From Reyranella sp. CPCC 100927 (lineage in GTDB: Bacteria; Pseudomonadota; Alphaproteobacteria; Reyranellales; Reyranellaceae): a stretch of 57,397 bases of DNA. Shown here one piece after another: positions 1 through 57,397 of the stretch. The translations under genes and the position numbers were made by a program. The first letter of the stretch is position 1. The number at the start of each line of letters is the position of its first letter. The notes beneath the pieces were generated by a model. That model did no database searches and was not told where the DNA came from. It saw only the letters and a program-made list of their open reading frames with translations. The stretch is taken from NCBI RefSeq assembly GCF_007859315.1, contig NZ_VOHA01000035.1, forward strand, positions 1 through 57,397, given 5' to 3'.

Positions 1-117
1 CTTCGTCGCCGATACTCGCTGCTCGATTCCCCTTGCGAAACGGGGGCCGTCCACACATGACAGCAAACCCCGCTGCCGCCGGATGCGCAAGGGTGCGGCG
101 CCGTCTATGGTGCGACC

Positions 118-876
118 ATGTCCGCCGCCACGATCGCCGTCGTTGCCGTTGTCGTCCTGATCACCTCGTTCCTTTCCGGTATTTTCGGCATGGCAGGTGG
201 TCTCATCCTGCTGGGCGTACTGCTGGTCCTGCTCGACGTCGCGTCGGCCATGATCCTGTTCGGCACGACGCAGCTGGGCGCCAACGGCTGGCGCGCCTTC
301 CTGTGGCGCAAGCACGTCGTGTGGCGGCTGATCTGGAGCTACGTCGCCGGCGCCCTGGCCACGTTCGCCGTCATGAAGGTGGTCGCCTTCCTGCCCGACA
401 AGGCCATGGTCTATATCGGCCTGGGCCTGCTGCCGATCATCGGCGATGTCGTGCCACCCACGCTGCGGCCGGATATCACGCGCCGTTTCATGCCGTTCAT
501 CTGCGGCGCCTTCATCATGGCGCTGCAGCTGATGGCCGGTGCCGCCGGCACCGTGCTCGACATCTTCTTCCAGAAGAGCCCGTTGGACCGCAAGGCGATC
601 GTGGCGACCAAGGCCGTGACTCAGGTGGTGGCCCATGTCTGCCGCATCGCCTACTTCGGCACCTTCGCGATTCCCGGCAACGACATCCTGCCATGGTGGA
701 TCTATGTCGGCGCCATCGCGCTGGCCCTGGCCGGCACGTCGCTCGCCGCCGAGGTGCTCCATCGCATGACCGACGAGAGCTTCCGGCGCTGGAGCCGACG
801 GCTGATCCTGACCGTCAGCGTCGTCTACCTGGCGCGCGGCATCTGGTTGCTGATCGTGCCGTCGGCCTCGTCCTGA
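118..876 (+). CDS. TauE/SafE-family membrane permease
   Basis: A 252-aa, almost entirely hydrophobic protein with about seven or eight predicted membrane spans. The first span (residues 5-35) runs into a glycine-rich GIFGMAGG stretch, the conserved half-repeat motif of the TauE/SafE (DUF81) family of putative sulfite or organosulfonate exporters. A weaker second half-repeat occurs near the middle (MAGAAGTVLDI). Length matches the family (about 250 aa). No sulfur-metabolism gene is adjacent, so the substrate is open. The ATG at 118 directly precedes the first span; no strong ribosome binding site was seen. The gene ends 28 bp before a palindromic repeat. Confidence 0.85.
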   Translation: MSAATIAVVAVVVLITSFLSGIFGMAGGLILLGVLLVLLDVASAMILFGTTQLGANGWRAFLWRKHVVWRLIWSYVAGALATFAVMKVVAFLPDKAMVYIGLGLLPIIGDVVPPTLRPDITRRFMPFICGAFIMALQLMAGAAGTVLDIFFQKSPLDRKAIVATKAVTQVVAHVCRIAYFGTFAIPGNDILPWWIYVGAIALALAGTSLAAEVLHRMTDESFRRWSRRLILTVSVVYLARGIWLLIVPSASS

Positions 877-904
877 CGATCATCGAAAGGTGACTTGCTG
901 TCTG

Positions 905-978
905 CTGTCATCCCGAGCGCAGCGAGGGATCCAGGCCTGCCGTTGGAAAAAGATCCCTCGCTGCACTCGGGATGACAG
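905..978. repeat. Palindromic repeat, family A (TCATCCCGAGCGCAGCGAGG type)
   Basis: Two 27-nt arms (905-931 and 952-978) are inverted copies with a single mismatch and a 20-nt loop. The core also appears, complete or in part, near 2422-2527, 6601-6630, 22326-22350 and 45711-45793. Repeats of this type are widespread in bacterial genomes and give rise to spurious reading frames containing HPERSEGS or SRAQRGI. The right arm covers the first possible start codon of the next gene. Confidence 0.9.
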
Positions 979-2393
979 ATGTGGAGCAGTGGAAAAGATT
1001 AGATTACGATGCAATTCGATCCGAACGGAAAAGGCCCGTGTCCGACCATCGCATCGAAGATCTCGTCGAGGACAGCATCAGGCTCACGCTTCGCTCCCGT
1101 CTCTCGGATGCGGAAAAGCAGCAGCTTGTCCGCGACCTCTATGTCTTTCAGAACCTGTTCGACACGTCCAAGACGATCGGACGCGTCAAGCCGGAACTGG
1201 ACGCGATCGGCTACGATCCGGAAATGCCCGCCGGCGACCAGCCCTTTCTGGCCACCATTGCCGCGGTGGTCGCGCTGGCCGATGCGGCAAGTGACCGGCA
1301 GCTGGTGCACCACTGGCTGGGCGTGCTGGCCAGCGAGATCAACGAACTGACGCTGATCGACGACACGTTGCCGGAGGACTTCCCGGCTTTTCTCCAGCGC
1401 GCCGAGGCGATCGCCATCCGCGCGGCGGCGATCCGCCACGATGTGCGCAACTGGCGCGACCGTCGCGGCTATGTCCCGCTGCCGAGCTGGACGACGATCG
1501 CCCGCGACTATGAGCGGTCCGATCCGGAAACGATCGACCGGCGATCGATGCTGCGCTTCCTGCTGGATCATCGCGCCGATCCCGACGGCATCGCAGCCGA
1601 CTACGAAAAGGACACGGCGCGGGCTGCGCGCATCGCCAAGAGCGTGTTGCCTGAATTGCCGGCCATGGTCGCCGCGCGCGGCGATTTCCGCCTGGTCACA
1701 CACAGCGTCGCGTCCAAGGACAATATCTTCGTCTTCCAGATCGGTGAAAAACCACCCGACGCGGACGGCGCGCGCTTCTACCTTCTGGTCGAGCACCACC
1801 GCAGCAACGACGTTCTGTATCCCCGATTTGGCGTGCGTTCCGGACTGATCGAACGCTGGCAAGGCCGCGGCTTTGCGGCCGACGACGTGACCATGCACTT
1901 CCGCATCAGCTTGAGTTTCTTTGCGCCGCAGGCCGAGCTCGAGGCCGACCCGCAGTTCAATGGATTGGGTTGGCCATGGCGGCTCAACCAGTCAGCGAAA
2001 CTGCTCAGCCAGCGGCTCGACTCGATCGTGCGGCATTGGTCCCATGCGGAAAGGCTGATGGCGTTCTATGCCAAGCCGCTGGCGCAGCGCATCGACGAGG
2101 AAGGGTTCGAGACGATGGCGCGCGAGCGCAGTACCCGCAAAGAGGAGTTCGGCTACTTCACCAACGAGGTCGACATGCTGTTCGCCTGCGCCTGCCGCGC
2201 GTGGGACCGCGGCGAGCGCCCCAGCACCGAGATCGCCGCGATCCGCGACTGGCTGGCGCATATTCATCCGAGCGGCCGAGCCGATCGCGGGGCGTGCCTG
2301 GCGCGGCTCGACGCGGGACCCGCCTTTCCGGCCGTCGTCGAGACCCTGGCGCTGCGGCGTTATGATACGCCCTTCCCGCTGGAAGCCGCCTAG
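972..2393 (+). CDS. Uncharacterised 473-aa soluble protein
   Basis: I do not recognise this protein. It is a long open frame with normal codon use for this GC-rich genome. It has no signal peptide and no membrane span. The N-terminal half is helical and charged; the middle (about residues 220-330) looks like a mixed alpha/beta domain containing YLLVEHHRSND and FRISLSFFAP; the C-terminus is helical again with a Cys pair (CACRAW). The ATG at 972 lies inside a palindromic repeat, so the true start may be the GTG at 1038, which follows GGAAAAGG. Another repeat of the same family follows the stop. There are no operon partners. Confidence 0.7.
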   Translation: MTDVEQWKRLDYDAIRSERKRPVSDHRIEDLVEDSIRLTLRSRLSDAEKQQLVRDLYVFQNLFDTSKTIGRVKPELDAIGYDPEMPAGDQPFLATIAAVVALADAASDRQLVHHWLGVLASEINELTLIDDTLPEDFPAFLQRAEAIAIRAAAIRHDVRNWRDRRGYVPLPSWTTIARDYERSDPETIDRRSMLRFLLDHRADPDGIAADYEKDTARAARIAKSVLPELPAMVAARGDFRLVTHSVASKDNIFVFQIGEKPPDADGARFYLLVEHHRSNDVLYPRFGVRSGLIERWQGRGFAADDVTMHFRISLSFFAPQAELEADPQFNGLGWPWRLNQSAKLLSQRLDSIVRHWSHAERLMAFYAKPLAQRIDEEGFETMARERSTRKEEFGYFTNEVDMLFACACRAWDRGERPSTEIAAIRDWLAHIHPSGRADRGACLARLDAGPAFPAVVETLALRRYDTPFPLEAA

Positions 2394-2421
2394 TCCCCGG
2401 AATCACATGGCCCTGATGCAG

Positions 2422-2527
2422 CTGTCATCCTGAGCGCCCCTTCGGCAGGCTCAGGAGAGGGATCTTTCGATGCAGGCGCACCCGTGCGCCACTTTCGGAA
2501 GATCCCTCGCTGCGCTCGGGATGACGG
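2422..2527. repeat. Palindromic repeat, family A, composite copy
   Basis: The outer arms read GCTGTCATCC and GGGATGACGGC. The right part is a standard family-A arm (GATCCCTCGCTGCGCTCGGG). The left part instead carries the CCTTCGGCAGGCTCAGGA variant, which folds on itself. An internal hairpin (GGCGCACCCGTGCGCC) sits between them. It occupies most of the gap between the 473-aa protein gene and the convergent DUF1772 gene, and may serve as a bidirectional transcription stop, although no T-tract is present. Confidence 0.85.
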
Positions 2528-2603
2528 CGTGGGCCTATGAAATCCCAGGCTGTCAGGACGACCGCGGCGCTTCCGTCAACGATGCGCCGCGCCAGGGTGG
2601 CCG

Positions 2604-3035
2604 TCAGCGCAACGACGCCCACAGGAAGATGGCCGTCGCGGCGAAGCCCAGCGCCGTGCGCACGGCGTGCAGGCGGGCCCATTTCGCCATCAGGGCGCGG
2701 CTTTGCGCCTGGGCATCGGCGGTGTCGAGTGCCATGAGCCGGCGATTGGTCGGCATGATGCCGATGATCGTGTAGGGCCAGTTCGCGATCAGCAGCGCTG
2801 CCCCCACCAGCCACGACGATTGGCCGGTCTGATGCCACGCCACGACGCCCAACACGAAGCCTGCCACCGCAAGCGGCGCCTGCATCGCTGCCCCGCGCTG
2901 ATAGGCCGGTTTCCACTGCGCCAGCCGGGCCCGGTCGTCGAGTTTCATGCGCGCGGGTTGCTCGGCGACGTTGATGTAGAGCGCCGCGCCCGCGAACAGG
3001 GCGGCAATGACAAGAGCGAGCTGTCCGGCGAGCAT
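2604..3035 (-). CDS. DUF1772 family membrane protein
   Basis: A 143-aa protein with four hydrophobic spans: about residues 2-20, an internal pair, and a C-terminal span ending in FLWASLR. The loop NVAEQPARMKLDDRARLAQW after span 1 and the motif ANWPYTIIGIMPTNRRL match the DUF1772 (anthrone-oxygenase-like) family, which is about 150 aa long. The start at 3035 was chosen because GGAGG lies at the right distance upstream and the protein then begins directly at the first span; an upstream extension to 3347 would be low complexity. Transcribed divergently from the MFS gene. Biochemical role unknown. Confidence 0.82.
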   Translation of the reverse strand: MLAGQLALVIAALFAGAALYINVAEQPARMKLDDRARLAQWKPAYQRGAAMQAPLAVAGFVLGVVAWHQTGQSSWLVGAALLIANWPYTIIGIMPTNRRLMALDTADAQAQSRALMAKWARLHAVRTALGFAATAIFLWASLR

Positions 3036-3165
3036 GGCTGCGCCTCCGTCGTTCACTGTCGGCGATCGTCGTACCGTGCCGAGCGTGGCAGACATGCACG
3101 CCCAGCCTGATCCGCGACACATCATCCGATAGCATGCCGCGCCGGCACTTTGCATTGTGTCGCGC

Positions 3166-4404
3166 ATGGCTTCGCCCCCCGACAGCACCCCTGCACCGCC
3201 GACGCCCACGGTTTCACTCGCCGTTCTGGCGAGCGCGACGTTCTCGAGCGCGGCCAGCGTGCGGGTGTCGGATCCCCTGCTGCCGCAGGTGGCCGCATCG
3301 TTCGGCGCCACGGCCGGCGAGGCCTCGTCCGTCATCACCGCGTTCACCCTGGCCTACGGGCTGATGCAGATCTTCTACGGCAGCGCCGGCGATCGCCTGG
3401 GCAAGGTCCGCCTGATTGCCATCACGACCTTGCTGTCGGCGGCCGGATCACTGGCCTGCGCGCTGGCGCCCTCGCTGTGGGCCTTGACGGTGGCGCGCTT
3501 CGCGACGGCGGCGGTGGCGTGCGCCATCATTCCGCTGTCCTTCGCCTGGATCGGCGACGTGATCCCCTACGCCAAGCGGCAACCCGTGCTGGCCCGGTTC
3601 ATCTCAGGCCAGATCATGGGCATGATCTTCGGACAGGTCGCCGGCGGCATCCTGGGCGACTCGCTGGGCTGGCGCTGGGTGTTCGGCATTCTCGCGATCG
3701 GCTATGTCGTGGCCGGTCTCGCTCTTCTGTTGCGCCTGCGGGTCGATCCGCTGACGCGCCTGCGCAGCGGCACGGGGCAACCGGGCCTTGCCGGCCTGGT
3801 GCGATCATGGCGCGATACGATCGGCCTGCTGCGCGATCCCTGGGTGCGCGTCGTGCTGGCCGCGGTGGGCGCCGAAGGCTTCCTGTTCTTCGGCGCCTTC
3901 GCCTATGTCGGCAACGAACTGCGGCACCGCTTTGGCATCGACTACACCATCGTCGGTGTCGCCATGGCCGCGTATGGCGGCGGCGGCCTCGTTTACACCG
4001 CCAACGTTGCCCGGCTGGTCATGGTGCTGGGAGAGCGCGGTCTCGCCCGCATCGGCGGCCTGCTGTTGGGGTTGAGCTTCGTGGCGCTGAGCTTCGCACC
4101 ATCGCTGTGGACGGCGGTGATCGCCATCGCGGTGTGCGGATTGGGCTTCTACATGCTGCACAACACGCTGCAGACCCATGGCACGCAGATGGCCCCCGCG
4201 GCGCGCGGCGCCGGAGTCGCCGCCTTCGCGACCGCGCTGTTCTTCGGCCAGTCGGTGGGCGTCGCCCTCGCCGCGCCGGTCGTCGATCACATCGGTGTGG
4301 TGCCGGTGTTCCTGGTCGCCGCCGCCGGATTGCCGGTGACGGGTCTGTTCCTGGCCGCGAGCCTGCGGCGCGCGCCTCAGGCGTCGCGGCTCAGTCCGCG
4401 GTAG
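3166..4404 (+). CDS. Major facilitator superfamily transporter
   Basis: A 412-aa carrier with 12 predicted spans. Motif A (YGSAGDRLGKVRL, about residues 71-83) lies between spans 2 and 3, and a central cytoplasmic loop (LRVDPLTRLRSGTG) divides the two halves. It resembles the small drug/sugar efflux branch of MFS_1; the substrate cannot be told. A GTG at 3157 would add three residues; the ATG at 3166 is preferred. The 3' end overlaps the convergent DUF971 gene by 28 bp. No regulator is adjacent except the divergent DUF1772 gene. Confidence 0.87.
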   Translation: MASPPDSTPAPPTPTVSLAVLASATFSSAASVRVSDPLLPQVAASFGATAGEASSVITAFTLAYGLMQIFYGSAGDRLGKVRLIAITTLLSAAGSLACALAPSLWALTVARFATAAVACAIIPLSFAWIGDVIPYAKRQPVLARFISGQIMGMIFGQVAGGILGDSLGWRWVFGILAIGYVVAGLALLLRLRVDPLTRLRSGTGQPGLAGLVRSWRDTIGLLRDPWVRVVLAAVGAEGFLFFGAFAYVGNELRHRFGIDYTIVGVAMAAYGGGGLVYTANVARLVMVLGERGLARIGGLLLGLSFVALSFAPSLWTAVIAIAVCGLGFYMLHNTLQTHGTQMAPAARGAGVAAFATALFFGQSVGVALAAPVVDHIGVVPVFLVAAAGLPVTGLFLAASLRRAPQASRLSPR

Positions 4405-4805
4405 AGCAGCGCCGCGAGATAGGCTTCCCACTTTTCCGGCTGCTTGACGCCCAGCTCGTGAAGATAGGCCCAGCTGAAAATGCCGGTGTCGTGCTTGTCA
4501 TCGAAGCGAATGCGGATGGCGTAGTTGCCGACCGGCTCGATCGCCTCGATCCGCACGTGGCGCCGACCGGCAATGATCTTCTTCTGGCTGGGGCCATGAC
4601 CCTGCACTTCGGCCGACGGACTCTCCACCCGCAGATACTCGGCCGTGTAGCGGAAGGTGTTGTTGTCGTCGAAATCGATCTCCAACTCGCCCTTCTCGCG
4701 GAACAGGCGCACCTCGACCGGCCACGGCGTGCCGGCCGCCGGTTCGTAGCCGCCGCTCGATGGCGCCGATTGCGGGAAGTCCGCCGAGTCCTTGGCTGCG
4801 CTCAT
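4377..4805 (-). CDS. DUF971 / GBBH-like N-terminal domain protein
   Basis: A 142-aa protein whose core has the DUF971 signature: LEIDFDDNNTFRYTAEYLRV, then GNYAIRIRFDDKHDTGIFSW and YLHELG. In eukaryotes this fold forms the N-terminal zinc-binding domain of gamma-butyrobetaine hydroxylase; in bacteria it is a stand-alone protein of uncertain role, often linked to Fe-S carrier proteins. It begins 3 bp after the stop of the Trm112 gene, so the two form an operon, a pairing common in alphaproteobacteria. Confidence 0.9.
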   Translation of the reverse strand: MSAAKDSADFPQSAPSSGGYEPAAGTPWPVEVRLFREKGELEIDFDDNNTFRYTAEYLRVESPSAEVQGHGPSQKKIIAGRRHVRIEAIEPVGNYAIRIRFDDKHDTGIFSWAYLHELGVKQPEKWEAYLAALLYRGLSRDA

Positions 4806-4808
4806 GCC

Positions 4809-5018
4809 TCAGCTCGTCTCGTCCAGCCGGCGCGCTTCGCCCGGCAGCATGATCGGAATGCCGTCGCGAACGGGATAAGCGAGCCCGGCCTTGCGACTGA
4901 TCAACTCGTTCTGGGCCGCGTCGAACTCCAGCGGTCCGTGCGTGACCGGGCACACCAGGATTTCGAGCAGCTTCGGATCGATACCCACCCGGCGGGCGGG
5001 GCCTTCAGAGGGGCTCAT
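4809..5018 (-). CDS. Trm112 family protein
   Basis: A 69-aa protein with the hallmark [17 protein letters not shown] near the N-terminus and a C-terminal [14 protein letters not shown], as in YcaR/Trm112. Eukaryotic and archaeal Trm112 activate methyltransferases; the bacterial role is unclear. Only one cysteine of the zinc-ribbon pattern remains (CPVTHG where many relatives have CPxC), so metal binding is probably lost, as in other alphaproteobacterial members. The start at 5018 (MSPSEG) has GGAGCG upstream. It leads a two-gene operon with DUF971. Confidence 0.88.
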
Positions 5019-5095
5019 GGCGTGACGCTCCGCTTGCTGGGGGGCGGTTATAGCACCTTGTCCGGGGGGCCTGTCACCCGCTGCCGCGCATGGCG

Positions 5096-6004
5096 TCAAC
5101 GAAGGGCAGCGCGAATTGACGCGAGCAGCCAGTCAAGGCCGGCATCGACATGGCCGGCGCGGCGGACAGCCGAAATCGTGAAGCGCGGGCTGGCAAAGGC
5201 GATATCGATGACCTGCAGTCCCAGGGGTTTCGCCAGATGCTGCGCCAGGCGGCGCGGGCATGTCGCGATCGCATCGCTGGCGGCGACCATGGTGAGCGCC
5301 GTGAGCCAGCGCGGCACCAGCGCCACCGTCGATACCAGGCGCGGGCTGGGCAACGTCGAGTCCGTGATGCCGGTCTCGCCCGACAGGCCAACAAAGACGT
5401 TGGGCAACGCAGCGTAGGTGCGCCGATCGATCCTGCCCTTGACCGTCGGATGGCGCCGGCGGGCCACGACGCAGTAGCGGTCCTCGTAGAGCCGCTCCGC
5501 CTCGAAACCGGGCGGCAAGGTCAGGAACTGGCCCAGCGCCAGATCGACCTCGCCGCGGCGCAGCGCCTCCAGCGTGGCGCGGCCAGCCAGGTAGTCGATC
5601 GCGAACGACGCATGCGGCGCCTCGCGCCCGAACACCGTCACCAGCGGCGCGCCGATCAGGACCGTCACGAACTCGGCCGCGGCGAGGCGAAAGCGCCGGT
5701 CGCTGCGCGCCGGATCGAAACCGCCGTCACCGCTCATCACCATGCCGGCCATGTCGATCAGTGCGTCGATGCGCGGCGCCAGGTCCAGCGCCCGCCGCGT
5801 CGGCTCCAGGCCGTGAGGCCGGCGCACGAACAACGGATCGGTGAACAGATCGCGCAGCCGCGCCAGTGCATGGCTGACGGTGGACTGCGTGAGGCTCAGG
5901 CGTTGCGCTGCCGCCGTGGTGCGTCGTGTGCGCATCAGCTCGCGAAACACCAGCAGCAGGTTTCCGTCGAGACGACGGATATTGACAATGTCGATATCAG
6001 TCAT
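5096..6004 (-). CDS. LysR-family transcriptional regulator
   Basis: 302 aa. Residues 12-70 form the winged helix-turn-helix ([20 protein letters not shown], then [12 protein letters not shown]), followed by a periplasmic-binding-protein-like effector domain. The HTH variant and the LAPRIDALI linker resemble the NodD/LinR-like subgroup. It is divergent from the repeat-filled gap before the MATE exporter, so its target could be itself or that exporter. A TATAAT sequence lies 12 bp upstream of its ATG. Confidence 0.92.
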
Positions 6005-6015
6005 GGTTTGAAATC

Positions 6016-6021
6016 ATTATA
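6016..6021 (-). promoter_or_regulatory. Candidate -10 box for the LysR gene
   Basis: Reading the minus strand, a perfect TATAAT lies 12 bp before the LysR start codon. No good -35 sequence is present 17 bp upstream (TCTAGC), which is usual for activator-dependent or autoregulated LysR promoters. The very short leader would place the transcription start almost at the ATG. Confidence 0.35.
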
Positions 6022-6116
6022 CTGGCGAAGCGGCGTGCGCTAGAGAATGCCTTGTTCATGTGGAAGGACCGTGCGGTGCGTCGATCCAGTGCAACGGTGT
6101 GTCGATGCGGAAAAGC

Positions 6117-6204
6117 TTCACCACAGAGACACAGAGATCACAGAGGCGCACAGAGGAAAGAGGAGATGCCGCGCCAGAGGCGCGCTCCCGACTTTTCTCT
6201 CACT
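6117..6204. repeat. Repeat family B (CACAGAGACACAGAG type), left copy
   Basis: It begins TTCACCACAGAGACACAGAG and continues with purine-rich CACAGAGG units, then AGGCGCGCTCCCGACTTT. The same order of motifs recurs at 11084-11184 in the same orientation. Unlike the right copy, it lacks a directly following inverted arm, suggesting interruption or decay. Confidence 0.8.
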
Positions 6205-6283
6205 ACTGACCTCAAGAATCGTCGCGCTGCGATGATTCTCCTTGCGGTGGCTCGGCCAGTGAATGCCGTCCTGGCGACGGCTG

Positions 6284-6354
6284 GGACCGCGCCGCTCCAG
6301 CGGCGCTCATGATCCGCCGCTGCGCGTCGGGGCGTCGCTGGAGCGACGCGGTCC
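6284..6354. repeat. Imperfect inverted repeat, 23-bp arms
   Basis: GGACCGCGCCGCTCCAGCGG... (6284-6306) pairs with an inverted partner at 6332-6354 with 21 of 23 positions matching. Each arm is itself nearly palindromic around CTCCAG/CTGGAG. It looks like a REP-type unit pair and is distinct from families A and B. Confidence 0.75.
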
Positions 6355-6600
6355 GACCCGTCACCAGCGCCATCTACGCTTAGATTGCGGCCAATGGCTG
6401 CGCTGTGCCTCTGTGCCTGAAAGGAAACTGGCCAAGGTGGCTCGATCACACGCTGGGGACGCGCGACTCTGTGGCGCGTCCGTTTGCCCGCACCACCGTG
6501 CGCCGCTTCAGTCCTTGTGATTGGCGTAGCCGGTGGAGAACTGTGTGGTGAAATCTTCGGCGGAACCGACATGTCTCATCGTGAGTGACCGGCGCACCGC

Positions 6601-6630
6601 AGGATCCTTCGCTGCGCTCAGAATGACAGC
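6601..6630. repeat. Half of a family-A repeat
   Basis: AGGATCCTTCGCTGCGCTCA followed by GAATGACAGC is the right arm of the family-A palindrome with two changes; no left arm is found nearby. It ends 10 bp before the MATE start codon and so lies within that gene's leader. Confidence 0.75.
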
Positions 6631-6640
6631 GGGGTGAGGC

Positions 6641-7969
6641 ATGCCCGTCCGGGCAGATATCCGCGTGCCTCGCGCGGCGACGATTCTGAGACTGTCGTGG
6701 CCCGTTGTCGTCGGCCTGACGGCGCAGAACGCCATGAGCCTGATCGCCATCGCCATGGTCGGCCGTCTGGGCGATGTCGCCCTGGCCGCCGTCGGCGTCG
6801 GCGGCACGCTGTACGCGACGCTGCTGGCTGTGCTCTTCGGCCTGGACACCGCGGTGCAGACGATGGTTGCCCGCAAAACAGGCGCGCAGGACATGCCAGG
6901 CGCCGCCGCGGTGCTGGCCGATGCCCTGCCAATCTCGCTGTTGGCTGGCGCGGTTCTGGCCACGCTCGCCTACACGGCGGCGCCGGCCGTCCTGACCGTG
7001 ATCGCCGGCGATCCCGCCGTGATCGCGCTCGGCACAGCCTATGTGCGCGCGCTGTGTCCGACCTTGCTGTTCATGGGCGCCGGTTTCGCCTTCAGTGCCT
7101 ATTGGAACGGCCGCGGCAGGCCCGAACGGGCGCTGCTGGCGATCCTGGTCCAGTTGCCCTGCAGCGTTCTTTTCAGCTACGCCCTGATCTTCGGCGCCTT
7201 CGGGCTGCCGCGCCTGGACGTTGCCGGTGCCGGCCTGGGTGCCATGCTCGCCGCCCTGGTCGCATTGGGTGTCCATCTCGCGGTGATCAGGGTGCCGGTG
7301 CGCGACGCCGCGCGACGACGGCCAGCGCTGTCCGGCATGGTCGGCCTTCTGCGCCTGGGGCTACCCGTCAGCCTGCAGCAGGTCCTGCTGTACATCGGCA
7401 TGAGCGTGTTCTTCGCCATCGTGGCGCGGCTGGGTGTGCGCGAGGTCGCGGCCATCAATGTGATGATCGCGCTGTTTCTGATATCGATCCTGGCCGCCAC
7501 CGGTGTCGGCATTGCTGCCGCCACGCTGGTGGGTCAGGCGCTGGGACGCCATGACATCAGCGACGCGCAGCGCTGGGGCTGGCAGGCGAGCCTGATCGGC
7601 ATGCTGCTGGTCGCACCGCTGAGCCTGGCCATCGTCATGGCGCCGGGCCACGTGCTCGCACTGTTCATCGTTGATGACACCACGATCGCGCTCGCTGCGA
7701 CGCCCTTGCGTCTGCTGGCACTGGCCATGGTCATCGATACCGCCGGGCGCGTGCTTGTCTTCGCCCTGCGCGGCGCCGGCGCGGCACACGTGTCGGCACT
7801 GGTCTCCTTCGCTTTCCAGTGGGGCGCCCAGTTGCCGCTGTGCTGGATCGTGGGCGTGATGCTGGATTACGGACTGGTCGGCATTGCGGCGGTGCGATTG
7901 ACGCTCAGTATCGCCGAGAGTGCGGTCATGGCTGTCGCTTGGAGACGCCAAGGCTCTGCAGGCCGCTGA
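6641..7969 (+). CDS. MATE-family multidrug efflux transporter
   Basis: 442 aa with 12 predicted membrane spans in two MatE repeats (about residues 20-180 and 240-400). Family features include LSWPVVVGLTAQNAMSLIA in span 1 and the second-half counterpart LRLGLPVSLQQVLLYIG. Such proteins export drugs or metabolites using a sodium or proton gradient. GGTGAGG immediately before the ATG is the ribosome binding site. The 3' end overlaps the convergent TetR gene by 44 bp. The nearby LysR and TetR genes are both possible regulators. Confidence 0.9.
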   Translation: MPVRADIRVPRAATILRLSWPVVVGLTAQNAMSLIAIAMVGRLGDVALAAVGVGGTLYATLLAVLFGLDTAVQTMVARKTGAQDMPGAAAVLADALPISLLAGAVLATLAYTAAPAVLTVIAGDPAVIALGTAYVRALCPTLLFMGAGFAFSAYWNGRGRPERALLAILVQLPCSVLFSYALIFGAFGLPRLDVAGAGLGAMLAALVALGVHLAVIRVPVRDAARRRPALSGMVGLLRLGLPVSLQQVLLYIGMSVFFAIVARLGVREVAAINVMIALFLISILAATGVGIAAATLVGQALGRHDISDAQRWGWQASLIGMLLVAPLSLAIVMAPGHVLALFIVDDTTIALAATPLRLLALAMVIDTAGRVLVFALRGAGAAHVSALVSFAFQWGAQLPLCWIVGVMLDYGLVGIAAVRLTLSIAESAVMAVAWRRQGSAGR

Positions 7970-8585
7970 GCAGCACGTCGACCAGCGACACGGCGAAGTC
8001 GTCCATCTTGGCCGTCATCGCCGGACGCAGCCGTTGCGGCGTGGTGGCGACGTGGTTGGTCACGCTGCCCACCACCATGTCCATGACCAGGCCGGGATTG
8101 GTCGCGGGCGGCAGCTCGCCGCGCTCGATGGCGCGGCGCACGATCGCGCGCGCCTGGCGCACCGTCGCCTCGCCGTAGCTGCCCAGGACGTCTGCGACCT
8201 CGGGAAAGCGCGTGGTATCGACCATCATGTGCAGGCTGACCTTGCCGTGGGGTCCCGTGCGCAGGCGCAACGACAGGCGCGCCAGCGCCAGCAGGTCCTC
8301 GCGGATCGATCCGGTATCGATCGCGTCGACGCCATACCAGCGCGCCTCCAGCGTCTGGCGCAGCAGCCCGGGACGCGAGGCGCCCCAGCGCCGGTAGAGC
8401 GCGTCCTTGCCGACGCCGGACCGCTTCGCCAGGGCATCGAAGGTGAACCCCGCCCAGCCGACCTCGGCATAGAGCGCAATGGCGGCATCGAAGACACGGT
8501 CCTCGAGCCCCGGATCCCGGGGTCGCCCCCGGCCGTTGCGGACCCGGCCGCCTGGCGGTGCGGCCCGCGTCGACGTTCTTGCCAT
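7926..8585 (-). CDS. TetR/AcrR-family transcriptional regulator
   Basis: 219 aa. After a basic, disordered N-terminus (residues 1-25), the HTH spans about 28-74 (FTFDALAKRSGVGKDALYRR), followed by an all-helical ligand-binding domain. It is divergent from two coupled acyl-CoA dehydrogenase genes, with an 81-bp gap holding a quasi-palindrome. By analogy with FadR/KstR-type TetR proteins it probably represses those genes until an acyl-CoA ligand binds; this is inference from position only. Confidence 0.92.
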   Translation of the reverse strand: MARTSTRAAPPGGRVRNGRGRPRDPGLEDRVFDAAIALYAEVGWAGFTFDALAKRSGVGKDALYRRWGASRPGLLRQTLEARWYGVDAIDTGSIREDLLALARLSLRLRTGPHGKVSLHMMVDTTRFPEVADVLGSYGEATVRQARAIVRRAIERGELPPATNPGLVMDMVVGSVTNHVATTPQRLRPAMTAKMDDFAVSLVDVLLSGLQSLGVSKRQP

Positions 8586-8622
8586 CGGCGCTTTACCCCT
8601 TGCGTGGCGCGACGCATCGCCA

Positions 8623-8651
8623 TAATTACAGACGAAATCAGACTGATATTA
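8623..8651. promoter_or_regulatory. Candidate TetR operator between divergent genes
   Basis: A 29-bp quasi-palindrome of the form TAAT-N2-CAG-N1-C ... G-N1-CTG-N2-ATTA, with 9 of 14 half-site positions symmetric. It is AT-rich compared with its surroundings and lies midway between the TetR start (8585) and the dehydrogenase start (8667), where an autorepressing TetR protein would bind. Confidence 0.5.
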
Positions 8652-8666
8652 GCAAGGGAGGCGGGA

Positions 8667-9803
8667 TTGGCAATCACGACGACCCTGGAAGAACGCCGGG
8701 CCATCGCCGACACGGTGCGCAAGCTGCTGGCGGACGCGAGCAGCGAGAAGCACGTGCGCGCCATCATGGAAACGCCGGAGGGGATCGACCGGGCGCTGTG
8801 GTCGACGTTGGCGGCGCTGGGTATCGCCGGCCTGCTGGTCCCGACCCGGTTCGGCGGCGCCGGCCTGGGGCCGGTCGAGCTCGAGCTGGTCGCCGAGGAG
8901 ACCGGCGCGGCACTGGCGTGCACGCCGTTCCTGTCGAGCAGCGTGCTGGCGGCCGGCCTGCTGACGGAAAGCGGCGATGAGGCCGCCTGCGCCCGCCTGC
9001 TGCCGGGCATCGCCGACGGCACGACGATCGCCACCGCGGCGCTCACCGGCGCGCGCGGCTCATGGCAGGCGCCGGATGTGACCGTGACGGCGGCGGATGA
9101 GGGCGGCACGACCCGGCTGTCGGGCGTCGCCTCCTATGTGATGCATGCCGCCATCGCCGACGTTCTGCTGGTGATCGCACGCACGGCGGATGGTCACGGC
9201 CTGTTCGAGGTCGACCCGCGCGCCGACGGCGTGGCGATCGAAGCGCTGTCGACGTTTGACCGGACGCTGCGGTTGGGGCGGATCACGTTCGCGCGCACGC
9301 CGGCGCGGCGGATCGGCACCGCGGGCTGGCCGGCCGTCGAGGCGGCCTTGCGCCTGGCCCTGGTGGCGCGAGCCGGCGAGCAGGCCGGCGGCGCGCGGCG
9401 CATTTTCGACATGACCGTCGAATACACCCGCAACCGCATCCAGTTCGGCCGTCCGATCGGCGGTTTCCAGGCCATCAAGCACATGGCGGCCGAGCTGCTG
9501 CTGGAGGCCGAGTCGGCGACATCGGCGGCGCGCGACGCAGCCCAGCAGTTGGCCCAGCAGACACAAGGTGCCGACGAAGCGATCGACATGGCCGCCTTCG
9601 CCTGCGCCGATGCGTTCGCGCAGATCGCCGCCACGGCCATCCAGATGCATGGCGGCATCGCCTTCACGTGGGAACACCCGGCGCATCTCTACCTGCGCCG
9701 GGCGCGCGCCTACAGCTACCTGCTGGGATCGTCGGGCTCCCATCGCGAGCGATTCGTGACCCGGATCGCGGCCCAACCCGAGGATGTGAGGATCGCATCA
9801 TGA
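8667..9803 (+). CDS. Acyl-CoA dehydrogenase, probable non-catalytic partner subunit
   Basis: 378 aa in three acyl-CoA dehydrogenase domains: N-terminal helical (LLVPTRFGGAGLGPVELELV), middle beta, and C-terminal (FGRPIGGFQAIKHMAAELLL; QMHGGIAFTWEHPAHLYLRR). The canonical Glu-Gly-Thr near the C-terminus is replaced by GSSG, and the alternative Glu of the IVD/LCAD class is not in the usual context, so it may be the structural half of a heteromer. The TTG start is supported by GGGAGG at the right spacing and by the absence of a suitable upstream ATG. It overlaps the next dehydrogenase by 4 bp (ATGA). Confidence 0.9.
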   Translation: MAITTTLEERRAIADTVRKLLADASSEKHVRAIMETPEGIDRALWSTLAALGIAGLLVPTRFGGAGLGPVELELVAEETGAALACTPFLSSSVLAAGLLTESGDEAACARLLPGIADGTTIATAALTGARGSWQAPDVTVTAADEGGTTRLSGVASYVMHAAIADVLLVIARTADGHGLFEVDPRADGVAIEALSTFDRTLRLGRITFARTPARRIGTAGWPAVEAALRLALVARAGEQAGGARRIFDMTVEYTRNRIQFGRPIGGFQAIKHMAAELLLEAESATSAARDAAQQLAQQTQGADEAIDMAAFACADAFAQIAATAIQMHGGIAFTWEHPAHLYLRRARAYSYLLGSSGSHRERFVTRIAAQPEDVRIAS

Positions 9804-10975
9804 GCCATGACGATCTGCGTCGCGAGGTGCGCGACTGGCTGGCCGCGCATTGGACCGGGCTCGGCTCGGTCGGCCAGAGCATGTGGGAAACCAACGACGC
9901 CATGCGCGCCTGGTACACCAAGGTGTTCGAGGCGCGGTGGTCGGTGACGGGCTGGCCCGAGATCTGGTTCGGCCGCGGCTTCTCCGACGAGGAGACGCGC
10001 ATCGTGATCGAGGAATTCGCCCGCGTCGGTGCGCCGGGAGCGGGACAGGATCGCTTCAACCTGCCGGCCAACACGCTGCTGGCGTTCGGCAACGATGCGC
10101 TGAGAATCACGCTGATCCCCGGGCTGCTGAAGCGCGAGATCACGACATGCCTGCTGTACAGCGAGCCGGGTGCCGGGTCCGACCTGGCGGGCGTGCGCAC
10201 GCGGGTCGAGCGCCAGGGCGACACCTTCGTCGTCAACGGCCAGAAGGTGTGGACGTCGGGCGCCGCGTCGGCCGACTACGGCATGCTGATCGCACGCACC
10301 GACTGGGACGTGCCCAAGCACAGCGGACTGAGCTTCTTCTTCCTGCCCATGAAGCAGCCCGGCGTCGAAGTACGGCCGCTGCGGCAGATCACCGATGAAG
10401 CGCACTTCAACGAGGTGTTCATCACCAACGCCGTCATGCCGGTCGACAACCTGGTGGGCGGGCTGAACCAGGGCTGGCGCGTGCTGCAGACGGCGCTGGC
10501 CTACGAACGGTCGGTCATGGGCGCCAACGCGCGCGGCGCCCGCCGCGGCAGTGCCGACGTCGTGGCGCTGGCCCGCGCCGCCGGCCGGCTGAACGACCCG
10601 CAGGTGCGACAGGACATCGCCCGCGTGGTGGCGCTGCGCCGGCTCAACGCGCTCAACAACGCGCGCGCCAAGGCCGACCTCGAGCAGGGCACGTCGTCGT
10701 CCATCATGTCGCTGGGCAAGCTCGCGATGTCGCGCATCCTGCACGAGGAAGCGCGCGTGCGCACCGCCATCATCGGTGCCGAAAGCCTGCTGGCGGGCGA
10801 TGCGCATCCGGTCGCCGACGACGTCAACTTCCTGGCGCTGAACGCCTACTTCACGTCGATCGGCGGCGGCACCGACCAGATCCAGAAGAACATCATCGGC
10901 GAACGCGTGCTCGGCCTGCCCAAGGAACCCGAACTCGACCGCAACATCCCGTTCAAGCAGGTGCGCAGCGGGTGA
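9800..10975 (+). CDS. Acyl-CoA dehydrogenase, probable catalytic subunit
   Basis: 391 aa with full acyl-CoA dehydrogenase architecture: LLYSEPGAGSDLAGVRTR (FAD and substrate loop), GDTFVVNGQKVWTSGA and the C-terminal GGGTDQIQKNIIGERVLGLP. The usual catalytic Glu before Gly-Thr is Gly here, but AYERSVMG puts Glu236 at the position used by isovaleryl- and long-chain acyl-CoA dehydrogenases. Translationally coupled to the preceding gene. Paired genes of this kind in actinobacteria encode alpha2-beta2 enzymes acting on sterol side-chain CoA esters; the substrate here is unknown. Confidence 0.92.
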   Translation: MSHDDLRREVRDWLAAHWTGLGSVGQSMWETNDAMRAWYTKVFEARWSVTGWPEIWFGRGFSDEETRIVIEEFARVGAPGAGQDRFNLPANTLLAFGNDALRITLIPGLLKREITTCLLYSEPGAGSDLAGVRTRVERQGDTFVVNGQKVWTSGAASADYGMLIARTDWDVPKHSGLSFFFLPMKQPGVEVRPLRQITDEAHFNEVFITNAVMPVDNLVGGLNQGWRVLQTALAYERSVMGANARGARRGSADVVALARAAGRLNDPQVRQDIARVVALRRLNALNNARAKADLEQGTSSSIMSLGKLAMSRILHEEARVRTAIIGAESLLAGDAHPVADDVNFLALNAYFTSIGGGTDQIQKNIIGERVLGLPKEPELDRNIPFKQVRSG

Positions 10976-11083
10976 AACCCCGGGAGCGCGCGCGTTTCGC
11001 CCGTCCGTCCTGTGGTCCTGAGCGATGCGAAGGACCTCGCAGTGCGCCGATCACCGATCGGACGTCTCAGTTCTGCTGAAAGA

Positions 11084-11184
11084 ATTCACCACAGAGACAC
11101 AGAGACACACAGAGGGAAGAAGAGACGGCGCGCTAAAGGCGCGCTCCCAACTTTCTCTGTGTTCTCTGTGCCTCTGTGGTGAAT
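11084..11184. repeat. Repeat family B (CACAGAGACACAGAG type), right copy
   Basis: A 101-bp palindrome whose outer ends ATTCACCACAGAG (11084-11096) and CTCTGTGGTGAAT (11172-11184) are exact inverted copies. The centre contains AAAGGCGCGCTCCCAACTTT, shared with the 6117-6204 copy. It fills most of the gap between the dehydrogenase and LON-domain genes; nothing else was seen in 10976-11259. Confidence 0.88.
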
Positions 11185-11259
11185 CTCTTAACGCGCACCA
11201 TCTGAACGGGACAGGCTTGGCGTGCTGATGCGGGCGGGACGCCCGCGGTTCCAGGAGGC

Positions 11260-11967
11260 TCAATGCCGCGAGGTGCTGCCGCCTTCTTCGCCGCGGCTGT
11301 CCATCTCCAGCAGCGCGATCAGCAGGCGCGCGCGGGCGGTGCTGTCGGTGGCTTCCAGCAGCGCCTGTTTTTCGGCCGGCCCGAAGGGCAGCACCATCGA
11401 CAGCGACGTCACCAGATTGCGGTCGCCGGCATCCTGCACGGCTTTCCAGTCGGTCGACAGCTTGTGGCCGCGGAAATAGGCCTGCAGCGCCGCCATCATG
11501 CGCGGCCGGTCGAGTTCGATCATCTCGTCGGCATGGTCGAGATCGCCACGGTAGCGCTCGAAGTGCGTCATCACCCGGCGATAGCCGCTGTGGTGCAGTC
11601 CTAGCTCCTGCCCGATCTCGAAGCGGCTGATGCCGGCCAGGGTGATCAGCAGCCGACCATCCTCGGTCTCGGCGAACTGGATGATACGGCCGGCACAACC
11701 GACCGGCTGGACCGGGGGCGGCCCCTCACCGACCGGCAATCCGTCACCGGCGTAACCGCCGATCTTGGCCGGCTGCACCATGCCGATCATGCGATGGCCG
11801 GCCAGGCAATCCATCACCATGGCCAGATAGCGCGGCTCGAAGATGTTCAGCGGCAAGCGGCCGCCCGGCAGCAGCAAGGCGCCGGACAAAGGAAAGATCG
11901 GAATCGCTTCCGGCAATTGCTCGAATGCCGGGTCGAACGGGTTCCTGCCGACGCGCTGATCGGTCAT
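11260..11967 (-). CDS. LON substrate-binding-domain protein
   Basis: 235 aa consisting only of the N-terminal (PUA-like) domain of Lon protease: IPIFPLSGALLLPGGRLPL then NIFEPRYLAMV (about residues 22-51), and later GRLLITLAGISRFEIG. The ATPase and protease domains of Lon are absent, as is usual for this stand-alone family. In alphaproteobacteria such a gene commonly follows a thioredoxin/TPR gene, as here (95 bp upstream on the same strand). Probably a protein-quality-control adaptor. Confidence 0.9.
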   Translation of the reverse strand: MTDQRVGRNPFDPAFEQLPEAIPIFPLSGALLLPGGRLPLNIFEPRYLAMVMDCLAGHRMIGMVQPAKIGGYAGDGLPVGEGPPPVQPVGCAGRIIQFAETEDGRLLITLAGISRFEIGQELGLHHSGYRRVMTHFERYRGDLDHADEMIELDRPRMMAALQAYFRGHKLSTDWKAVQDAGDRNLVTSLSMVLPFGPAEKQALLEATDSTARARLLIALLEMDSRGEEGGSTSRH

Positions 11968-12062
11968 GCCGTATGGGCTCTCCCTGGCCGTCGGTCGAAC
12001 GGCCTTTGCCGCGTCAGCGCACCGGCAATGTCACCCGGCGATCGCCGCGCGTTTCCTACCAC

Positions 12063-12980
12063 TCATGAGAACAGGATCGACGACAGCCGCTTGCGGCCGT
12101 CGACGGAAATCGGGTCGTTGAAACCCAGAGCCTCGAAATACTTCAGCAGCTGCTTGCGGGCGGCTTCCTCGTTCCACTTGCGGTCGATCTTGATCGACTG
12201 CAGCAGGTGATCGACGGCGGCCTCCTTGTTGTCGGCAGCATAAAGGGCTGTTGCCAGCTCGAGCCGCGCCTCGTGATCCTTGGGATTGGCGGCGACCTTC
12301 GCCTCCAGCTCGCCGACCGGACCGGCCTGTTCAGCCTGCTCGGCCAGCTCGATCGCCGAGCGAACGGCGGCGATCTCGGCGTTGTTGGCGACCGCTGGCG
12401 GCAGCGACGCCAGCAGCGCCTTGGCGCGCTCCGCATCGCCGCTGGCCAGGTAGCATTTGGCCATGCCGGCCACTGCCGTCGGGTTTTCCGGTTCCTGCTG
12501 CAGGATCTCGCCATAGACGCGGGCCGCCAGCGAGACGTCGCCGCCCTCGAGCGCCGCCTTGGCATGCTCCAGCAATTCGGCGAGCTGGTCGCCGCCCGGC
12601 GTGCCGCCGGTCGCCTGCACCAGCCGGTCGATGAACTGCTTGATCTGCCCTTCGGGCAGCGCGCCCTGAAAACCGTCGACCGGGCGGCCCTGGAAGAAGG
12701 CGTACACCGTCGGGATCGACTGGATGCGCAGCTGCTGGGCCAGCATCTGGTTTTCGTCGATGTTGATCTTGATCAACTGCACGGCGCCCTTGGCGTTCTT
12801 CACCGCCTTTTCGATGATCGGACCCAGCGTCTTGCACGGACCGCACCAGGGCGCCCAGAAATCGACGATGACCGGGCGCGTGCGGCTGGCCTCCAGCACG
12901 TCCTTGGCGAAGCGCTTCTGGTCGGAGTCCTTGACAAGGTCGGCATCGGCGGGGGCGCCGCCGCCAATAATCTGGTCCAT
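12063..12980 (-). CDS. CnoX-like thioredoxin with C-terminal TPR domain
   Basis: 305 aa. A thioredoxin domain (residues about 18-120) carries the active-site WCGPC at 45-49 and cis-Pro in SIPTVYAF. It is followed by a TPR-like helical domain (about 150-300) with the alphaproteobacterial ENPTAVAGMAKCYLASGD pattern. This matches CnoX/YbbN, a redox holdase that hands clients to GroEL or DnaK; retention of both cysteines implies active reductase chemistry, unlike E. coli YbbN. The start at 12980 is preceded by GAGG. It lies between the prolyl-tRNA editing and LON genes on the same strand. Confidence 0.92.
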   Translation of the reverse strand: MDQIIGGGAPADADLVKDSDQKRFAKDVLEASRTRPVIVDFWAPWCGPCKTLGPIIEKAVKNAKGAVQLIKINIDENQMLAQQLRIQSIPTVYAFFQGRPVDGFQGALPEGQIKQFIDRLVQATGGTPGGDQLAELLEHAKAALEGGDVSLAARVYGEILQQEPENPTAVAGMAKCYLASGDAERAKALLASLPPAVANNAEIAAVRSAIELAEQAEQAGPVGELEAKVAANPKDHEARLELATALYAADNKEAAVDHLLQSIKIDRKWNEEAARKQLLKYFEALGFNDPISVDGRKRLSSILFS

Positions 12981-13060
12981 CTGTCCTCGACAGGTTCGCA
13001 TGGCGGACCCAGCCGCCGTCGGGTTTCCCGGAATGTGGCCGCTGGCCGCCGGGAAGGCAA

Positions 13061-13080
13061 GGCCGGCGGCATCGCCGGCC
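13061..13080 (-). terminator. Perfect 8-bp hairpin after the prolyl-tRNA editing gene
   Basis: GGCCGGCG-GCAT-CGCCGGCC forms a perfect GC-rich stem with a 4-nt loop directly beyond the editing gene's stop codon. On the minus strand it is followed by TTGCCTTCC, a weak T-rich tail, so it may only attenuate transcription into the thioredoxin gene. Confidence 0.45.
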
Positions 13081-13084
13081 ATGT

Positions 13085-13636
13085 TCAAGCGTCGAAGGCC
13101 AGCGGCTGTGGCGTGTGGCCCGTGGCGGCAAAAAAGCGCTGGAGGTCGGCACCCGACAGGCGCGTGACCATGGTGTTCACCATCGGATGGGCCCAGACCG
13201 CCGCGGCGTCGAGCACGGCACGGTCAACCGCCAGGCGCACCTGGCGGCCCGCATCGTTGAGCAGCGCCAGCGGCGTCACCGATCCGGGCCGCACCCCCAG
13301 GTGGCGCATCAGCCGTTCGGGGCTGCCGAACGAGACGCGGCCGGCGCCGATCCTTTCACCCAACTGCTTCAAGTCGACCACGCGGTGGGCCTCCAGGGTC
13401 ACCAGCCACATCTCCTCGCGTTTGTTGCGCAAAAACAGGTTCTTGATGTGCGTACCGGTCTGCAGCACCGGCAACCGGGCGCGCACCGCCGTTGACTGCT
13501 CGACGGTGAACACCGCTTCGTGGGTGACCGTCTCATGGGCGATGCCGAGCGCCGACAGCCGCGCCAGGGTGGCGGCGGGCGTGGTCGGCAGGTCGTTGCC
13601 TTCGGGATCGGCCTGGGGATCGGGAGCGGAACTCAT
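13085..13636 (-). CDS. Prolyl-tRNA editing protein (YbaK/ProXp-like deacylase)
   Basis: 183 aa. The body matches the YbaK/aminoacyl-tRNA deacylase domain of the PrdX/ProXp-ala type: HEAVFTVEQS, GTHIKNLFLRNKR (with the conserved Lys), VSFGSPERLMRHLGVRPGSV and a C-terminal WAHPMVNTMV. Such proteins hydrolyse mischarged Ala-tRNA(Pro). The start at 13636 (MSSAPD) is preferred over an upstream TTG because the extension is unlike the family. Upstream of the thioredoxin gene on the same strand. Confidence 0.9.
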   Translation of the reverse strand: MSSAPDPQADPEGNDLPTTPAATLARLSALGIAHETVTHEAVFTVEQSTAVRARLPVLQTGTHIKNLFLRNKREEMWLVTLEAHRVVDLKQLGERIGAGRVSFGSPERLMRHLGVRPGSVTPLALLNDAGRQVRLAVDRAVLDAAAVWAHPMVNTMVTRLSGADLQRFFAATGHTPQPLAFDA

Positions 13637-13753
13637 GACGGCGGCTTTGGTACCGGCGCGCGGCGATGCAGGCAACCATCTTGCCAAGGGATGAGAAAGC
13701 GGTTATCTCCGCGCCTCCACGCCGATGACCCAATGCGGCGCGGGACATGGAGT

Positions 13754-13828
13754 GCGGGCGTAGCTCAGGGGTAGAGCACAACCTTGCCAAGGTTGGGGTC
13801 GAGGGTTCGAATCCCTTCGCCCGCTCCA
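13754..13828 (+). tRNA. tRNA-Gly (anticodon GCC)
   Basis: A 75-nt cloverleaf. The acceptor GCGGGCG pairs with CGCCCGC, followed by T and an encoded CCA. The D-arm is GCTCAGGGGTAGAGC. The anticodon stem CAACC/GGTTG encloses TTGCCAA, with anticodon GCC at 13786-13788. The T-arm is GAGGG-TTCGAAT-CCCTT. All invariant positions are in place. Confidence 0.98.
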
Positions 13829-13860
13829 AATTTGTCAGGAAAATCAGAGCCTTATAAAAG

Positions 13861-13882
13861 GGCTGCCGTGAGGCGGCCTTTC
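13861..13882 (+). terminator. Rho-independent terminator of tRNA-Gly
   Basis: GGCTGCC-GTGA-GGCGGCC followed by TTTCG forms a 7-bp stem (one G-T pair) with a GNRA-type loop, 32 bp after the tRNA end. It is correctly oriented to end tRNA transcription. Confidence 0.6.
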
Positions 13883-13982
13883 GCCTTTCCGACTGGCTCG
13901 AGCCCGGAAAACACCCTATCGCGCTCATTGCGCGACGGGGCCATCCACGTACGCCCTATCTGCCACGGAAATGGTCGCGCCC

Positions 13983-14507
13983 TCAAATGATGGGACGGCG
14001 GGGCGCATTATATTTCGCATCCAGCAGCTTACAGTTCCACGTCATCGCGACAGGGTCTTCCGGCACCACGATCATCTTGGGCTTCCGTGGCGCGGCGACG
14101 AAGTGGGGATCTTTCAACGTAATTTTGTCGTTCGGCGTGAACCACGGGTGCACAGGCCGGTCTTGCTGCTCCGACCAGCGCTCATTGAACAAGTTCATCG
14201 CATAGCGCACCAACCCGGAATTGGATGGCGGTTGCAGCTGCAGATGCCGCCCCAGTCTTGTGAGGAATGCGCCACTGACCGTGCCATAGGGTGACCCCGC
14301 CCACTTCCACGTCTGCTGGTAATTCGACACCACCGTAGGCGGGCTGTTTATTCCCTCCATCAGGTTCTCTTTCTCGATGCCCACCCATTCGATGTCCAGC
14401 TGCAGGGTGCCTGCATGTCCCGCGGATCTGGGATGAAAGACGTGCAGCTTGTAGCGGACGTGGTAATCGCATTCCCAGACGTCTGATGGTGTATGGATGA
14501 TGCGCAT
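13983..14507 (-). CDS. Uncharacterised 174-aa protein, low-GC orphan
   Basis: I do not recognise this protein. It has no signal peptide or membrane span and is rich in aromatic and His residues (WECDYHVRYKLHVFHPRS; YQQTWKWAGSPYGTVSG). Hand counts give 55% GC at 14101-14160 and 53% at 14341-14400, against 73% in a neighbouring gene (15121-15180), which suggests recent acquisition. It lies just downstream of tRNA-Gly on the opposite strand, a typical landing place for imported DNA, although no integrase or duplicated tRNA end was found. A GGGGGG run precedes the ATG at 14507; a GTG at 14525 would add six residues. Confidence 0.7.
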   Translation of the reverse strand: MRIIHTPSDVWECDYHVRYKLHVFHPRSAGHAGTLQLDIEWVGIEKENLMEGINSPPTVVSNYQQTWKWAGSPYGTVSGAFLTRLGRHLQLQPPSNSGLVRYAMNLFNERWSEQQDRPVHPWFTPNDKITLKDPHFVAAPRKPKMIVVPEDPVAMTWNCKLLDAKYNAPRRPII

Positions 14508-14825
14508 GCTGCCCCCCGCGTTCACGACACGCTGACGCCGAGGCTAGCGATCTGCTGATGACGGCGCGTCAACCCCAGGGTTGACACGCCGCTGTCGCGC
14601 TTCCTCGCGCGGTCCGCGTCGAGGCGGCCGGATCCTCGCCGTGTCGTCGTTCACGTGCGAGATCTGGGCCTGTCACGACCTTCTGTAGACGCCGGGTCCG
14701 CTCAACCATGCGCGCGTCGCTTGGCCGCCTCCGCCACCTTCGCTCTGCGGCAGGAGGCGGAATGTCTTCCCCACGCGCGCTCGACGTCGATATGCTCCGC
14801 CGCCTGACACTTGACGGAAGACCCC
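14508..14825. other. 318-bp intergenic region
   Basis: No credible gene. It separates the low-GC orphan gene from the divergently transcribed hydrolase. The only structure seen is the strong palindrome at 14563-14590. Confidence 0.7.
14563..14590. promoter_or_regulatory. Strong palindrome between divergent genes
   Basis: GGCG-c-GTCAACCC-CA-GGGTTGAC-a-CGCC: 12 of 13 arm positions pair around a 2-nt centre. It has no T-tract on either strand. Its place between divergent genes suggests a regulator binding site rather than a terminator; no adjacent regulator gene identifies the protein. Confidence 0.45.
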
Positions 14826-15707
14826 ATGCGCGCCCGTATCCGCGATACCGAGATCTACTTCGACGTCGATGGCGTCGGCCTCGTGCCCGATGGCCCGCGC
14901 ATGCGCGAAAAGCCCACCGCCTTCATCATCCATGGCGGCCCGGGCGGCGATCACAGCGACTTCAAGACCGCGCTGGGGCCGCTCACCGACAAGATGCAGC
15001 TGGTCTATTTCGATCATCGCGGCCAGGGGCGGTCGGCCCAGGGTGATCCCGCGAAATACACCCTCGACGAGAATGTCGAGGACATGGAGGCCTTGCGCCG
15101 CCATCTCGGCCTGGGCCCGATCGTCAGCGTCGGCACCAGCTACGGCGGCATGGTGGCCATGGCCCACGCCGCCCGCCATCCCGCTGCAGTGTCGCATCTC
15201 ATCCTGGTCGTGACCGCCGCGCACGGCGGCTTCAACGCGCGCGCCAAGGAGATCGTGGCCCAGCGCGGCACACCCGAGCAGATCGCGGTATGCGACGATC
15301 TGTGGGCCGGCCGCCTCGATACGCCGGCGAAGCTGCGGCACTACTACGAAGTCATGGGCCCGCTGTATTCGTACAAGTACGATGCGGCCCTGGCCAAGGT
15401 CGGCCTCGATCGGCGAATCCAGGCGCCGGAGCCTCTCAATCGCGCCTTCAGCCCAGGCGGCTTTCTGCGCAGCTTCGATCTGCGGCCGGAACTCGGTTCG
15501 ATCACCGCGCCGACCTTGATCCTGGCCGGCCGCCACGACTGGATCTGCGCGCCGGAGTTCTCGGAAGAGATCCACCGCCTCATCCCCGGATCCGACCTGC
15601 GGATCTTCGAGAACAGCAGCCATTCGATCCGCGGCGACGAAACGCAGCTCTTCCTCGACGCCGTGGCCGGGTTCCTCGTCTACAAGACCAGGGGGAACAG
15701 CCTCTGA
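14826..15707 (+). CDS. Alpha/beta hydrolase, proline-iminopeptidase-like
   Basis: 293 aa. HGGPGG at 36-41 is the oxyanion-hole signature of the S33 prolyl aminopeptidase group. The nucleophile elbow GTSYGG has Ser105; the likely acid is Asp in GRHDWICAP and the His lies in SSHSIRGDE. A cap domain lies at about 130-220. No signal peptide, so cytoplasmic. The start at 14826 has GGAAG upstream; a TTG at 14811 would add five residues. Ends 16 bp from a convergent kinase gene. It could equally act on amides or lactones other than peptides. Confidence 0.88.
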   Translation: MRARIRDTEIYFDVDGVGLVPDGPRMREKPTAFIIHGGPGGDHSDFKTALGPLTDKMQLVYFDHRGQGRSAQGDPAKYTLDENVEDMEALRRHLGLGPIVSVGTSYGGMVAMAHAARHPAAVSHLILVVTAAHGGFNARAKEIVAQRGTPEQIAVCDDLWAGRLDTPAKLRHYYEVMGPLYSYKYDAALAKVGLDRRIQAPEPLNRAFSPGGFLRSFDLRPELGSITAPTLILAGRHDWICAPEFSEEIHRLIPGSDLRIFENSSHSIRGDETQLFLDAVAGFLVYKTRGNSL

Positions 15708-15723
15708 CCGGAGCGTCCCGGGA

Positions 15724-16563
15724 TCAAAGCTCGTCTCGAACGGCACGAATCGCCTGTGCGACGGACAGCTCGCGGCTTTCGTCTTTGTCGTTGTCATCGC
15801 CTGCATGCCACGCGGCCGACAGGCATCCGTAGGCGATCGCGTAGTCGAGCAGCCGGCGCGGGCTCTGTCTCAGCGTTCGGGAAAACACGGTGGCCATATG
15901 GGCGATCCGGGCCGGATCGAGGCAGAGGTCGTCGCGGCCCAGGGGGTTGTAGAACAGGTTGGCGGCGTCAAAGGCGGAATCGCCGAGCACGCCCTTGGGA
16001 TCAATCGCCAGCCAGCCGCGCCGTCCGTGCAGGATGTTGTCGTGATGCAGGTCGCCGTGCAGCGGACGGACGTCATGCGGCTCCGCCAGCAGGCGCTCGG
16101 CGATACCGGCCGCTTCGAGGTAGAAGCGCGGCTGTCCGGCGTCGGCGCAGGCTTTGGCTTTGTCGAACAAGGCCGCGAAACGCTGCCGCAACGGCTGCAG
16201 GTCTGACGGCAGCGGCGTGTCGGACGGCGCGAACAGCCGTGCCATCACATCGGCAGCGACGTCGGTCGCGAACGCATCGCCCTGGTCGACGAGGTCCTGT
16301 GAGAGCAGCCGGTCGCCGGCATACTCCAGCAACATGCGCTGGCCGTCGCGATCCAGCAGCCTGACCGCGCCGACGCCATCGCGCCAGCTCAGATAGTGGG
16401 CGCCGCGCAATTCGTCCTCGACGTCGTCGAAGGGCTTGAGGTCCTTGATCACGGCGATATCGCCGCTGTCCAACCGCACCGTCCAGATGCGGCTGGAAAA
16501 CGTTTCGGCGATGAGCGTGGGGTCGCTGACATTCCAGCGCGCGGGGAAAACCGGCTCGATCAT
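15724..16563 (-). CDS. APH(6)-family aminoglycoside/hydroxyurea phosphotransferase-like kinase
   Basis: 279 aa. The kinase core has the Brenner motif LHGDLHHDNIL and then WLAIDPKGVLGD with FDAANLFYNP, the pattern of the streptomycin 6-kinase / hydroxyurea kinase family. The N-lobe includes the nucleotide-anchoring Lys in IAVIKDLKPF. Environmental genomes often carry such kinases without a proven resistance role. The start at 16563 gives the usual family length; ATGs at 16614 and 16623 would lengthen the N-terminus. Confidence 0.85.
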   Translation of the reverse strand: MIEPVFPARWNVSDPTLIAETFSSRIWTVRLDSGDIAVIKDLKPFDDVEDELRGAHYLSWRDGVGAVRLLDRDGQRMLLEYAGDRLLSQDLVDQGDAFATDVAADVMARLFAPSDTPLPSDLQPLRQRFAALFDKAKACADAGQPRFYLEAAGIAERLLAEPHDVRPLHGDLHHDNILHGRRGWLAIDPKGVLGDSAFDAANLFYNPLGRDDLCLDPARIAHMATVFSRTLRQSPRRLLDYAIAYGCLSAAWHAGDDNDKDESRELSVAQAIRAVRDEL

Positions 16564-16730
16564 GTCGGCGGGATTTAGGAACTCACGACATCGATGTCCA
16601 TCGCGCACCGACATCACACCCACACAAATGCAGGCATTCGGTCAATAATTCACACATTCGCAGAGAAACCGTCATCGGCTCTTTATCGTCGGCGCGTTAG
16701 CTGGCCTCACGATTTTTCGGAGGTCCGCCG

Positions 16731-18305
16731 ATGAACGCCCTTCCTCTGCACCGGCGCGCCGCGCTCGCCGGCATGCTCGCCACCACGGCCATCGCCGGTG
16801 CCCGCGCCGCCGACGGTGACGGCAAGAGCAGCGCGCGTCGCCGGCTGATCGTCGGCATGTCGGGATTTCCGCCGGCACTGGAACCCGTGCTGGCCAACCA
16901 CACGGCAACGCGGCGGGTGGTGCCGCAGATGTTTGACACGCTGATCGCGTTCGACCACGGCAACCAGATGGCGCTGCGGCCGGCGCTGGCGGAGCGCTGG
17001 GAACGGCTCGATGCGCGCGCGCTGAAAGTGGCCCTGCGGCCGGGCGTGACCTTCCACGATGGCAGCCCGTTCACGGCGGCCGATGTCGCCTTTTCCTTCA
17101 GCCCGGATCATCTGCTGGGTCCGGACCGGTCGGGCCGTTCGGTGGCCATGCAGACGCTGGATCGCCTCGACCGGGTCGAGGTGGTCGATCCGCACACCGT
17201 GATCATCCACGCCAAGGGCGACGACGCCCTGCTGGAGCAGCGCCTGGCGGCGTGGGCGTCGGAGATCGTCAGCCAACGCGCCTTCGACGCCGCAGGTTCG
17301 TGGGATCGCTGGGCCGCGGCGCCCGTCGGTACCGGTCCTTATCGGCTGGTCGAACAGAAGCTCGACCTCCATGTCGTGCTGGCATCGCACGACGCCTACT
17401 GGGGCGGACGTCCACCCTTCGACGGTGTCGAATTCCGCATCCGCGCCGAGCTGGCGGCGCGCGTGAACGGTCTCGTCGCGGGCGAACTCGACGTCGTGAC
17501 CGACGTGCCGCCGGACCAGTTCGGCGACATCCGCAAACGCGCGCAGCTCGAGATCGTCGGTGGGGCCGTGCAGAACGTCCGCTTCCTGGCGATCGACACC
17601 GGTGATCCGGTGCTGAAGGATCCGCGCGTGCGCCGCGCGCTCAGCCTGGCGATCGATCGCAAACTGTTCGTCGAATCGCTGTGGGACAACCGCGTGCCGG
17701 TACCCAACGGCTTCCAGCTGCCGAGCTTCGGTGTGGGCTACATCGAGGATGCACCGGCGCTGGCCTACGATCCCGACCAAGCCCGCGCGCTGCTGGCGGC
17801 AGCCCAGTACAAAGGCGAGCCGATCACCTATCGCCTTCTGGGCAACTACTACACCAACCAGGTCTCGGGCGCGCAGGCCATGGTCGAGATGTGGCGCGCT
17901 GTCGGGCTGAACGTGCAGATCCAGATGATGGAGAATTTCTCGCAAATCCAGCGCAAGCCGGTGAGGGCCATCTACGACAGCTCATCGACGGCGATCTTTC
18001 CCGATCATCTCGGCCACGCCTGGCGCGAATTCGGCCCCAACGGCACGCTGCCCAAGCAGGTGGGGATCTGGAGCAACGCCGAATACTTCGCGCTCGGCGC
18101 CCGCCTGCAGGATACGTTCGACGTACAGAAGCGCCGCGAGATCGTGCGGCGGATGCTGCAGATCATCGATCGCGATGATCCGCCCTGCATCATCCTGCAC
18201 GCCTCGGGCCAGTTCTACGGCAAGCGCCGCGATGTGCCGTGGCTGCCCGGGCAGACACTCGATCTCAATTTCGGCCCCTCCAACCAGGCCCTGTCCCGCA
18301 CATGA
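16731..18305 (+). CDS. Peptide/nickel-type ABC transporter substrate-binding protein (SBP family 5)
   Basis: 524 aa with an export signal at residues 1-27 that contains a twin-Arg pair (LHRRAALAGMLATTAIAGARA). The mature protein has the family-5 core: ALAERWERLD, RPGVTFHDGSPFTAADVAFS, APVGTGPYRLVEQ and VRRALSLAIDRKLF. It would bind an oligopeptide or opine-like solute in the periplasm. No permease or ATPase gene is adjacent, so it must share another transporter or act as a sensor. GGAGG lies 8 bp before the ATG. The stop overlaps the start of the DeoR gene. Confidence 0.9.
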   Translation: MNALPLHRRAALAGMLATTAIAGARAADGDGKSSARRRLIVGMSGFPPALEPVLANHTATRRVVPQMFDTLIAFDHGNQMALRPALAERWERLDARALKVALRPGVTFHDGSPFTAADVAFSFSPDHLLGPDRSGRSVAMQTLDRLDRVEVVDPHTVIIHAKGDDALLEQRLAAWASEIVSQRAFDAAGSWDRWAAAPVGTGPYRLVEQKLDLHVVLASHDAYWGGRPPFDGVEFRIRAELAARVNGLVAGELDVVTDVPPDQFGDIRKRAQLEIVGGAVQNVRFLAIDTGDPVLKDPRVRRALSLAIDRKLFVESLWDNRVPVPNGFQLPSFGVGYIEDAPALAYDPDQARALLAAAQYKGEPITYRLLGNYYTNQVSGAQAMVEMWRAVGLNVQIQMMENFSQIQRKPVRAIYDSSSTAIFPDHLGHAWREFGPNGTLPKQVGIWSNAEYFALGARLQDTFDVQKRREIVRRMLQIIDRDDPPCIILHASGQFYGKRRDVPWLPGQTLDLNFGPSNQALSRT

Positions 18306-19096
18306 CGATACGGACCGCCCTCAAGCTTGGCGCGGCACGCCAGCAGAGCATTCGCGGGATGATCGCGCGCGGCGACATCCTGACGGTCGGCGACCTGGCA
18401 CAGCGCTTCGGCGTGTCGCAGGAGACGATCCGCCGCGACATGCGCGTGCTCGACGAGGCCGGCCATCTGCGCCGCGTGCATGGTGGCGCCACCCCGCCGG
18501 CCGCGGTCGATCTGACCGCACGCCGCCCGGTGAGCGAGCGCCTGGATGTCGCGCGCGCGGCCAAGATGCTGGCGGCAAAAGCGGCGCTGCCGCTGTTCGA
18601 GGACGGCATGACCGTGTTTCTCGGCGGCAGCTCGACCATGCTGTTGTTGGCCGAGGCGATCGCGCGCAGCGACAGGATGCTGTCGGTGACAACCAACATG
18701 ATCGACATCGCAACCGTCCTTGCCGGTGCGGGCCGCGGCTCGGTGACGCTGCTGGGCGGCATCGTGAAGGCGACAACCCACACCCTGGTCGGCCCCGACG
18801 TGCTGCGGGCGTTGGACCAGCGCGTGTTCGATCTCGCCGTCTGCGGCGCCAGCGCCGTCGACGCCACGCACGGAGTCCTCGGGCCGTCGGCCTGGCATGC
18901 GGCGATCGGGGCAACGCTGGCGCGGCGCGCCCGCCGCATGGCCTTCGTCGTCGACGCAACGAAGTTCGATCGTACGGACAGCCATGTCGTCCTGCCTTTC
19001 GATGACGTCGATGCCCTGGCGGCCGACCTGCCGCCGCCACCGCCGGTCCAGGCCGCTCTGGAAGCCGCCAGCGTCACGCTGTACCTCGACGCCTGA
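18302..19096 (+). CDS. DeoR-family transcriptional regulator
   Basis: 264 aa. The N-terminal DeoR HTH (about residues 13-63; DLAQRFGVSQETIRRDMRVL then LRRVHGGA) is followed by the sugar-phosphate-isomerase-like sensor domain (FLGGSSTMLLLAEAI; LLGGIVKATTHTLVGP; DATKFDR). It probably responds to a phosphorylated sugar-type effector. It is coupled to the preceding binding-protein gene by an ATGA overlap, so both proteins come from one message. The PQQ dehydrogenase operon begins 286 bp downstream, with a palindrome at its upstream end. Confidence 0.92.
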   Translation: MTIRTALKLGAARQQSIRGMIARGDILTVGDLAQRFGVSQETIRRDMRVLDEAGHLRRVHGGATPPAAVDLTARRPVSERLDVARAAKMLAAKAALPLFEDGMTVFLGGSSTMLLLAEAIARSDRMLSVTTNMIDIATVLAGAGRGSVTLLGGIVKATTHTLVGPDVLRALDQRVFDLAVCGASAVDATHGVLGPSAWHAAIGATLARRARRMAFVVDATKFDRTDSHVVLPFDDVDALAADLPPPPPVQAALEAASVTLYLDA

Positions 19097-19132
19097 CCGA
19101 TACCGTCTCGCGGCCGTTACTAAGAGCGCTCG

Positions 19133-19150
19133 ACTGCAAGCGTTTGCAGT
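19133..19150. promoter_or_regulatory. Palindrome ACTGCAA-N4-TTGCAGT upstream of the PQQ dehydrogenase operon
   Basis: Perfect 7-bp half-sites around GCGT, 36 bp after the DeoR stop and 233 bp before the dehydrogenase ATG. It resembles operators of LacI/GntR/DeoR-type repressors; it has no T-tract, so it is unlikely to be a terminator. Confidence 0.4.
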
Positions 19151-19382
19151 TGACGGACAACGGAAGCGGGTGATTACGTGTGGCGTCTCGTTCTCACGTC
19201 GGGCTGACATCGCGATGCCCGATCGGTGTTGTCGGCGCCTTGCGGTGAGCGCCTGTTGATCACCGCCTGCCCTGGTTCGCGTGCTTCGCATTCTCTTGAC
19301 GTCTTGGCCGAACCCACGGGGTTCGGGCTGACGCCATGCCGTAGCGTGATCGCGTTCAACAAATGACCTTGGGAGGAAGGCG

Positions 19383-21107
19383 ATGACAAAGGTTCATCGA
19401 GGCCTGCCGCTGCTGGTCGCCGCCCTATCGGTGTCGGCGAGCCTGCTGGGCGGATCGGCCTCCGCCATCGACATATCGCGCCTGGATGCCTCGAAGGACA
19501 GCCCGGGCGACTGGCTGACGTACCACGGGACCTACCGGTCCTATCACTTCAGCCAGCTTGACCAGATCAACGCGGGCAACGTCAAACAGCTCAAGGTCGC
19601 CTGGATGCACCAGCCCGGCCGATCGACGCGCGGCCTGCAGTCGATGCCGCTGGTCGCCGACGGCATACTCTACTACTCTGGCTCGTACAGTCGCGTGTTC
19701 GCGCTCGACGGCGCCACCGGGCAGGTCAAGTGGACCTACTTTCCCAAGCTCGACGACGATCTGGTCGCCGCGCAGACCCACTCGCCCTACAACCGCGGCA
19801 TCGCGCTGGGGCACGGCAAGGTGTATGTCGGCACCGTGGACGGACGCCTGATCGCGCTCGACATGGCCACCGGCAAACCGGTGTGGGACACCAAGCTCAT
19901 CGATTCCAAGAAGCTCACCGTCGGCTTCACGGGCGCGCCGCTGGTCGTCAAGGACAAGGTCATCATCGGCTCGCAGGGCGGCGAGTGGCCGTGGCGCGGA
20001 CCGATCTTCGGCGTCGACGCCAGCACCGGCGACAAGAAGTGGGAGTTCCTGACGGTTGCCGGCACCGAGGAAGCCAAGGCGACGTGGGGCAATGAATCCT
20101 GGCGCACCGGTGGCGGTGGCGGCTGGATGCCCGGCACGTACGATGCCCAGACCAACACGGTGTGGTGGGGCACCGGCAATCCGGCGCCGCTCTACGACTG
20201 GGCTGGCCCGAACTGGAAGACCCAGGGACCGCGGCCCGGCGACAACCTTTACACCACGTCGGTGATCGGCCTCGACCCCGACACCGGAAAGCTGCGCTTC
20301 TATCATCAGGAACTGCCGCACGATGCATGGGACTTCGACAGTTCCGTCGGCGAGTTCGTGATGATCGAGCGCGGCGGTCGCAACCTGATGGTGCATCCCA
20401 ACAAGGGCGGCTTCGTGTTCGTCTACGATCGCGGCAACGGCAAGGTCGCCAATGTCTGGCGGCTGGTCCAGAACATCAACTTCGTGAAGGACATCGATCC
20501 CAAGACCGGCGAGCTGATCGGGCGTCGCGACATGGTCGAAGGCGCGCACAAGAACCTTTGCCCGGCAATCCCCGGCGGTATCAGCTGGAACTCGGGCTCC
20601 TATAGCCCGCAGACCGGGCTGTACTACAAGGTCGGCCAGGAATGGTGCATGGATCTCGAGGTCGTCAAGACGACGCCGATCCTCGAGCCCATGGCCCAGC
20701 TCAACATCGGCGCGAATTTCAAGCTGACCAATCCCGAAGGCAGCAAGGCACATGGCCACGTCAGCGCCCGCGATCCGATCACGGGCGAGAAGAAGTGGGA
20801 GGTCAAGTTCGACGAGCCGCCGCTGGCCAGCCTGCTCTCCACCGCCGGCAATCTCGTGTTCGTACCCGACGCCCGCGGCGTGCTGCGCGCCTACAACGCC
20901 GCCAATGGCGAGTTGTTGTGGTCGCACAACAACGGCAACGGCCACAACGGCGGCATCATCAGCTACCGCGCGGGCGGCAAGCAGTATGTCGCTGTCACGA
21001 CCGGCTGGGGCTCGCTGGTGGGCGACGAGTTTGCCGCACTGTTCGGCGAGCCGTACGCCAGCATGGCGAAAGACTCCGGCGCGCTCGTGGTCTTCGCGCT
21101 GCCCTAG
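19383..21107 (+). CDS. PQQ-dependent alcohol dehydrogenase, lanthanide-type motif
   Basis: 574 aa with a Sec signal peptide (about 1-28) and an eight-bladed propeller with repeated tryptophan-docking motifs (VFALDGATGQVKW; LIALDMATGKPVW; LRAYNAANGELLW). Active-site landmarks: Glu in GSQGGEW, Trp in GGGGGWMPG, Asn in WWGTGNPAP and the catalytic Asp317 in HDAWDFD. Asp319, two residues later, is the extra acid that marks lanthanide-dependent XoxF/ExaF/PedH enzymes, where calcium enzymes have Ala or Ser. The vicinal Cys pair above PQQ in classical methanol and ethanol dehydrogenases is absent (HSPYNRG at the expected place). GGGAGGAAGG precedes the ATG. First gene of a three-gene operon. Confidence 0.92.
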   Translation: MTKVHRGLPLLVAALSVSASLLGGSASAIDISRLDASKDSPGDWLTYHGTYRSYHFSQLDQINAGNVKQLKVAWMHQPGRSTRGLQSMPLVADGILYYSGSYSRVFALDGATGQVKWTYFPKLDDDLVAAQTHSPYNRGIALGHGKVYVGTVDGRLIALDMATGKPVWDTKLIDSKKLTVGFTGAPLVVKDKVIIGSQGGEWPWRGPIFGVDASTGDKKWEFLTVAGTEEAKATWGNESWRTGGGGGWMPGTYDAQTNTVWWGTGNPAPLYDWAGPNWKTQGPRPGDNLYTTSVIGLDPDTGKLRFYHQELPHDAWDFDSSVGEFVMIERGGRNLMVHPNKGGFVFVYDRGNGKVANVWRLVQNINFVKDIDPKTGELIGRRDMVEGAHKNLCPAIPGGISWNSGSYSPQTGLYYKVGQEWCMDLEVVKTTPILEPMAQLNIGANFKLTNPEGSKAHGHVSARDPITGEKKWEVKFDEPPLASLLSTAGNLVFVPDARGVLRAYNAANGELLWSHNNGNGHNGGIISYRAGGKQYVAVTTGWGSLVGDEFAALFGEPYASMAKDSGALVVFALP

Positions 21108-21167
21108 ATCGCGTGACGAGGGCGGGCCGTCCGGCTCGCCCTCGTGCGCCGCTGCCAGTCACCTCGG

Positions 21168-21533
21168 ATGATTCGATCCATGGCCCGGTTTCGATGGTGG
21201 TCCGTTGCCGTCCTGAGCGTTGCCGGCGCCTTCATCGCCGCAGCGTCGGCCGACGCGCAGAGCGCGCCGTCGGCCGATCCGGATAAAGGTCCGTCCGTCG
21301 ACCCGGCCGTCACCCGGCTGTTCGCGACCTCGTGCGGCTGGTGTCATCAGGGCGGCGGCCGCGTGGCAGGGCGCGGGCCCAAGCTGGCCGGCACGGACAA
21401 GTCGGACGAGTTCATCATCAAGCAGATCAAACAGGGTAAGCCGCCGGGCATGCCGGCCTTCGGCAAGAGCTTCAACGATGACCAGATCCAGGCGATCGTC
21501 GCCTATATCCGCAGCCTGCCCGACGCACCGTAG
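21168..21533 (+). CDS. Class I cytochrome c, probable electron acceptor of the PQQ dehydrogenase
   Basis: 121 aa with a Sec signal peptide (cleavage near ADA-Q31). One haem site CGWCH at 56-60, the sixth ligand Met in GMPAFGKSF, and the C-terminal helix IQAIVAYIRSLP place it in the small cytochrome c family. It begins 60 bp after the dehydrogenase stop, the position of xoxG, which takes electrons from the PQQ enzyme. ATGs at 21144 and 21180 are alternative starts. Confidence 0.9.
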   Translation: MIRSMARFRWWSVAVLSVAGAFIAAASADAQSAPSADPDKGPSVDPAVTRLFATSCGWCHQGGGRVAGRGPKLAGTDKSDEFIIKQIKQGKPPGMPAFGKSFNDDQIQAIVAYIRSLPDAP

Positions 21534-22326
21534 CGATCGCCGGGCCGGCGGCACGGCGACATGTCTTGCGCTCATTGCCGGCGCCGTGGTTTGCCTCACC
21601 GCGACAGCGTCGGCGCGTTCGCTGGAAGCGATCACGGCGCGCGGCGTCCTCAGCCTGTGCGCTCATCCCAACGCACTGCCCTTTGCCAGCCGTCGCAACG
21701 ACCCGCCCGGATTCCAGATCGACCTGGCCCGTGCGATCGCGCAACATCTCGATGTAAGCCTCGACGTCGCCTGGGTGGTCAGCCCGATCCAGTACCGCTC
21801 GGCCGACTGCGACATCGTCCTCGACACGATCGTCGAACCGCAGGTCCAGGCCGAAGGCCGCATCCGGATCTCCAGGCCCTACCATCGCAGCGGCGTCGCG
21901 CTGGCCCTGCCGATGAGCGCTGCGGCCATTGCATCGTTTCGCGATCTCGACGGCACGCGACGCATTGGCGTGCAGGCCGGATCGCTGGCCCAGATGGTCC
22001 TGGGCCAGCGCGGCCTCAAGACGACGCCGTACGGTTTCGAGGACGAGATGATCGCGGCGCTGGCGGCTGGCGGCATCGATGCCGCCGCGGTGTCGCCGGC
22101 GAGCGTCGGTTATTTCAACCTGCAGCACCCGGCCACGCCGATCCGGCTGGTTCACGCCTACGAGCAGGAGCCGCAGCTATCCTGGAACATCGCCGTCGGC
22201 ATGCGCGGCGGCGATACCGCGCTGCGCCAGAAGATCGATGCTGCGATCGACCGCATGCTGGGCGACGGCACGTTCAAGACCGTCTACGCGCGCTACGGCA
22301 TCGAACACCGATCGCCGGCGCCCTAG
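21478..22326 (+). CDS. Periplasmic SBP family 3 protein, XoxJ/MxaJ-like
   Basis: About 282 aa. After a signal peptide (LALIAGAVVCLTATASA) it has the bacterial extracellular solute-binding family-3 fold: GVLSLCAHPNALPFASR, GFQIDLARAIAQHL, GVQAGSLAQMVLGQRG and a C-terminal FKTVYARYGI. Third position after a PQQ dehydrogenase and a cytochrome is that of xoxJ/moxJ, whose products are thought to assist maturation of the dehydrogenase. The start is uncertain: the ATG at 21478 overlaps the cytochrome gene by 56 bp, and no nearer ATG gives a complete signal peptide. The 3' end lies in a repeat and overlaps psuG by 4 bp. Confidence 0.82.
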   Translation: MTRSRRSSPISAACPTHRSDRRAGGTATCLALIAGAVVCLTATASARSLEAITARGVLSLCAHPNALPFASRRNDPPGFQIDLARAIAQHLDVSLDVAWVVSPIQYRSADCDIVLDTIVEPQVQAEGRIRISRPYHRSGVALALPMSAAAIASFRDLDGTRRIGVQAGSLAQMVLGQRGLKTTPYGFEDEMIAALAAGGIDAAAVSPASVGYFNLQHPATPIRLVHAYEQEPQLSWNIAVGMRGGDTALRQKIDAAIDRMLGDGTFKTVYARYGIEHRSPAP

Positions 22327-23282
22327 ATCCCTCGCTGCGCTCGGGATGACGGCGTGATCGCGTTCAGTGCCGCGTGCTCGACCGCGATGCGGGCGGCCAG
22401 ATCGACATTGCTTTTGACCAGCGCGATGTTGGCCTTGAGGCTGGCGCCGCCGGTCAATGCGTTGACGAGCGCGAGCAGGAAGGGCGTCACGTCCTTGCGC
22501 GACACGCCGGCGGCCTCTGCGTCGCGGCAGGCGTCGGCGATCAGCGCATCCATGTCGGCTGCCGGCAGTGCATGCTCCGCCGGGACGGGATTGGCGATCA
22601 ACATGCCGGTTTCGATACCCAGGCGCTGCTGGGCGTGCATGATCTCGGCGACGGCGCGCGGCGAGTCGATGCGGTAGTCGACGGCGTGGCCGCTCTCGCG
22701 GGCGTAGAACGCCGGGAACACCTGCGTGCCGTAGCCCAGCACCGGCACACCTTGCGTCTCGAGGACCTCCAGCGTCTTGCCGATGTCGAGGATCGATTTG
22801 ATGCCGGCCACGACGGCGACCGGCGTGCGGCCCAGTTCGATCAAGTCGGCGGAGATGTCGAACGTCTCCTCCGCGCCGCGATGCACGCCGCCGATGCCGC
22901 CGGTGCCGAAGACGGCGATGCCGCACCGCGCCGCAATCAGCATGGTGGCGGATACGGTCGTGCCGGCGGTACCGCGGCTCGCAACGAGCGCCGCCAGATC
23001 GCGGCGCGATGCCTTGCGGGCCTCGCGCGTCTGCGCCAGCCGGCCGAGTTGCTCATCGCCGAGCCCGACGCGGATACGCCCATCGATGACGGCGATGGTT
23101 GCCGGCGTCGCGCCCACCGCGCGCGCGATCCCCTCGACCGTCGTGGCCATGTCCAGGTTGGCGGGGTAGGGCATGCCGTGGGTGATGATCGTCGATTCGA
23201 GCGCCACGACCGGCCGCCCTTCGGACAGCGCCGCCTGAACCGACGGCGCAACCTCGATCAGATCGTCATCACGTGCCCGCAT
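22323..23282 (-). CDS. psuG: Pseudouridine-5'-phosphate glycosidase
   Basis: 319 aa. Clear PsuG signatures: VALESTIITHGMPYP with Glu29, FGTGGIGGVHRGAEETFDIS, and VAGIKSILDIGKTLE with Lys162, equivalent to the Schiff-base lysine. It splits pseudouridine 5'-phosphate into uracil and ribose 5-phosphate. The usual partner kinase PsuK is not adjacent. GGGAGGTG gives a strong ribosome binding site. The last residues (SSRAQRGI) and the stop are encoded by a family-A repeat arm, so the natural C-terminus has been replaced or extended. Confidence 0.95.
   Translation of the reverse strand: MRARDDDLIEVAPSVQAALSEGRPVVALESTIITHGMPYPANLDMATTVEGIARAVGATPATIAVIDGRIRVGLGDEQLGRLAQTREARKASRRDLAALVASRGTAGTTVSATMLIAARCGIAVFGTGGIGGVHRGAEETFDISADLIELGRTPVAVVAGIKSILDIGKTLEVLETQGVPVLGYGTQVFPAFYARESGHAVDYRIDSPRAVAEIMHAQQRLGIETGMLIANPVPAEHALPAADMDALIADACRDAEAAGVSRKDVTPFLLALVNALTGGASLKANIALVKSNVDLAARIAVEHAALNAITPSSRAQRGI
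22326..22350. repeat. Half of a family-A repeat within the psuG 3' end
   Basis: GATCCCTCGCTGCGCTCGGG followed by ATGAC is identical to the right arm of the 2422-2527 copy. It lies over the convergent stops of the XoxJ-like gene and psuG. No left arm is present. Confidence 0.85.
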
Positions 23283-23348
23283 CGGCCACCTCCCGGCGCG
23301 CGACTCATACCGTGGGCAGCCGGCAACAGCCAGCCGGCGGTGGCAGGC

Positions 23349-23801
23349 TCAGTGCACGTCCGCCCCCTGCCGCGCCGCCGCTTCCGGCTGGAACGCGACC
23401 TGCAGCAGCGTAAGCTTGCGGCTTTCGCCGTTGCGCGTGTGCCAGGACATCGACTGGCCCTCGCCAAGGCCGATCAGGGCTGCACCGACCGGCGTGAGGA
23501 CCGAGATCTGGCCGGACGCGAGGTCCTCATCCTCGGGATAGACCAGCGTCACCGTGCGATCGCGGCCGCTGGCATCGTCGCGAAAGACGCAGCGCGAATT
23601 CATGGTCACGACCGAGGGTGGAATCTGCTCGGGCGCGACAATGTCGGCGCGATCGATTTCGCGGGCGAGGAAATCGGCTTCGGCCGCCACGCCATCCGAC
23701 GCGACATCGACCAGGTGACCCAGCCGCTCGTGGTTGTCGGCGGTCAGCACGATGGGCGGCAACGCGACGGCGTCGCCGGCGTGAAGCACGGCAGAAGTCA
23801 T
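23349..23801 (-). CDS. rnk: Regulator of nucleoside diphosphate kinase (Rnk)
   Basis: 150 aa. A short N-terminal helical part (PPIVLTADNHERLGHLVD) precedes a GreA/GreB-type C-terminal domain (VYPEDEDLASGQISVLTPVG and ALIGLGEGQSMSW), as in Rnk and related RNA-polymerase secondary-channel binding proteins. In alphaproteobacteria these modulate nucleotide balance and exopolysaccharide. The start at 23801 has GGGA upstream; extension to 24014 would add a non-conserved tail. It lies 66 bp downstream of psuG on the same strand. Confidence 0.88.
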   Translation of the reverse strand: MTSAVLHAGDAVALPPIVLTADNHERLGHLVDVASDGVAAEADFLAREIDRADIVAPEQIPPSVVTMNSRCVFRDDASGRDRTVTLVYPEDEDLASGQISVLTPVGAALIGLGEGQSMSWHTRNGESRKLTLLQVAFQPEAAARQGADVH

Positions 23802-24183
23802 GATGGTCCCTTTCTTTGACCGATGCGAAACGACGCGACGTTCCAGCGCCGCGCGAGAGACAGTCTGATCTGGTGAGATGAGGAGAAAATCGGCCCCGGC
23901 TGGGCCGACGAACGCACAAACGTGCGAATCGGCTCCGGGGCGGGCTAGCCTGCCCGCACGCGTCCTGCGCGAGCGTACGTCTGGATGTGCCGGCGAGCCG
24001 TCATGATCCATCACACATGGGTCGATGCGACGGGAATGTCAAGCTGGACCGAAATCCTCGGCCTTTACAAGGCTTACGAAGTCAAACCTTCACTTGATCG
24101 CAAACACAGGACCGTGGAAAGTATTTGCGTCCGCAGCGTCCGTTGCGCGCGCCCGCCAATAAACCAAGAAGAGGAACGCCCCC
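23802..24183. other. 382-bp divergent intergenic region
   Basis: It separates rnk from a small membrane-protein gene on the other strand and should hold both promoters. Two small hairpins (CGGCCCCGGCTGGGCCG and CGCACAAACGTGCG) lie near 23892-23930. Frames crossing the region have no ribosome binding site or plausible product. Confidence 0.6.
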
Positions 24184-24333
24184 ATGCTTCGTGACCGGTT
24201 TGCCGAATACGCCCAGGATCGGTTTCTCCGCAAAGGCTACGACATCGTGCGCTATGGCAGTCGTATCGCCAGCCTGACATTCTTCATCGCCGCAGTCGGC
24301 ATCGTCAGCTACGTCACGTTCATCGCCGACTGA
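24184..24333 (+). CDS. Small single-span membrane protein, 49 aa
   Basis: A short open frame with a well-placed GAGGAA (24171-24176, 7 bp before the ATG). The product has a charged amphipathic N-terminal half (MLRDRFAEYAQDRF, then KGYDIVRYGSR) and one C-terminal membrane span (SLTFFIAAVGIVSYVTFIAD). It ends 24 bp before the Bug receptor gene on the same strand, so it may be co-transcribed. I do not recognise a family. The topology and good Shine-Dalgarno make it a credible small gene. Confidence 0.6.
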   Translation: MLRDRFAEYAQDRFLRKGYDIVRYGSRIASLTFFIAAVGIVSYVTFIAD

Positions 24334-24357
24334 TCCCGCTCAACCATGGGAGGAAAC

Positions 24358-25347
24358 ATGCCTGTCACCCTTTTGCGTCGCGCTGCCACGCTTGCCCTCG
24401 TCGGAGCCGCTTTGCTGGGCACGTCGCCGGTGCAGGCGCAGAGCGATGACTGGCCCAAGCAGCCGATCAAGTTCATCGTACCCTTCCCGCCCGGCGGCAC
24501 GGTCGATCCGGTAGCGCGCATCGTGCAGAAGCAGATCGTCGATGCGACGGGCTGGAACATCATCGTCGACAACCGGCCCGGCGCCGGCGGCTCGATCGGC
24601 ACGGCCGCGGCCGCGAAGTCGCCGCCCGACGGCTATACCTGGGTGTTCGTGTTCGATACGCACGCCGTCAATCCCAGCCTGCTGCCGAACATGCCGTTCG
24701 ACACCATGAAGGACCTGGCGCCGGTGATGCTGATCGGCACGTCGCCCAACACCGTGGTGACGCCGCCGGGCCGGCCGTTCAAAACCTTCAGCGAAGTGGT
24801 GGCCGCCGCCAAGGCCAAGCCCGACACGATCACCTACGGCTCAATCGGCAACGGCAGCCTGGGCCATCTCACCATGACCCTGGTGCAGCAGGCGGGCGAT
24901 TTCAAAGTCGTGCATGTGCCCTACAAGGGCGGCGGGCCGATGACGCAGGATATCGTCGCCGGCCAGATCGACCTCGCCATCGGCACGGTGGCGTTGCTGG
25001 TGCCACAGATCAAGGGCGGCAAAGTGCGCCCGCTGGCGGTCACCGGCGACAAGCGCTCGGCGGTGTTGCCCGACGTGCCGTCCCTGGCCGAGCAGGGCTT
25101 CCCGAATTTCTCGGCCCTGGCCTGGTGGGGCGTACTGGCGCCGGCCGGAACGCCCAAGGCGATCCAGGAGCGCATGCATGCGGCGTTGAAGAAGGCCCTG
25201 GAGCACCCCGAGGTGCGCAAGCAGCTCGGCGAACAGCTCGGCATGGACCTCGTGGCCAGCTCGCCGGAGCAGTTCAACACCTTCCTCACCGAGCAGGTGG
25301 CGCGCTGGGGCAAGGTGGTGAAGGACAACAACATCAAGGCCGACTGA
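24358..25347 (+). CDS. Bug-family (TctC-like) tripartite tricarboxylate transporter receptor
   Basis: 329 aa with a signal peptide ending at VQAQ. Hallmarks of the Bug family: QPIKFIVPFPPGGTVDPVAR, NRPGAGGSIGTAAAAKSPPDGYT, VVHVPYKGGGPMTQDIVAGQID and LAPAGTPKAIQERMHAALKK. It binds a carboxylate-type ligand in the periplasm. No TctA/TctB membrane genes are nearby, as is usual for this large orphan family. The ATG at 24358 follows GGAGGA; an ATG at 24346 lies upstream of that site and is rejected. A strong terminator follows the gene. Confidence 0.95.
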   Translation: MPVTLLRRAATLALVGAALLGTSPVQAQSDDWPKQPIKFIVPFPPGGTVDPVARIVQKQIVDATGWNIIVDNRPGAGGSIGTAAAAKSPPDGYTWVFVFDTHAVNPSLLPNMPFDTMKDLAPVMLIGTSPNTVVTPPGRPFKTFSEVVAAAKAKPDTITYGSIGNGSLGHLTMTLVQQAGDFKVVHVPYKGGGPMTQDIVAGQIDLAIGTVALLVPQIKGGKVRPLAVTGDKRSAVLPDVPSLAEQGFPNFSALAWWGVLAPAGTPKAIQERMHAALKKALEHPEVRKQLGEQLGMDLVASSPEQFNTFLTEQVARWGKVVKDNNIKAD

Positions 25348-25386
25348 TCGCTCCGCGCAGAAGCTGCGGTGGTCGTATCAACCCAG

Positions 25387-25420
25387 GCGGTGCTGATGAT
25401 CCATCAGCACCGCTGTTCTT
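25387..25420 (+). terminator. Strong rho-independent terminator
   Basis: A perfect 12-bp stem, GCGGTGCTGATG (25387-25398) with CATCAGCACCGC (25402-25413), closed by a 3-nt loop and followed by TGTTCTTT. It ends transcription of the Bug receptor unit 40 bp after its stop. Confidence 0.88.
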
Positions 25421-25463
25421 TAAGCAATCCACCGCAAGCCGACGTGACTGACGGAACCCGCAC

Positions 25464-26453
25464 ATGACCACGAAGCTCGCCATCCTCGACGACTATCAGA
25501 ACCTCGCCCTCAGCTACGCCGACTGGGACAAGGCCCGGGCACGCGACGTGGCGATCACCGTGTTCAATCAGCCGCTGGGGACGATCGACCAGGCGGCGGC
25601 AGCCTTGGCGCCGTTCGACGCCATCGTGCTGATGCGCGAGCGGCAGCCGATGCCCGGGACGTTGATCGCACGACTGCCGAATTTGAAATTCATGGTCCTG
25701 ACCGGCGCGCGGGCACCCAGCCTCGATCTCGCCGCCTGCACGGCGCGCGGCATTCCCGTCAGCAACACCAGCACCGGCCCCAATCAATCGGCGACGTCGG
25801 AACTGGCGTGGGCGCTGTTGATGGACGCGGCGCGCCATGTCACCCGCGCCGACCGGCTGGTGCGCGCGGGCGGCTGGCATGACGGCCTGGACATGGGATT
25901 GATCCTGGCCGGCAAGCGCCTGGGCGTCATCGGCCTGGGCAAGCTCGGCGCCAAGATGGCGCACTACGCCAGGGCGTTCGACATGGAGGTGGTCGCCTGG
26001 AGCGCCAACCTGACGGCTGAGCGCGCCCGCGACGGTGGTGCCCGGTTGGTATCGAAGGACGAGCTGTTGTCGACATCGGACATCGTCTCGATCCATCTCG
26101 TGCTGAGCGATCGCACGCGGGGGCTGATCGGCCGTGCCGAGCTGGCGCGCATGAAGAAGGGCGCGGTCCTGGTCAACAGCTCGCGCGGCCCGATCGTCGA
26201 CGAGGCGGCGTTGGTCGATGCCCTGCGCAGCCGGCACCTGGGCGCCGCCGGGCTCGACGTTTACGACATCGAGCCGCTGCCGGCCAGGCATGCGCTGACG
26301 ACGCTGGACAACGTCGTGCTGTCACCACACCTGGGCTACGTCGCCGAGGCGACGTTCCGTGCCTTCTACCAGGACAGTGTCGAGAACCTGCTGGCCTGGC
26401 TCGACGGTCAGCCCGTGCGCGTGATCAATCCCGAGGCGATCGGAACGCGTTGA
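25464..26453 (+). CDS. D-2-hydroxyacid dehydrogenase family protein
   Basis: 329 aa with a split catalytic domain and a central NAD-binding domain (GKRLGVIGLGKLGAKMA). The catalytic triad of the family is visible: Arg in VNSSRGPIVDEAAL, Glu in GLDVYDIEPLP and His in LSPHLGYVAE. It interconverts 2-hydroxy and 2-oxo acids using NAD(P). It belongs to the phosphoglycerate-dehydrogenase-like branch; the substrate is unknown. Its own transcription unit starts after the terminator at 25387-25420. Confidence 0.93.
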   Translation: MTTKLAILDDYQNLALSYADWDKARARDVAITVFNQPLGTIDQAAAALAPFDAIVLMRERQPMPGTLIARLPNLKFMVLTGARAPSLDLAACTARGIPVSNTSTGPNQSATSELAWALLMDAARHVTRADRLVRAGGWHDGLDMGLILAGKRLGVIGLGKLGAKMAHYARAFDMEVVAWSANLTAERARDGGARLVSKDELLSTSDIVSIHLVLSDRTRGLIGRAELARMKKGAVLVNSSRGPIVDEAALVDALRSRHLGAAGLDVYDIEPLPARHALTTLDNVVLSPHLGYVAEATFRAFYQDSVENLLAWLDGQPVRVINPEAIGTR

Positions 26454-26462
26454 GCGCCTGGC

Positions 26463-27209
26463 TCAGGGCGATACCTGAACGCCCGGCTGCGATCGCGAAG
26501 ACACTCCGGCATCGGCCTTTTCCGGGGCAATGATCGGGTAGACGATTCCGGCGAGAACCGCACCAATGACCGGTGCAACCCAGAACAGCCACAGCTGCTG
26601 AATCGCCCAGCCGCCGACGAACACGGCCGGACCCGTGCTGCGGGCGGGGTTCACCGACGTGTTCGTCACCGGAATGCTGATCAGGTGGATCAGCGTCAAC
26701 GCCAGGCCGATGGCGATGGGCGCGAACCCGGCGGGCGCCCGCTTGTCCGTCGCGCCCAGGATGATGAACAGGAACATGAACGTCATGACGATCTCGGTGA
26801 CCAGGCCCGCGACCATCGTGTACTTGCCGGGCGAATGATCGGCGTAGCCGTTCGATGCCAGGCCGCCGGCGAGATCGAACCCGGCCTTGCCGCTGGCGAT
26901 CACGTAGAGAACGCCGGCGCCAATGATGCCGCCGATCACCTGCGCGACGATGTAGGGAATGACCTCCCCCATCGGGAACCGCCGCGCGGTGGCGAGGCCA
27001 ACCGTCACGGCCGGGTTGAGGTGACAGCCCGACACGTGCCCGATGGCGAACGCCATGGTCAGGACGGTGAGACCGAAAGCCAGGGAGACCCCGGCCAACC
27101 CGATGCCGACATCAGGGAAAGCGGCCGCCAAGACGGCGCTGCCGCAACCGCCCAACACCAGCCAGAAGGTACCGACGACTTCCGCAATGCATCGATTCGC
27201 CAGAGACAT
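26463..27209 (-). CDS. aqpZ: Aquaporin Z
   Basis: 248 aa with six spans and two half-helices carrying the NPA motifs at 65-67 (HLNPAVTVG) and 187-189 (VNPARSTGP). Arg190 and His175 (TLIHLIS) match the narrow, water-selective filter of AqpZ rather than a glycerol facilitator. The C-terminal tail is longer than in E. coli. AGGAGG precedes the ATG. Together with the DUF1036 gene 44 bp upstream it may form an operon. Confidence 0.95.
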
Positions 27210-27253
27210 GACGACCTCCTACTCAAGCGCCGAGCTGTGTTGGGGAGACGATG

Positions 27254-27697
27254 TCAGCTCCCCTGGAAGTAATAGGTGAAGACGCCGGACTTGCCGCCCA
27301 CGTCGATCTGGTTGAACTGCCGCCGCACATATCCCTGTGAGCACTGCACTTCGGCGATGCGGAAGGACTTTTCGCTGACGCACATCGGGTAGCCGCCCGA
27401 CCAGTGCGAGCTCGACGACTCGGCGTAGACGTAATAGTAGCGATTGGCCAACGGGCCGTTCCACAGCGTGATGCACTGGGACGGATTGAGTTCGTACCAG
27501 CCCTGGGACAGGAAGACGTTCTTGCCATCCTGCTGCTGGCCGGTGGCCGCCGCCTTGGCGACCATGACCACCTTGCTGCTCTGATTGCAGGCCCGGATGG
27601 ACGTCACGTCGCTGAACTGACCACCTTGTGCGTGCGCCGCGGGCGTCAGTGACAGCGCCACGATCGCCATTGCCAGCACCGCGCCCCACCGCATCAT
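27254..27697 (-). CDS. DUF1036 secreted protein
   Basis: 147 aa with a signal peptide (LAMAIVALSLTPAAHAQ) and a mature domain typical of DUF1036: ACNQSSKVVMVA, QGWYELNPSQCITL, YYYVYAESS and a C-terminal aromatic patch. The four Cys of the mature part probably form disulfides in the periplasm. Function unknown. GGGGGGA lies before the start; the first two codons are both ATG. Confidence 0.88.
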   Translation of the reverse strand: MMRWGAVLAMAIVALSLTPAAHAQGGQFSDVTSIRACNQSSKVVMVAKAAATGQQQDGKNVFLSQGWYELNPSQCITLWNGPLANRYYYVYAESSSSHWSGGYPMCVSEKSFRIAEVQCSQGYVRRQFNQIDVGGKSGVFTYYFQGS

Positions 27698-27860
27698 GAA
27701 TATCCCCCCACAGACATAAATCCGGCAGGAGTTTAGCGCCGCTCCGACAGGGCCTCAAGCAATGTCACGCGAACCACCTTGAATGCTTCGCATACGAAGC
27801 GTCGGTTGTGAAGTGGGATGTGAGAAGCGCGCGGCCAACCGTTTGCGCACCCGTGCGATC

Positions 27861-29171
27861 TTAGCTGTGCGTCGCGCGGCACGGCCCCGCCAGTCCACGC
27901 TTCAACCGGTCCGCGATGCGCTCGACGCCATGCTCGAAGGAGAACCGGGTCCGCACGATCTCGGTCCCGCGCTGCGCCAGCCGCGCCCGGCGTGCCGGAT
28001 CGCGAATCACCTGTTCCAGCGCCGCGGCCAGCGCCGCCGGGTCGGCCGGCGGCACCAGCAGGCCGCTGTCGCCGTCATCGATCAGTTCGGGGATTGCCGA
28101 CACCCGGGTCGCCACGCACGCCATGCCGCTGAACTGGGCTTCCATCAGCACGTTGGGCAGTCCATCGCGATCGCCGTCGCCGGCGACCTTGCTGGCCAGC
28201 ACGAAGATGTCGGCCCGGGCATAGGCGTCGAAGACGAACGCCTGCGCGCGTGCGCCGTGCCACACGCAGCGTTCGCCGAGCCCCAGCTGCACCGCCCGCG
28301 CCTTCAGTTTTGCGCCCAGCGGCCCGCCGCCGATATGCTCGAAGCGCCAATGGATGTCCCTGGGCAGCACGGCGAGCGCTTCCAGGACGTCGTCGAGACC
28401 CTTCTTCTCGACCCGCCGGCCGACCGACAGGATGATGACGGGATCGGCGCTGTTGCGTCCATCGCGCACCGGTCGGGTAGCCAGGGCCGGCGGCAGGCGC
28501 TGCAAATCGAGCCCGTGATAGACCAGCATCACCGTGCCCGGTGTCGGCGCCAGGGCTGCCAGCCGGTCACGACCGGCCGCCGTGCAGGTCACCAGCCAGC
28601 GGCAGTCGGCCAGCTTCTCGGCGATCTCCCAGTCCGGCGTGGTCCAGATGTCCTTGGCGTGCGCCGAGCCGCTCCAAGGCAGGCCGCGCATCATCGCGGT
28701 GTAGCGCACCACCGAGGCCGGCGTGTGCAGGAAATGGACATGGAGCCAGCCCACGCTGGCCGGCAGCTCGCGCGCCAGCACCAGCGCCTGGCCCCAGCGC
28801 CGGCCGCGGTTGGGGGTCGGGTCGCGCCGCCAGTCGCGCAGCCACTGCGCCCGGGCCGCGGGATAGCCCGGCAGGCGCCGGGCCGCCCACCAGCCGCGCA
28901 GGACGCGCAGCGGCTCCTGATAAAGATATTCGGGCAGATAGGAGACGGCGGCGCGGATGCGCTCATGGACCGGGTGGTGCGTGGTATCCGTCGGGTGACG
29001 CAGCGAGACCAGCGACAGCCGCAGGCCGTGTCGCTCGAGACCCTCGATCTCCTGCGCAATGAAGGTCTCGGACAGTCGCGGATAGCCCTTCAGCACGACC
29101 GCCACCGACGGTGAACCGTCCGCCACCACGCCGCCGTCGGCGGACGACGCCGGATCGAGGTTCGCGCTCAC
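27861..29171 (-). CDS. Glycosyltransferase family 4
   Basis: 436 aa, two Rossmann-like lobes. The N-lobe holds YPRLSETFIAQEIEGLERHG; the C-lobe has VGRRVEKKGLDDVLEAL, and EGLPNVL-type residues appear as DGLPNVLMEAQFSGMACVAT, the donor-sugar site of GT4 enzymes. No signal peptide or membrane anchor. The start overlaps the stop of the preceding glycosyltransferase gene (ATGA), so the two are made together and probably add consecutive sugars to one glycan or lipid. No polymerase, flippase or export genes are nearby. Confidence 0.92.
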   Translation of the reverse strand: MSANLDPASSADGGVVADGSPSVAVVLKGYPRLSETFIAQEIEGLERHGLRLSLVSLRHPTDTTHHPVHERIRAAVSYLPEYLYQEPLRVLRGWWAARRLPGYPAARAQWLRDWRRDPTPNRGRRWGQALVLARELPASVGWLHVHFLHTPASVVRYTAMMRGLPWSGSAHAKDIWTTPDWEIAEKLADCRWLVTCTAAGRDRLAALAPTPGTVMLVYHGLDLQRLPPALATRPVRDGRNSADPVIILSVGRRVEKKGLDDVLEALAVLPRDIHWRFEHIGGGPLGAKLKARAVQLGLGERCVWHGARAQAFVFDAYARADIFVLASKVAGDGDRDGLPNVLMEAQFSGMACVATRVSAIPELIDDGDSGLLVPPADPAALAAALEQVIRDPARRARLAQRGTEIVRTRFSFEHGVERIADRLKRGLAGPCRATHS

Positions 29172-30463
29172 GCCACGCCGCGTTGGCGTTCCTGGACCGA
29201 TTCGTACGGCACCGGCTCCATCGACGATCCGCTGACCACGCCATCATCAGGCGTGACCACCGACACCGGCCGCAGCAGGGGCCGCTTGAGGTGCTTGGCC
29301 ACCAGCTTGCCGACATTGGGCAGGCCGTCGAGCAGGCCGGGGATGATGGCGTCTGACGGCAGCCCTTGCTGGGGCAGCTGGCGCAGTGCCGTGGCCATGG
29401 TCGCCGGGTCGCGCCGGCCATCATCGGCCAGCATTTCCAGCAGCTTCTGCTGACGCGCGCTCTGGGCACGGATGAACTGCTCCAGGCGCGGTCGGGTGCG
29501 CGGCACGATCAGCGCCCGCTTGTCGAAGCTGAGGATCTCGCAGAACGTATTGTAGCCGCCCATCGCCACGACGCCCGCGGCACAGGACATCAGCGCGCCG
29601 AGGTTGGTCTCGAACGTCATCGTGCGGATGCCGGACAGGCGTGCCGCGCGCTGGCGGAAGCCTTCGCGCACCTCCGGCGCCATGAAGGGACCGAAAACGA
29701 CGACTGCGGCGTATGGGATCTTGGCGTCGTGCTCGTAGGCGCGCAGCACCCAGTCGACCAGCAACTCGCCGTCGCCGCCGCCGCCGGGCGTCACCAGGAT
29801 ATACGGCCGGTCCAGGCCGCGGACCACGGCCGGCAGGCCGGACTCGGTGGGCAGGTCACGCCGCAGATAGCCGGTATAGACGACCTTGCGCTTGACCGAT
29901 TTGGGCAGCGCAATGCCGGCCAGCGGGTCGGTCATCTGCGGCAAGCCGTAGATCCAGATGTCGTCGTAGAGATCGCGCAGCGCCGGCAGGACGTTCTTGC
30001 GCTTCCATTCCGGCGCCAGCAGGGCCGGCTCGTCCATGACGTCGCGCAGGCCCAGGACCAGCGGCTTGCCGCGGTCCTTCAGCATGCGCAGGGTAGCCGC
30101 CACCTCGCCGCGCAGCCCCAGCGGCTCCTTGTCGACGATGAACAGGTCCGGCTCGAAAATCTCGGCGGTCTGCCGGATCAGCGCTGCCCGCATCTCCAGG
30201 GTGCGCTCGATGCCGATGTTCAGGTTCAGCGCTTCGTACTCGCCGTCCTGCTGCTTGACCACCCCGGGCACGCGCACGAAATCGACCCGGGCCTTGAAAT
30301 CAAAGCTGCCGATGATCGGGGAGCCGGACAGGATCAGCACGGACAAATCGTCGTCGGCGCCAACCAGGGCATTGGCGATCGTGCGACAGCGGCTCAGATG
30401 GCCCAGCCCGAAGCTGTCGTGGCTGTAGATCAGTACGCGCCTGGCCCGGTCCGCTCCGGTCAT
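29168..30463 (-). CDS. MurG-like (COG4671-type) predicted glycosyltransferase
   Basis: 431 aa. The N-lobe motif YSHDSFGLGHLSRC and the C-lobe motifs VTPGGGGDGELLVDW and AMGGYNTFCEILSF match the predicted glycosyltransferases of COG4671, related to MurG/GT28. GGGAGA lies before the ATG. First gene of a two-gene operon with the GT4 enzyme. In other alphaproteobacteria this pair is often found together, so a shared envelope-glycan role is inferred; the product is unknown. Confidence 0.9.
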   Translation of the reverse strand: MTGADRARRVLIYSHDSFGLGHLSRCRTIANALVGADDDLSVLILSGSPIIGSFDFKARVDFVRVPGVVKQQDGEYEALNLNIGIERTLEMRAALIRQTAEIFEPDLFIVDKEPLGLRGEVAATLRMLKDRGKPLVLGLRDVMDEPALLAPEWKRKNVLPALRDLYDDIWIYGLPQMTDPLAGIALPKSVKRKVVYTGYLRRDLPTESGLPAVVRGLDRPYILVTPGGGGDGELLVDWVLRAYEHDAKIPYAAVVVFGPFMAPEVREGFRQRAARLSGIRTMTFETNLGALMSCAAGVVAMGGYNTFCEILSFDKRALIVPRTRPRLEQFIRAQSARQQKLLEMLADDGRRDPATMATALRQLPQQGLPSDAIIPGLLDGLPNVGKLVAKHLKRPLLRPVSVVTPDDGVVSGSSMEPVPYESVQERQRGVA

Positions 30464-30788
30464 ACGCTTCGTCTCCCCACAGCCACCCGGGTCCCCAACG
30501 CCTGTCCGACGGCCGGTTTTGCGGCCAGACTATGGCACGAAGAATCCTGGCGTGGCGACCAAAAAAGCGCCGCGGAAAGCCGTTTTAGGCTTGACATCAA
30601 TGGGTTACAAGGAGGTTGCGGTTTCGGGTACAGGACTTGATGGGGCCAAATCCACTTGATGGACATGGCTTTTATCGCACCCTGCGCCGTCGAACATAGG
30701 AAGCCGACGCGCGCTCGTCAGCGCGACGTTTCAGCCACCATCGCCTGACACGAAACCATATTCGCGGTCGGGGAATATACCGAGGGCT
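30464..30788. other. 325-bp intergenic region upstream of the glycosyltransferase operon
   Basis: No credible gene. It contains a candidate minus-strand promoter (30582-30610) and two copies of ACTTGATGG 19 bp apart (30635-30643 and 30654-30662), which could be regulator half-sites. Confidence 0.6.
30582..30610 (-). promoter_or_regulatory. Candidate sigma-70-type promoter for the glycosyltransferase operon
   Basis: On the minus strand TTGTAA (30605-30610) and TAAAAC (30582-30587) are separated by 17 bp. Each box matches the consensus at four of six positions. It would give a leader of roughly 110 nt. Confidence 0.35.
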
Positions 30789-32003
30789 CTATTCCGCTGC
30801 CCGCCGCACCGCCGTCGCGGGCGATCCCGTCGTGCGCAACACCGCCATGGCCGCCTGCACACCACCCTCGCGGTGGGGCACGCCAGCCAGCGCCAACCCC
30901 ATCTCGACCCCGCCCAACGTCCCGACCAGGGTCAGGTCGTTGAAGTCGCCGAGGTGGCCGATGCGGAAGACCTTGCCGGCGACCTTGGTCAGACCCTGGC
31001 CCAGCGACATGTTGAAGTGCTGCAGGACGATCTTGCGGAAGGCATCGGCATCGTGGCCGGCCGGCATCACCACCGCGGTCAGCGCCTGGCTGTACTCGGC
31101 CGGGTTGAGGCACAGCAGGTCCAGGCCCCAGGCCGTGACCGCCGCGCGCGTCGCCGCGCCGTGGCGGGCGTGGCGGGCAAAGACAGCCGTCAGGCCCTCC
31201 TCCATCAACATGTCGATGGCCTCGGCCAGGCCGTAGAGCAGGTTGGTGGCGGGCGTGAAGGGAAACCAGCCGTTGGCATTGGCTGCCAGCATCTCGTCCC
31301 AGGCCCAGTAGGATCGCGGCAGCCGCGCCGTCTTTGACGCCGCCAGCGCCTTGGCGCTGATGGCGTTGAACGACAATCCGGGCGGCAGCATCAGCCCCTT
31401 CTGCGAACCGGCCACCGTGACATCGACACCCCAGGCATCGTGGCGATAGTCGATCGAGCCCAAGGACGAGATCGTGTCGACCAGCAGCAGCGCCGGGTGG
31501 CCGGCAGCATCGATGGCGCGGCGCACCGCGGCGATGTCGGACGTGACGGCAGTCGATGTCTCGTTGTGCACGACACAAACGGCCTTCAGGGTTCGGCCGG
31601 TATCCTCGCGCAGCCGCTGTTCGACCTGGGCGGCATCGACGCCATGGCGCCAGTCGCCCGGCAGGAACTCGGGCTTCAGCCCCAACCGCTCGGCGAGCTT
31701 CTTCCACAAGGTGGCGAAATGGCCGGTCTCCACCATCAGAACGGCATCGCCGGGCGAGAGCGTGTTGACCAGCGCCGCCTCCCACGCGCCCGTTCCCGAC
31801 GCCGGATAGATCACCACCGGACCCTGGGTCTGGAAAACCGGCCGCAACCCGGCCAGAACCTGCTGGGCCAGCGCCTGGAATTCAGGGCCGCGATGGTCGA
31901 TCGTGGGATGGTCCATTGCCCGCAGGATGCGGTCGGGCACGTTGGTCGGGCCAGGGATCTGCAGGAAGTGCCGGCCACTGGGGTGCGCGTTCAAGCGTGC
32001 CAT
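30789..32003 (-). CDS. Serine-glyoxylate-type aminotransferase (PLP class V)
   Basis: 404 aa. Class-V aminotransferase features: IPGPTNVPDRIL and HRGPEFQ at the N-terminus, VHNETSTAV, LLVDTISSLGS with the PLP-binding Asp, and GSQKGLMLPPGL with the Schiff-base Lys. It matches serine-glyoxylate/alanine-glyoxylate aminotransferase, which moves an amino group from serine to glyoxylate. The start at 32003 (MARLNAH) is better spaced from GGAGA than the ATG at 32009. It stands alone on its strand. Confidence 0.92.
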   Translation of the reverse strand: MARLNAHPSGRHFLQIPGPTNVPDRILRAMDHPTIDHRGPEFQALAQQVLAGLRPVFQTQGPVVIYPASGTGAWEAALVNTLSPGDAVLMVETGHFATLWKKLAERLGLKPEFLPGDWRHGVDAAQVEQRLREDTGRTLKAVCVVHNETSTAVTSDIAAVRRAIDAAGHPALLLVDTISSLGSIDYRHDAWGVDVTVAGSQKGLMLPPGLSFNAISAKALAASKTARLPRSYWAWDEMLAANANGWFPFTPATNLLYGLAEAIDMLMEEGLTAVFARHARHGAATRAAVTAWGLDLLCLNPAEYSQALTAVVMPAGHDADAFRKIVLQHFNMSLGQGLTKVAGKVFRIGHLGDFNDLTLVGTLGGVEMGLALAGVPHREGGVQAAMAVLRTTGSPATAVRRAAE

Positions 32004-32137
32004 GGGCATTCTCCGGGTCGGGCGTCCAGCGTTCTACGTGACTCGCCGCGTCGGTTTTGTCGAGCGATTGTCATGGTGTCCCGCCGTCGGACCGGGCACA
32101 TCACCGGTGAACGGCGCGCCAGGAAACGATGCTCCGC

Positions 32138-32695
32138 CTACAGGACCCGGCGAAACAACCCCGGGTAGGTCACGACCAGGCCATCGGTATCGATGTCGAT
32201 GTCGCGCGTGAAATCGCTGTCGAGCGACTCGTAGCGAAAGCGTCGACCGGGCTCGAGACAGGTGTAGCGCTGCGGGTCGGCCGATACGGCCAGATCGGGC
32301 AGCAGCACGTAGGCCATGCGCAGATCGGCCGCGCGGCCCGCCGCCCACTCCAACCGCCGGATCGGCAGCGTGTTGGTGAACGGCGTCACCGAGATGTCGA
32401 TGTCGATGGCACCGGCGAGTTGCGGTAGCGCCGCACCGGCGCCGTCCGTCCAACGGCCCGCGCCATCGCTGCGCAGCTCGAGTGCTCGTTGCTCGCCGGG
32501 GATCATGATGCGCGCCTCGCGCACGCGCCATTGGCGATCGAGGCGCAACTCGTATTGCACGACGAACGGACGCTCGTCCGTCATCGCCAGTACGATCGAC
32601 GACGCGGTGACGCCGTCGGCATCAAGATCAAGGACGATGTGTTCCAGTCCCTTGCCCGACCAGTCCTGCCAACGTGCGACCCATCGCCGGGACAT
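32138..32695 (-). CDS. Putative glycolipid-binding domain protein (PF06475-like)
   Basis: 185 aa, soluble, beta-rich. The pattern WQDWSGKGLEHIVL near the N-terminus, RREARIMI-like strands, and RYTCLEPGRRFRYESLDSDF at the C-terminus match the putative glycolipid-binding family (YcgM/PA1994-like beta-barrel). The reaction or ligand is not established. A possible 37-codon frame lies 6 bp upstream on the same strand. Confidence 0.8.
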   Translation of the reverse strand: MSRRWVARWQDWSGKGLEHIVLDLDADGVTASSIVLAMTDERPFVVQYELRLDRQWRVREARIMIPGEQRALELRSDGAGRWTDGAGAALPQLAGAIDIDISVTPFTNTLPIRRLEWAAGRAADLRMAYVLLPDLAVSADPQRYTCLEPGRRFRYESLDSDFTRDIDIDTDGLVVTYPGLFRRVL

Positions 32696-32701
32696 GCGCG
32701 A

Positions 32702-32815
32702 TCACCGCGGCGCGACGGTGCTGTCCGTCGCCACGTCGCATTCGAGCACCGATGCGGATGCCATGCAGAACAACAGCACTGCGATGCACGTGTCGACGGG
32801 GGCGATCGTTTTCAT
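32702..32815 (-). CDS. Possible small secreted peptide, 37 aa
   Basis: ATG preceded by GAGGG at about 6 bp. The product is signal-peptide-like (MKTIAPVDTCIAVLLFCMAS, then ASVLECDVATDS) and could be a short lipoprotein or leader peptide. It ends 6 bp before the glycolipid-binding-domain gene, so it could act as a translational leader. Its short length and lack of recognised homologues make it tentative. Confidence 0.3.
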   Translation of the reverse strand: MKTIAPVDTCIAVLLFCMASASVLECDVATDSTVAPR

Positions 32816-32873
32816 CAATGCCCTCAATGCTACACTTGCCGCATCTTGACAACCCACCGCATGGAGACCCGCC

Positions 32874-33194
32874 ATGGCCAAGTCTTTGTCATCGGCCCGC
32901 GACCAGCTCGGATCGTTCGCCCCCAAGCTGCTCGATCTCACCGAGAACGTGCTGTTCGGCGATGTCTGGGAGCGTCCCGGCCTGTCCAAGCGGGACCGCA
33001 GCCTGATCACCGTTGCCACGCTGGTGGCGCTCAACCGGACCGAACAGCTGCGCGGTCATCTCGTGCGGGCACAAAGCAATGGCGTGACGCAGGACGAGCT
33101 GGTCGAGCTGATCACCCACCTGGCGTTCTACTCCGGCTGGCCGACCGCGATGTCCGCCGCCAAACTGGCCAAGGACGTGTTCGCCGAGAAATGA
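32874..33194 (+). CDS. Carboxymuconolactone decarboxylase family protein
   Basis: 106 aa, all helical. The CMD core is plain: LSKRDRSLITVATLVALNRT, LRGHLVRAQSNGVTQDELVE and THLAFYSGWPTAM. The CxxC pair of AhpD-type peroxidases is missing, so it is closer to the gamma-carboxymuconolactone decarboxylase type. It lies 43 bp upstream of a 3-hydroxyisobutyrate-dehydrogenase-like gene, suggesting a shared catabolic role. Confidence 0.9.
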   Translation: MAKSLSSARDQLGSFAPKLLDLTENVLFGDVWERPGLSKRDRSLITVATLVALNRTEQLRGHLVRAQSNGVTQDELVELITHLAFYSGWPTAMSAAKLAKDVFAEK

Positions 33195-33237
33195 TCCGTC
33201 GCCGCCCGCGCAGCGCCTTGCACCAGGAGACCATGTC

Positions 33238-34140
33238 ATGGCTACGCCACTGACGCCGCCGGCCACCATCGCCTTCATCGGACTGGGCATGATGGGCAAA
33301 CCGATGGCGGCCCATCTGATCGCGGCCGGCTATGCGCTGCGCGTCTATGACGCCTCACAGCAAGCGGTGTCGGACTTCGTCGGCGCCCATCCCGCGGCAA
33401 CGGCGACACCATCGGCCAAGGCAGCGGCGGACGGCGCCGACGCCGTCATCACCATGCTGCCCGACGGCAAGATCGTGCGCCAGGCCGTGCTCGACGGCTC
33501 CGACGCCGCCGCCGACGGCCTGCCGCGCGGCCGCATCGTGATCGACATGTCGTCGAGCGCGCCGACCGGCACCCGCGCGCTGAGCGCCGATCTCGCGGCG
33601 CGCGGCCTGCGCTGCATCGATGCGCCGGTCTCCGGCGGCGTGCGGCGCGCCCTCGACGGCTCGCTCGCCATCATGGCCGGCGGCTCGGCCGAGGACGTTG
33701 CGCAGTGCCAGCCGCTGCTGCAGGCGATGGGCAAGACGGTGTTTCACGCCGGCGCCATCGGATCGGGCCATGCGCTGAAGGCGCTCAACAACTACCTGTC
33801 GGCCACCAGCCTGCTGTCGATGTGCGAAGCGCTGATCGTCGGCGAGAAATTCGGCCTCGATCCCAATGTCATGGTCGAGGTGTTCAACACCTCCAGCGGC
33901 ATGAGCAACAGCACGCAGGTCAAGGCCAAGCCGTTCGTGATCCCGCGTAACTATACCGCCGGCTTCGCCCTGGCGCTGATGGCCAAGGACCTCGCGACGG
34001 CAGCCGAACTCGCCGACCAGATGGGCGCGCGCGTCGATACGATGCAGGACATGGCCAAGGTGTGGGCCGACGCGATGCGCAAACTCGGCAAGGACACCGA
34101 CCACACGGCGATCCACCGGTACCTGGAGCAACGTGATTGA
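33238..34140 (+). CDS. 3-hydroxyisobutyrate dehydrogenase family NAD(P)-dependent oxidoreductase
   Basis: 300 aa. The N-terminal Rossmann fold (IAFIGLGMMGKPMAAHL) is followed by DAPVSGGVRRALDGSLAIM and the catalytic Lys segment GSGHALKALNNYLSA. The family reduces or oxidises short beta-hydroxyacids such as 3-hydroxyisobutyrate, tartronate semialdehyde or 3-hydroxypropionate. It is probably cotranscribed with the preceding CMD gene. The convergent LysE-type gene begins 9 bp past the stop. Confidence 0.93.
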   Translation: MATPLTPPATIAFIGLGMMGKPMAAHLIAAGYALRVYDASQQAVSDFVGAHPAATATPSAKAAADGADAVITMLPDGKIVRQAVLDGSDAAADGLPRGRIVIDMSSSAPTGTRALSADLAARGLRCIDAPVSGGVRRALDGSLAIMAGGSAEDVAQCQPLLQAMGKTVFHAGAIGSGHALKALNNYLSATSLLSMCEALIVGEKFGLDPNVMVEVFNTSSGMSNSTQVKAKPFVIPRNYTAGFALALMAKDLATAAELADQMGARVDTMQDMAKVWADAMRKLGKDTDHTAIHRYLEQRD

Positions 34141-34149
34141 CGGCGCAAT

Positions 34150-34764
34150 CTATCGGCTACGCGTGAAGGCAAGCCAGACACCACCGCCGATCAACGTAGC
34201 GCCGCTGATCTGCGACATCAGCCGCACGCGACGGCGCGAGAACAGGCTGCGGGCGCGGCCGGTCAGGACAGCGTAGACGCTGTCGGATACCAGCGCGACG
34301 CCCATCGCGGTCACACCCAGCAGCGCGATCTGACCGACCTGGTCGTGCTCGGGATTGATGAACTGCGGGATGAAGGCGCCGAAGAAGATCAGCACCTTGG
34401 GATTGCTCAGCATCACCAGGAAGCCTTGCAGGAAGAAGCCGCCGCGCGGTTTGGGCGTGATGCCGCCGGCGTCGACGGCGCCGGACGTGCGCAGCAGCTT
34501 CCAGCCCAGCCAGACCAGGTATGCGGCGCCCAACAGCCGGATCCAATCGAACCAGAAGCCCATGGTTTCGACAATCGACGCCAGTCCGACAACCAGGACG
34601 CCCATCATCGCCGCCAATGCCAACTGCGTGCCGGCGACGTTCAGCAGGCCCGCGCGCATACCGTGTGTCAGGCTGTTGGCGACAACCAGCGCCACGGTCG
34701 GGCCGGGCACGATGGCGATCAGGATGCAGGTCGCGAGATAGGCAAGATAGAGCTCCAGCGACAT
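34150..34764 (-). CDS. LysE/RhtB-family amino-acid exporter
   Basis: 204 aa, six predicted spans. The N-terminus IVPGPTVALVVANSLTHGMRAG is the LysE/RhtB signature, with FFLQGFLVMLSNPKVLIFFG in the middle. Members export amino acids or homoserine lactones. The start at 34764 has GGAGGA well placed; longer frames upstream lack support. Convergent with the dehydrogenase gene and divergent from the RidA gene. Confidence 0.9.
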   Translation of the reverse strand: MSLELYLAYLATCILIAIVPGPTVALVVANSLTHGMRAGLLNVAGTQLALAAMMGVLVVGLASIVETMGFWFDWIRLLGAAYLVWLGWKLLRTSGAVDAGGITPKPRGGFFLQGFLVMLSNPKVLIFFGAFIPQFINPEHDQVGQIALLGVTAMGVALVSDSVYAVLTGRARSLFSRRRVRLMSQISGATLIGGGVWLAFTRSR

Positions 34765-34909
34765 CGATTCCTCCGTGTGGGCGGCGACGGTGTCACGCAG
34801 CCTTTGAATCGGCAAGACGCCTGTCATCGCAAGAGCCGCACGGATCGCTGGTCATCGCTGCCATTCTGTGATGCTCTCGCCGCGCTCTGACCAACAATGG
34901 GGGACTGCC

Positions 34910-35293
34910 ATGACACGCGAGGAATTTCCCGACGGCACGGAGATCGCCGGCTGGTACGTGCGCGCGGTGAAGACCGGGCCGTTCGTGTTCGTTGCCGGCA
35001 CGACGTCGCTCGACAACAAGGGGCGGGTGCGCGGCAAGGATGCCGGTGCGCAGACACGCCTCACCATGAGCAAGATCAGCCGCGCCTTGCGTCAGGCCGG
35101 TGCCAAGATGGAGCACGTCACGCGACTCACCATCTACTGCACCGACATCCGCGACGGTGGTGCGATCACCAGCGAACTGGCGCGCTGGGTGAAGAAGTCG
35201 CGCTGCGCCTCGGCCTTGATCGGCATCTCGACGCTCGCCGTGCCCGGCCTGGTGGTCGAGATCGAGGCGACCGCGGTGATCACCGACGCTTGA
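34910..35293 (+). CDS. RidA/YjgF/RutC-family protein
   Basis: 127 aa. Typical RidA trimer-forming fold: GPFVFVAGTTSLDNKGRV, QTRLTMSKISRALRQAGA, VTRLTIYCTDIRD and the C-terminal PGLVVEIEATAVI. RidA proteins hydrolyse reactive enamine/imine intermediates; RutC is the member acting in pyrimidine breakdown. GGGGGA precedes the ATG. It is followed on the same strand by an alpha/beta hydrolase and a luciferase-like monooxygenase, the same three families as RutC, RutD and RutA. Confidence 0.92.
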   Translation: MTREEFPDGTEIAGWYVRAVKTGPFVFVAGTTSLDNKGRVRGKDAGAQTRLTMSKISRALRQAGAKMEHVTRLTIYCTDIRDGGAITSELARWVKKSRCASALIGISTLAVPGLVVEIEATAVITDA

Positions 35294-35452
35294 GTGTCTT
35301 GTTCTCCCTTCCCAGCTCCGGCGGGGAGAGGGATCATGCAGCAACCGCGCTGTCGTTCTGACAGGGTTGCATCAACCGCAACCGGCGTCGATTGACTTAA
35401 CCCCACCACCGCTGCGAGCGTTTTCTTTCCTAATATGGATTGGGGAAACGGC

Positions 35453-36235
35453 ATGGCGGCGACGTGGTCGGACAAGCCTGTCGAAGTGGCCGGCATCAAA
35501 CTGCATGTATCGCGCGCCGGCAGTGGCGCGCCGCTTCTCATCCTGCACCACGATATCGGCACCCTGGAGCGCCTGCCGCTCTACGAGGCGTTGTCGCGGC
35601 GGTTCGACGTGCTGGTGCCGCACCATCCCGGATACGGACGATCCGAGCGCCCATCATGGCTGCGCCGCGTGCGCGACGTGGCGGTCATGTATCGTTGCCT
35701 GCTGTCGGATCTGGGCCTGCAGCAGGCATCGCTGCTGGGCCTGGGCTTCGGCGGCTGGATCGCGTCCGAAATGGCAAGCATGGCGCCGCGTGATCCGAAG
35801 CGGCTCGTGCTGGTGGGCGCCATGGGACTGAAGCCGCCTGAAGGCGACATCCTGGATCAGGCGCTGCTGAGCTACATCGACTACGCGCGCGCCGGCTTTC
35901 ACACGGACGAAGGCTTCGCGGCTGCCTACGGGTCCGAGCCCAGCACCGACCAGCTCGAGCAATGGGACATCTGCCGCGAGATGAGCTTCCGTATCGCCTG
36001 GAAGCCCTACATGTACAGCCAGACCCTGCCGCACCTGCTCGCCGGCGTGCGATTGCCGTCGCTGGTCGTGTGGGGCGAGGACGATCGCGTGGTGCCGCTC
36101 AGCGCCGGCCGCCTCTATGCGTCGCGCCTGCCGGACGCGCGCCTGGAGATCATTCCGGCGTGCGGCCATTGCGTCGACATGGAAAAGCCGGCGGCGCTGG
36201 CCGCCCTGGTCACGTCGTTCCTTGACGGAAAATGA
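35453..36235 (+). CDS. Alpha/beta-hydrolase-fold protein lacking the nucleophile Ser
   Basis: 260 aa with the alpha/beta-hydrolase fold. The elbow, normally GxSxG, reads GLGFG at 96-100, so residue 98 is Gly instead of Ser. The acid (WGEDDRVVP) and His (GCGHCVDMEKP) are kept. From memory, E. coli RutD also lacks Ser here (GHALG), so the protein may accelerate a spontaneous hydrolysis or carbamate cleavage rather than act as an esterase. The ATG at 35453 follows GGGGAAAC; one at 35435 is possible. The LLM oxidoreductase begins 45 bp downstream. Confidence 0.88.
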   Translation: MAATWSDKPVEVAGIKLHVSRAGSGAPLLILHHDIGTLERLPLYEALSRRFDVLVPHHPGYGRSERPSWLRRVRDVAVMYRCLLSDLGLQQASLLGLGFGGWIASEMASMAPRDPKRLVLVGAMGLKPPEGDILDQALLSYIDYARAGFHTDEGFAAAYGSEPSTDQLEQWDICREMSFRIAWKPYMYSQTLPHLLAGVRLPSLVVWGEDDRVVPLSAGRLYASRLPDARLEIIPACGHCVDMEKPAALAALVTSFLDGK

Positions 36236-36280
36236 TGCGAACGACGCTGTCGTGACATCGGTCGGCCATGGGAGGCCCTC

Positions 36281-37516
36281 ATGCATCTGATGTACTTCAC
36301 CGAACAGCCGATGTCGGCCTACGCCTCCGAGGAGGGGCTGCGATTCGGCGCCACGGCGTTGACGTTTTCCAACAAGCACTTCGATCCGGTGGCCGGCAGC
36401 CGGCTGTACAACGAGTACATCGAACAGTACGTGCACGCTGAGGACATGGGCTTCGACGGCATCATGCTGAACGAGCACCACAACGCGCCATTCTGCATGC
36501 AGGCTAAGGCGAATGTCTTCGCCAGCGTGCTGGCCGGCGTCACCAAGCGGGTCAAGCTGGTGATGCTGGGCAACCCGCTGCCGCTGGCCGAGAATCCGAT
36601 CCGCCTGGCCGAAGAGCTGGCGATGATCGACATGATCTCCAAGGGCCGACTGGTATCGGGCTTCGTCCGCGGCGGCGGCCAGGAGCAGCTCGCCACCGGC
36701 GTCAACCCGGCCTACAACCGCGAGCGCTTCGAAGAGGCCCACGACCTGATCGTCAAGACCTGGACTCAGCCCGGCCCCTTCCGCTGGGAAGGCACGCACT
36801 ATCAGCATCGCGTCGTGAACCCGTGGGCTGTGCCGCTGCAGAAGCCCTATCCCCGCGTCTGGATTCCGGGCGTCGTCAGCCGCGAGACCATCATCTGGTC
36901 GGCCCAGCAGCGCTATCCCTACATCGCGCTCAACACCTCGATCGAGGCGACCAAGAAGATCTGGGAAACCTACGACAAAGCCGCCGCCGAGGCCGGCTAC
37001 ACCGCCGGCCCGGAGAACCGCGGCTACCTGCAGCGCGTGCACGTGGCGGAGACCGAGGAGAAGGCGATCGAGAACGCGCGGCAATTCATGTGGATGCAGG
37101 GCGAATTCACCGGCCTGGCGCATCCGGTGTGGAGCAGCCCGTCGGGCTATTTCTCGCCGACGCAACGGCGCGCCTTCGTCGAGTTCGCCAGCGGTCGCGC
37201 GGTGAGCCCGCGCGGCCGCCCCAGCTTCGAGCAGCAGCTCGAGGACATGCAGATCATCGCCGGTACGCCCAAGACGGTGATCCCCAAGCTCAAGCGCATC
37301 CTGGAGGAAACGCGGCCCAGCATCATGGCCATCTGGGCCAACGACGGTGCCGTCTCGCACCAGGACTCGATGACCTGCATCCGCCTGCTGGCACAGGAGG
37401 TGTTGCCGGCACTGCGCGACTTCGGCGACACGCTGGGCCTGAAGAGCCCGTTCGAGGCCGACGCACCGGTCAGCATCGCCTATTCGAAGGACCTCAAGAA
37501 AGTCGCGGCCGAGTAG
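36281..37516 (+). CDS. Luciferase-like (LLM) flavin-dependent monooxygenase
   Basis: 411 aa, TIM-barrel LLM family: HAEDMGFDGIMLNEHHNAPF near the N-terminus, MLGNPLPLAENPIRLAEELAMIDMISKGRLVSGF with the FMN-site residues, and RVWIPGVVSRETI. Such enzymes use reduced FMN from a partner reductase to oxygenate an organic substrate. It is slightly longer than RutA and is not a plain RutA sequence. GGGAGG lies before the ATG. Last gene of the RidA-hydrolase-LLM set; no flavin reductase gene is adjacent. Confidence 0.92.
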   Translation: MHLMYFTEQPMSAYASEEGLRFGATALTFSNKHFDPVAGSRLYNEYIEQYVHAEDMGFDGIMLNEHHNAPFCMQAKANVFASVLAGVTKRVKLVMLGNPLPLAENPIRLAEELAMIDMISKGRLVSGFVRGGGQEQLATGVNPAYNRERFEEAHDLIVKTWTQPGPFRWEGTHYQHRVVNPWAVPLQKPYPRVWIPGVVSRETIIWSAQQRYPYIALNTSIEATKKIWETYDKAAAEAGYTAGPENRGYLQRVHVAETEEKAIENARQFMWMQGEFTGLAHPVWSSPSGYFSPTQRRAFVEFASGRAVSPRGRPSFEQQLEDMQIIAGTPKTVIPKLKRILEETRPSIMAIWANDGAVSHQDSMTCIRLLAQEVLPALRDFGDTLGLKSPFEADAPVSIAYSKDLKKVAAE

Positions 37517-37528
37517 GGCCGCGGCATC

Positions 37529-38308
37529 TCACCAGAACAGGTCGCGCGCACCGCTGGGGCTGACGCTGAGAACGGGCCGTTCCAGCCGCACGTACAGCCG
37601 CTTGTTGATGCGACCCTTGTTCTCGACCCGGAAGATCGAGAACCGTCCGACATGTGACGTCATCGGCACGTGCGTGCCGCCGCAAGCCTGCGCATCGAAA
37701 CCCTCGATCTCCACCACGCGCACCGTGCCGTTCACGACAGGCGGCTTCACCTCCAAGGTCCGCAGCAGATCCTGGCGCTCGCGAAACGCGCCTTCGCTGA
37801 TGGTGTAGGACCGCAGCGGCCGGTTGGCATCGAGGACGGCGTTGACCTTGGCTTCCACGGCCGCCGTCAGCGCCGCGGCAAAACCGTCCCACTTGAAATC
37901 GATCCGCGAGTAGTCGACACCGATCTGCACGCCGGTGATCCATGCACCGTAGTCCTGCAGGGCGATCGTGTTCAGCACGTGCAGCACGGTGTGATAGCGC
38001 GCCAGCGCCAATCGCCGCTCGCGGTCCACCGCCAGCCGGACGCGCGCCCCTACGGTATCCGGCGATGGCGCCACCGCGCAGGCATGCCAGATCACGCCAT
38101 CAGGATCAGCATGGACGGACCCGATGTCGACAGCAGTGCCGCTCTCGAAAGTCGCCAGTCCCCGGTCCGGTGGCTGGCCGCCGCCACCGGGATAGAAGCA
38201 GGTACGGTCGAACGCCATCGCGGCATCGCGCACGGCGATCACCGTCGCATCCGTGTCGAAACAGTGATCGTCTTGCAGGTAGAGGCGCTCGGTCGCGGGT
38301 AGGGTCAT
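37529..38308 (-). CDS. AlaX-type alanyl-tRNA editing protein
   Basis: 259 aa. It is homologous to the editing domain of alanyl-tRNA synthetase: an N-terminal barrel (DRTCFYPGGGGQPPDRG) followed by the zinc site HTVLH and later CGGTH (FDAQACGGTHVPMTSHVGRF). It hydrolyses Ser- or Gly-mischarged tRNA(Ala). With the prolyl-tRNA editing protein at 13085-13636 it is the second trans-editing factor in this window. Convergent with the LLM gene, 12 bp apart. Confidence 0.93.
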   Translation of the reverse strand: MTLPATERLYLQDDHCFDTDATVIAVRDAAMAFDRTCFYPGGGGQPPDRGLATFESGTAVDIGSVHADPDGVIWHACAVAPSPDTVGARVRLAVDRERRLALARYHTVLHVLNTIALQDYGAWITGVQIGVDYSRIDFKWDGFAAALTAAVEAKVNAVLDANRPLRSYTISEGAFRERQDLLRTLEVKPPVVNGTVRVVEIEGFDAQACGGTHVPMTSHVGRFSIFRVENKGRINKRLYVRLERPVLSVSPSGARDLFW

Positions 38309-38316
38309 GGATCTTC

Positions 38317-38337
38317 CCTCCCCACTGCGTGGGGAGG
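38317..38337. repeat. Short hairpin repeat CCTCCCCAC-TGC-GTGGGGAGG
   Basis: A perfect 9-bp stem with a 3-nt loop in the 35-bp gap between the SDR stop and the AlaX start. It has no T-tract. It resembles dispersed short GC hairpins common in proteobacteria; it could weaken read-through between the two minus-strand genes. Confidence 0.7.
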
Positions 38338-38343
38338 ATCACA

Positions 38344-39144
38344 TTACCGTTGCATCGCCTGCGTGGCGGCACCGCCGGTCGCCGTGCGGCCGCCATCGAC
38401 GACCCATTGCGCACCAGTGACATTGCCCGACAGGTCCGACAGCAGGAACAGCACCACGTTGGCGATTTCCTCGGGCGTGGTGTAGCGCCCGGTCGGCAGC
38501 GCCGCCTGGTAGCGCTGGCTGGCATTGGCGGGGTCGTTGGGATCAAGCTGCGCTTCCAGTGAGTGGATCATGCGGGTGTCGACCGGGCCGGGGCAAACGG
38601 CATTGATCCGGATGCCTTGGCGCGCCACCTCGCCGGAGGCGGTCTTGGTCAGACCGATCACGGCGTGCTTGGAGGCGACATAGGCCGGCATGCCGGGCGT
38701 ACCCACCAGGCCGGCGACCGATGCCGTATTCACGATCGTGCCCGACTTCTGCTTCAGCATGACGGGCAGAACATGGCGCAGACCGAGGAACACCCCCTTC
38801 ACGTTGACCGAGATGACGGCATCGAACATGGCTTCGTCGTAGTCGGCGGTCGGCTGGACCTTGCCTTCGATGCCGGCGTTGTTGAAAAAGCAATCGATGC
38901 GTCCGTAGGCGTCGAGGGCCGCCTTCACGTAAGCCTGCACCTCGGCCGACCGCGTGACGTCGGCGGCGACGGACCGCGCGTCGCCGCCCTGTTGCCGGAT
39001 GGCGCCGGCGGTGCCCTCAGCCCCCGCCGCGTCCCGATCGACGACGATCACTTTTGCGCCATGACTGGCGAGCGCCAGCGCCGTGGCGCGACCGATACCG
39101 TTGCCGCCGCCCGTGATCAGGGCAACCTTTCCGTTGAAATCCAT
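38344..39144 (-). CDS. Short-chain dehydrogenase/reductase (glucose 1-dehydrogenase-like)
   Basis: 266 aa classical SDR: TGGGNGIGRA cofactor loop, NNAG, and the catalytic Ser-Tyr-Lys in NTASVAGLVGTPGMPAYVAS and its following Lys. Asp at the end of strand 2 (VDRD) predicts NAD preference. Substrate unknown. Its ATG lies 362 bp from rho on the opposite strand. Confidence 0.93.
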   Translation of the reverse strand: MDFNGKVALITGGGNGIGRATALALASHGAKVIVVDRDAAGAEGTAGAIRQQGGDARSVAADVTRSAEVQAYVKAALDAYGRIDCFFNNAGIEGKVQPTADYDEAMFDAVISVNVKGVFLGLRHVLPVMLKQKSGTIVNTASVAGLVGTPGMPAYVASKHAVIGLTKTASGEVARQGIRINAVCPGPVDTRMIHSLEAQLDPNDPANASQRYQAALPTGRYTTPEEIANVVLFLLSDLSGNVTGAQWVVDGGRTATGGAATQAMQR

Positions 39145-39506
39145 GACATTCCTCCCGAATTCCGCCTGCGATTATTGCCGTCGCCACGCGCGGTTGCGAC
39201 CGGGCGGCGCAGCGTGTCTGCCATGCGACAGAACGCGTCGGAGGCCATCATCAAATTCGCCGACGCCCTTTGACATTCCGGGAACCCATCGCTATCTAGG
39301 GCGCAGATACCGGGGTGCCCCGATGAGTGGCGCAGCACCGGGTCGCGCCAGATACCGCTGCGTCACACTTTCCCGGTAAGCCGTCTCCAGACGGCCGACG
39401 TCCGCGGCTAACCTCCTGACGTTTCTCGTAAATCCGGCCTGGTGGTCGATTTTCCATCGCCGCTGCCCGCCCGGGCCCCGCCTACCGATACTCCCAAGAC
39501 ACTGAG
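39145..39506. other. 362-bp divergent gap with rho leader
   Basis: No gene seen. It contains the rho promoter at 39270-39298 and a leader of about 200 nt. In E. coli the rho leader is a Rho-dependent attenuator that autoregulates the gene; a similar arrangement would explain the long untranslated stretch here. Confidence 0.6.
39270..39298 (+). promoter_or_regulatory. Candidate housekeeping promoter of rho
   Basis: A perfect TTGACA (39270-39275), a 17-bp spacer and GCTATCTA over the -10 region, which fits the alphaproteobacterial GCTAnnWn form better than TATAAT. The start site would be near 39305, giving a leader of about 200 nt before the rho ATG. Confidence 0.6.
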
Positions 39507-40886
<1,380 letters not shown>

Positions 40887-40900
40887 GCGGTTCGGCCGCC

Positions 40901-41725
40901 TCAATATCGGAGATCGGCCCAGACGCCGAAATGATCGGATCCGATCCGGTCGGCGTCGGCACCCAGCAGACCGCAGGCCGTGGGCTGACCACGGCCCGCC
41001 GGGCTACCCCACGCCGAGAATATGTAATCGATACGGCAGTCTGATCGCGGGGACGCCTTGGCATAGGCGTTCGTGCCGGACCAGGTAAAGCCACGCTCGT
41101 CCGGCCGGATGGCGTCCCACGCGTCATAGAAGACCAGCCCGGGTGCAGGCGGCCTGGACTTGCCCGTGAGCATCCGGATCTCGTCGGAGTCGGGTGGCGC
41201 GTTGAAGTCGCCGCACAGCACGATGGACGCACCCCGTACGCGACGTTCCCGTATCCATGCGCACAGTCTTTCGACCTGGCGCTGGCGGACGTGGCTGAGA
41301 TCCGGACGCCAGTCCAGCATGGCATTGAAAACCTGGAGCACGCCACGTGGCCCGGCGAGTTCCGCGAACTGGAAGACCGCGCCGCTGCCGCGGTCCTCCG
41401 GCGGCAACCTGAGGTCTTCACGCTTCGCGATCTTCCAGCGCGACAGGATGGCCGTGCCTGACGCCAGCTTCAGGGGTTCGAACCACTCGATGGTGGCGGC
41501 CTGATCATACCCCAGGCTGGCAGCCAGCACTTCCGCCGCGTCATACCCGTCGTCACGCCATGCTTCCTGCAGGCAGATCACATCCGGGTTTGCATCACGC
41601 AGCACGGCCTCGATCATGGCGTACCTGTCGCGCCACGGCCCAAAATTCCCCCACACGTTCCAGGTCGCGATCCGGGCGGTCGAGCCGACCAGGTCCGCCG
41701 TTTCAGTCGCAACGGGTTCACTCAT
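40901..41725 (-). CDS. Endonuclease/exonuclease/phosphatase family protein
   Basis: 274 aa. EEP-fold signatures in order: ARIATWNVWG, DVICLQEAWRDD (metal Glu), CGDFNAPPDSDE, RIDYIF and the final GSDHFGVWADL. These enzymes cleave phosphodiesters in DNA, RNA, lipids or small molecules; this short member has no targeting domain or signal peptide, so the substrate is open. It overlaps nothing and is convergent with rho. Confidence 0.9.
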   Translation of the reverse strand: MSEPVATETADLVGSTARIATWNVWGNFGPWRDRYAMIEAVLRDANPDVICLQEAWRDDGYDAAEVLAASLGYDQAATIEWFEPLKLASGTAILSRWKIAKREDLRLPPEDRGSGAVFQFAELAGPRGVLQVFNAMLDWRPDLSHVRQRQVERLCAWIRERRVRGASIVLCGDFNAPPDSDEIRMLTGKSRPPAPGLVFYDAWDAIRPDERGFTWSGTNAYAKASPRSDCRIDYIFSAWGSPAGRGQPTACGLLGADADRIGSDHFGVWADLRY

Positions 41726-41829
41726 CGCCTCACCTTCCCACGACTGTCATCGTCGATCGCCAAGGTTGCGTCAGTTGCCGGCGTCCGTCACGGTCATTCG
41801 AACGAATGCCGACACCGACGGAGGAGCAC

Positions 41830-42657
41830 ATGACGGACACCCCAGAAACGGTCAACTGGCTCGGCTTGAGCGGGCGGGTCTGTGTCGTCACGGGGGCCGG
41901 TGGCGGCATCGGCGGCGCGATCGCGGCCACCTTCGCGGCGGCGGGCGCCGCGGTTGCGCTCCTCGACAAGAACGAAGCGGCCTGCCGGGCTGCCGCCGAC
42001 GCGCTGGCGGCCCGGGGCACCCGCGCTGTGGCGGTTGCCTGTGATACCGCTGATCCCGCCAGCGTCGACGCTGCCTGCGCGCGGGTGACGGCGGCGCTGG
42101 GACCGTGCGACGTGCTGGCCAACAATGCCGGCTTCCTGAGCCCAGGCGCCCTTGCCAGCCTGCCGCTGGAAGCCTGGAACGCCAACATCGCGGTCAATCT
42201 GACGGGCTATTTCATCTGCGCCCAGGTCTTCGGCCGCGCCATGCTGGAGCGCAAGCGTGGTGCGCTGGTGCATGTCGCCTCGATCGCGGCCACCAACCCA
42301 CAGCCATGGAGCGGCGCCTACAGCGTCACCAAAGCCGGTGTCGCCATGCTCTCGCGCCAGCTGGCGGCGGAATGGGGCGCCTCCGGCGTGCGCAGCAACG
42401 CCGTCAGCCCCGGCCTGATCCGCACGCCGATGTCGGAAGCGTTCTACCAGCACGAAGACACCGCCCGCCGGCGCGCCGAGCTGGTGCCCACCGGCCGGGT
42501 CGGCACGCCGCAGGACATCGCCGATGCCGTCGTCTGGCTCGCCAGCGACCGGGCCGCCTACATCAGCGGCGAGGAAGTGATCGTCGATGGTGGCGTCACG
42601 CAGACGCTGATGGGGATGATCCCGCGCCCCGGTTTCACCCAGGCGTCGACCCGGTAG
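41830..42657 (+). CDS. Short-chain dehydrogenase/reductase
   Basis: 275 aa classical SDR with the cofactor loop TGAGGGIGGAIA, NNAG, and the catalytic HVASIAATNPQPWSGAYSVT plus Lys. Asp after strand 2 (LLDKNE) suggests NAD. GGAGGAG precedes the ATG. Its 3' end overlaps the convergent dehydrogenase gene by 23 bp. Substrate unknown. Confidence 0.93.
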   Translation: MTDTPETVNWLGLSGRVCVVTGAGGGIGGAIAATFAAAGAAVALLDKNEAACRAAADALAARGTRAVAVACDTADPASVDAACARVTAALGPCDVLANNAGFLSPGALASLPLEAWNANIAVNLTGYFICAQVFGRAMLERKRGALVHVASIAATNPQPWSGAYSVTKAGVAMLSRQLAAEWGASGVRSNAVSPGLIRTPMSEAFYQHEDTARRRAELVPTGRVGTPQDIADAVVWLASDRAAYISGEEVIVDGGVTQTLMGMIPRPGFTQASTR

Positions 42658-45600
42658 AGGGCGCCAGTGCCAGCGCCAGCACGCGCGCCACGTGAAGCGC
42701 CTCGCGCGCGGCGCCATCGCGGATCTGATGCCGGCAGCTGGTGCCGTCGGCGACGATCAGTGTCTCGCTGTCCGCCGCGCGCACGGCCGGCAGCAGCGAC
42801 AGCTCGGCCATCGCCATCGACACGTCGTAGTGCGCTTCTTCATAACCGAACGCGCCGGCCATGCCGCAACAGCTCGACTCGATCGGCTTGACGGTCAGGC
42901 CGGGGATCCAGCCCAGCACGGTCTGCACCGGCGTGAACGCATCGAATGCTTTCTGATGGCAATGGCCATGCACCAGCGCCGTCTTCTGCGGCAGCGCCTT
43001 GAGCGGCAGCTTCAAGCGCGCGGCCTTGTGCTCGCGCACCAGGAACTCCTCGAACAGGAAACTGTTGGCCGCCACCTGATCAGCGCCGCTGCCCAGGCCC
43101 ATGACCGTATATTCGTCACGCAAGGTGAGCAGACACGACGGTTCCAGACCCACGATCGGCACGCCGCGGGCCGCGAACGGCGACAGTGCCGCCACGGTCC
43201 GGCGCGCTTCGGCCTTGGCCTCGTCGACCATGCCGCTGGCCAGATAGGTGCGCCCACAGCACAGCGGTCGCGACCGGCGTCCCTCGCCGCCCGGTATCGC
43301 CACGTGAACCGTGTAGCCAGCCGCTTCCAGGATCGCCAGCGCACTGTGTGCGTTCTCGGCTTCGAAGGCGTTGTTGAACGTGTCGGCGAACAGCACGACC
43401 TCGCCGGCCGGACCCTCGCATAGCGGCGCCACCGCGCCGTCGCTCTCGAACGGAAAGACCAGGCCGCCCAGAAACGTATCGCGGCGCCATGTCGGCAATG
43501 TGCGCCGGGCGGAGAAGCCCGCCATGCGCTGCGACAGTGCGGCGGCACCGGGCAGCTTGTCGCGCAGATTGAACAGCCAGGGCAGACGCGCGCCCCAGTG
43601 GGCGTAGCGCGGCAGGTGCGCGACCAAGCGGTCTTTCAGCGTATGACCGTGGCGCGCCTTGTAGTGATGCAGGAACTCGATCTTCATGCGCGCCATGTCG
43701 ACACCGGTCGGACAGTCGCGCTTGCAGCCCTTGCAGGACACGCACAGATCCAGCGTCTCGTACAGGGCGTCCGATGTGAAGGCGTCGGCGCCGAGCTGGC
43801 CCGACAGCGCTCGCCGCAATGTATTGGCGCGGCCGCGCGTCAGATGCTGCTCGTCACGCGTGGCGCGGTAGCTGGGGCACATGGTGCCGGCATCGAACTT
43901 GCGGCAATGGCCGTTGTTGTTGCACATCTCGACGGCCTTGCCGAAGCCGCCGGCCGGATCGCCGCCGCTGCCGGGTGCCGTCAGCGCCTCGGTGCGCGGG
44001 TCGTTCTGCACATCCCAGGCCGACCAGTCGAGTGCGGTCTTGAGCGCAAGACCCTGGTAGCCCGGCGGATAGCGGAACAGCTCCCGCTGGTCCATCCGGG
44101 TCGGCCGCACGATCTTGCCCGGGTTGAGCAGGTTGTGCGGATCGAACAGGCCCTTGATCTCCTCGAACGCGCGGGTCAGGCGCGGGCCGAACTGCCAGGC
44201 CACCCATTCGCTGCGCACCAACCCATCGCCGTGCTCGCCCGAGTAGGCGCCCTTGTACTGGCGCACCAGGGCCGACGCCTCCTCGGCGATGGCGCGCATC
44301 CGGGCGGCACCGTCGCGGCGCATGTCGAGGATCGGCCGCACATGCAGGGTGCCGACCGAGGCGTGCGCATACCAGGTGCCGCGCGTGCCGTGGCGGGTGA
44401 AGACGTCGGTCAGGCGCGCGGTGTAATCGGCCAGATGCTCCAGCGGCACGGCGCAGTCCTCGATGAAGGACACCGGTTTGCCGTCGCCCTTCATCGACAT
44501 CATGATGTTGAGCCCGGCTTTGCGCACCTCCCACAGTGCCGACTGGCGCCTGGCATCGGTCATCTCGACGACGCCGTCGGGCAGGCCGAGATCGCCCATC
44601 AGCTCGACCAGCTTCTTCAGATCACGCCGCGGCGTGTCCTCGTCCTCGCCCGTGAACTCGACCAGCAGGATCGCATCGGGCGCACCGATCAGCGCATCCT
44701 CGATCACCGGCCGGAACGCTGGGTTGGCGCGCGCCAGCTCGATCATGGTGCGATCGACAAGCTCCACCGTCACCGGCTTCAGCTTCACGATGTGCTGTGC
44801 CGACTCCATCGCCTTGTGGAAGGTCGGGAAATTCACCACGCCCAGCACCTTGTGCCGGGGCAGCGGCGAGAGTTTCAGCGTGAGCCGCCGCGTCACTGCC
44901 AGGGTGCCTTCGCTGCCGACCAGCAGATGCGCGAGGTTGACGGTGTTGTCGGTGGTGTACGGCAGCTCGCTTTGCGGATGGAAGATGTCGATGTTGTAGC
45001 CGCCCACGCGCCGCAGCACCTTGGGCACCTGCCGCTCGATCTCGTCGCGCTCGCGCGCCGCCAGCGCCCGCACGGCGTCACCCAGATGGCGGACCGCGGC
45101 GCCTTCGGAGCCATCCAGCCGGCCGAACGTCGCCTCGCTGCCATCAGCCAGGATGGCGTCGATCGCCGCCACGTTGTGCACCATGTTGCCGTAGCGGATG
45201 GAGCGCGAGCCGCACGAGTTGTTGCCCGCCATGCCGCCCAGGGTGCACTGCGCCGCCGTCGAGACATCGACCGGGTACCAGAGGCCGTGCGGCTTGAGCC
45301 AGGCATTGAGGTGATCGAGCACCAGGCCGGGCTGCACCGTGACCTCGGCGCGATCGCGGTCGAACGAGACGATCTCGCGCAGGTATTTGCTGCAATCGAT
45401 CACCAGCGCCGCGCCCACGGTCTGCCCGCATTGCGAGGTGCCGGCGCCGCGCGGCAGGATGGGCACGGCAAGACCGCGTGCGATATCGACGACGGCCTTC
45501 AGATCGGCCTCGTCGCGCGGCACCACGACCCCGACGGGATCGATCTGGTAGATCGACGCATCGGTGCTGTAGCGACTGCGCGATGCGGCATCGAACATCA

Positions 45601-45691
45601 CCTCGCCACGTACCTCGCGCCGCAACGCCCGCTCCAGCGTCAGGGCCGGAACGGTTGCGGGTTTGGGTGTTGCTGTTTCAGAGGTGCTCAT
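42635..45691 (-). CDS. YdiJ-type FAD-linked oxidase / Fe-S dehydrogenase fusion
   Basis: 1018 aa, about the size of E. coli YdiJ. N-terminal FAD-binding PCMH domain (VPILPRGAGTSQCGQTVG; TLGGMAGNNSCGSRS), FAD-oxidase C-terminal domain (EHGDGLVRSEW; NLLNPGKIV), then a ferredoxin-like segment with two cysteine clusters (CNNNGHCRKFDAGTMCPSY and CVSCKGCKRDCPTG) and two CCG domains (LCCGRTYLASG; SSCCGMAGAFG). It thus fuses GlcD-like and GlcF-like parts. Relatives oxidise D-2-hydroxyacids such as D-lactate or D-2-hydroxyglutarate and pass electrons to the quinone pool. Confidence 0.95.
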   Translation of the reverse strand: MSTSETATPKPATVPALTLERALRREVRGEVMFDAASRSRYSTDASIYQIDPVGVVVPRDEADLKAVVDIARGLAVPILPRGAGTSQCGQTVGAALVIDCSKYLREIVSFDRDRAEVTVQPGLVLDHLNAWLKPHGLWYPVDVSTAAQCTLGGMAGNNSCGSRSIRYGNMVHNVAAIDAILADGSEATFGRLDGSEGAAVRHLGDAVRALAARERDEIERQVPKVLRRVGGYNIDIFHPQSELPYTTDNTVNLAHLLVGSEGTLAVTRRLTLKLSPLPRHKVLGVVNFPTFHKAMESAQHIVKLKPVTVELVDRTMIELARANPAFRPVIEDALIGAPDAILLVEFTGEDEDTPRRDLKKLVELMGDLGLPDGVVEMTDARRQSALWEVRKAGLNIMMSMKGDGKPVSFIEDCAVPLEHLADYTARLTDVFTRHGTRGTWYAHASVGTLHVRPILDMRRDGAARMRAIAEEASALVRQYKGAYSGEHGDGLVRSEWVAWQFGPRLTRAFEEIKGLFDPHNLLNPGKIVRPTRMDQRELFRYPPGYQGLALKTALDWSAWDVQNDPRTEALTAPGSGGDPAGGFGKAVEMCNNNGHCRKFDAGTMCPSYRATRDEQHLTRGRANTLRRALSGQLGADAFTSDALYETLDLCVSCKGCKRDCPTGVDMARMKIEFLHHYKARHGHTLKDRLVAHLPRYAHWGARLPWLFNLRDKLPGAAALSQRMAGFSARRTLPTWRRDTFLGGLVFPFESDGAVAPLCEGPAGEVVLFADTFNNAFEAENAHSALAILEAAGYTVHVAIPGGEGRRSRPLCCGRTYLASGMVDEAKAEARRTVAALSPFAARGVPIVGLEPSCLLTLRDEYTVMGLGSGADQVAANSFLFEEFLVREHKAARLKLPLKALPQKTALVHGHCHQKAFDAFTPVQTVLGWIPGLTVKPIESSCCGMAGAFGYEEAHYDVSMAMAELSLLPAVRAADSETLIVADGTSCRHQIRDGAAREALHVARVLALALAPSTGSTPG

Positions 45692-45710
45692 CGCGACCTG
45701 TCAATCCAGC

Positions 45711-45793
45711 CCGTCATGTCGAGCGCAGCGAGACATCTCCATGACATGGAGTCTCCATTCGCAGAAGATTCCTCGCTTCGCTCGGAATGACAG
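45711..45793. repeat. Palindromic repeat, family A, diverged copy
   Basis: CCGTCATGTCGAGCGCAGCG and, inverted, AGATTCCTCGCTTCGCTCGG followed by AATGACAG enclose a second small palindrome (CTCCATGACATGGAG). It fills the gap between the YdiJ-type gene and the upstream-lying Bug receptor stop. Confidence 0.85.
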
Positions 45794-45799
45794 AGCGCC

Positions 45800-46783
45800 C
45801 TAATCCAGCTTCACGCCGGCTTCCTGGCTCACCTTGGCCCATTTCTCGGTCTCGCTGCGGATGCGCTTGGCGAAGTCGGCGCGCGACTCGCCACCCGCCT
45901 GCGCCGACTGCTCGGCCCAGATCTTCTGCAGATCCGGGTGCTGCAGGGCCTTCACGAGTTCCGCGTGCGTGCGATCGATGATGGGTTCGGGGGTGCCCTT
46001 GATCGCCCACAGGCCATACCAGCTGGAGACTTCCCAGCCGGGGATACCCAGCTCCAGCGCGGTGGGAATGTCAGGGAATGCTTGTACCCGCTCCCGCGTC
46101 GCCACGGCCAGCCCCTTGAGGCGCCCGGTCCGGATCGGCTGTGCCGATGTCCCCATGCCGTCGAACATCATGTCGACCTGCCCGGCCAGCAGATCCTGCA
46201 TCGCGGGGCCGGCGCCGCGGAACGGCACATGCGTCAGCTTGATCTTGGTCTGGATCTGGAACAGCTCACCCGCCAGATGGTGGGCCGTGCCGGCACCCGG
46301 CGAGGCATAGTTGATCTTGCCGGGATTGGCCTTGGCGTAGTCGAGGAACTCCTTGAGCGTGTTCACCGGCACGCGCTGGGGGTGGATCGACACCACCTGT
46401 GGCACCAGCGCCACCATGGTGATCGGCACGAAGTCCTTCTCCAGGTCGTACTCCAGTTTCTTGTACACGCTGGGTGCGATGGTGTGATGAATGGCGCCGA
46501 CGAAGAAGGTGTAGCCGTCCGGCCTGGCCTTGGCCGCCTGGGTCGCGCCCACCGTGCCGCCCGCGCCGCCCTTGTTGTCGATCAGCACCTGCTGGCCCAG
46601 CGCCTCGGTCAGCTTTGCCGCCAGCGGCCGGGCGAACACATCGGTGCCGCCGCCGGCCGGGAACGGATTGATCCAGGTGATCGGCTTGTCGGGCCAGGCC
46701 TGCGCCCGCACCACCGGCGGCATGGCCATCGCACCGGCAACCGCCGCCGCACCCCCCAACAAACCCCTGCGCTTCATCGTCAT
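45800..46783 (-). CDS. Bug-family (TctC-like) tripartite tricarboxylate transporter receptor
   Basis: 327 aa. The signal peptide has a twin-Arg-like KRRGLLGGAAAVAGAMA and ends near VRAQ. Bug motifs: KPITWINPFPAGGGTDVFAR, NKGGAGGTVGATQAAKARPD, THVPFRGAGPAMQDLLAGQV and KGTPEPIIDRTHAELVKAL. GGAGGATGACGTC precedes the ATG. It lies upstream of the YdiJ-type dehydrogenase on the same strand, with a repeat between them, so it may supply a hydroxycarboxylate for that enzyme. No membrane subunits nearby. Confidence 0.93.
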   Translation of the reverse strand: MTMKRRGLLGGAAAVAGAMAMPPVVRAQAWPDKPITWINPFPAGGGTDVFARPLAAKLTEALGQQVLIDNKGGAGGTVGATQAAKARPDGYTFFVGAIHHTIAPSVYKKLEYDLEKDFVPITMVALVPQVVSIHPQRVPVNTLKEFLDYAKANPGKINYASPGAGTAHHLAGELFQIQTKIKLTHVPFRGAGPAMQDLLAGQVDMMFDGMGTSAQPIRTGRLKGLAVATRERVQAFPDIPTALELGIPGWEVSSWYGLWAIKGTPEPIIDRTHAELVKALQHPDLQKIWAEQSAQAGGESRADFAKRIRSETEKWAKVSQEAGVKLD

Positions 46784-46858
46784 GACGTCATCCTCCACCG
46801 TTCTGGTCGTTAACTTGACGGTACTCCCCACGATCTTCACATGAAAGAACCCTGGGTC

Positions 46859-47191
46859 TCATGTCCGGCGACGGCCGCCCCGGATCTTCGTTTCGACATC
46901 ACGACCCGCGTAGGCAACTGCCAGAATCACAACCCGTTTGCGGCGCCGATCGAGACGAAAAACGATCGTGGCACGGCGCTCAAATCCCAGCGTTCGCAAT
47001 CCCGGCCGCAGATCATCTCGCCGCGTGCCGCGCTCGGGGAATGTCTGCAAGGCGAGGCAATGGTCGTAAATCCGGCGTACATAGGTGCGCGCAGTCCGTG
47101 CGCCTGCGTGCCTGCCGATATAGTCATAGATCTGTTGGAGATCCTGCAGCGCGGTGGGATCGAAGGTGACCGTGTAGTGATTGATCACCAC
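46859..47191 (-). CDS. ParE/RelE-family toxin
   Basis: 110 aa. The fold and motifs match ParE toxins: YTVTFDPTALQDLQQIYDYI, a central TFPERGTRRDDLRPGLR and the beta-sheet end ATIVFRLDRRRKRVVILAVAYAGRD. ParE proteins poison DNA gyrase. The GTG start follows immediately after the antitoxin stop, so translation is coupled. The C-terminal tail (IRGGRRRT) is basic. Confidence 0.88.
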   Translation of the reverse strand: MVINHYTVTFDPTALQDLQQIYDYIGRHAGARTARTYVRRIYDHCLALQTFPERGTRRDDLRPGLRTLGFERRATIVFRLDRRRKRVVILAVAYAGRDVETKIRGGRRRT

Positions 47192-47473
47192 CTACCGCGC
47201 CTGTTTCCGCCTGTGCTTCATATGGTCTTCAAGGCTTGACCAAGCTTCGTCCGCTGACAGCGCCCGAGCGGGGTCGGCAACCGAGGCGTCGTATCGAGCG
47301 ACACCTTCTGTGCGCAGCCATTGCTCCTGCGCCACATCACGCGCCATCAGCGCCCGCAGACCGTCTCGGATAACCTCACTCTCAGACGCGTAAACGCCTG
47401 ACCGAACCTTTTCCTTGACCAAGCGTCCCAGTTCATCGGGTAGCGTGACGCTGAATTGCATGACTGCGCGCAT
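47192..47473 (-). CDS. ParD-family antitoxin
   Basis: 93 aa. N-terminal ribbon-helix-helix (MQFSVTLPDELGRLVKEKV; YASESEVIRDGLRALMARD), as in ParD/CopG-type antitoxins that bind DNA and repress the operon. The acidic C-terminal half would mask the toxin. An alternative ATG at 47461 would give 89 aa. First gene of a two-gene toxin-antitoxin operon. Confidence 0.87.
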   Translation of the reverse strand: MRAVMQFSVTLPDELGRLVKEKVRSGVYASESEVIRDGLRALMARDVAQEQWLRTEGVARYDASVADPARALSADEAWSSLEDHMKHRRKQAR

Positions 47474-47624
47474 GGGCTTTGGTTCCAAACCGATACCGAG
47501 TGGAAGAAAATCCTATCACGATCCGATCGCGTTGCCATGCGGGCTGCTTCAGCACGCCCATACTTCCGTCACCTTCGCCGTCTTGAATACGCCCATCCTC
47601 ATCCCATCTGTCGAAAGCACCGTC

Positions 47625-48248
47625 ATGGCCCGGCCGCTCACCCTCTACTATGCGCCGTTCTCCCGCGCTTCGCGCGGGCTCTGGATGCTGGAGGAGCTGG
47701 ACGAACCCTACGCCTTGCGGCTGATCGATATCCGCAAGGGCGAGCAGAAGCGGCCGGAATTTCTGGCGATCAATCCGGCGGGCAAGGTGCCGGCGCTGCG
47801 CGACGGCGATCGCACGGTGGCGGAATCGGCAGCGATCTGCGCCTACCTGGCCGATCGCTTTCCTGACGCCAAGCTGGCGCCGGCAGCCGACGCACCGGAG
47901 CGCGCCGCCTACCTGACGTGGCTGTTCTACGCCGCCAGCAATATCGAACCCGCCGTCATGGCACGCGCCAACAAGTGGGACGTCTCGGCCTACCAGGCGA
48001 GCTGGGGTGGTTACGAGTCCGTCATCGACAATATTGCCGGCGCTGTGCGTCGCGGCCCTTATCTGCTGGGCCCGCAGTTCACGGCAGCCGACGTCATCCT
48101 GGGCTCGATGGTGCGCTTCGGCGTCAGCGCCAAGCTGATACCGAACCGACCCGAGTTCACGGCCTACATCGCCCATCTGGAAGCGCGGCCGGCCCTGCAG
48201 CGCGCGATCAAGATCGAGGCGGAGTATGTGGCGCAGCTGAAGACCTAG
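47625..48248 (+). CDS. Glutathione S-transferase
   Basis: 207 aa. Thioredoxin-like N-terminal domain with SRASRGLWMLEELDEPYALR and the glutathione-site cis-Pro and Ser-containing stretch AGKVPALRDGDRTVAESAAI, then an all-helical C-terminal domain ending in LEARPALQRAI. It conjugates glutathione to, or isomerises, electrophiles. The start at 47625 is where the domain begins. Its tail overlaps the convergent GNAT gene by 41 bp. Confidence 0.93.
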   Translation: MARPLTLYYAPFSRASRGLWMLEELDEPYALRLIDIRKGEQKRPEFLAINPAGKVPALRDGDRTVAESAAICAYLADRFPDAKLAPAADAPERAAYLTWLFYAASNIEPAVMARANKWDVSAYQASWGGYESVIDNIAGAVRRGPYLLGPQFTAADVILGSMVRFGVSAKLIPNRPEFTAYIAHLEARPALQRAIKIEAEYVAQLKT

Positions 48249-48744
48249 GCGGCGGCCCGAGGTCCAGCGTGTAGAGCGGCAGCTGGCGGCCGGGAATCGC
48301 ATCGGACGGCGCCGTGCGCAGGAACCGGGCGCCCATCTTCTCGTAGAACACCGCTGCGTTGGGATCGGCCAGGACCACCATGCGGCGCGCCGCGCGCTCG
48401 CGTGCCAGCGCCACGGCGTGTCCGAACAGCACTGCGCCGACACCGCGACCGATCGCCGGCGGATCGATGAAGAGTTTGTCGAGCTCGATCACATCGCCGG
48501 CGATGGCGCTGAGTTCGGCCATGCCGATGACCGTGGACGGATCGGGGCCGTGGGCAACCAGCACGCGACCTTCGGCGATGGCATCGACCGACACCGCCAA
48601 TGACAGCGCCGAGCGTGCCATGAAGGTGTCGTCGTAGCCCCAGTGACGCTTGGACCGCCGACACAGTGCCGTCAGCGCGTCGGCCTCGTGGACCTGCGCC
48701 GAGCGGATCACGATGCTGGTCGGCATCGCCGTGGTCGCGTTCAT
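48208..48744 (-). CDS. GNAT-family N-acetyltransferase
   Basis: 178 aa. GNAT core with LDKLFIDPPAIGRGVGAVLF (acetyl-CoA pyrophosphate loop, here IGRGVG) and VLADPNAAVFYEKMGARF. Substrate unknown. It starts 6 bp after the stop of the CMD gene and is probably the last gene of the minus-strand operon led by the split decarboxylase. Confidence 0.9.
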   Translation of the reverse strand: MNATTAMPTSIVIRSAQVHEADALTALCRRSKRHWGYDDTFMARSALSLAVSVDAIAEGRVLVAHGPDPSTVIGMAELSAIAGDVIELDKLFIDPPAIGRGVGAVLFGHAVALARERAARRMVVLADPNAAVFYEKMGARFLRTAPSDAIPGRQLPLYTLDLGPPPRSSAAPHTPPRS

Positions 48745-48750
48745 GGCTGA

Positions 48751-49158
48751 CTAGACGCCGCGTTCCTTGAAGACGTCCTTGGCCGTCTTGAAGGCATCGA
48801 GGCAAGCCGGAATACCGCAGTAGATGCCGACCTGCAGGAAGATCTCCTTCATTTCCTCCTTGGTGACGCCATTGGTCAGCGCGCCGTTGATGTGCAGCTT
48901 CAGCTCGGGCCCGCGGTTGAGCGCCGCCAGCATGGCCAGGTTCAGCATGCTGCGCGTCTTCTTGGAGATCCCGTCGCGGCCCCAGACATAGCCCCAGCAG
49001 TACTCGGTCGTGATCTCCTGGAACGCCATCATGAAATCGTCGGCGTTGGCCAGGGAGTTCTCGACATACTCCTTGCCCAGCACGGCCTTGCGGATCTCGA
49101 GGCCCTTCTTGAACACCTTGGGGTTGGCGGGCTTGGGTTTCACTTTGGGCTTGGCCAT
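48751..49158 (-). CDS. Carboxymuconolactone decarboxylase family protein (PcaC-like)
   Basis: 135 aa with a Lys/Pro-rich N-terminus and the CMD domain: TTEYCWGYVWGRDGISKKTR, SMLNLAMLAALNRGPELKLH and IYCGIPACLDAFKTAKDV. The resemblance is to 4-carboxymuconolactone decarboxylase rather than to AhpD. Two adjacent ATGs (49161 and 49158) follow AGGAGA. It is the fourth gene of the split-decarboxylase operon. Confidence 0.9.
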   Translation of the reverse strand: MAKPKVKPKPANPKVFKKGLEIRKAVLGKEYVENSLANADDFMMAFQEITTEYCWGYVWGRDGISKKTRSMLNLAMLAALNRGPELKLHINGALTNGVTKEEMKEIFLQVGIYCGIPACLDAFKTAKDVFKERGV

Positions 49159-49177
49159 CATCGTCTCCTGTTGGCGG

Positions 49178-50368
49178 TCATGTGACATCATCGGCACCGC
49201 GCTCGCGGGCAAGCCGCCGGCCGACGAGCAGCAGCAGCACATCGTAACCGGCCTTCAACCCGCCGCCCACCACGACGGCCCAGCCGAACGGCGATGACGC
49301 CAGCAGCCAGCCGGCGATGATCGGCGCACCGGCGGCGGCCAGGGCGCGCGGCACCGCCGTCACGCTGGTCGCCGCGGCGCGCTCCGTCGGCGGCACCAGC
49401 GACAGCACCAGGGCGGTGCGCGGCGCCACGTCCATCGACGACAGCGCGCTGCGCAGGAACAGCAGCGCCAGCGCGATTTCGAGGCTGGGTGCGAACGGCG
49501 CCAGCATCAGGAACAGGTTGGCCGGCAGATGGGTGAACACCATGGTGTTCACCAGGCCGATGCGGCGCGCCACCCAGGGTGCGGCCAACTGCGAGAAACC
49601 GCCCAGCAAGGCCATCACGAACAAGGTGCGACTGGCATCGGCCAGCGAGAAGCCGAAGCGATCGAACAGCCACAGGGCGATCAGGGACTGCAGCACGAAG
49701 CCGCCGCCAAAGGCATCGATGCAGAATAGCGCCGTCAGCACCAGGATCGGTCGCCGCGCCTGCGGCGACAACCCGATCCGCGGCGTTTCGGCGACCGGTT
49801 CGACCCGCGGCAGCGTGAGAACATAGATGGCCGCCAGGATCACGCCGGCCACGACATAGCTCAGGAACGCCGGTGCCAACGGCCAGCCGAGCCGGTCGAA
49901 AACCTCGGCCGCCAGGGTGCCGACGGCACCGGCCAGGGTCGCGAACAGACCGTAGCGCGCGAATACCGCCGTGCGCTGGTCCGGCGCCGCCAGATCGGCC
50001 ATGCGTGCCTGTTCGGCCGGCAGGAACAGGCTGACGTCGCCCACCGACGGATTGAGCGTGCCGATCAACGCTGCCAGCACCAGGGCCCAGAAGGCCTCGA
50101 TGCTGAAGAAGGCCAGGCCGGTAGCCACCATCAGGCCGCAGCCGGCCAGCAGCACGGCGCGCCGCGGCAGGCGTGCCGACCACAGGCCCACCGCCAGGGT
50201 CAGCATCGCCGAGCCCAGCAGGGTCGCGGTCGCGATCACGCCGACATCGAAAGCATCGTACCCGAGCCGCAGCAGGTGCAACGGCAGCAGCACGCTGACC
50301 AGCCCGTCGGCAAAGGCGCGCACAGCGCGCGCCAGGATCAGCAGTCGGAGGATGGACGGTGCGGACAC
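49178..50368 (-). CDS. Major facilitator superfamily transporter
   Basis: 396 aa, 12 predicted spans in two halves separated at about residues 185-205. Features: LGLWSARLPRRAVLL-type loop 2-3 (AVGLWSARLPRRAV) and VAPRTALVLSLVPPTERAA. The GTG start at 50368 (MSAPSILRLLILARAV) is chosen because no ATG precedes the first span. It lies 56 bp after the decarboxylase beta gene and 19 bp before the CMD gene, so it probably imports or exports a metabolite of that pathway. Confidence 0.87.
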   Translation of the reverse strand: MSAPSILRLLILARAVRAFADGLVSVLLPLHLLRLGYDAFDVGVIATATLLGSAMLTLAVGLWSARLPRRAVLLAGCGLMVATGLAFFSIEAFWALVLAALIGTLNPSVGDVSLFLPAEQARMADLAAPDQRTAVFARYGLFATLAGAVGTLAAEVFDRLGWPLAPAFLSYVVAGVILAAIYVLTLPRVEPVAETPRIGLSPQARRPILVLTALFCIDAFGGGFVLQSLIALWLFDRFGFSLADASRTLFVMALLGGFSQLAAPWVARRIGLVNTMVFTHLPANLFLMLAPFAPSLEIALALLFLRSALSSMDVAPRTALVLSLVPPTERAAATSVTAVPRALAAAGAPIIAGWLLASSPFGWAVVVGGGLKAGYDVLLLLVGRRLARERGADDVT

Positions 50369-50424
50369 CGCCTGACTATCCGCCGCAATTGCCGCGGCGG
50401 AAACATGGGAAATGCCGCCAGCCG

Positions 50425-51033
50425 CTACGCAGCGCCCACCACGGCCTGCCGGAAGCGGTCCTTCAGGTAAGCGCCGTCCTTGGGCGGCACGATGGTGTTG
50501 GGCAGCGTCTCGACCAACACCTTGACGTTGCGGAAGATCGGCCCGGACTTGGTTCGCGCATCGCGCGCCAGGACCGCGATGTCGGCTTCCTGCGTCACGG
50601 TGGTACTGTCGGCGATTCCGCAACCACGCGCCACCGCCGCCAGGTCGGTGCCGGCACCGCGGTCGCTCGGGCCGCCGGCGACCGGGGCGGTGTGCGTGGC
50701 CTGGTTGCCGGTCTCGCCGAACTTCTCGTTGTCGAGCACCACGATGACGAGATTGGCCGGACGTTGCGCCGCCACGGTCGCCAGCGAGCCCAGCCCCATC
50801 AGCATGTCGCCATCGCCGGTGATCACCAGCACACGCTTGTCCGGCTGCGCCAGCGCCAGGCCCAGCCCGATCATCACTGCGCCGCCCATGCCACCCCACA
50901 GCGGCAGGTTCTGCGGCCGGTCGCCGGCCTCGGTGATGTCCCAGGTGCACTGACCCAGGCCGGCGATCACCAGCAGGTCGTCGGTCGGATTCTGCATCAG
51001 CGCCCTGACCACGGCGCGGCGGTGAAGCGTCAT
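50425..51033 (-). CDS. Thiamine-diphosphate-dependent decarboxylase, beta subunit (sulfopyruvate/phosphonopyruvate type)
   Basis: 202 aa forming only the C-terminal TPP-binding domain. The TPP motif is GDGDMLMGLGSLATVAAQRP then VLDNEKFGETG, preceded by PLWGGMGGAVMIGLGLALA. Such half-length subunits pair with a separate alpha subunit, as in sulfopyruvate decarboxylase ComDE and split phosphonopyruvate decarboxylases. It starts 1 bp after the alpha stop. The substrate is a 2-oxoacid of unknown identity. Confidence 0.88.
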   Translation of the reverse strand: MTLHRRAVVRALMQNPTDDLLVIAGLGQCTWDITEAGDRPQNLPLWGGMGGAVMIGLGLALAQPDKRVLVITGDGDMLMGLGSLATVAAQRPANLVIVVLDNEKFGETGNQATHTAPVAGGPSDRGAGTDLAAVARGCGIADSTTVTQEADIAVLARDARTKSGPIFRNVKVLVETLPNTIVPPKDGAYLKDRFRQAVVGAA

Positions 51034-51034
51034 C

Positions 51035-51562
51035 TTATTTCTTCCCGAAGCTCTTGGCGCCGATCAGCTTCTGGCGCAGCAGGACGGCCACGGCCTGGTT
51101 GCCCTCGAACGCCATGTTGGCCGCGGCGTTCACCGTCGGCTGCACATCCTCCGGCCGCTCGACGGAGAAGACGATGCAACCGGTCGCCTCCAGCACCTTG
51201 GGCGTCGCCTGCCCCATCGAATTCTGCCAGGGATTCATCTCGCCGAAATCGCCGCGCATGGTGATCAGCATCAGCATGGGGTAACGCAGCGTCTTGCTGA
51301 GCCCCAGCATGTTGATGCAGTTGCCGACACCCGAGGACTGCATCAGGGTGACGCTCTTCTCGCCGCCGAGCCAGGCACCCAGGGTGCCCGCCATCGCCTC
51401 TTCCTCGGTGGTGAGCACGATGGCGCGCATGGAATTGGCGTTCTGACACGCCTCGATCAGCGTCGCATGACCGGCGTCCGGCACGTAGTAGACCTGCCGG
51501 ATGTCGTGCGCCTTCAACGTATCGAAAATCTGCTCGCGCCAGTCGGCGGTGGCCGTCGTCAT
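51035..51562 (-). CDS. Thiamine-diphosphate-dependent decarboxylase, alpha subunit (sulfopyruvate/phosphonopyruvate type)
   Basis: 175 aa forming the N-terminal (pyrimidine-binding) domain. YVPDAGHATLIEAC, TTEEEAMAGTLGAWLGGEKS (with the Glu that activates TPP) and MQSSGVGNCINMLGLSKTLR are all in register with ComD-type subunits. GGGAGA precedes the ATG. First gene of the operon alpha-beta-MFS-CMD-GNAT. Divergent from the LD-carboxypeptidase gene across 130 bp. Confidence 0.88.
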   Translation of the reverse strand: MTTATADWREQIFDTLKAHDIRQVYYVPDAGHATLIEACQNANSMRAIVLTTEEEAMAGTLGAWLGGEKSVTLMQSSGVGNCINMLGLSKTLRYPMLMLITMRGDFGEMNPWQNSMGQATPKVLEATGCIVFSVERPEDVQPTVNAAANMAFEGNQAVAVLLRQKLIGAKSFGKK

Positions 51563-51692
51563 GCCGTCTCCCTGCGATCGCGACGCGATCCTAGCGATGC
51601 CGCTGCAGCGGCGGAAGACGGTGCGGCGCAAGGCACGCTTGCACGGGTCTATCCACCGACTGTCCCCGCACGTTCTGTGGAACAATCACGTA

Positions 51693-52646
51693 ATGATATC
51701 GACGGCTCAACCCGCACACGAACCGGTGATCATGCCGCCCAGCCTGAAAGCGGGCGACAAGGTGCGTTTCGTATCGCCCGCCAGCACGCCCGAGCGAGAG
51801 GCCGTCCTCCACCGCGCGCACGTGTTGCGGAGCTGGGGCCTTGATGTGGATTTCGGTGAGCACGCCTTCGACAAAGACGGTTATCTCGCCGGCACGGATG
51901 ATCAGCGCCTGGCCGACGTCAACGCGGCACTGCGGGACCCAACGGTTCGCGCCATCTTCGCGACGCGCGGCGGCAAGGGTTCGTATCGCATTGCCGATCG
52001 TCTTGATTTCGCGACTGCGCGACGCGACCCGAAGTTCCTGGTCGGCTTCAGCGACATCACCATCCTGCATCTCAGCCTGTGGCGAGAGTGCCGATTGGTC
52101 GGCCTTCACGGTGCGCTGATGGACGACGATCCGGGATGTCTCAGTCCTCAAAGTGCGGCGGCACTGAAGAGCGCGCTGATGCGAGACGATGCCATCGTGC
52201 TGAGGAGCCGCGACGAGGAGCCGACAGCGGCCCTCACGACGAACGGCCGCGCCACGGGGCCCCTGATCGGCGGCAACCTCTCCATGATCGCGACCGCGGC
52301 GGGCTGGGCACTGCCCGACCTGCGGGGTGCCATCCTGCTGATCGAAGCCGTCAACATGTACGTGGGCCAGGTGGATCGTCAGCTCACCATGCTGCGCAAG
52401 GCCGGCCATCTGGCCGGGCTCGCGGGCGTCGCGGTCGGTCAGTTCACCGATTTCAAACCCAGTGACGGCTGGTCCCTCATCGACCTGCTGCGCGATCACC
52501 TGGCAGCGCTTGGTGTTCCCATCCTCGGCGGATTGCCGCTGGGCCACGGCAGCCATCCTCTGGCCGTACCCGTGGGATCCATGGCCTGTCTCGACGCGAC
52601 AGCCCGGACACTGACGGTCGCGCGATCGACGATCAGGATGGCTTGA
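51693..52646 (+). CDS. LD-carboxypeptidase (S66 family)
   Basis: 317 aa. Family S66 landmarks: GDKVRFVSPAS near the N-terminus, FATRGGKGSYRI, the nucleophile Ser120 in VGFSDIT, Glu in LLIEAVNMYVGQ and His in GGLPLGHGS. It removes the terminal D-Ala from tetrapeptides of recycled peptidoglycan; the same family includes microcin-self-immunity peptidases. No signal peptide, so cytoplasmic. The 3' end overlaps the convergent hemJ gene by 14 bp. A start at 51732 is also possible. Confidence 0.9.
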   Translation: MISTAQPAHEPVIMPPSLKAGDKVRFVSPASTPEREAVLHRAHVLRSWGLDVDFGEHAFDKDGYLAGTDDQRLADVNAALRDPTVRAIFATRGGKGSYRIADRLDFATARRDPKFLVGFSDITILHLSLWRECRLVGLHGALMDDDPGCLSPQSAAALKSALMRDDAIVLRSRDEEPTAALTTNGRATGPLIGGNLSMIATAAGWALPDLRGAILLIEAVNMYVGQVDRQLTMLRKAGHLAGLAGVAVGQFTDFKPSDGWSLIDLLRDHLAALGVPILGGLPLGHGSHPLAVPVGSMACLDATARTLTVARSTIRMA

Positions 52647-53058
52647 TCACCACGATGAACACGATACCGATCATGAGCAACGTCGGCACTTCGTTCCAGA
52701 AGCGATAGAAGCGCGCCGACCGCGTGTTGCGATCGGCGTCGAAATCACGGCGCCACCGTGAGAACAGGCCGTGCACGGCCGACATCGCCAGCACCAGCAC
52801 GATCTTGGCGATGAACCAGCCCTGCAGCCAGTAGCCGTTGAGCCATGCCAGCGACAGCCCCATCACCCAGGTCAGCACCATCGCCGGGTTGATGATGGCG
52901 CGCAGCAGCCGGCGCTCCATGACCTTGAACGTCTCGGACTGCACCGACCCTTTTTCGGCACCGCAGTGATAGACGAACAGCCGCGGCAGATAGAGCATGC
53001 CTGCCATCCAGGCGATGACGGCGATGATGTGCAGCGATTTCAGCACCAGGTAGAGCAT
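52633..53058 (-). CDS. hemJ: HemJ-type protoporphyrinogen IX oxidase
   Basis: 141 aa, four to five membrane spans. HemJ signatures: LYLVLKSLHIIAVIAWMAGM, YLPRLFVYH, KVMERRLLRAIINPAMVLTW and YRFWNEVPTLLMI. It oxidises protoporphyrinogen IX in the penultimate step of haem synthesis. The ATG overlaps the last base of the hemH stop (TGATG), so it is coupled to hemH. Last gene of hemE-hemH-hemJ. Confidence 0.94.
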   Translation of the reverse strand: MLYLVLKSLHIIAVIAWMAGMLYLPRLFVYHCGAEKGSVQSETFKVMERRLLRAIINPAMVLTWVMGLSLAWLNGYWLQGWFIAKIVLVLAMSAVHGLFSRWRRDFDADRNTRSARFYRFWNEVPTLLMIGIVFIVVIKPS

Positions 53059-54143
53059 CAGCCCGCACCCACCGGGATCCAGCGTAGGGCGGCGGCCGCA
53101 CCCGCCCGTTTCGGACACGCACTGAATTCGACATGGCACGCCGGCATGCTGTCGTCATTGCCGATGGCGCGCGTCGGATCACGCACGGCGTGCAGCACCA
53201 GGTCGGCCAGGCCATCGATGAATGCCGTCGTGACACCCACCGTCGCCACCCGCCGATAGTCGGCAACGCCCGCCTGATGCGCCAACTCGCGATATTCGAT
53301 ATCGAGCTCGACCAGGGTTTCGGAGTGCTCCGAGACGAATGCGATCGGGAATAGCACCACGGCCTTGCCGTCGTTGCCGGCCCGACGGATTTCGCTGTCG
53401 GTCGACGGTCCGATCCATTTCAGCGGGCCGACCCGGCTTTGGTAGCAGACCGCCCAGTCCAAGCCGGGAATGGCCAGACGTTCGACGATGGCTTGCGCCG
53501 TGCGTTCGACCTGCCACTGGTAGGGATCGCCGGCGCGAATGACCTTCTCGGGCAGCCCATGGGCCGAGAACAGCAGGCGCACGGGACGCGTGGTCGCGGC
53601 CGGATCGTAGGCGTGCCGGATGAGGGCCGCGGCCGCCGCGATCAGGCCGTCCTGCGCGGGATAGCAGCAGATGGTCTGCGTCGGCGCGTCCAGTCCGGCC
53701 GACCGGGCCGATCGCCGCCAATCGATCACCGAGGATTCCGACGTTGCCGTCGACATCTGCGGATAGAGCGGCAGCAGCACGATGCGATCCGGCGCATAGG
53801 CCTTGACCGCACTGACGGCCTCGGCGCTGAACGGATGCCAGTAGCGCATCGCAATGAACGACCGGAAAGCATGTTCGGGCGACCGCGCCGCCAGCGCGGC
53901 GTCGAGTGCCGCCGCCTGGGCCTGGGTTTGCGGCAGGATCGGCGAGCGACCGCCCATCTGGGCATAGATCGCCTGTGCCGTGGGCGCCCGGCGCCGGGCG
54001 ATCAGCGGCGCCAGAAAGCGGCGTACCAAGCCGGGCACCCGCAGGATGGCGGGGTCGGCAAACAGGTTGCGCAGAAACGGCTCGACCGCCGCCGGTGAGT
54101 CCGGGCCACCCAGGTTGAACAGAACGACGGCGATGCGGCTCAT
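53058..54143 (-). CDS. hemH: Ferrochelatase
   Basis: 361 aa. IAVVLFNLGGPDSPAAVEPF at the N-terminus, LLPLYPQMSTATSESSV, FSAHGLPEKVIRAGDPY with the metal-handling His, and FVSEHSETLVELDIEY with the conserved Glu. It inserts iron into protoporphyrin IX. It begins 1 bp after the hemE stop, so the two are coupled. The longer upstream frame is not conserved. Confidence 0.97.
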   Translation of the reverse strand: MSRIAVVLFNLGGPDSPAAVEPFLRNLFADPAILRVPGLVRRFLAPLIARRRAPTAQAIYAQMGGRSPILPQTQAQAAALDAALAARSPEHAFRSFIAMRYWHPFSAEAVSAVKAYAPDRIVLLPLYPQMSTATSESSVIDWRRSARSAGLDAPTQTICCYPAQDGLIAAAAALIRHAYDPAATTRPVRLLFSAHGLPEKVIRAGDPYQWQVERTAQAIVERLAIPGLDWAVCYQSRVGPLKWIGPSTDSEIRRAGNDGKAVVLFPIAFVSEHSETLVELDIEYRELAHQAGVADYRRVATVGVTTAFIDGLADLVLHAVRDPTRAIGNDDSMPACHVEFSACPKRAGAAAALRWIPVGAG

Positions 54144-54144
54144 G

Positions 54145-55170
54145 TCACCGGCTGGTCCAGTCGCGCACGATCTCGACCAGGCGCGCGACGTTGTCGGGTG
54201 GGGTTTGCGGCAGGATGCCATGGCCGAGATTGAACACATGGCGGCCGCCGGCGAGCTTGCCGAGGATCCGCTTGACCTCGTGCACCATGGTCTCGCCGCC
54301 GGCAATCAGCATGGCCGGATCGAGGTTGCCCTGCACGGCGACGTGCGGCTGCAGTTCCTGCGCCGCCCAGTGGGCGCCGATCGTGGTGTCGATCGACAAC
54401 GCCGCGAACTCAGGCAGCCGGCGGTACATCAGCGCTGCCGGACCAACGCCACGCGGAAAGGCGATCACCGGCACGTCGGCGTGACGGGCCTTCAGCCCAC
54501 GCGCGATCGCCTGCATCGGCTGCACCGACCAGCGGAAAAGCTGTTCTTCCGGCAAAATGCCGGCCCAGCTGTCGAAGATCTGCACCGCGTCGCAGCCGGC
54601 CTGGACCTGCAGATCGAGATGGTCGATGCAGGCCTGGACAAGGGTATCGATCAGGCGGCGGAAACTGTCGGGATGGCCGTAAGCCCACTGCTTGACCTTG
54701 AGGAAGTCACGGCTGCCGCCGCCTTCGATCATGTAGCAGGCGAGCGTGAAGGGCGCGCCGCAGAAGCCGATCAGGGCCGTTTCCGCCGGCAGGGCGGCCC
54801 GCGTCTGGCGGATCGCCTGGTAGACCGGCTGCAGGGTCGGCTCGACGCCGGCGGGCGCCAGCGCGGCAATGTCGGCCGGCCCGGTCAGCGGCTCGAGCCG
54901 GGGGCCTTCACCTTCCTCGAACCACAGCTTGCGGCCCAGCGCCTGCGGGATGACCAGGATGTCGGAAAAGATGATGGCCGCATCGAACCCGAAGCGTCGG
55001 ATCGGCTGCAGCGTGACCTCGGTGGCAAGGTCGGGCGCATAACAAAGATCGAGGAACGATCCCGCCGCGGCACGCGTGGCGCGATATTCCGGCAGGTATC
55101 GGCCGGCTTGTCGCATCAACCAGATCGGCGGCGATGCGACCCGCTCGCCTCTCAGCACACGCAATATCAC
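54145..55170 (-). CDS. hemE: Uroporphyrinogen decarboxylase
   Basis: 341 aa. Signature LMRQAGRYLPEYRATR near the N-terminus, DILVIPQALG, IGFCGAPFTLACY and the C-terminal FNLGHGILPQTPPDNV. It decarboxylates the four acetates of uroporphyrinogen III. The GTG start (ILRVLRGERVASPP) follows AGGGA. First gene of the haem operon and left border of the candidate chromosome origin, as in Caulobacter and Rickettsia. Confidence 0.97.
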   Translation of the reverse strand: MILRVLRGERVASPPIWLMRQAGRYLPEYRATRAAAGSFLDLCYAPDLATEVTLQPIRRFGFDAAIIFSDILVIPQALGRKLWFEEGEGPRLEPLTGPADIAALAPAGVEPTLQPVYQAIRQTRAALPAETALIGFCGAPFTLACYMIEGGGSRDFLKVKQWAYGHPDSFRRLIDTLVQACIDHLDLQVQAGCDAVQIFDSWAGILPEEQLFRWSVQPMQAIARGLKARHADVPVIAFPRGVGPAALMYRRLPEFAALSIDTTIGAHWAAQELQPHVAVQGNLDPAMLIAGGETMVHEVKRILGKLAGGRHVFNLGHGILPQTPPDNVARLVEIVRDWTSR

Positions 55171-55651
55171 CTGGTTCTGTCCCTGGATCGCGATGAGGTC
55201 TGTGCCTCTTCCTTTATCTAAATAAGAGAATCAAGATAGGTGGAAGAAACAGAAGGGCCTGGGAGTGCGGTGGATCAAATCGCCAAGCCTTCCTGACCCC
55301 GCCTCACTGGGGATCGATTCCGCATGCCATGCTACCTGGGGGCAGGTCGCGGCGCACCCTGCGCAGGCCCGGGAAAAGTGCGACATTTCAAACCTCTCGT
55401 CGCGGGACAGGCGGGGCTCAGCGAATCGTGAATCGTGGGGACAAGGTGATGTCGAACAGACAGAGGGGGCGTTTTCCCGGGCCTGGGTGAAGTGCGCGCA
55501 CAGGTGCGCAAGCCACTGCGCTCTCCGTCAGGCTTTCGGGAGCAAAACGCGATAGACGGGTTCGAACGGGGATTGCGGGGATCACCGAACCGGTTACGCT
55601 GGTGTTTTCCCCGGTTGGCAGTGGAGTAGAGTCCCGCGCCAGGAGACCCGC
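55171..55651. other. Candidate chromosomal replication origin (oriC), hemE-PPDK regulator gap
   Basis: A 481-bp gap between divergent hemE and the RP001-type PPDK regulator gene, the place of the origin in Caulobacter and Rickettsia. It has a sharply AT-rich stretch at 55207-55240 (about 70% AT by hand count). TTATCTAAA (55214-55222) matches the DnaA box at seven of nine positions; TGATCCACC (55269-55277, minus strand) is one base from the Caulobacter G-box TGATCCACA. A 14-bp inverted repeat and GTGCGCGCACAGGTGCGCAA follow. No perfect TTATNCACA box and no TTAA-N7-TTAA CtrA site were seen. Confidence 0.55.
55364..55485. repeat. Perfect 14-bp inverted repeat CAGGCCCGGGAAAA in the candidate origin
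   Basis: CAGGCCCGGGAAAA (55364-55377) and TTTTCCCGGGCCTG (55472-55485) are exact inverted copies 94 bp apart. Each contains the 6-bp palindrome CCCGGG. Both are followed or preceded within a few bases by AAGTGCG, suggesting a duplicated protein-binding unit. Confidence 0.8.
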
Positions 55652-56503
55652 ATGCCAGTCCGTGCTCGCAATTTTCATCTGCATCTCGTGTCCGATTCCA
55701 CCGGGGAAACGGTGACCAGCGTGGCGCGCGCCTGCCTGGTGCAGTTCGAAGGCGTGTTTGCCACCGAGCACGTGTGGTCGCTGATCCGCACGCCGACGCA
55801 GATCGACAAGGTGTCCGAGGCGATCGAGGTCAATCGCGGCCCGGTGCTCTATACCCTGGTTGATCATGAACTGCGGGATCGGCTGCGCGAGCATTGCCGG
55901 CGGTTGGGCCTGCCCTGCGTCGGCATCCTCGACCAGGTCATGAGCACGCTGGGCGTGCATTTTCACAGCAAGACGGCGATGTGGCCGGGCCGCCAGCATG
56001 CGCTGGACGACGAATATTTCGGCCGTATCGATGCCATGCACTATACCCTGGCGCACGATGACGGCCAGTCGACGCACGACCTGGATGAAGCCGATGTCAT
56101 CCTGGTCGGACCGTCGCGGACGTCCAAGACGCCGACCTGTGTCTATCTCGCCAACCGCGGCATCAAGGCCGCCAACGTGCCGTTGGTGCCCAAGGTGCCG
56201 CCACCGGATGAACTGGAGGATGTGCGGCGGCCGTTGATCGTGGGCCTGGTGACCGACCCGGAGCGGCTGGTGCAGATCCGCCGCAACCGCCTGCACCTGC
56301 TGCAGCAGGACACCGAGACCGACTACACGGATCTCGAGCAGGTCCAGGAGGAGATGCAGAACGCGCGGCGTCTTTATGCCCGCAACCGCTGGCCCAGCAT
56401 CGACGTTACGCGGCGGTCGATCGAGGAAACGGCGGCTGCCATCCTGCAGATGCTGGATCGCCGTCGCGACGCTAGCGGCTCGCTTCGCATGGAGACCGCC
56501 TAG
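55652..56503 (+). CDS. Pyruvate, phosphate dikinase regulatory protein (DUF299/RP001 family)
   Basis: 283 aa. N-terminal HLVSDSTGETVTSVARACLV, EHVWSLIRTPTQI, and the nucleotide-binding loop GPSRTSKT at 153-160 in VILVGPSRTSKTPTCVYLAN. These are the signatures of the bifunctional kinase/phosphorylase that switches PPDK (or PEP synthase) on and off at a threonine. AGGAGA precedes the ATG. In Caulobacter and Rickettsia this gene is the other border of the replication origin. A secreted-protein gene follows after 2 bp. Confidence 0.95.
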   Translation: MPVRARNFHLHLVSDSTGETVTSVARACLVQFEGVFATEHVWSLIRTPTQIDKVSEAIEVNRGPVLYTLVDHELRDRLREHCRRLGLPCVGILDQVMSTLGVHFHSKTAMWPGRQHALDDEYFGRIDAMHYTLAHDDGQSTHDLDEADVILVGPSRTSKTPTCVYLANRGIKAANVPLVPKVPPPDELEDVRRPLIVGLVTDPERLVQIRRNRLHLLQQDTETDYTDLEQVQEEMQNARRLYARNRWPSIDVTRRSIEETAAAILQMLDRRRDASGSLRMETA

Positions 56504-56505
56504 CC

Positions 56506-56922
56506 GTGCGCGCGTTCGTCGTCGTGGCAGCGCTGACGACGGTGCTGGCGGCCGGCGGCGCGGCCAGGGCCCAGGACCGGATCGAGATTTCCCGCGGCGT
56601 CGACAAGCTGGTTCTGGGGTCCTGTGTGCCGTCGTTGAAGGCCGTGAACAACACCGCGGTCGTGGTCGACTACCTCGAGGTCGGGCTCGAGTTCACCCTG
56701 AAGTCGGGTGCGACGCGGACCCTCGAATTCCGCTCGCGCTATCGCGGTGGCGTCGAGCGCCCGGTGCCGCCGGGCATGACCGCCGATCTCACGGTACAGC
56801 TGGATCTGTCGCAGCCGCTGGGCGCGGAGTGCCCTGATATCGTTGATGTGACCGTGGTCGACGCCGTCTGCGAGGCTGCCGGCAAGCCGTGTCCTGGCGT
56901 CATCGCCGTCAACCCGAAGTAG
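56506..56922 (+). CDS. Secreted protein of unknown function, 138 aa
   Basis: GTG start 2 bp after the stop of the PPDK regulator gene, so probably cotranscribed. A signal peptide (AFVVVAALTTVLAAGGAARAQ) precedes a beta-rich mature part (LEVGLEFTLKSGATRTLEFR; GMTADLTVQLDLSQPL) with four Cys (GSC; AEC; AVCEAAGKPC) that could form two disulfides. I do not recognise a family. In other alphaproteobacteria maf or aroE is expected next, so this may be a local addition. Confidence 0.75.
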   Translation: MRAFVVVAALTTVLAAGGAARAQDRIEISRGVDKLVLGSCVPSLKAVNNTAVVVDYLEVGLEFTLKSGATRTLEFRSRYRGGVERPVPPGMTADLTVQLDLSQPLGAECPDIVDVTVVDAVCEAAGKPCPGVIAVNPK

Positions 56923-56981
56923 CGCCGTGTTCTTCCTTGCGCGGTGGGCTATCGGATTCACACATCTTGAACGTCGATGGG

Positions 56982-57054
56982 CGGAAGGGGGATATCGGAA
57001 ACAGAGCCCACCTCTCTTCAGCACCATCGAAGCGGCTGCAATATCCCCCTTCCG
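56982..57054. repeat. Inverted repeat CGGAAGGGGGATAT with a 45-bp spacer
   Basis: CGGAAGGGGGATAT (56982-56995) and ATATCCCCCTTCCG (57041-57054) are exact inverted copies. The size (73 bp) and exact ends suggest a REP-type or miniature mobile element; no flanking target duplication was recognised. Confidence 0.8.
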
Positions 57055-57083
57055 GCGCTGCGCGCCACCTTCGCTATACGGGG

Positions 57084-57290
57084 AAGGTTGCGGAAATTGC
57101 CGAAACCCGTGGCCGCGACAGCGGTGACAGAAACGACAGAATCGCTCCATGACAGCGATTCCAAGGTGTGAGCGGGTTTTCCTGACCTGACAGAAAAGCG
57201 ACAGAAAGCGACAGAAACGCCCCGGCGCTCTCGCGCGCCGGAAGCCCGTGCGAGACGCAGAAAAGGTTGCGGAAATTGCCGAAACCCGTG
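57084..57290. repeat. 28-nt exact direct repeat flanking GACAGAAA tandem units
   Basis: AAGGTTGCGGAAATTGCCGA... occurs at 57084-57111 and 57263-57290, identical over 28 nt. Between the copies lie four GACAGAAA units and one short hairpin. This looks like the boundary of a duplicated intergenic unit. Confidence 0.85.
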
Positions 57291-57397
57291 CGCCGAAACC
57301 GGAAGGACGGGGAACCGACTCGGGCTCATCGAACGTTCCTGCCACGACAAAGGCCTGCCGGATCAGGGACGCGGCAGCGGATCATCCCGTGTGCCTG

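Follow-up and report, generated by a model that had tools for sequence, protein, structure and literature searches.

The 481-bp gap between hemE and the neighbouring regulator gene of Reyranella sp. CPCC 100927 is very probably the chromosomal replication origin (oriC), lying at the place known for alphaproteobacteria. We favour, with a probability of about 0.83, the joint reading that the gap is the origin and that it would be opened by a DnaA filament extending from a weak box onto a row of triplets. A preliminary description of this DNA had already read the gap as oriC, and that reading is now supported by synteny, by the skew in three relatives, by the position of parS, by the instability of the duplex, and by a conserved block of triplets, spacer, and boxes. 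The origin is a variant in the quality of its boxes and in its control genes.

Here, "the window" is the whole stretch of DNA analysed (57,397 nucleotides), that is, one contig (C29) of a 9.08-Mb draft genome in 81 contigs.

Locus and Border Genes

54145..55170, (−) strand, hemE, left border gene (TIGR01464, 414 bits; cut-off 303)
55652..56503, (+) strand, PPDK/PEPS regulator gene (COG1806), right border gene (NF003742, 340 bits; cut-off 225)
55171..55651, no strand, putative oriC gap, 481 bp (hemE/regulator gap in 103 of the 110 loci listed)

The preliminary description had hemE and an "RP001 type" gene (its label for 55652..56503) diverging from a 481-bp gap, which is borne out, as both profile matches exceed their cut-offs and the limits 55171-55651 are exact. 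An intergenic gap between divergent genes is the alphaproteobacterial hemE/COG1806 arrangement, and the same border genes flank the Cori of Caulobacter crescentus and the origin of Rickettsia prowazekii (PMC1914354). The gap has 61% GC, versus 64-71% when the contig is read in windows of 2 kb, and so combines two marks of an origin, namely an AT content above that of its surroundings and an unstable segment (see below).

Conservation of the Locus Among Relatives

Loci were taken from the best 30 places of a family search, in which the regulator gene was found in 68 of 75 family genomes, and 80 more were those listed when named genomes, many of them titled Reyranella, were scanned for hemE. Among the 110 loci listed, hemE and the regulator gene diverge with a gap between them in 103; the fetched stretch of the other seven contains hemE without a regulator match. 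The family, which is named from record titles and from L041 (Reyranella aquatilis, dropped since its gap duplicates another in the family), comprises 48 loci, of which 47 have a gap, 43 of these being distinct; L032-L049 were split according to identity and to the length of the gap. The gap measures 327-340 bp in 36 of the 47, 481-488 bp in the genus of the window, and 352-386 or 498 bp in the rest. The comparison set outside the family consists of 56 distinct gaps from other alphaproteobacterial origins, with the same place and the same genes.

Two record titles in the sample seem wrong. The hemE/regulator locus of L079, "Mycobacterium sp. KBS0706," is alphaproteobacteria-like, and the metagenome-assembled genome L033, "Caenispirillum bisanense," has a gap of the Reyranella-family type.

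Skew, parS, and the Position of dnaA

The preliminary description expected the minimum of the GC skew to fall at the gap. This check was made in three single-contig relatives (G052, G049, and G012; 40 samples of 20 kb each) by a two-state fit, which brackets the gap in two of them, and by a half-and-half scan, which is less clear (see below). In the two-state fit (R2 0.60-0.70), the switch from negative to positive lies at 1.900-2.035 Mb in G052 and at 4.654-4.783 Mb in G049, with the gap inside at 1.999 and 4.691 Mb, respectively; in G012 the switch lies at 5.050-5.194 Mb, and the gap, at 4.987 Mb, is 63 kb outside. Around the gap of G052, the fine skew has no sharp step. The skew supports the zone of the gap at a resolution of about 135 kb, the base pair being more than skew alone determines, and one should keep in mind that skew alone failed in several alphaproteobacteria (PMC1914354). 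In the window itself, skew is −0.018 to the left of the gap and +0.025 in the 1.7 kb to its right, having already turned positive within the hemE region, and it is +0.031 and +0.016 over the first 40 kb of contig C1.

Exact parS sites were found in six of the nine genomes searched and in none of the other three. Eight sites in five relatives lie 11-20 kb from the regulator gene, on the regulator side, and the parS of the genome under study is at C1:18,009. The first two genes of C1 are those that come next after the regulator gene in G052 and G074, with order and direction unchanged, so the right end of C29 probably joins the left end of C1, which would place parS at a distance of about 20 kb; G072 differs in having the first of these genes on the hemE side. 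With parS this near, "parAB," which the preliminary description had set against the gap as another place for the minimum, points to the same zone. Close to the end of C29 there are two perfect repeats, a direct one of 28 bp (57084-57111 and 57263-57290, 179 bp apart) and an inverted one of 14 bp (56982-56995 and 57041-57054); a dispersed repeat may have caused the assembly break there.

The nearness of parS marks a zone rather than a base pair, and an origin at dnaA, or at some other locus of the same zone outside the gap, should be weighed. In the three relatives, dnaA is just 122-145 kb from the gap, and a half-and-half scan of the skew, which presupposes an opposite terminus, is less favourable to the gap than the two-state fit: its near-best range includes dnaA and leaves the gap 21 kb out in G052 (2.02-2.15 Mb), includes both in G012 (4.78-5.06 Mb), and includes neither in G049 (5.06-5.18 Mb). 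However, dnaA is outside the best two-state bracket in all three relatives, and the best match to a model of the conserved block is in the gap in 7 of 11 genomes (see below). The dnaA of the genome under study is on the separate contig, 866 kb into C1 (C1:866249), and the 20 kb around it have a mean skew of +0.0147 and no clear sign change. We regard an origin at dnaA or elsewhere in the zone as highly improbable and keep to the gap. If C1 does join C29, dnaA would be about 0.87 Mb away on the regulator side, versus 122-145 kb on the hemE side in the relatives, which suggests a rearrangement.

Probable Unwinding Segment and Candidate Inverted Repeats

55209..55238, no strand, probable DNA unwinding element (rank 1 of 57,368 30-mers by nearest-neighbour energy)
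55334..55347, no strand, short dyad ACCTGGGGGCAGGT (CTGGGGGCAGGT identical in all three same-genus gaps)
55352..55377 (left arm) and 55472-55497 (right arm), no strand, longest candidate inverted repeat (81% complementary)

The AT-rich stretch at 55207-55240, singled out in the preliminary description, has 29% GC, a value equally low in 13 of the 57,364 34-bp windows, at three separate places. By nearest-neighbour energy, the lowest stability in the whole window is found at 55209-55238 for 30-mers, at 55212-55251 for 40-mers, and at 55196-55255 for 60-mers. The dyad symmetries noted earlier were recovered as four candidate inverted-repeat pairs, the longest with an arm of 26 nt and 94 nt between the arms. 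Twelve base pairs of the short dyad are shared by the three gaps of the genus and are absent from the family consensus.

Candidate DnaA Boxes

55269..55277, (+) strand, candidate box GGTGGATCA, one mismatch from the G-box (TGATCCACA, other strand), 13 bp from the triplets described below
55308..55316, (+) strand, TGGGGATCG, whose opposite strand holds the W-box core TCCCCA
55436..55444, (+) strand, TGGGGACAA, which holds the W-box core
55567..55584, (+) strand, adjoining 9-mers CGGGGATTG CGGGGATCA, oriented as the other boxes

A box search of 55171-55651 found no copy of TTATNCACA within one mismatch. Allowing two mismatches, TTATCCACA has three sites in the gap; of 228 background windows of the same length (481 bp), 2.2% reach that number. 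The Caulobacter G-box TGATCCACA has four sites at the same tolerance, a count reached by 6.1% of the background windows, so that taken alone it is weak evidence. The GGGGAT/GTGGAT core occurs four times in the gap, always in the same direction, versus 0.62 per kb in both directions in 1-55170.

The boxes of Caulobacter comprise the G-box and the very weak W-box TCCCCA (PMC4285127), and sites of both types in the gap are a likeness to Cori (PMC4285127, PMC4468827): as judged by sequence, there is one candidate G-box at one mismatch, together with two TCCCCA cores. The stretches GGATCAAATC (at 55269..55277) and GGGGACAA (at 55436..55444) are identical in all three same-genus gaps, whereas the pair CGGGGATTG CGGGGATCA is identical in one same-genus gap and partly retained in a second.

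None of the 43 distinct family gaps has a canonical box within one mismatch, in contrast to the other alphaproteobacterial origins, where TTATCCACA is present at this tolerance in 47 of the 56 distinct gaps. The W-box core, for its part, reaches 5.10/kb in the family gaps versus 0.15/kb in their flanks. The DnaA of the genome under study is a full family match (TIGR00362, 550.6 bits), so it would be the sites that are weak rather than the protein that is altered. The sparse, non-canonical set of the preliminary description therefore stands, although weak and Caulobacter-like is a better description of it than simply sparse.

A Conserved Block of Triplets, Spacer, and Boxes

55244..55255, (+) strand, four DnaA-trio-like triplets AAG AAA CAG AAG (degenerate TAG TAG CAG TAG TAG)
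55256..55259, (+) strand, spacer GGCC, 4 bp, from triplets to boxes (length imposed by the alignment anchor)
55260..55268, (+) strand, box-like 9-mer TGGGAGTGC (five mismatches to the nearest standard box)

The preliminary anatomy of the gap identified the AT-rich segment but overlooked the conserved block beside it. The family alignment has, in order, an AT-rich stretch, the triplets TAG TAG CAG TAG TAG (as read in many gaps of Reyranella type), an interval of 4 bp, and two 9-mers, of the forms TGTGGNNNN and NGGGGATNN. The corresponding block of the window (55244-55277) reads AAG AAA CAG AAG, GGCC, TGGGAGTGC, GGTGGATCA, and the triplets of L004, from the same genus, are AAG ACG CAG AAG. Over 17 chosen cores from two genera, 20 of 62 columns are identical.

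A block score with fixed spacing, which was devised after the alignment had been seen, with its spacing and triplet rule taken from PMC8287927, and which was compared with shuffles that preserve single-base content only, was reached in the window by none of 100 shuffled versions of the gap. By the same measure, no more than 1 of 100 shuffles reached the score in 42 of the 43 family gaps, all 42 sharing one direction; the remaining gap is that of L009 (p 0.25). Of the 56 gaps from outside the family, 20 gave a p of 0.05 or less with fixed spacing, 15 of the 20 in the direction of the family. The fixed-spacing block is thus not general outside the family, and we make no claim for the class as a whole.

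The basal unwinding system (BUS) of Bacillus subtilis and others has the same order of parts, from a box through a GC spacer to a run of NAN triplets; its commonest spacer is 13 bp, three or more NAN triplets are the rule, and a single-box form is also allowed (PMC8287927). Applying this rule in the form of a box that has at most two mismatches and lies 0-16 bp from at least three NAN triplets, one finds in the gap GGTGGATCA (one mismatch to the G-box), 13 bp, and four NAN triplets, so that the distance from the better box to the triplets equals the commonest published one. The tandem form, with a second box within four mismatches, is absent from the block of the window, since TGGGAGTGC has five. 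The gap also differs from the BUS in having one box within the published mismatch limit, no canonical box, and, in its genus, degenerate triplets. Among the 43 family gaps, 18 have a box within two mismatches at the place given by the block, 40 have both 9-mers within four mismatches, and 32 have three or more NAN triplets beside the spacer; 10 combine box and triplets at the fixed place. In its loose form, the rule yields 25 candidate places in the window and is by itself uninformative. We find the candidate block convincing through its conservation and position, not through the published rule.

Of six profile variants built from other genera (g3 and g4), four have their best window match exactly at the block. 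The full g3 profile (four training sequences) gives it 23.3 bits; the next-best score is 11.3 bits within the window, and 60 kb of C1 yield 15.5. The core profiles of g4 and of g3+g4 were rejected, the gap not being top-ranked in the window. In G052, the g3 core profile gives the gap 28.0 bits versus 20.4 for the best match in 800 kb of samples (40 samples).

A model made without genera g1, g2, and g5 ranked the gap first in the held-out genomes G071 (E 1.9e-6) and G074 (E 0.0023), and also in five from the genera that it covers, a part of them having supplied training sequences. Its best match is the block in the gap in 7 of the 11 genomes searched. It missed the gap in G072, in G073 (where the gap is perhaps unassembled), in G001, and in the genome under study, whose best match (E 0.2) is elsewhere; in these four, the model scored 150 of about 1,260-2,490 first-look candidates.

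Could the gap be oriC and the AT-rich segment still be opened by DnaA at the boxes alone, without any part for the triplets? The degenerate triplets of the genus (in both the window and L004) lend themselves to this reading, as do the 11 of 43 family gaps with fewer than three NAN triplets beside the spacer, and the 20 of 56 gaps outside the family that reach a p of 0.05 with fixed spacing. Set against these are the block scores of 42 of the 43 family gaps and the 20 identical columns of the cores from two genera. Opening without triplets is in our view possible but doubtful, and filament growth from the weak box onto the trio-like triplets would be the most likely mechanism.

GANTC Sites and CcrM

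55228..55232, no strand, GANTC site, a CcrM target, within the probable unwinding element; the AGAATC there is identical in all three same-genus gaps
55316..55320, no strand, GANTC site (sequence search)
55423..55434, no strand, two GANTC sites, at 55423 and 55430 (sequence search)
55629..55633, no strand, GANTC site (sequence search)

The five GANTC sites of the gap were matched by none of the 228 background windows, and several such sites are a further likeness to Cori (PMC3973325). Their density is 13.5/kb in the family gaps versus 1.71/kb in the flanks, and a shuffled gap has 1.24 on average; three or more are present in 41 of the 43 family gaps, and one in that of G052. The 56 gaps outside the family have 7.82/kb, again versus 1.71/kb in flanks.

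A RAMA-domain protein was found in eight of nine genomes, G072 being without a match. That of the genome under study scores 611 bits against the NCBIfam model for CcrM, below the curated cut-off of 830, and is, by its sequence, a CcrM homologue. G072, of the same genus and given as 99% complete, has five GANTC sites in its gap and no RAMA-domain (CcrM-like) match.

These densities bear on the suggestion that the gap is merely a two-way promoter, its AT-rich part and motifs being promoter or regulator sites, with the origin elsewhere. Since hemE and the regulator gene are divergent, their promoters must lie in the gap, and GANTC is generally commoner in the intergenic DNA of CcrM-bearing alphaproteobacteria (PMC3973325). 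However, the densities of GANTC and of the W-box core in the family gaps (13.5 and 5.10/kb) are far above those of intergenic samples, namely 2.17 and 0.38/kb in G052 and 1.40 and 0.60/kb in the genome under study, in which "intergenic" was defined by a crude ORF rule and one piece from the latter partly overlaps hemE and the gap. The skew and parS of the relatives also indicate the zone of the gap, and the block shares its order and spacing with the published unwinding module. We give the promoter-only explanation hardly any credence.

CtrA and Other Control Genes

The preliminary description held that the origin lacks CtrA sites and that its control would accordingly differ from that of Caulobacter, a view that is supported and can be extended. 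The gap of the window contains no TTAA, so there is no CtrA half-site; TTAA-N7-TTAA is absent from it and from all 43 family gaps, unlike Cori. According to PMC4468827, no CtrA sites are observed in most other alphaproteobacterial origins, and the lack of such sites here is therefore not new.

The stronger observation is that CtrA itself was not found family-wide: the model NF045991 at E 1e-60 matched in none of the 75 family genomes, with at most 33 candidates per genome scored. Under the same threshold, it matched in 83 of 115 genomes of the class, Caulobacter being among the positive controls; two of the 115 belong to the family, and 30 of the other 113 are also without a match. In nine genomes with all candidates scored, the best CtrA-like matches have 138-175 bits, versus 212-431 in the class. 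The top match of G049 (175 bits) was rejected as CtrA; its locus also holds a kinase-like frame, and we take the protein to be an ordinary OmpR-type regulator.

In the same number of genomes (nine), GcrA was not found above its cut-off, G074 having one weak match below it, and PF06627, which we take to be SciP although the model's own label is DUF1153, had no match; these absences, too, set the origin apart from that of Caulobacter. PF10090, presumably ChpT, matched in five of nine genomes at E 0.001 and in three of nine above the cut-off, in each case only over short stretches of long frames.

Proposed Mechanism

In the mechanism that we propose, DnaA would bind the weak G- and W-type boxes, whose cores point one way, and a filament starting from the box at 55269-55277 would extend over 13 bp to reach the strand of the triplets (55244-55255). 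By drawing this strand single-stranded, the filament would open 55209-55238 for helicase loading, and forks would then proceed in both directions, one through hemE and the other through the regulator gene. Weak boxes should make firing dependent on cooperative filling. Methylation by CcrM of the five GANTC sites, one of them in the unwinding segment, may supply a once-per-cycle signal that works without CtrA.

A broader proposal, which we consider rather unlikely, is that the family origin has lost both its strong DnaA boxes and the CtrA/GcrA layer, with timing left to weak cooperative boxes and to CcrM methylation directly at the origin. If true, an alphaproteobacterium would be using CcrM in a logic like that of Dam/SeqA, with a GANTC site placed inside the unwinding segment in the genus studied here.

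Significance

No paper on the replication origin of Reyranella was found in a search of the open-access literature, and the present analysis gives a base-level map of the probable origin in this family. It makes two matters testable: whether a DnaA-trio-like module may work in alphaproteobacteria with weak boxes alone, and how replication would be timed in an alphaproteobacterium that has CcrM but where neither CtrA nor GcrA was found.
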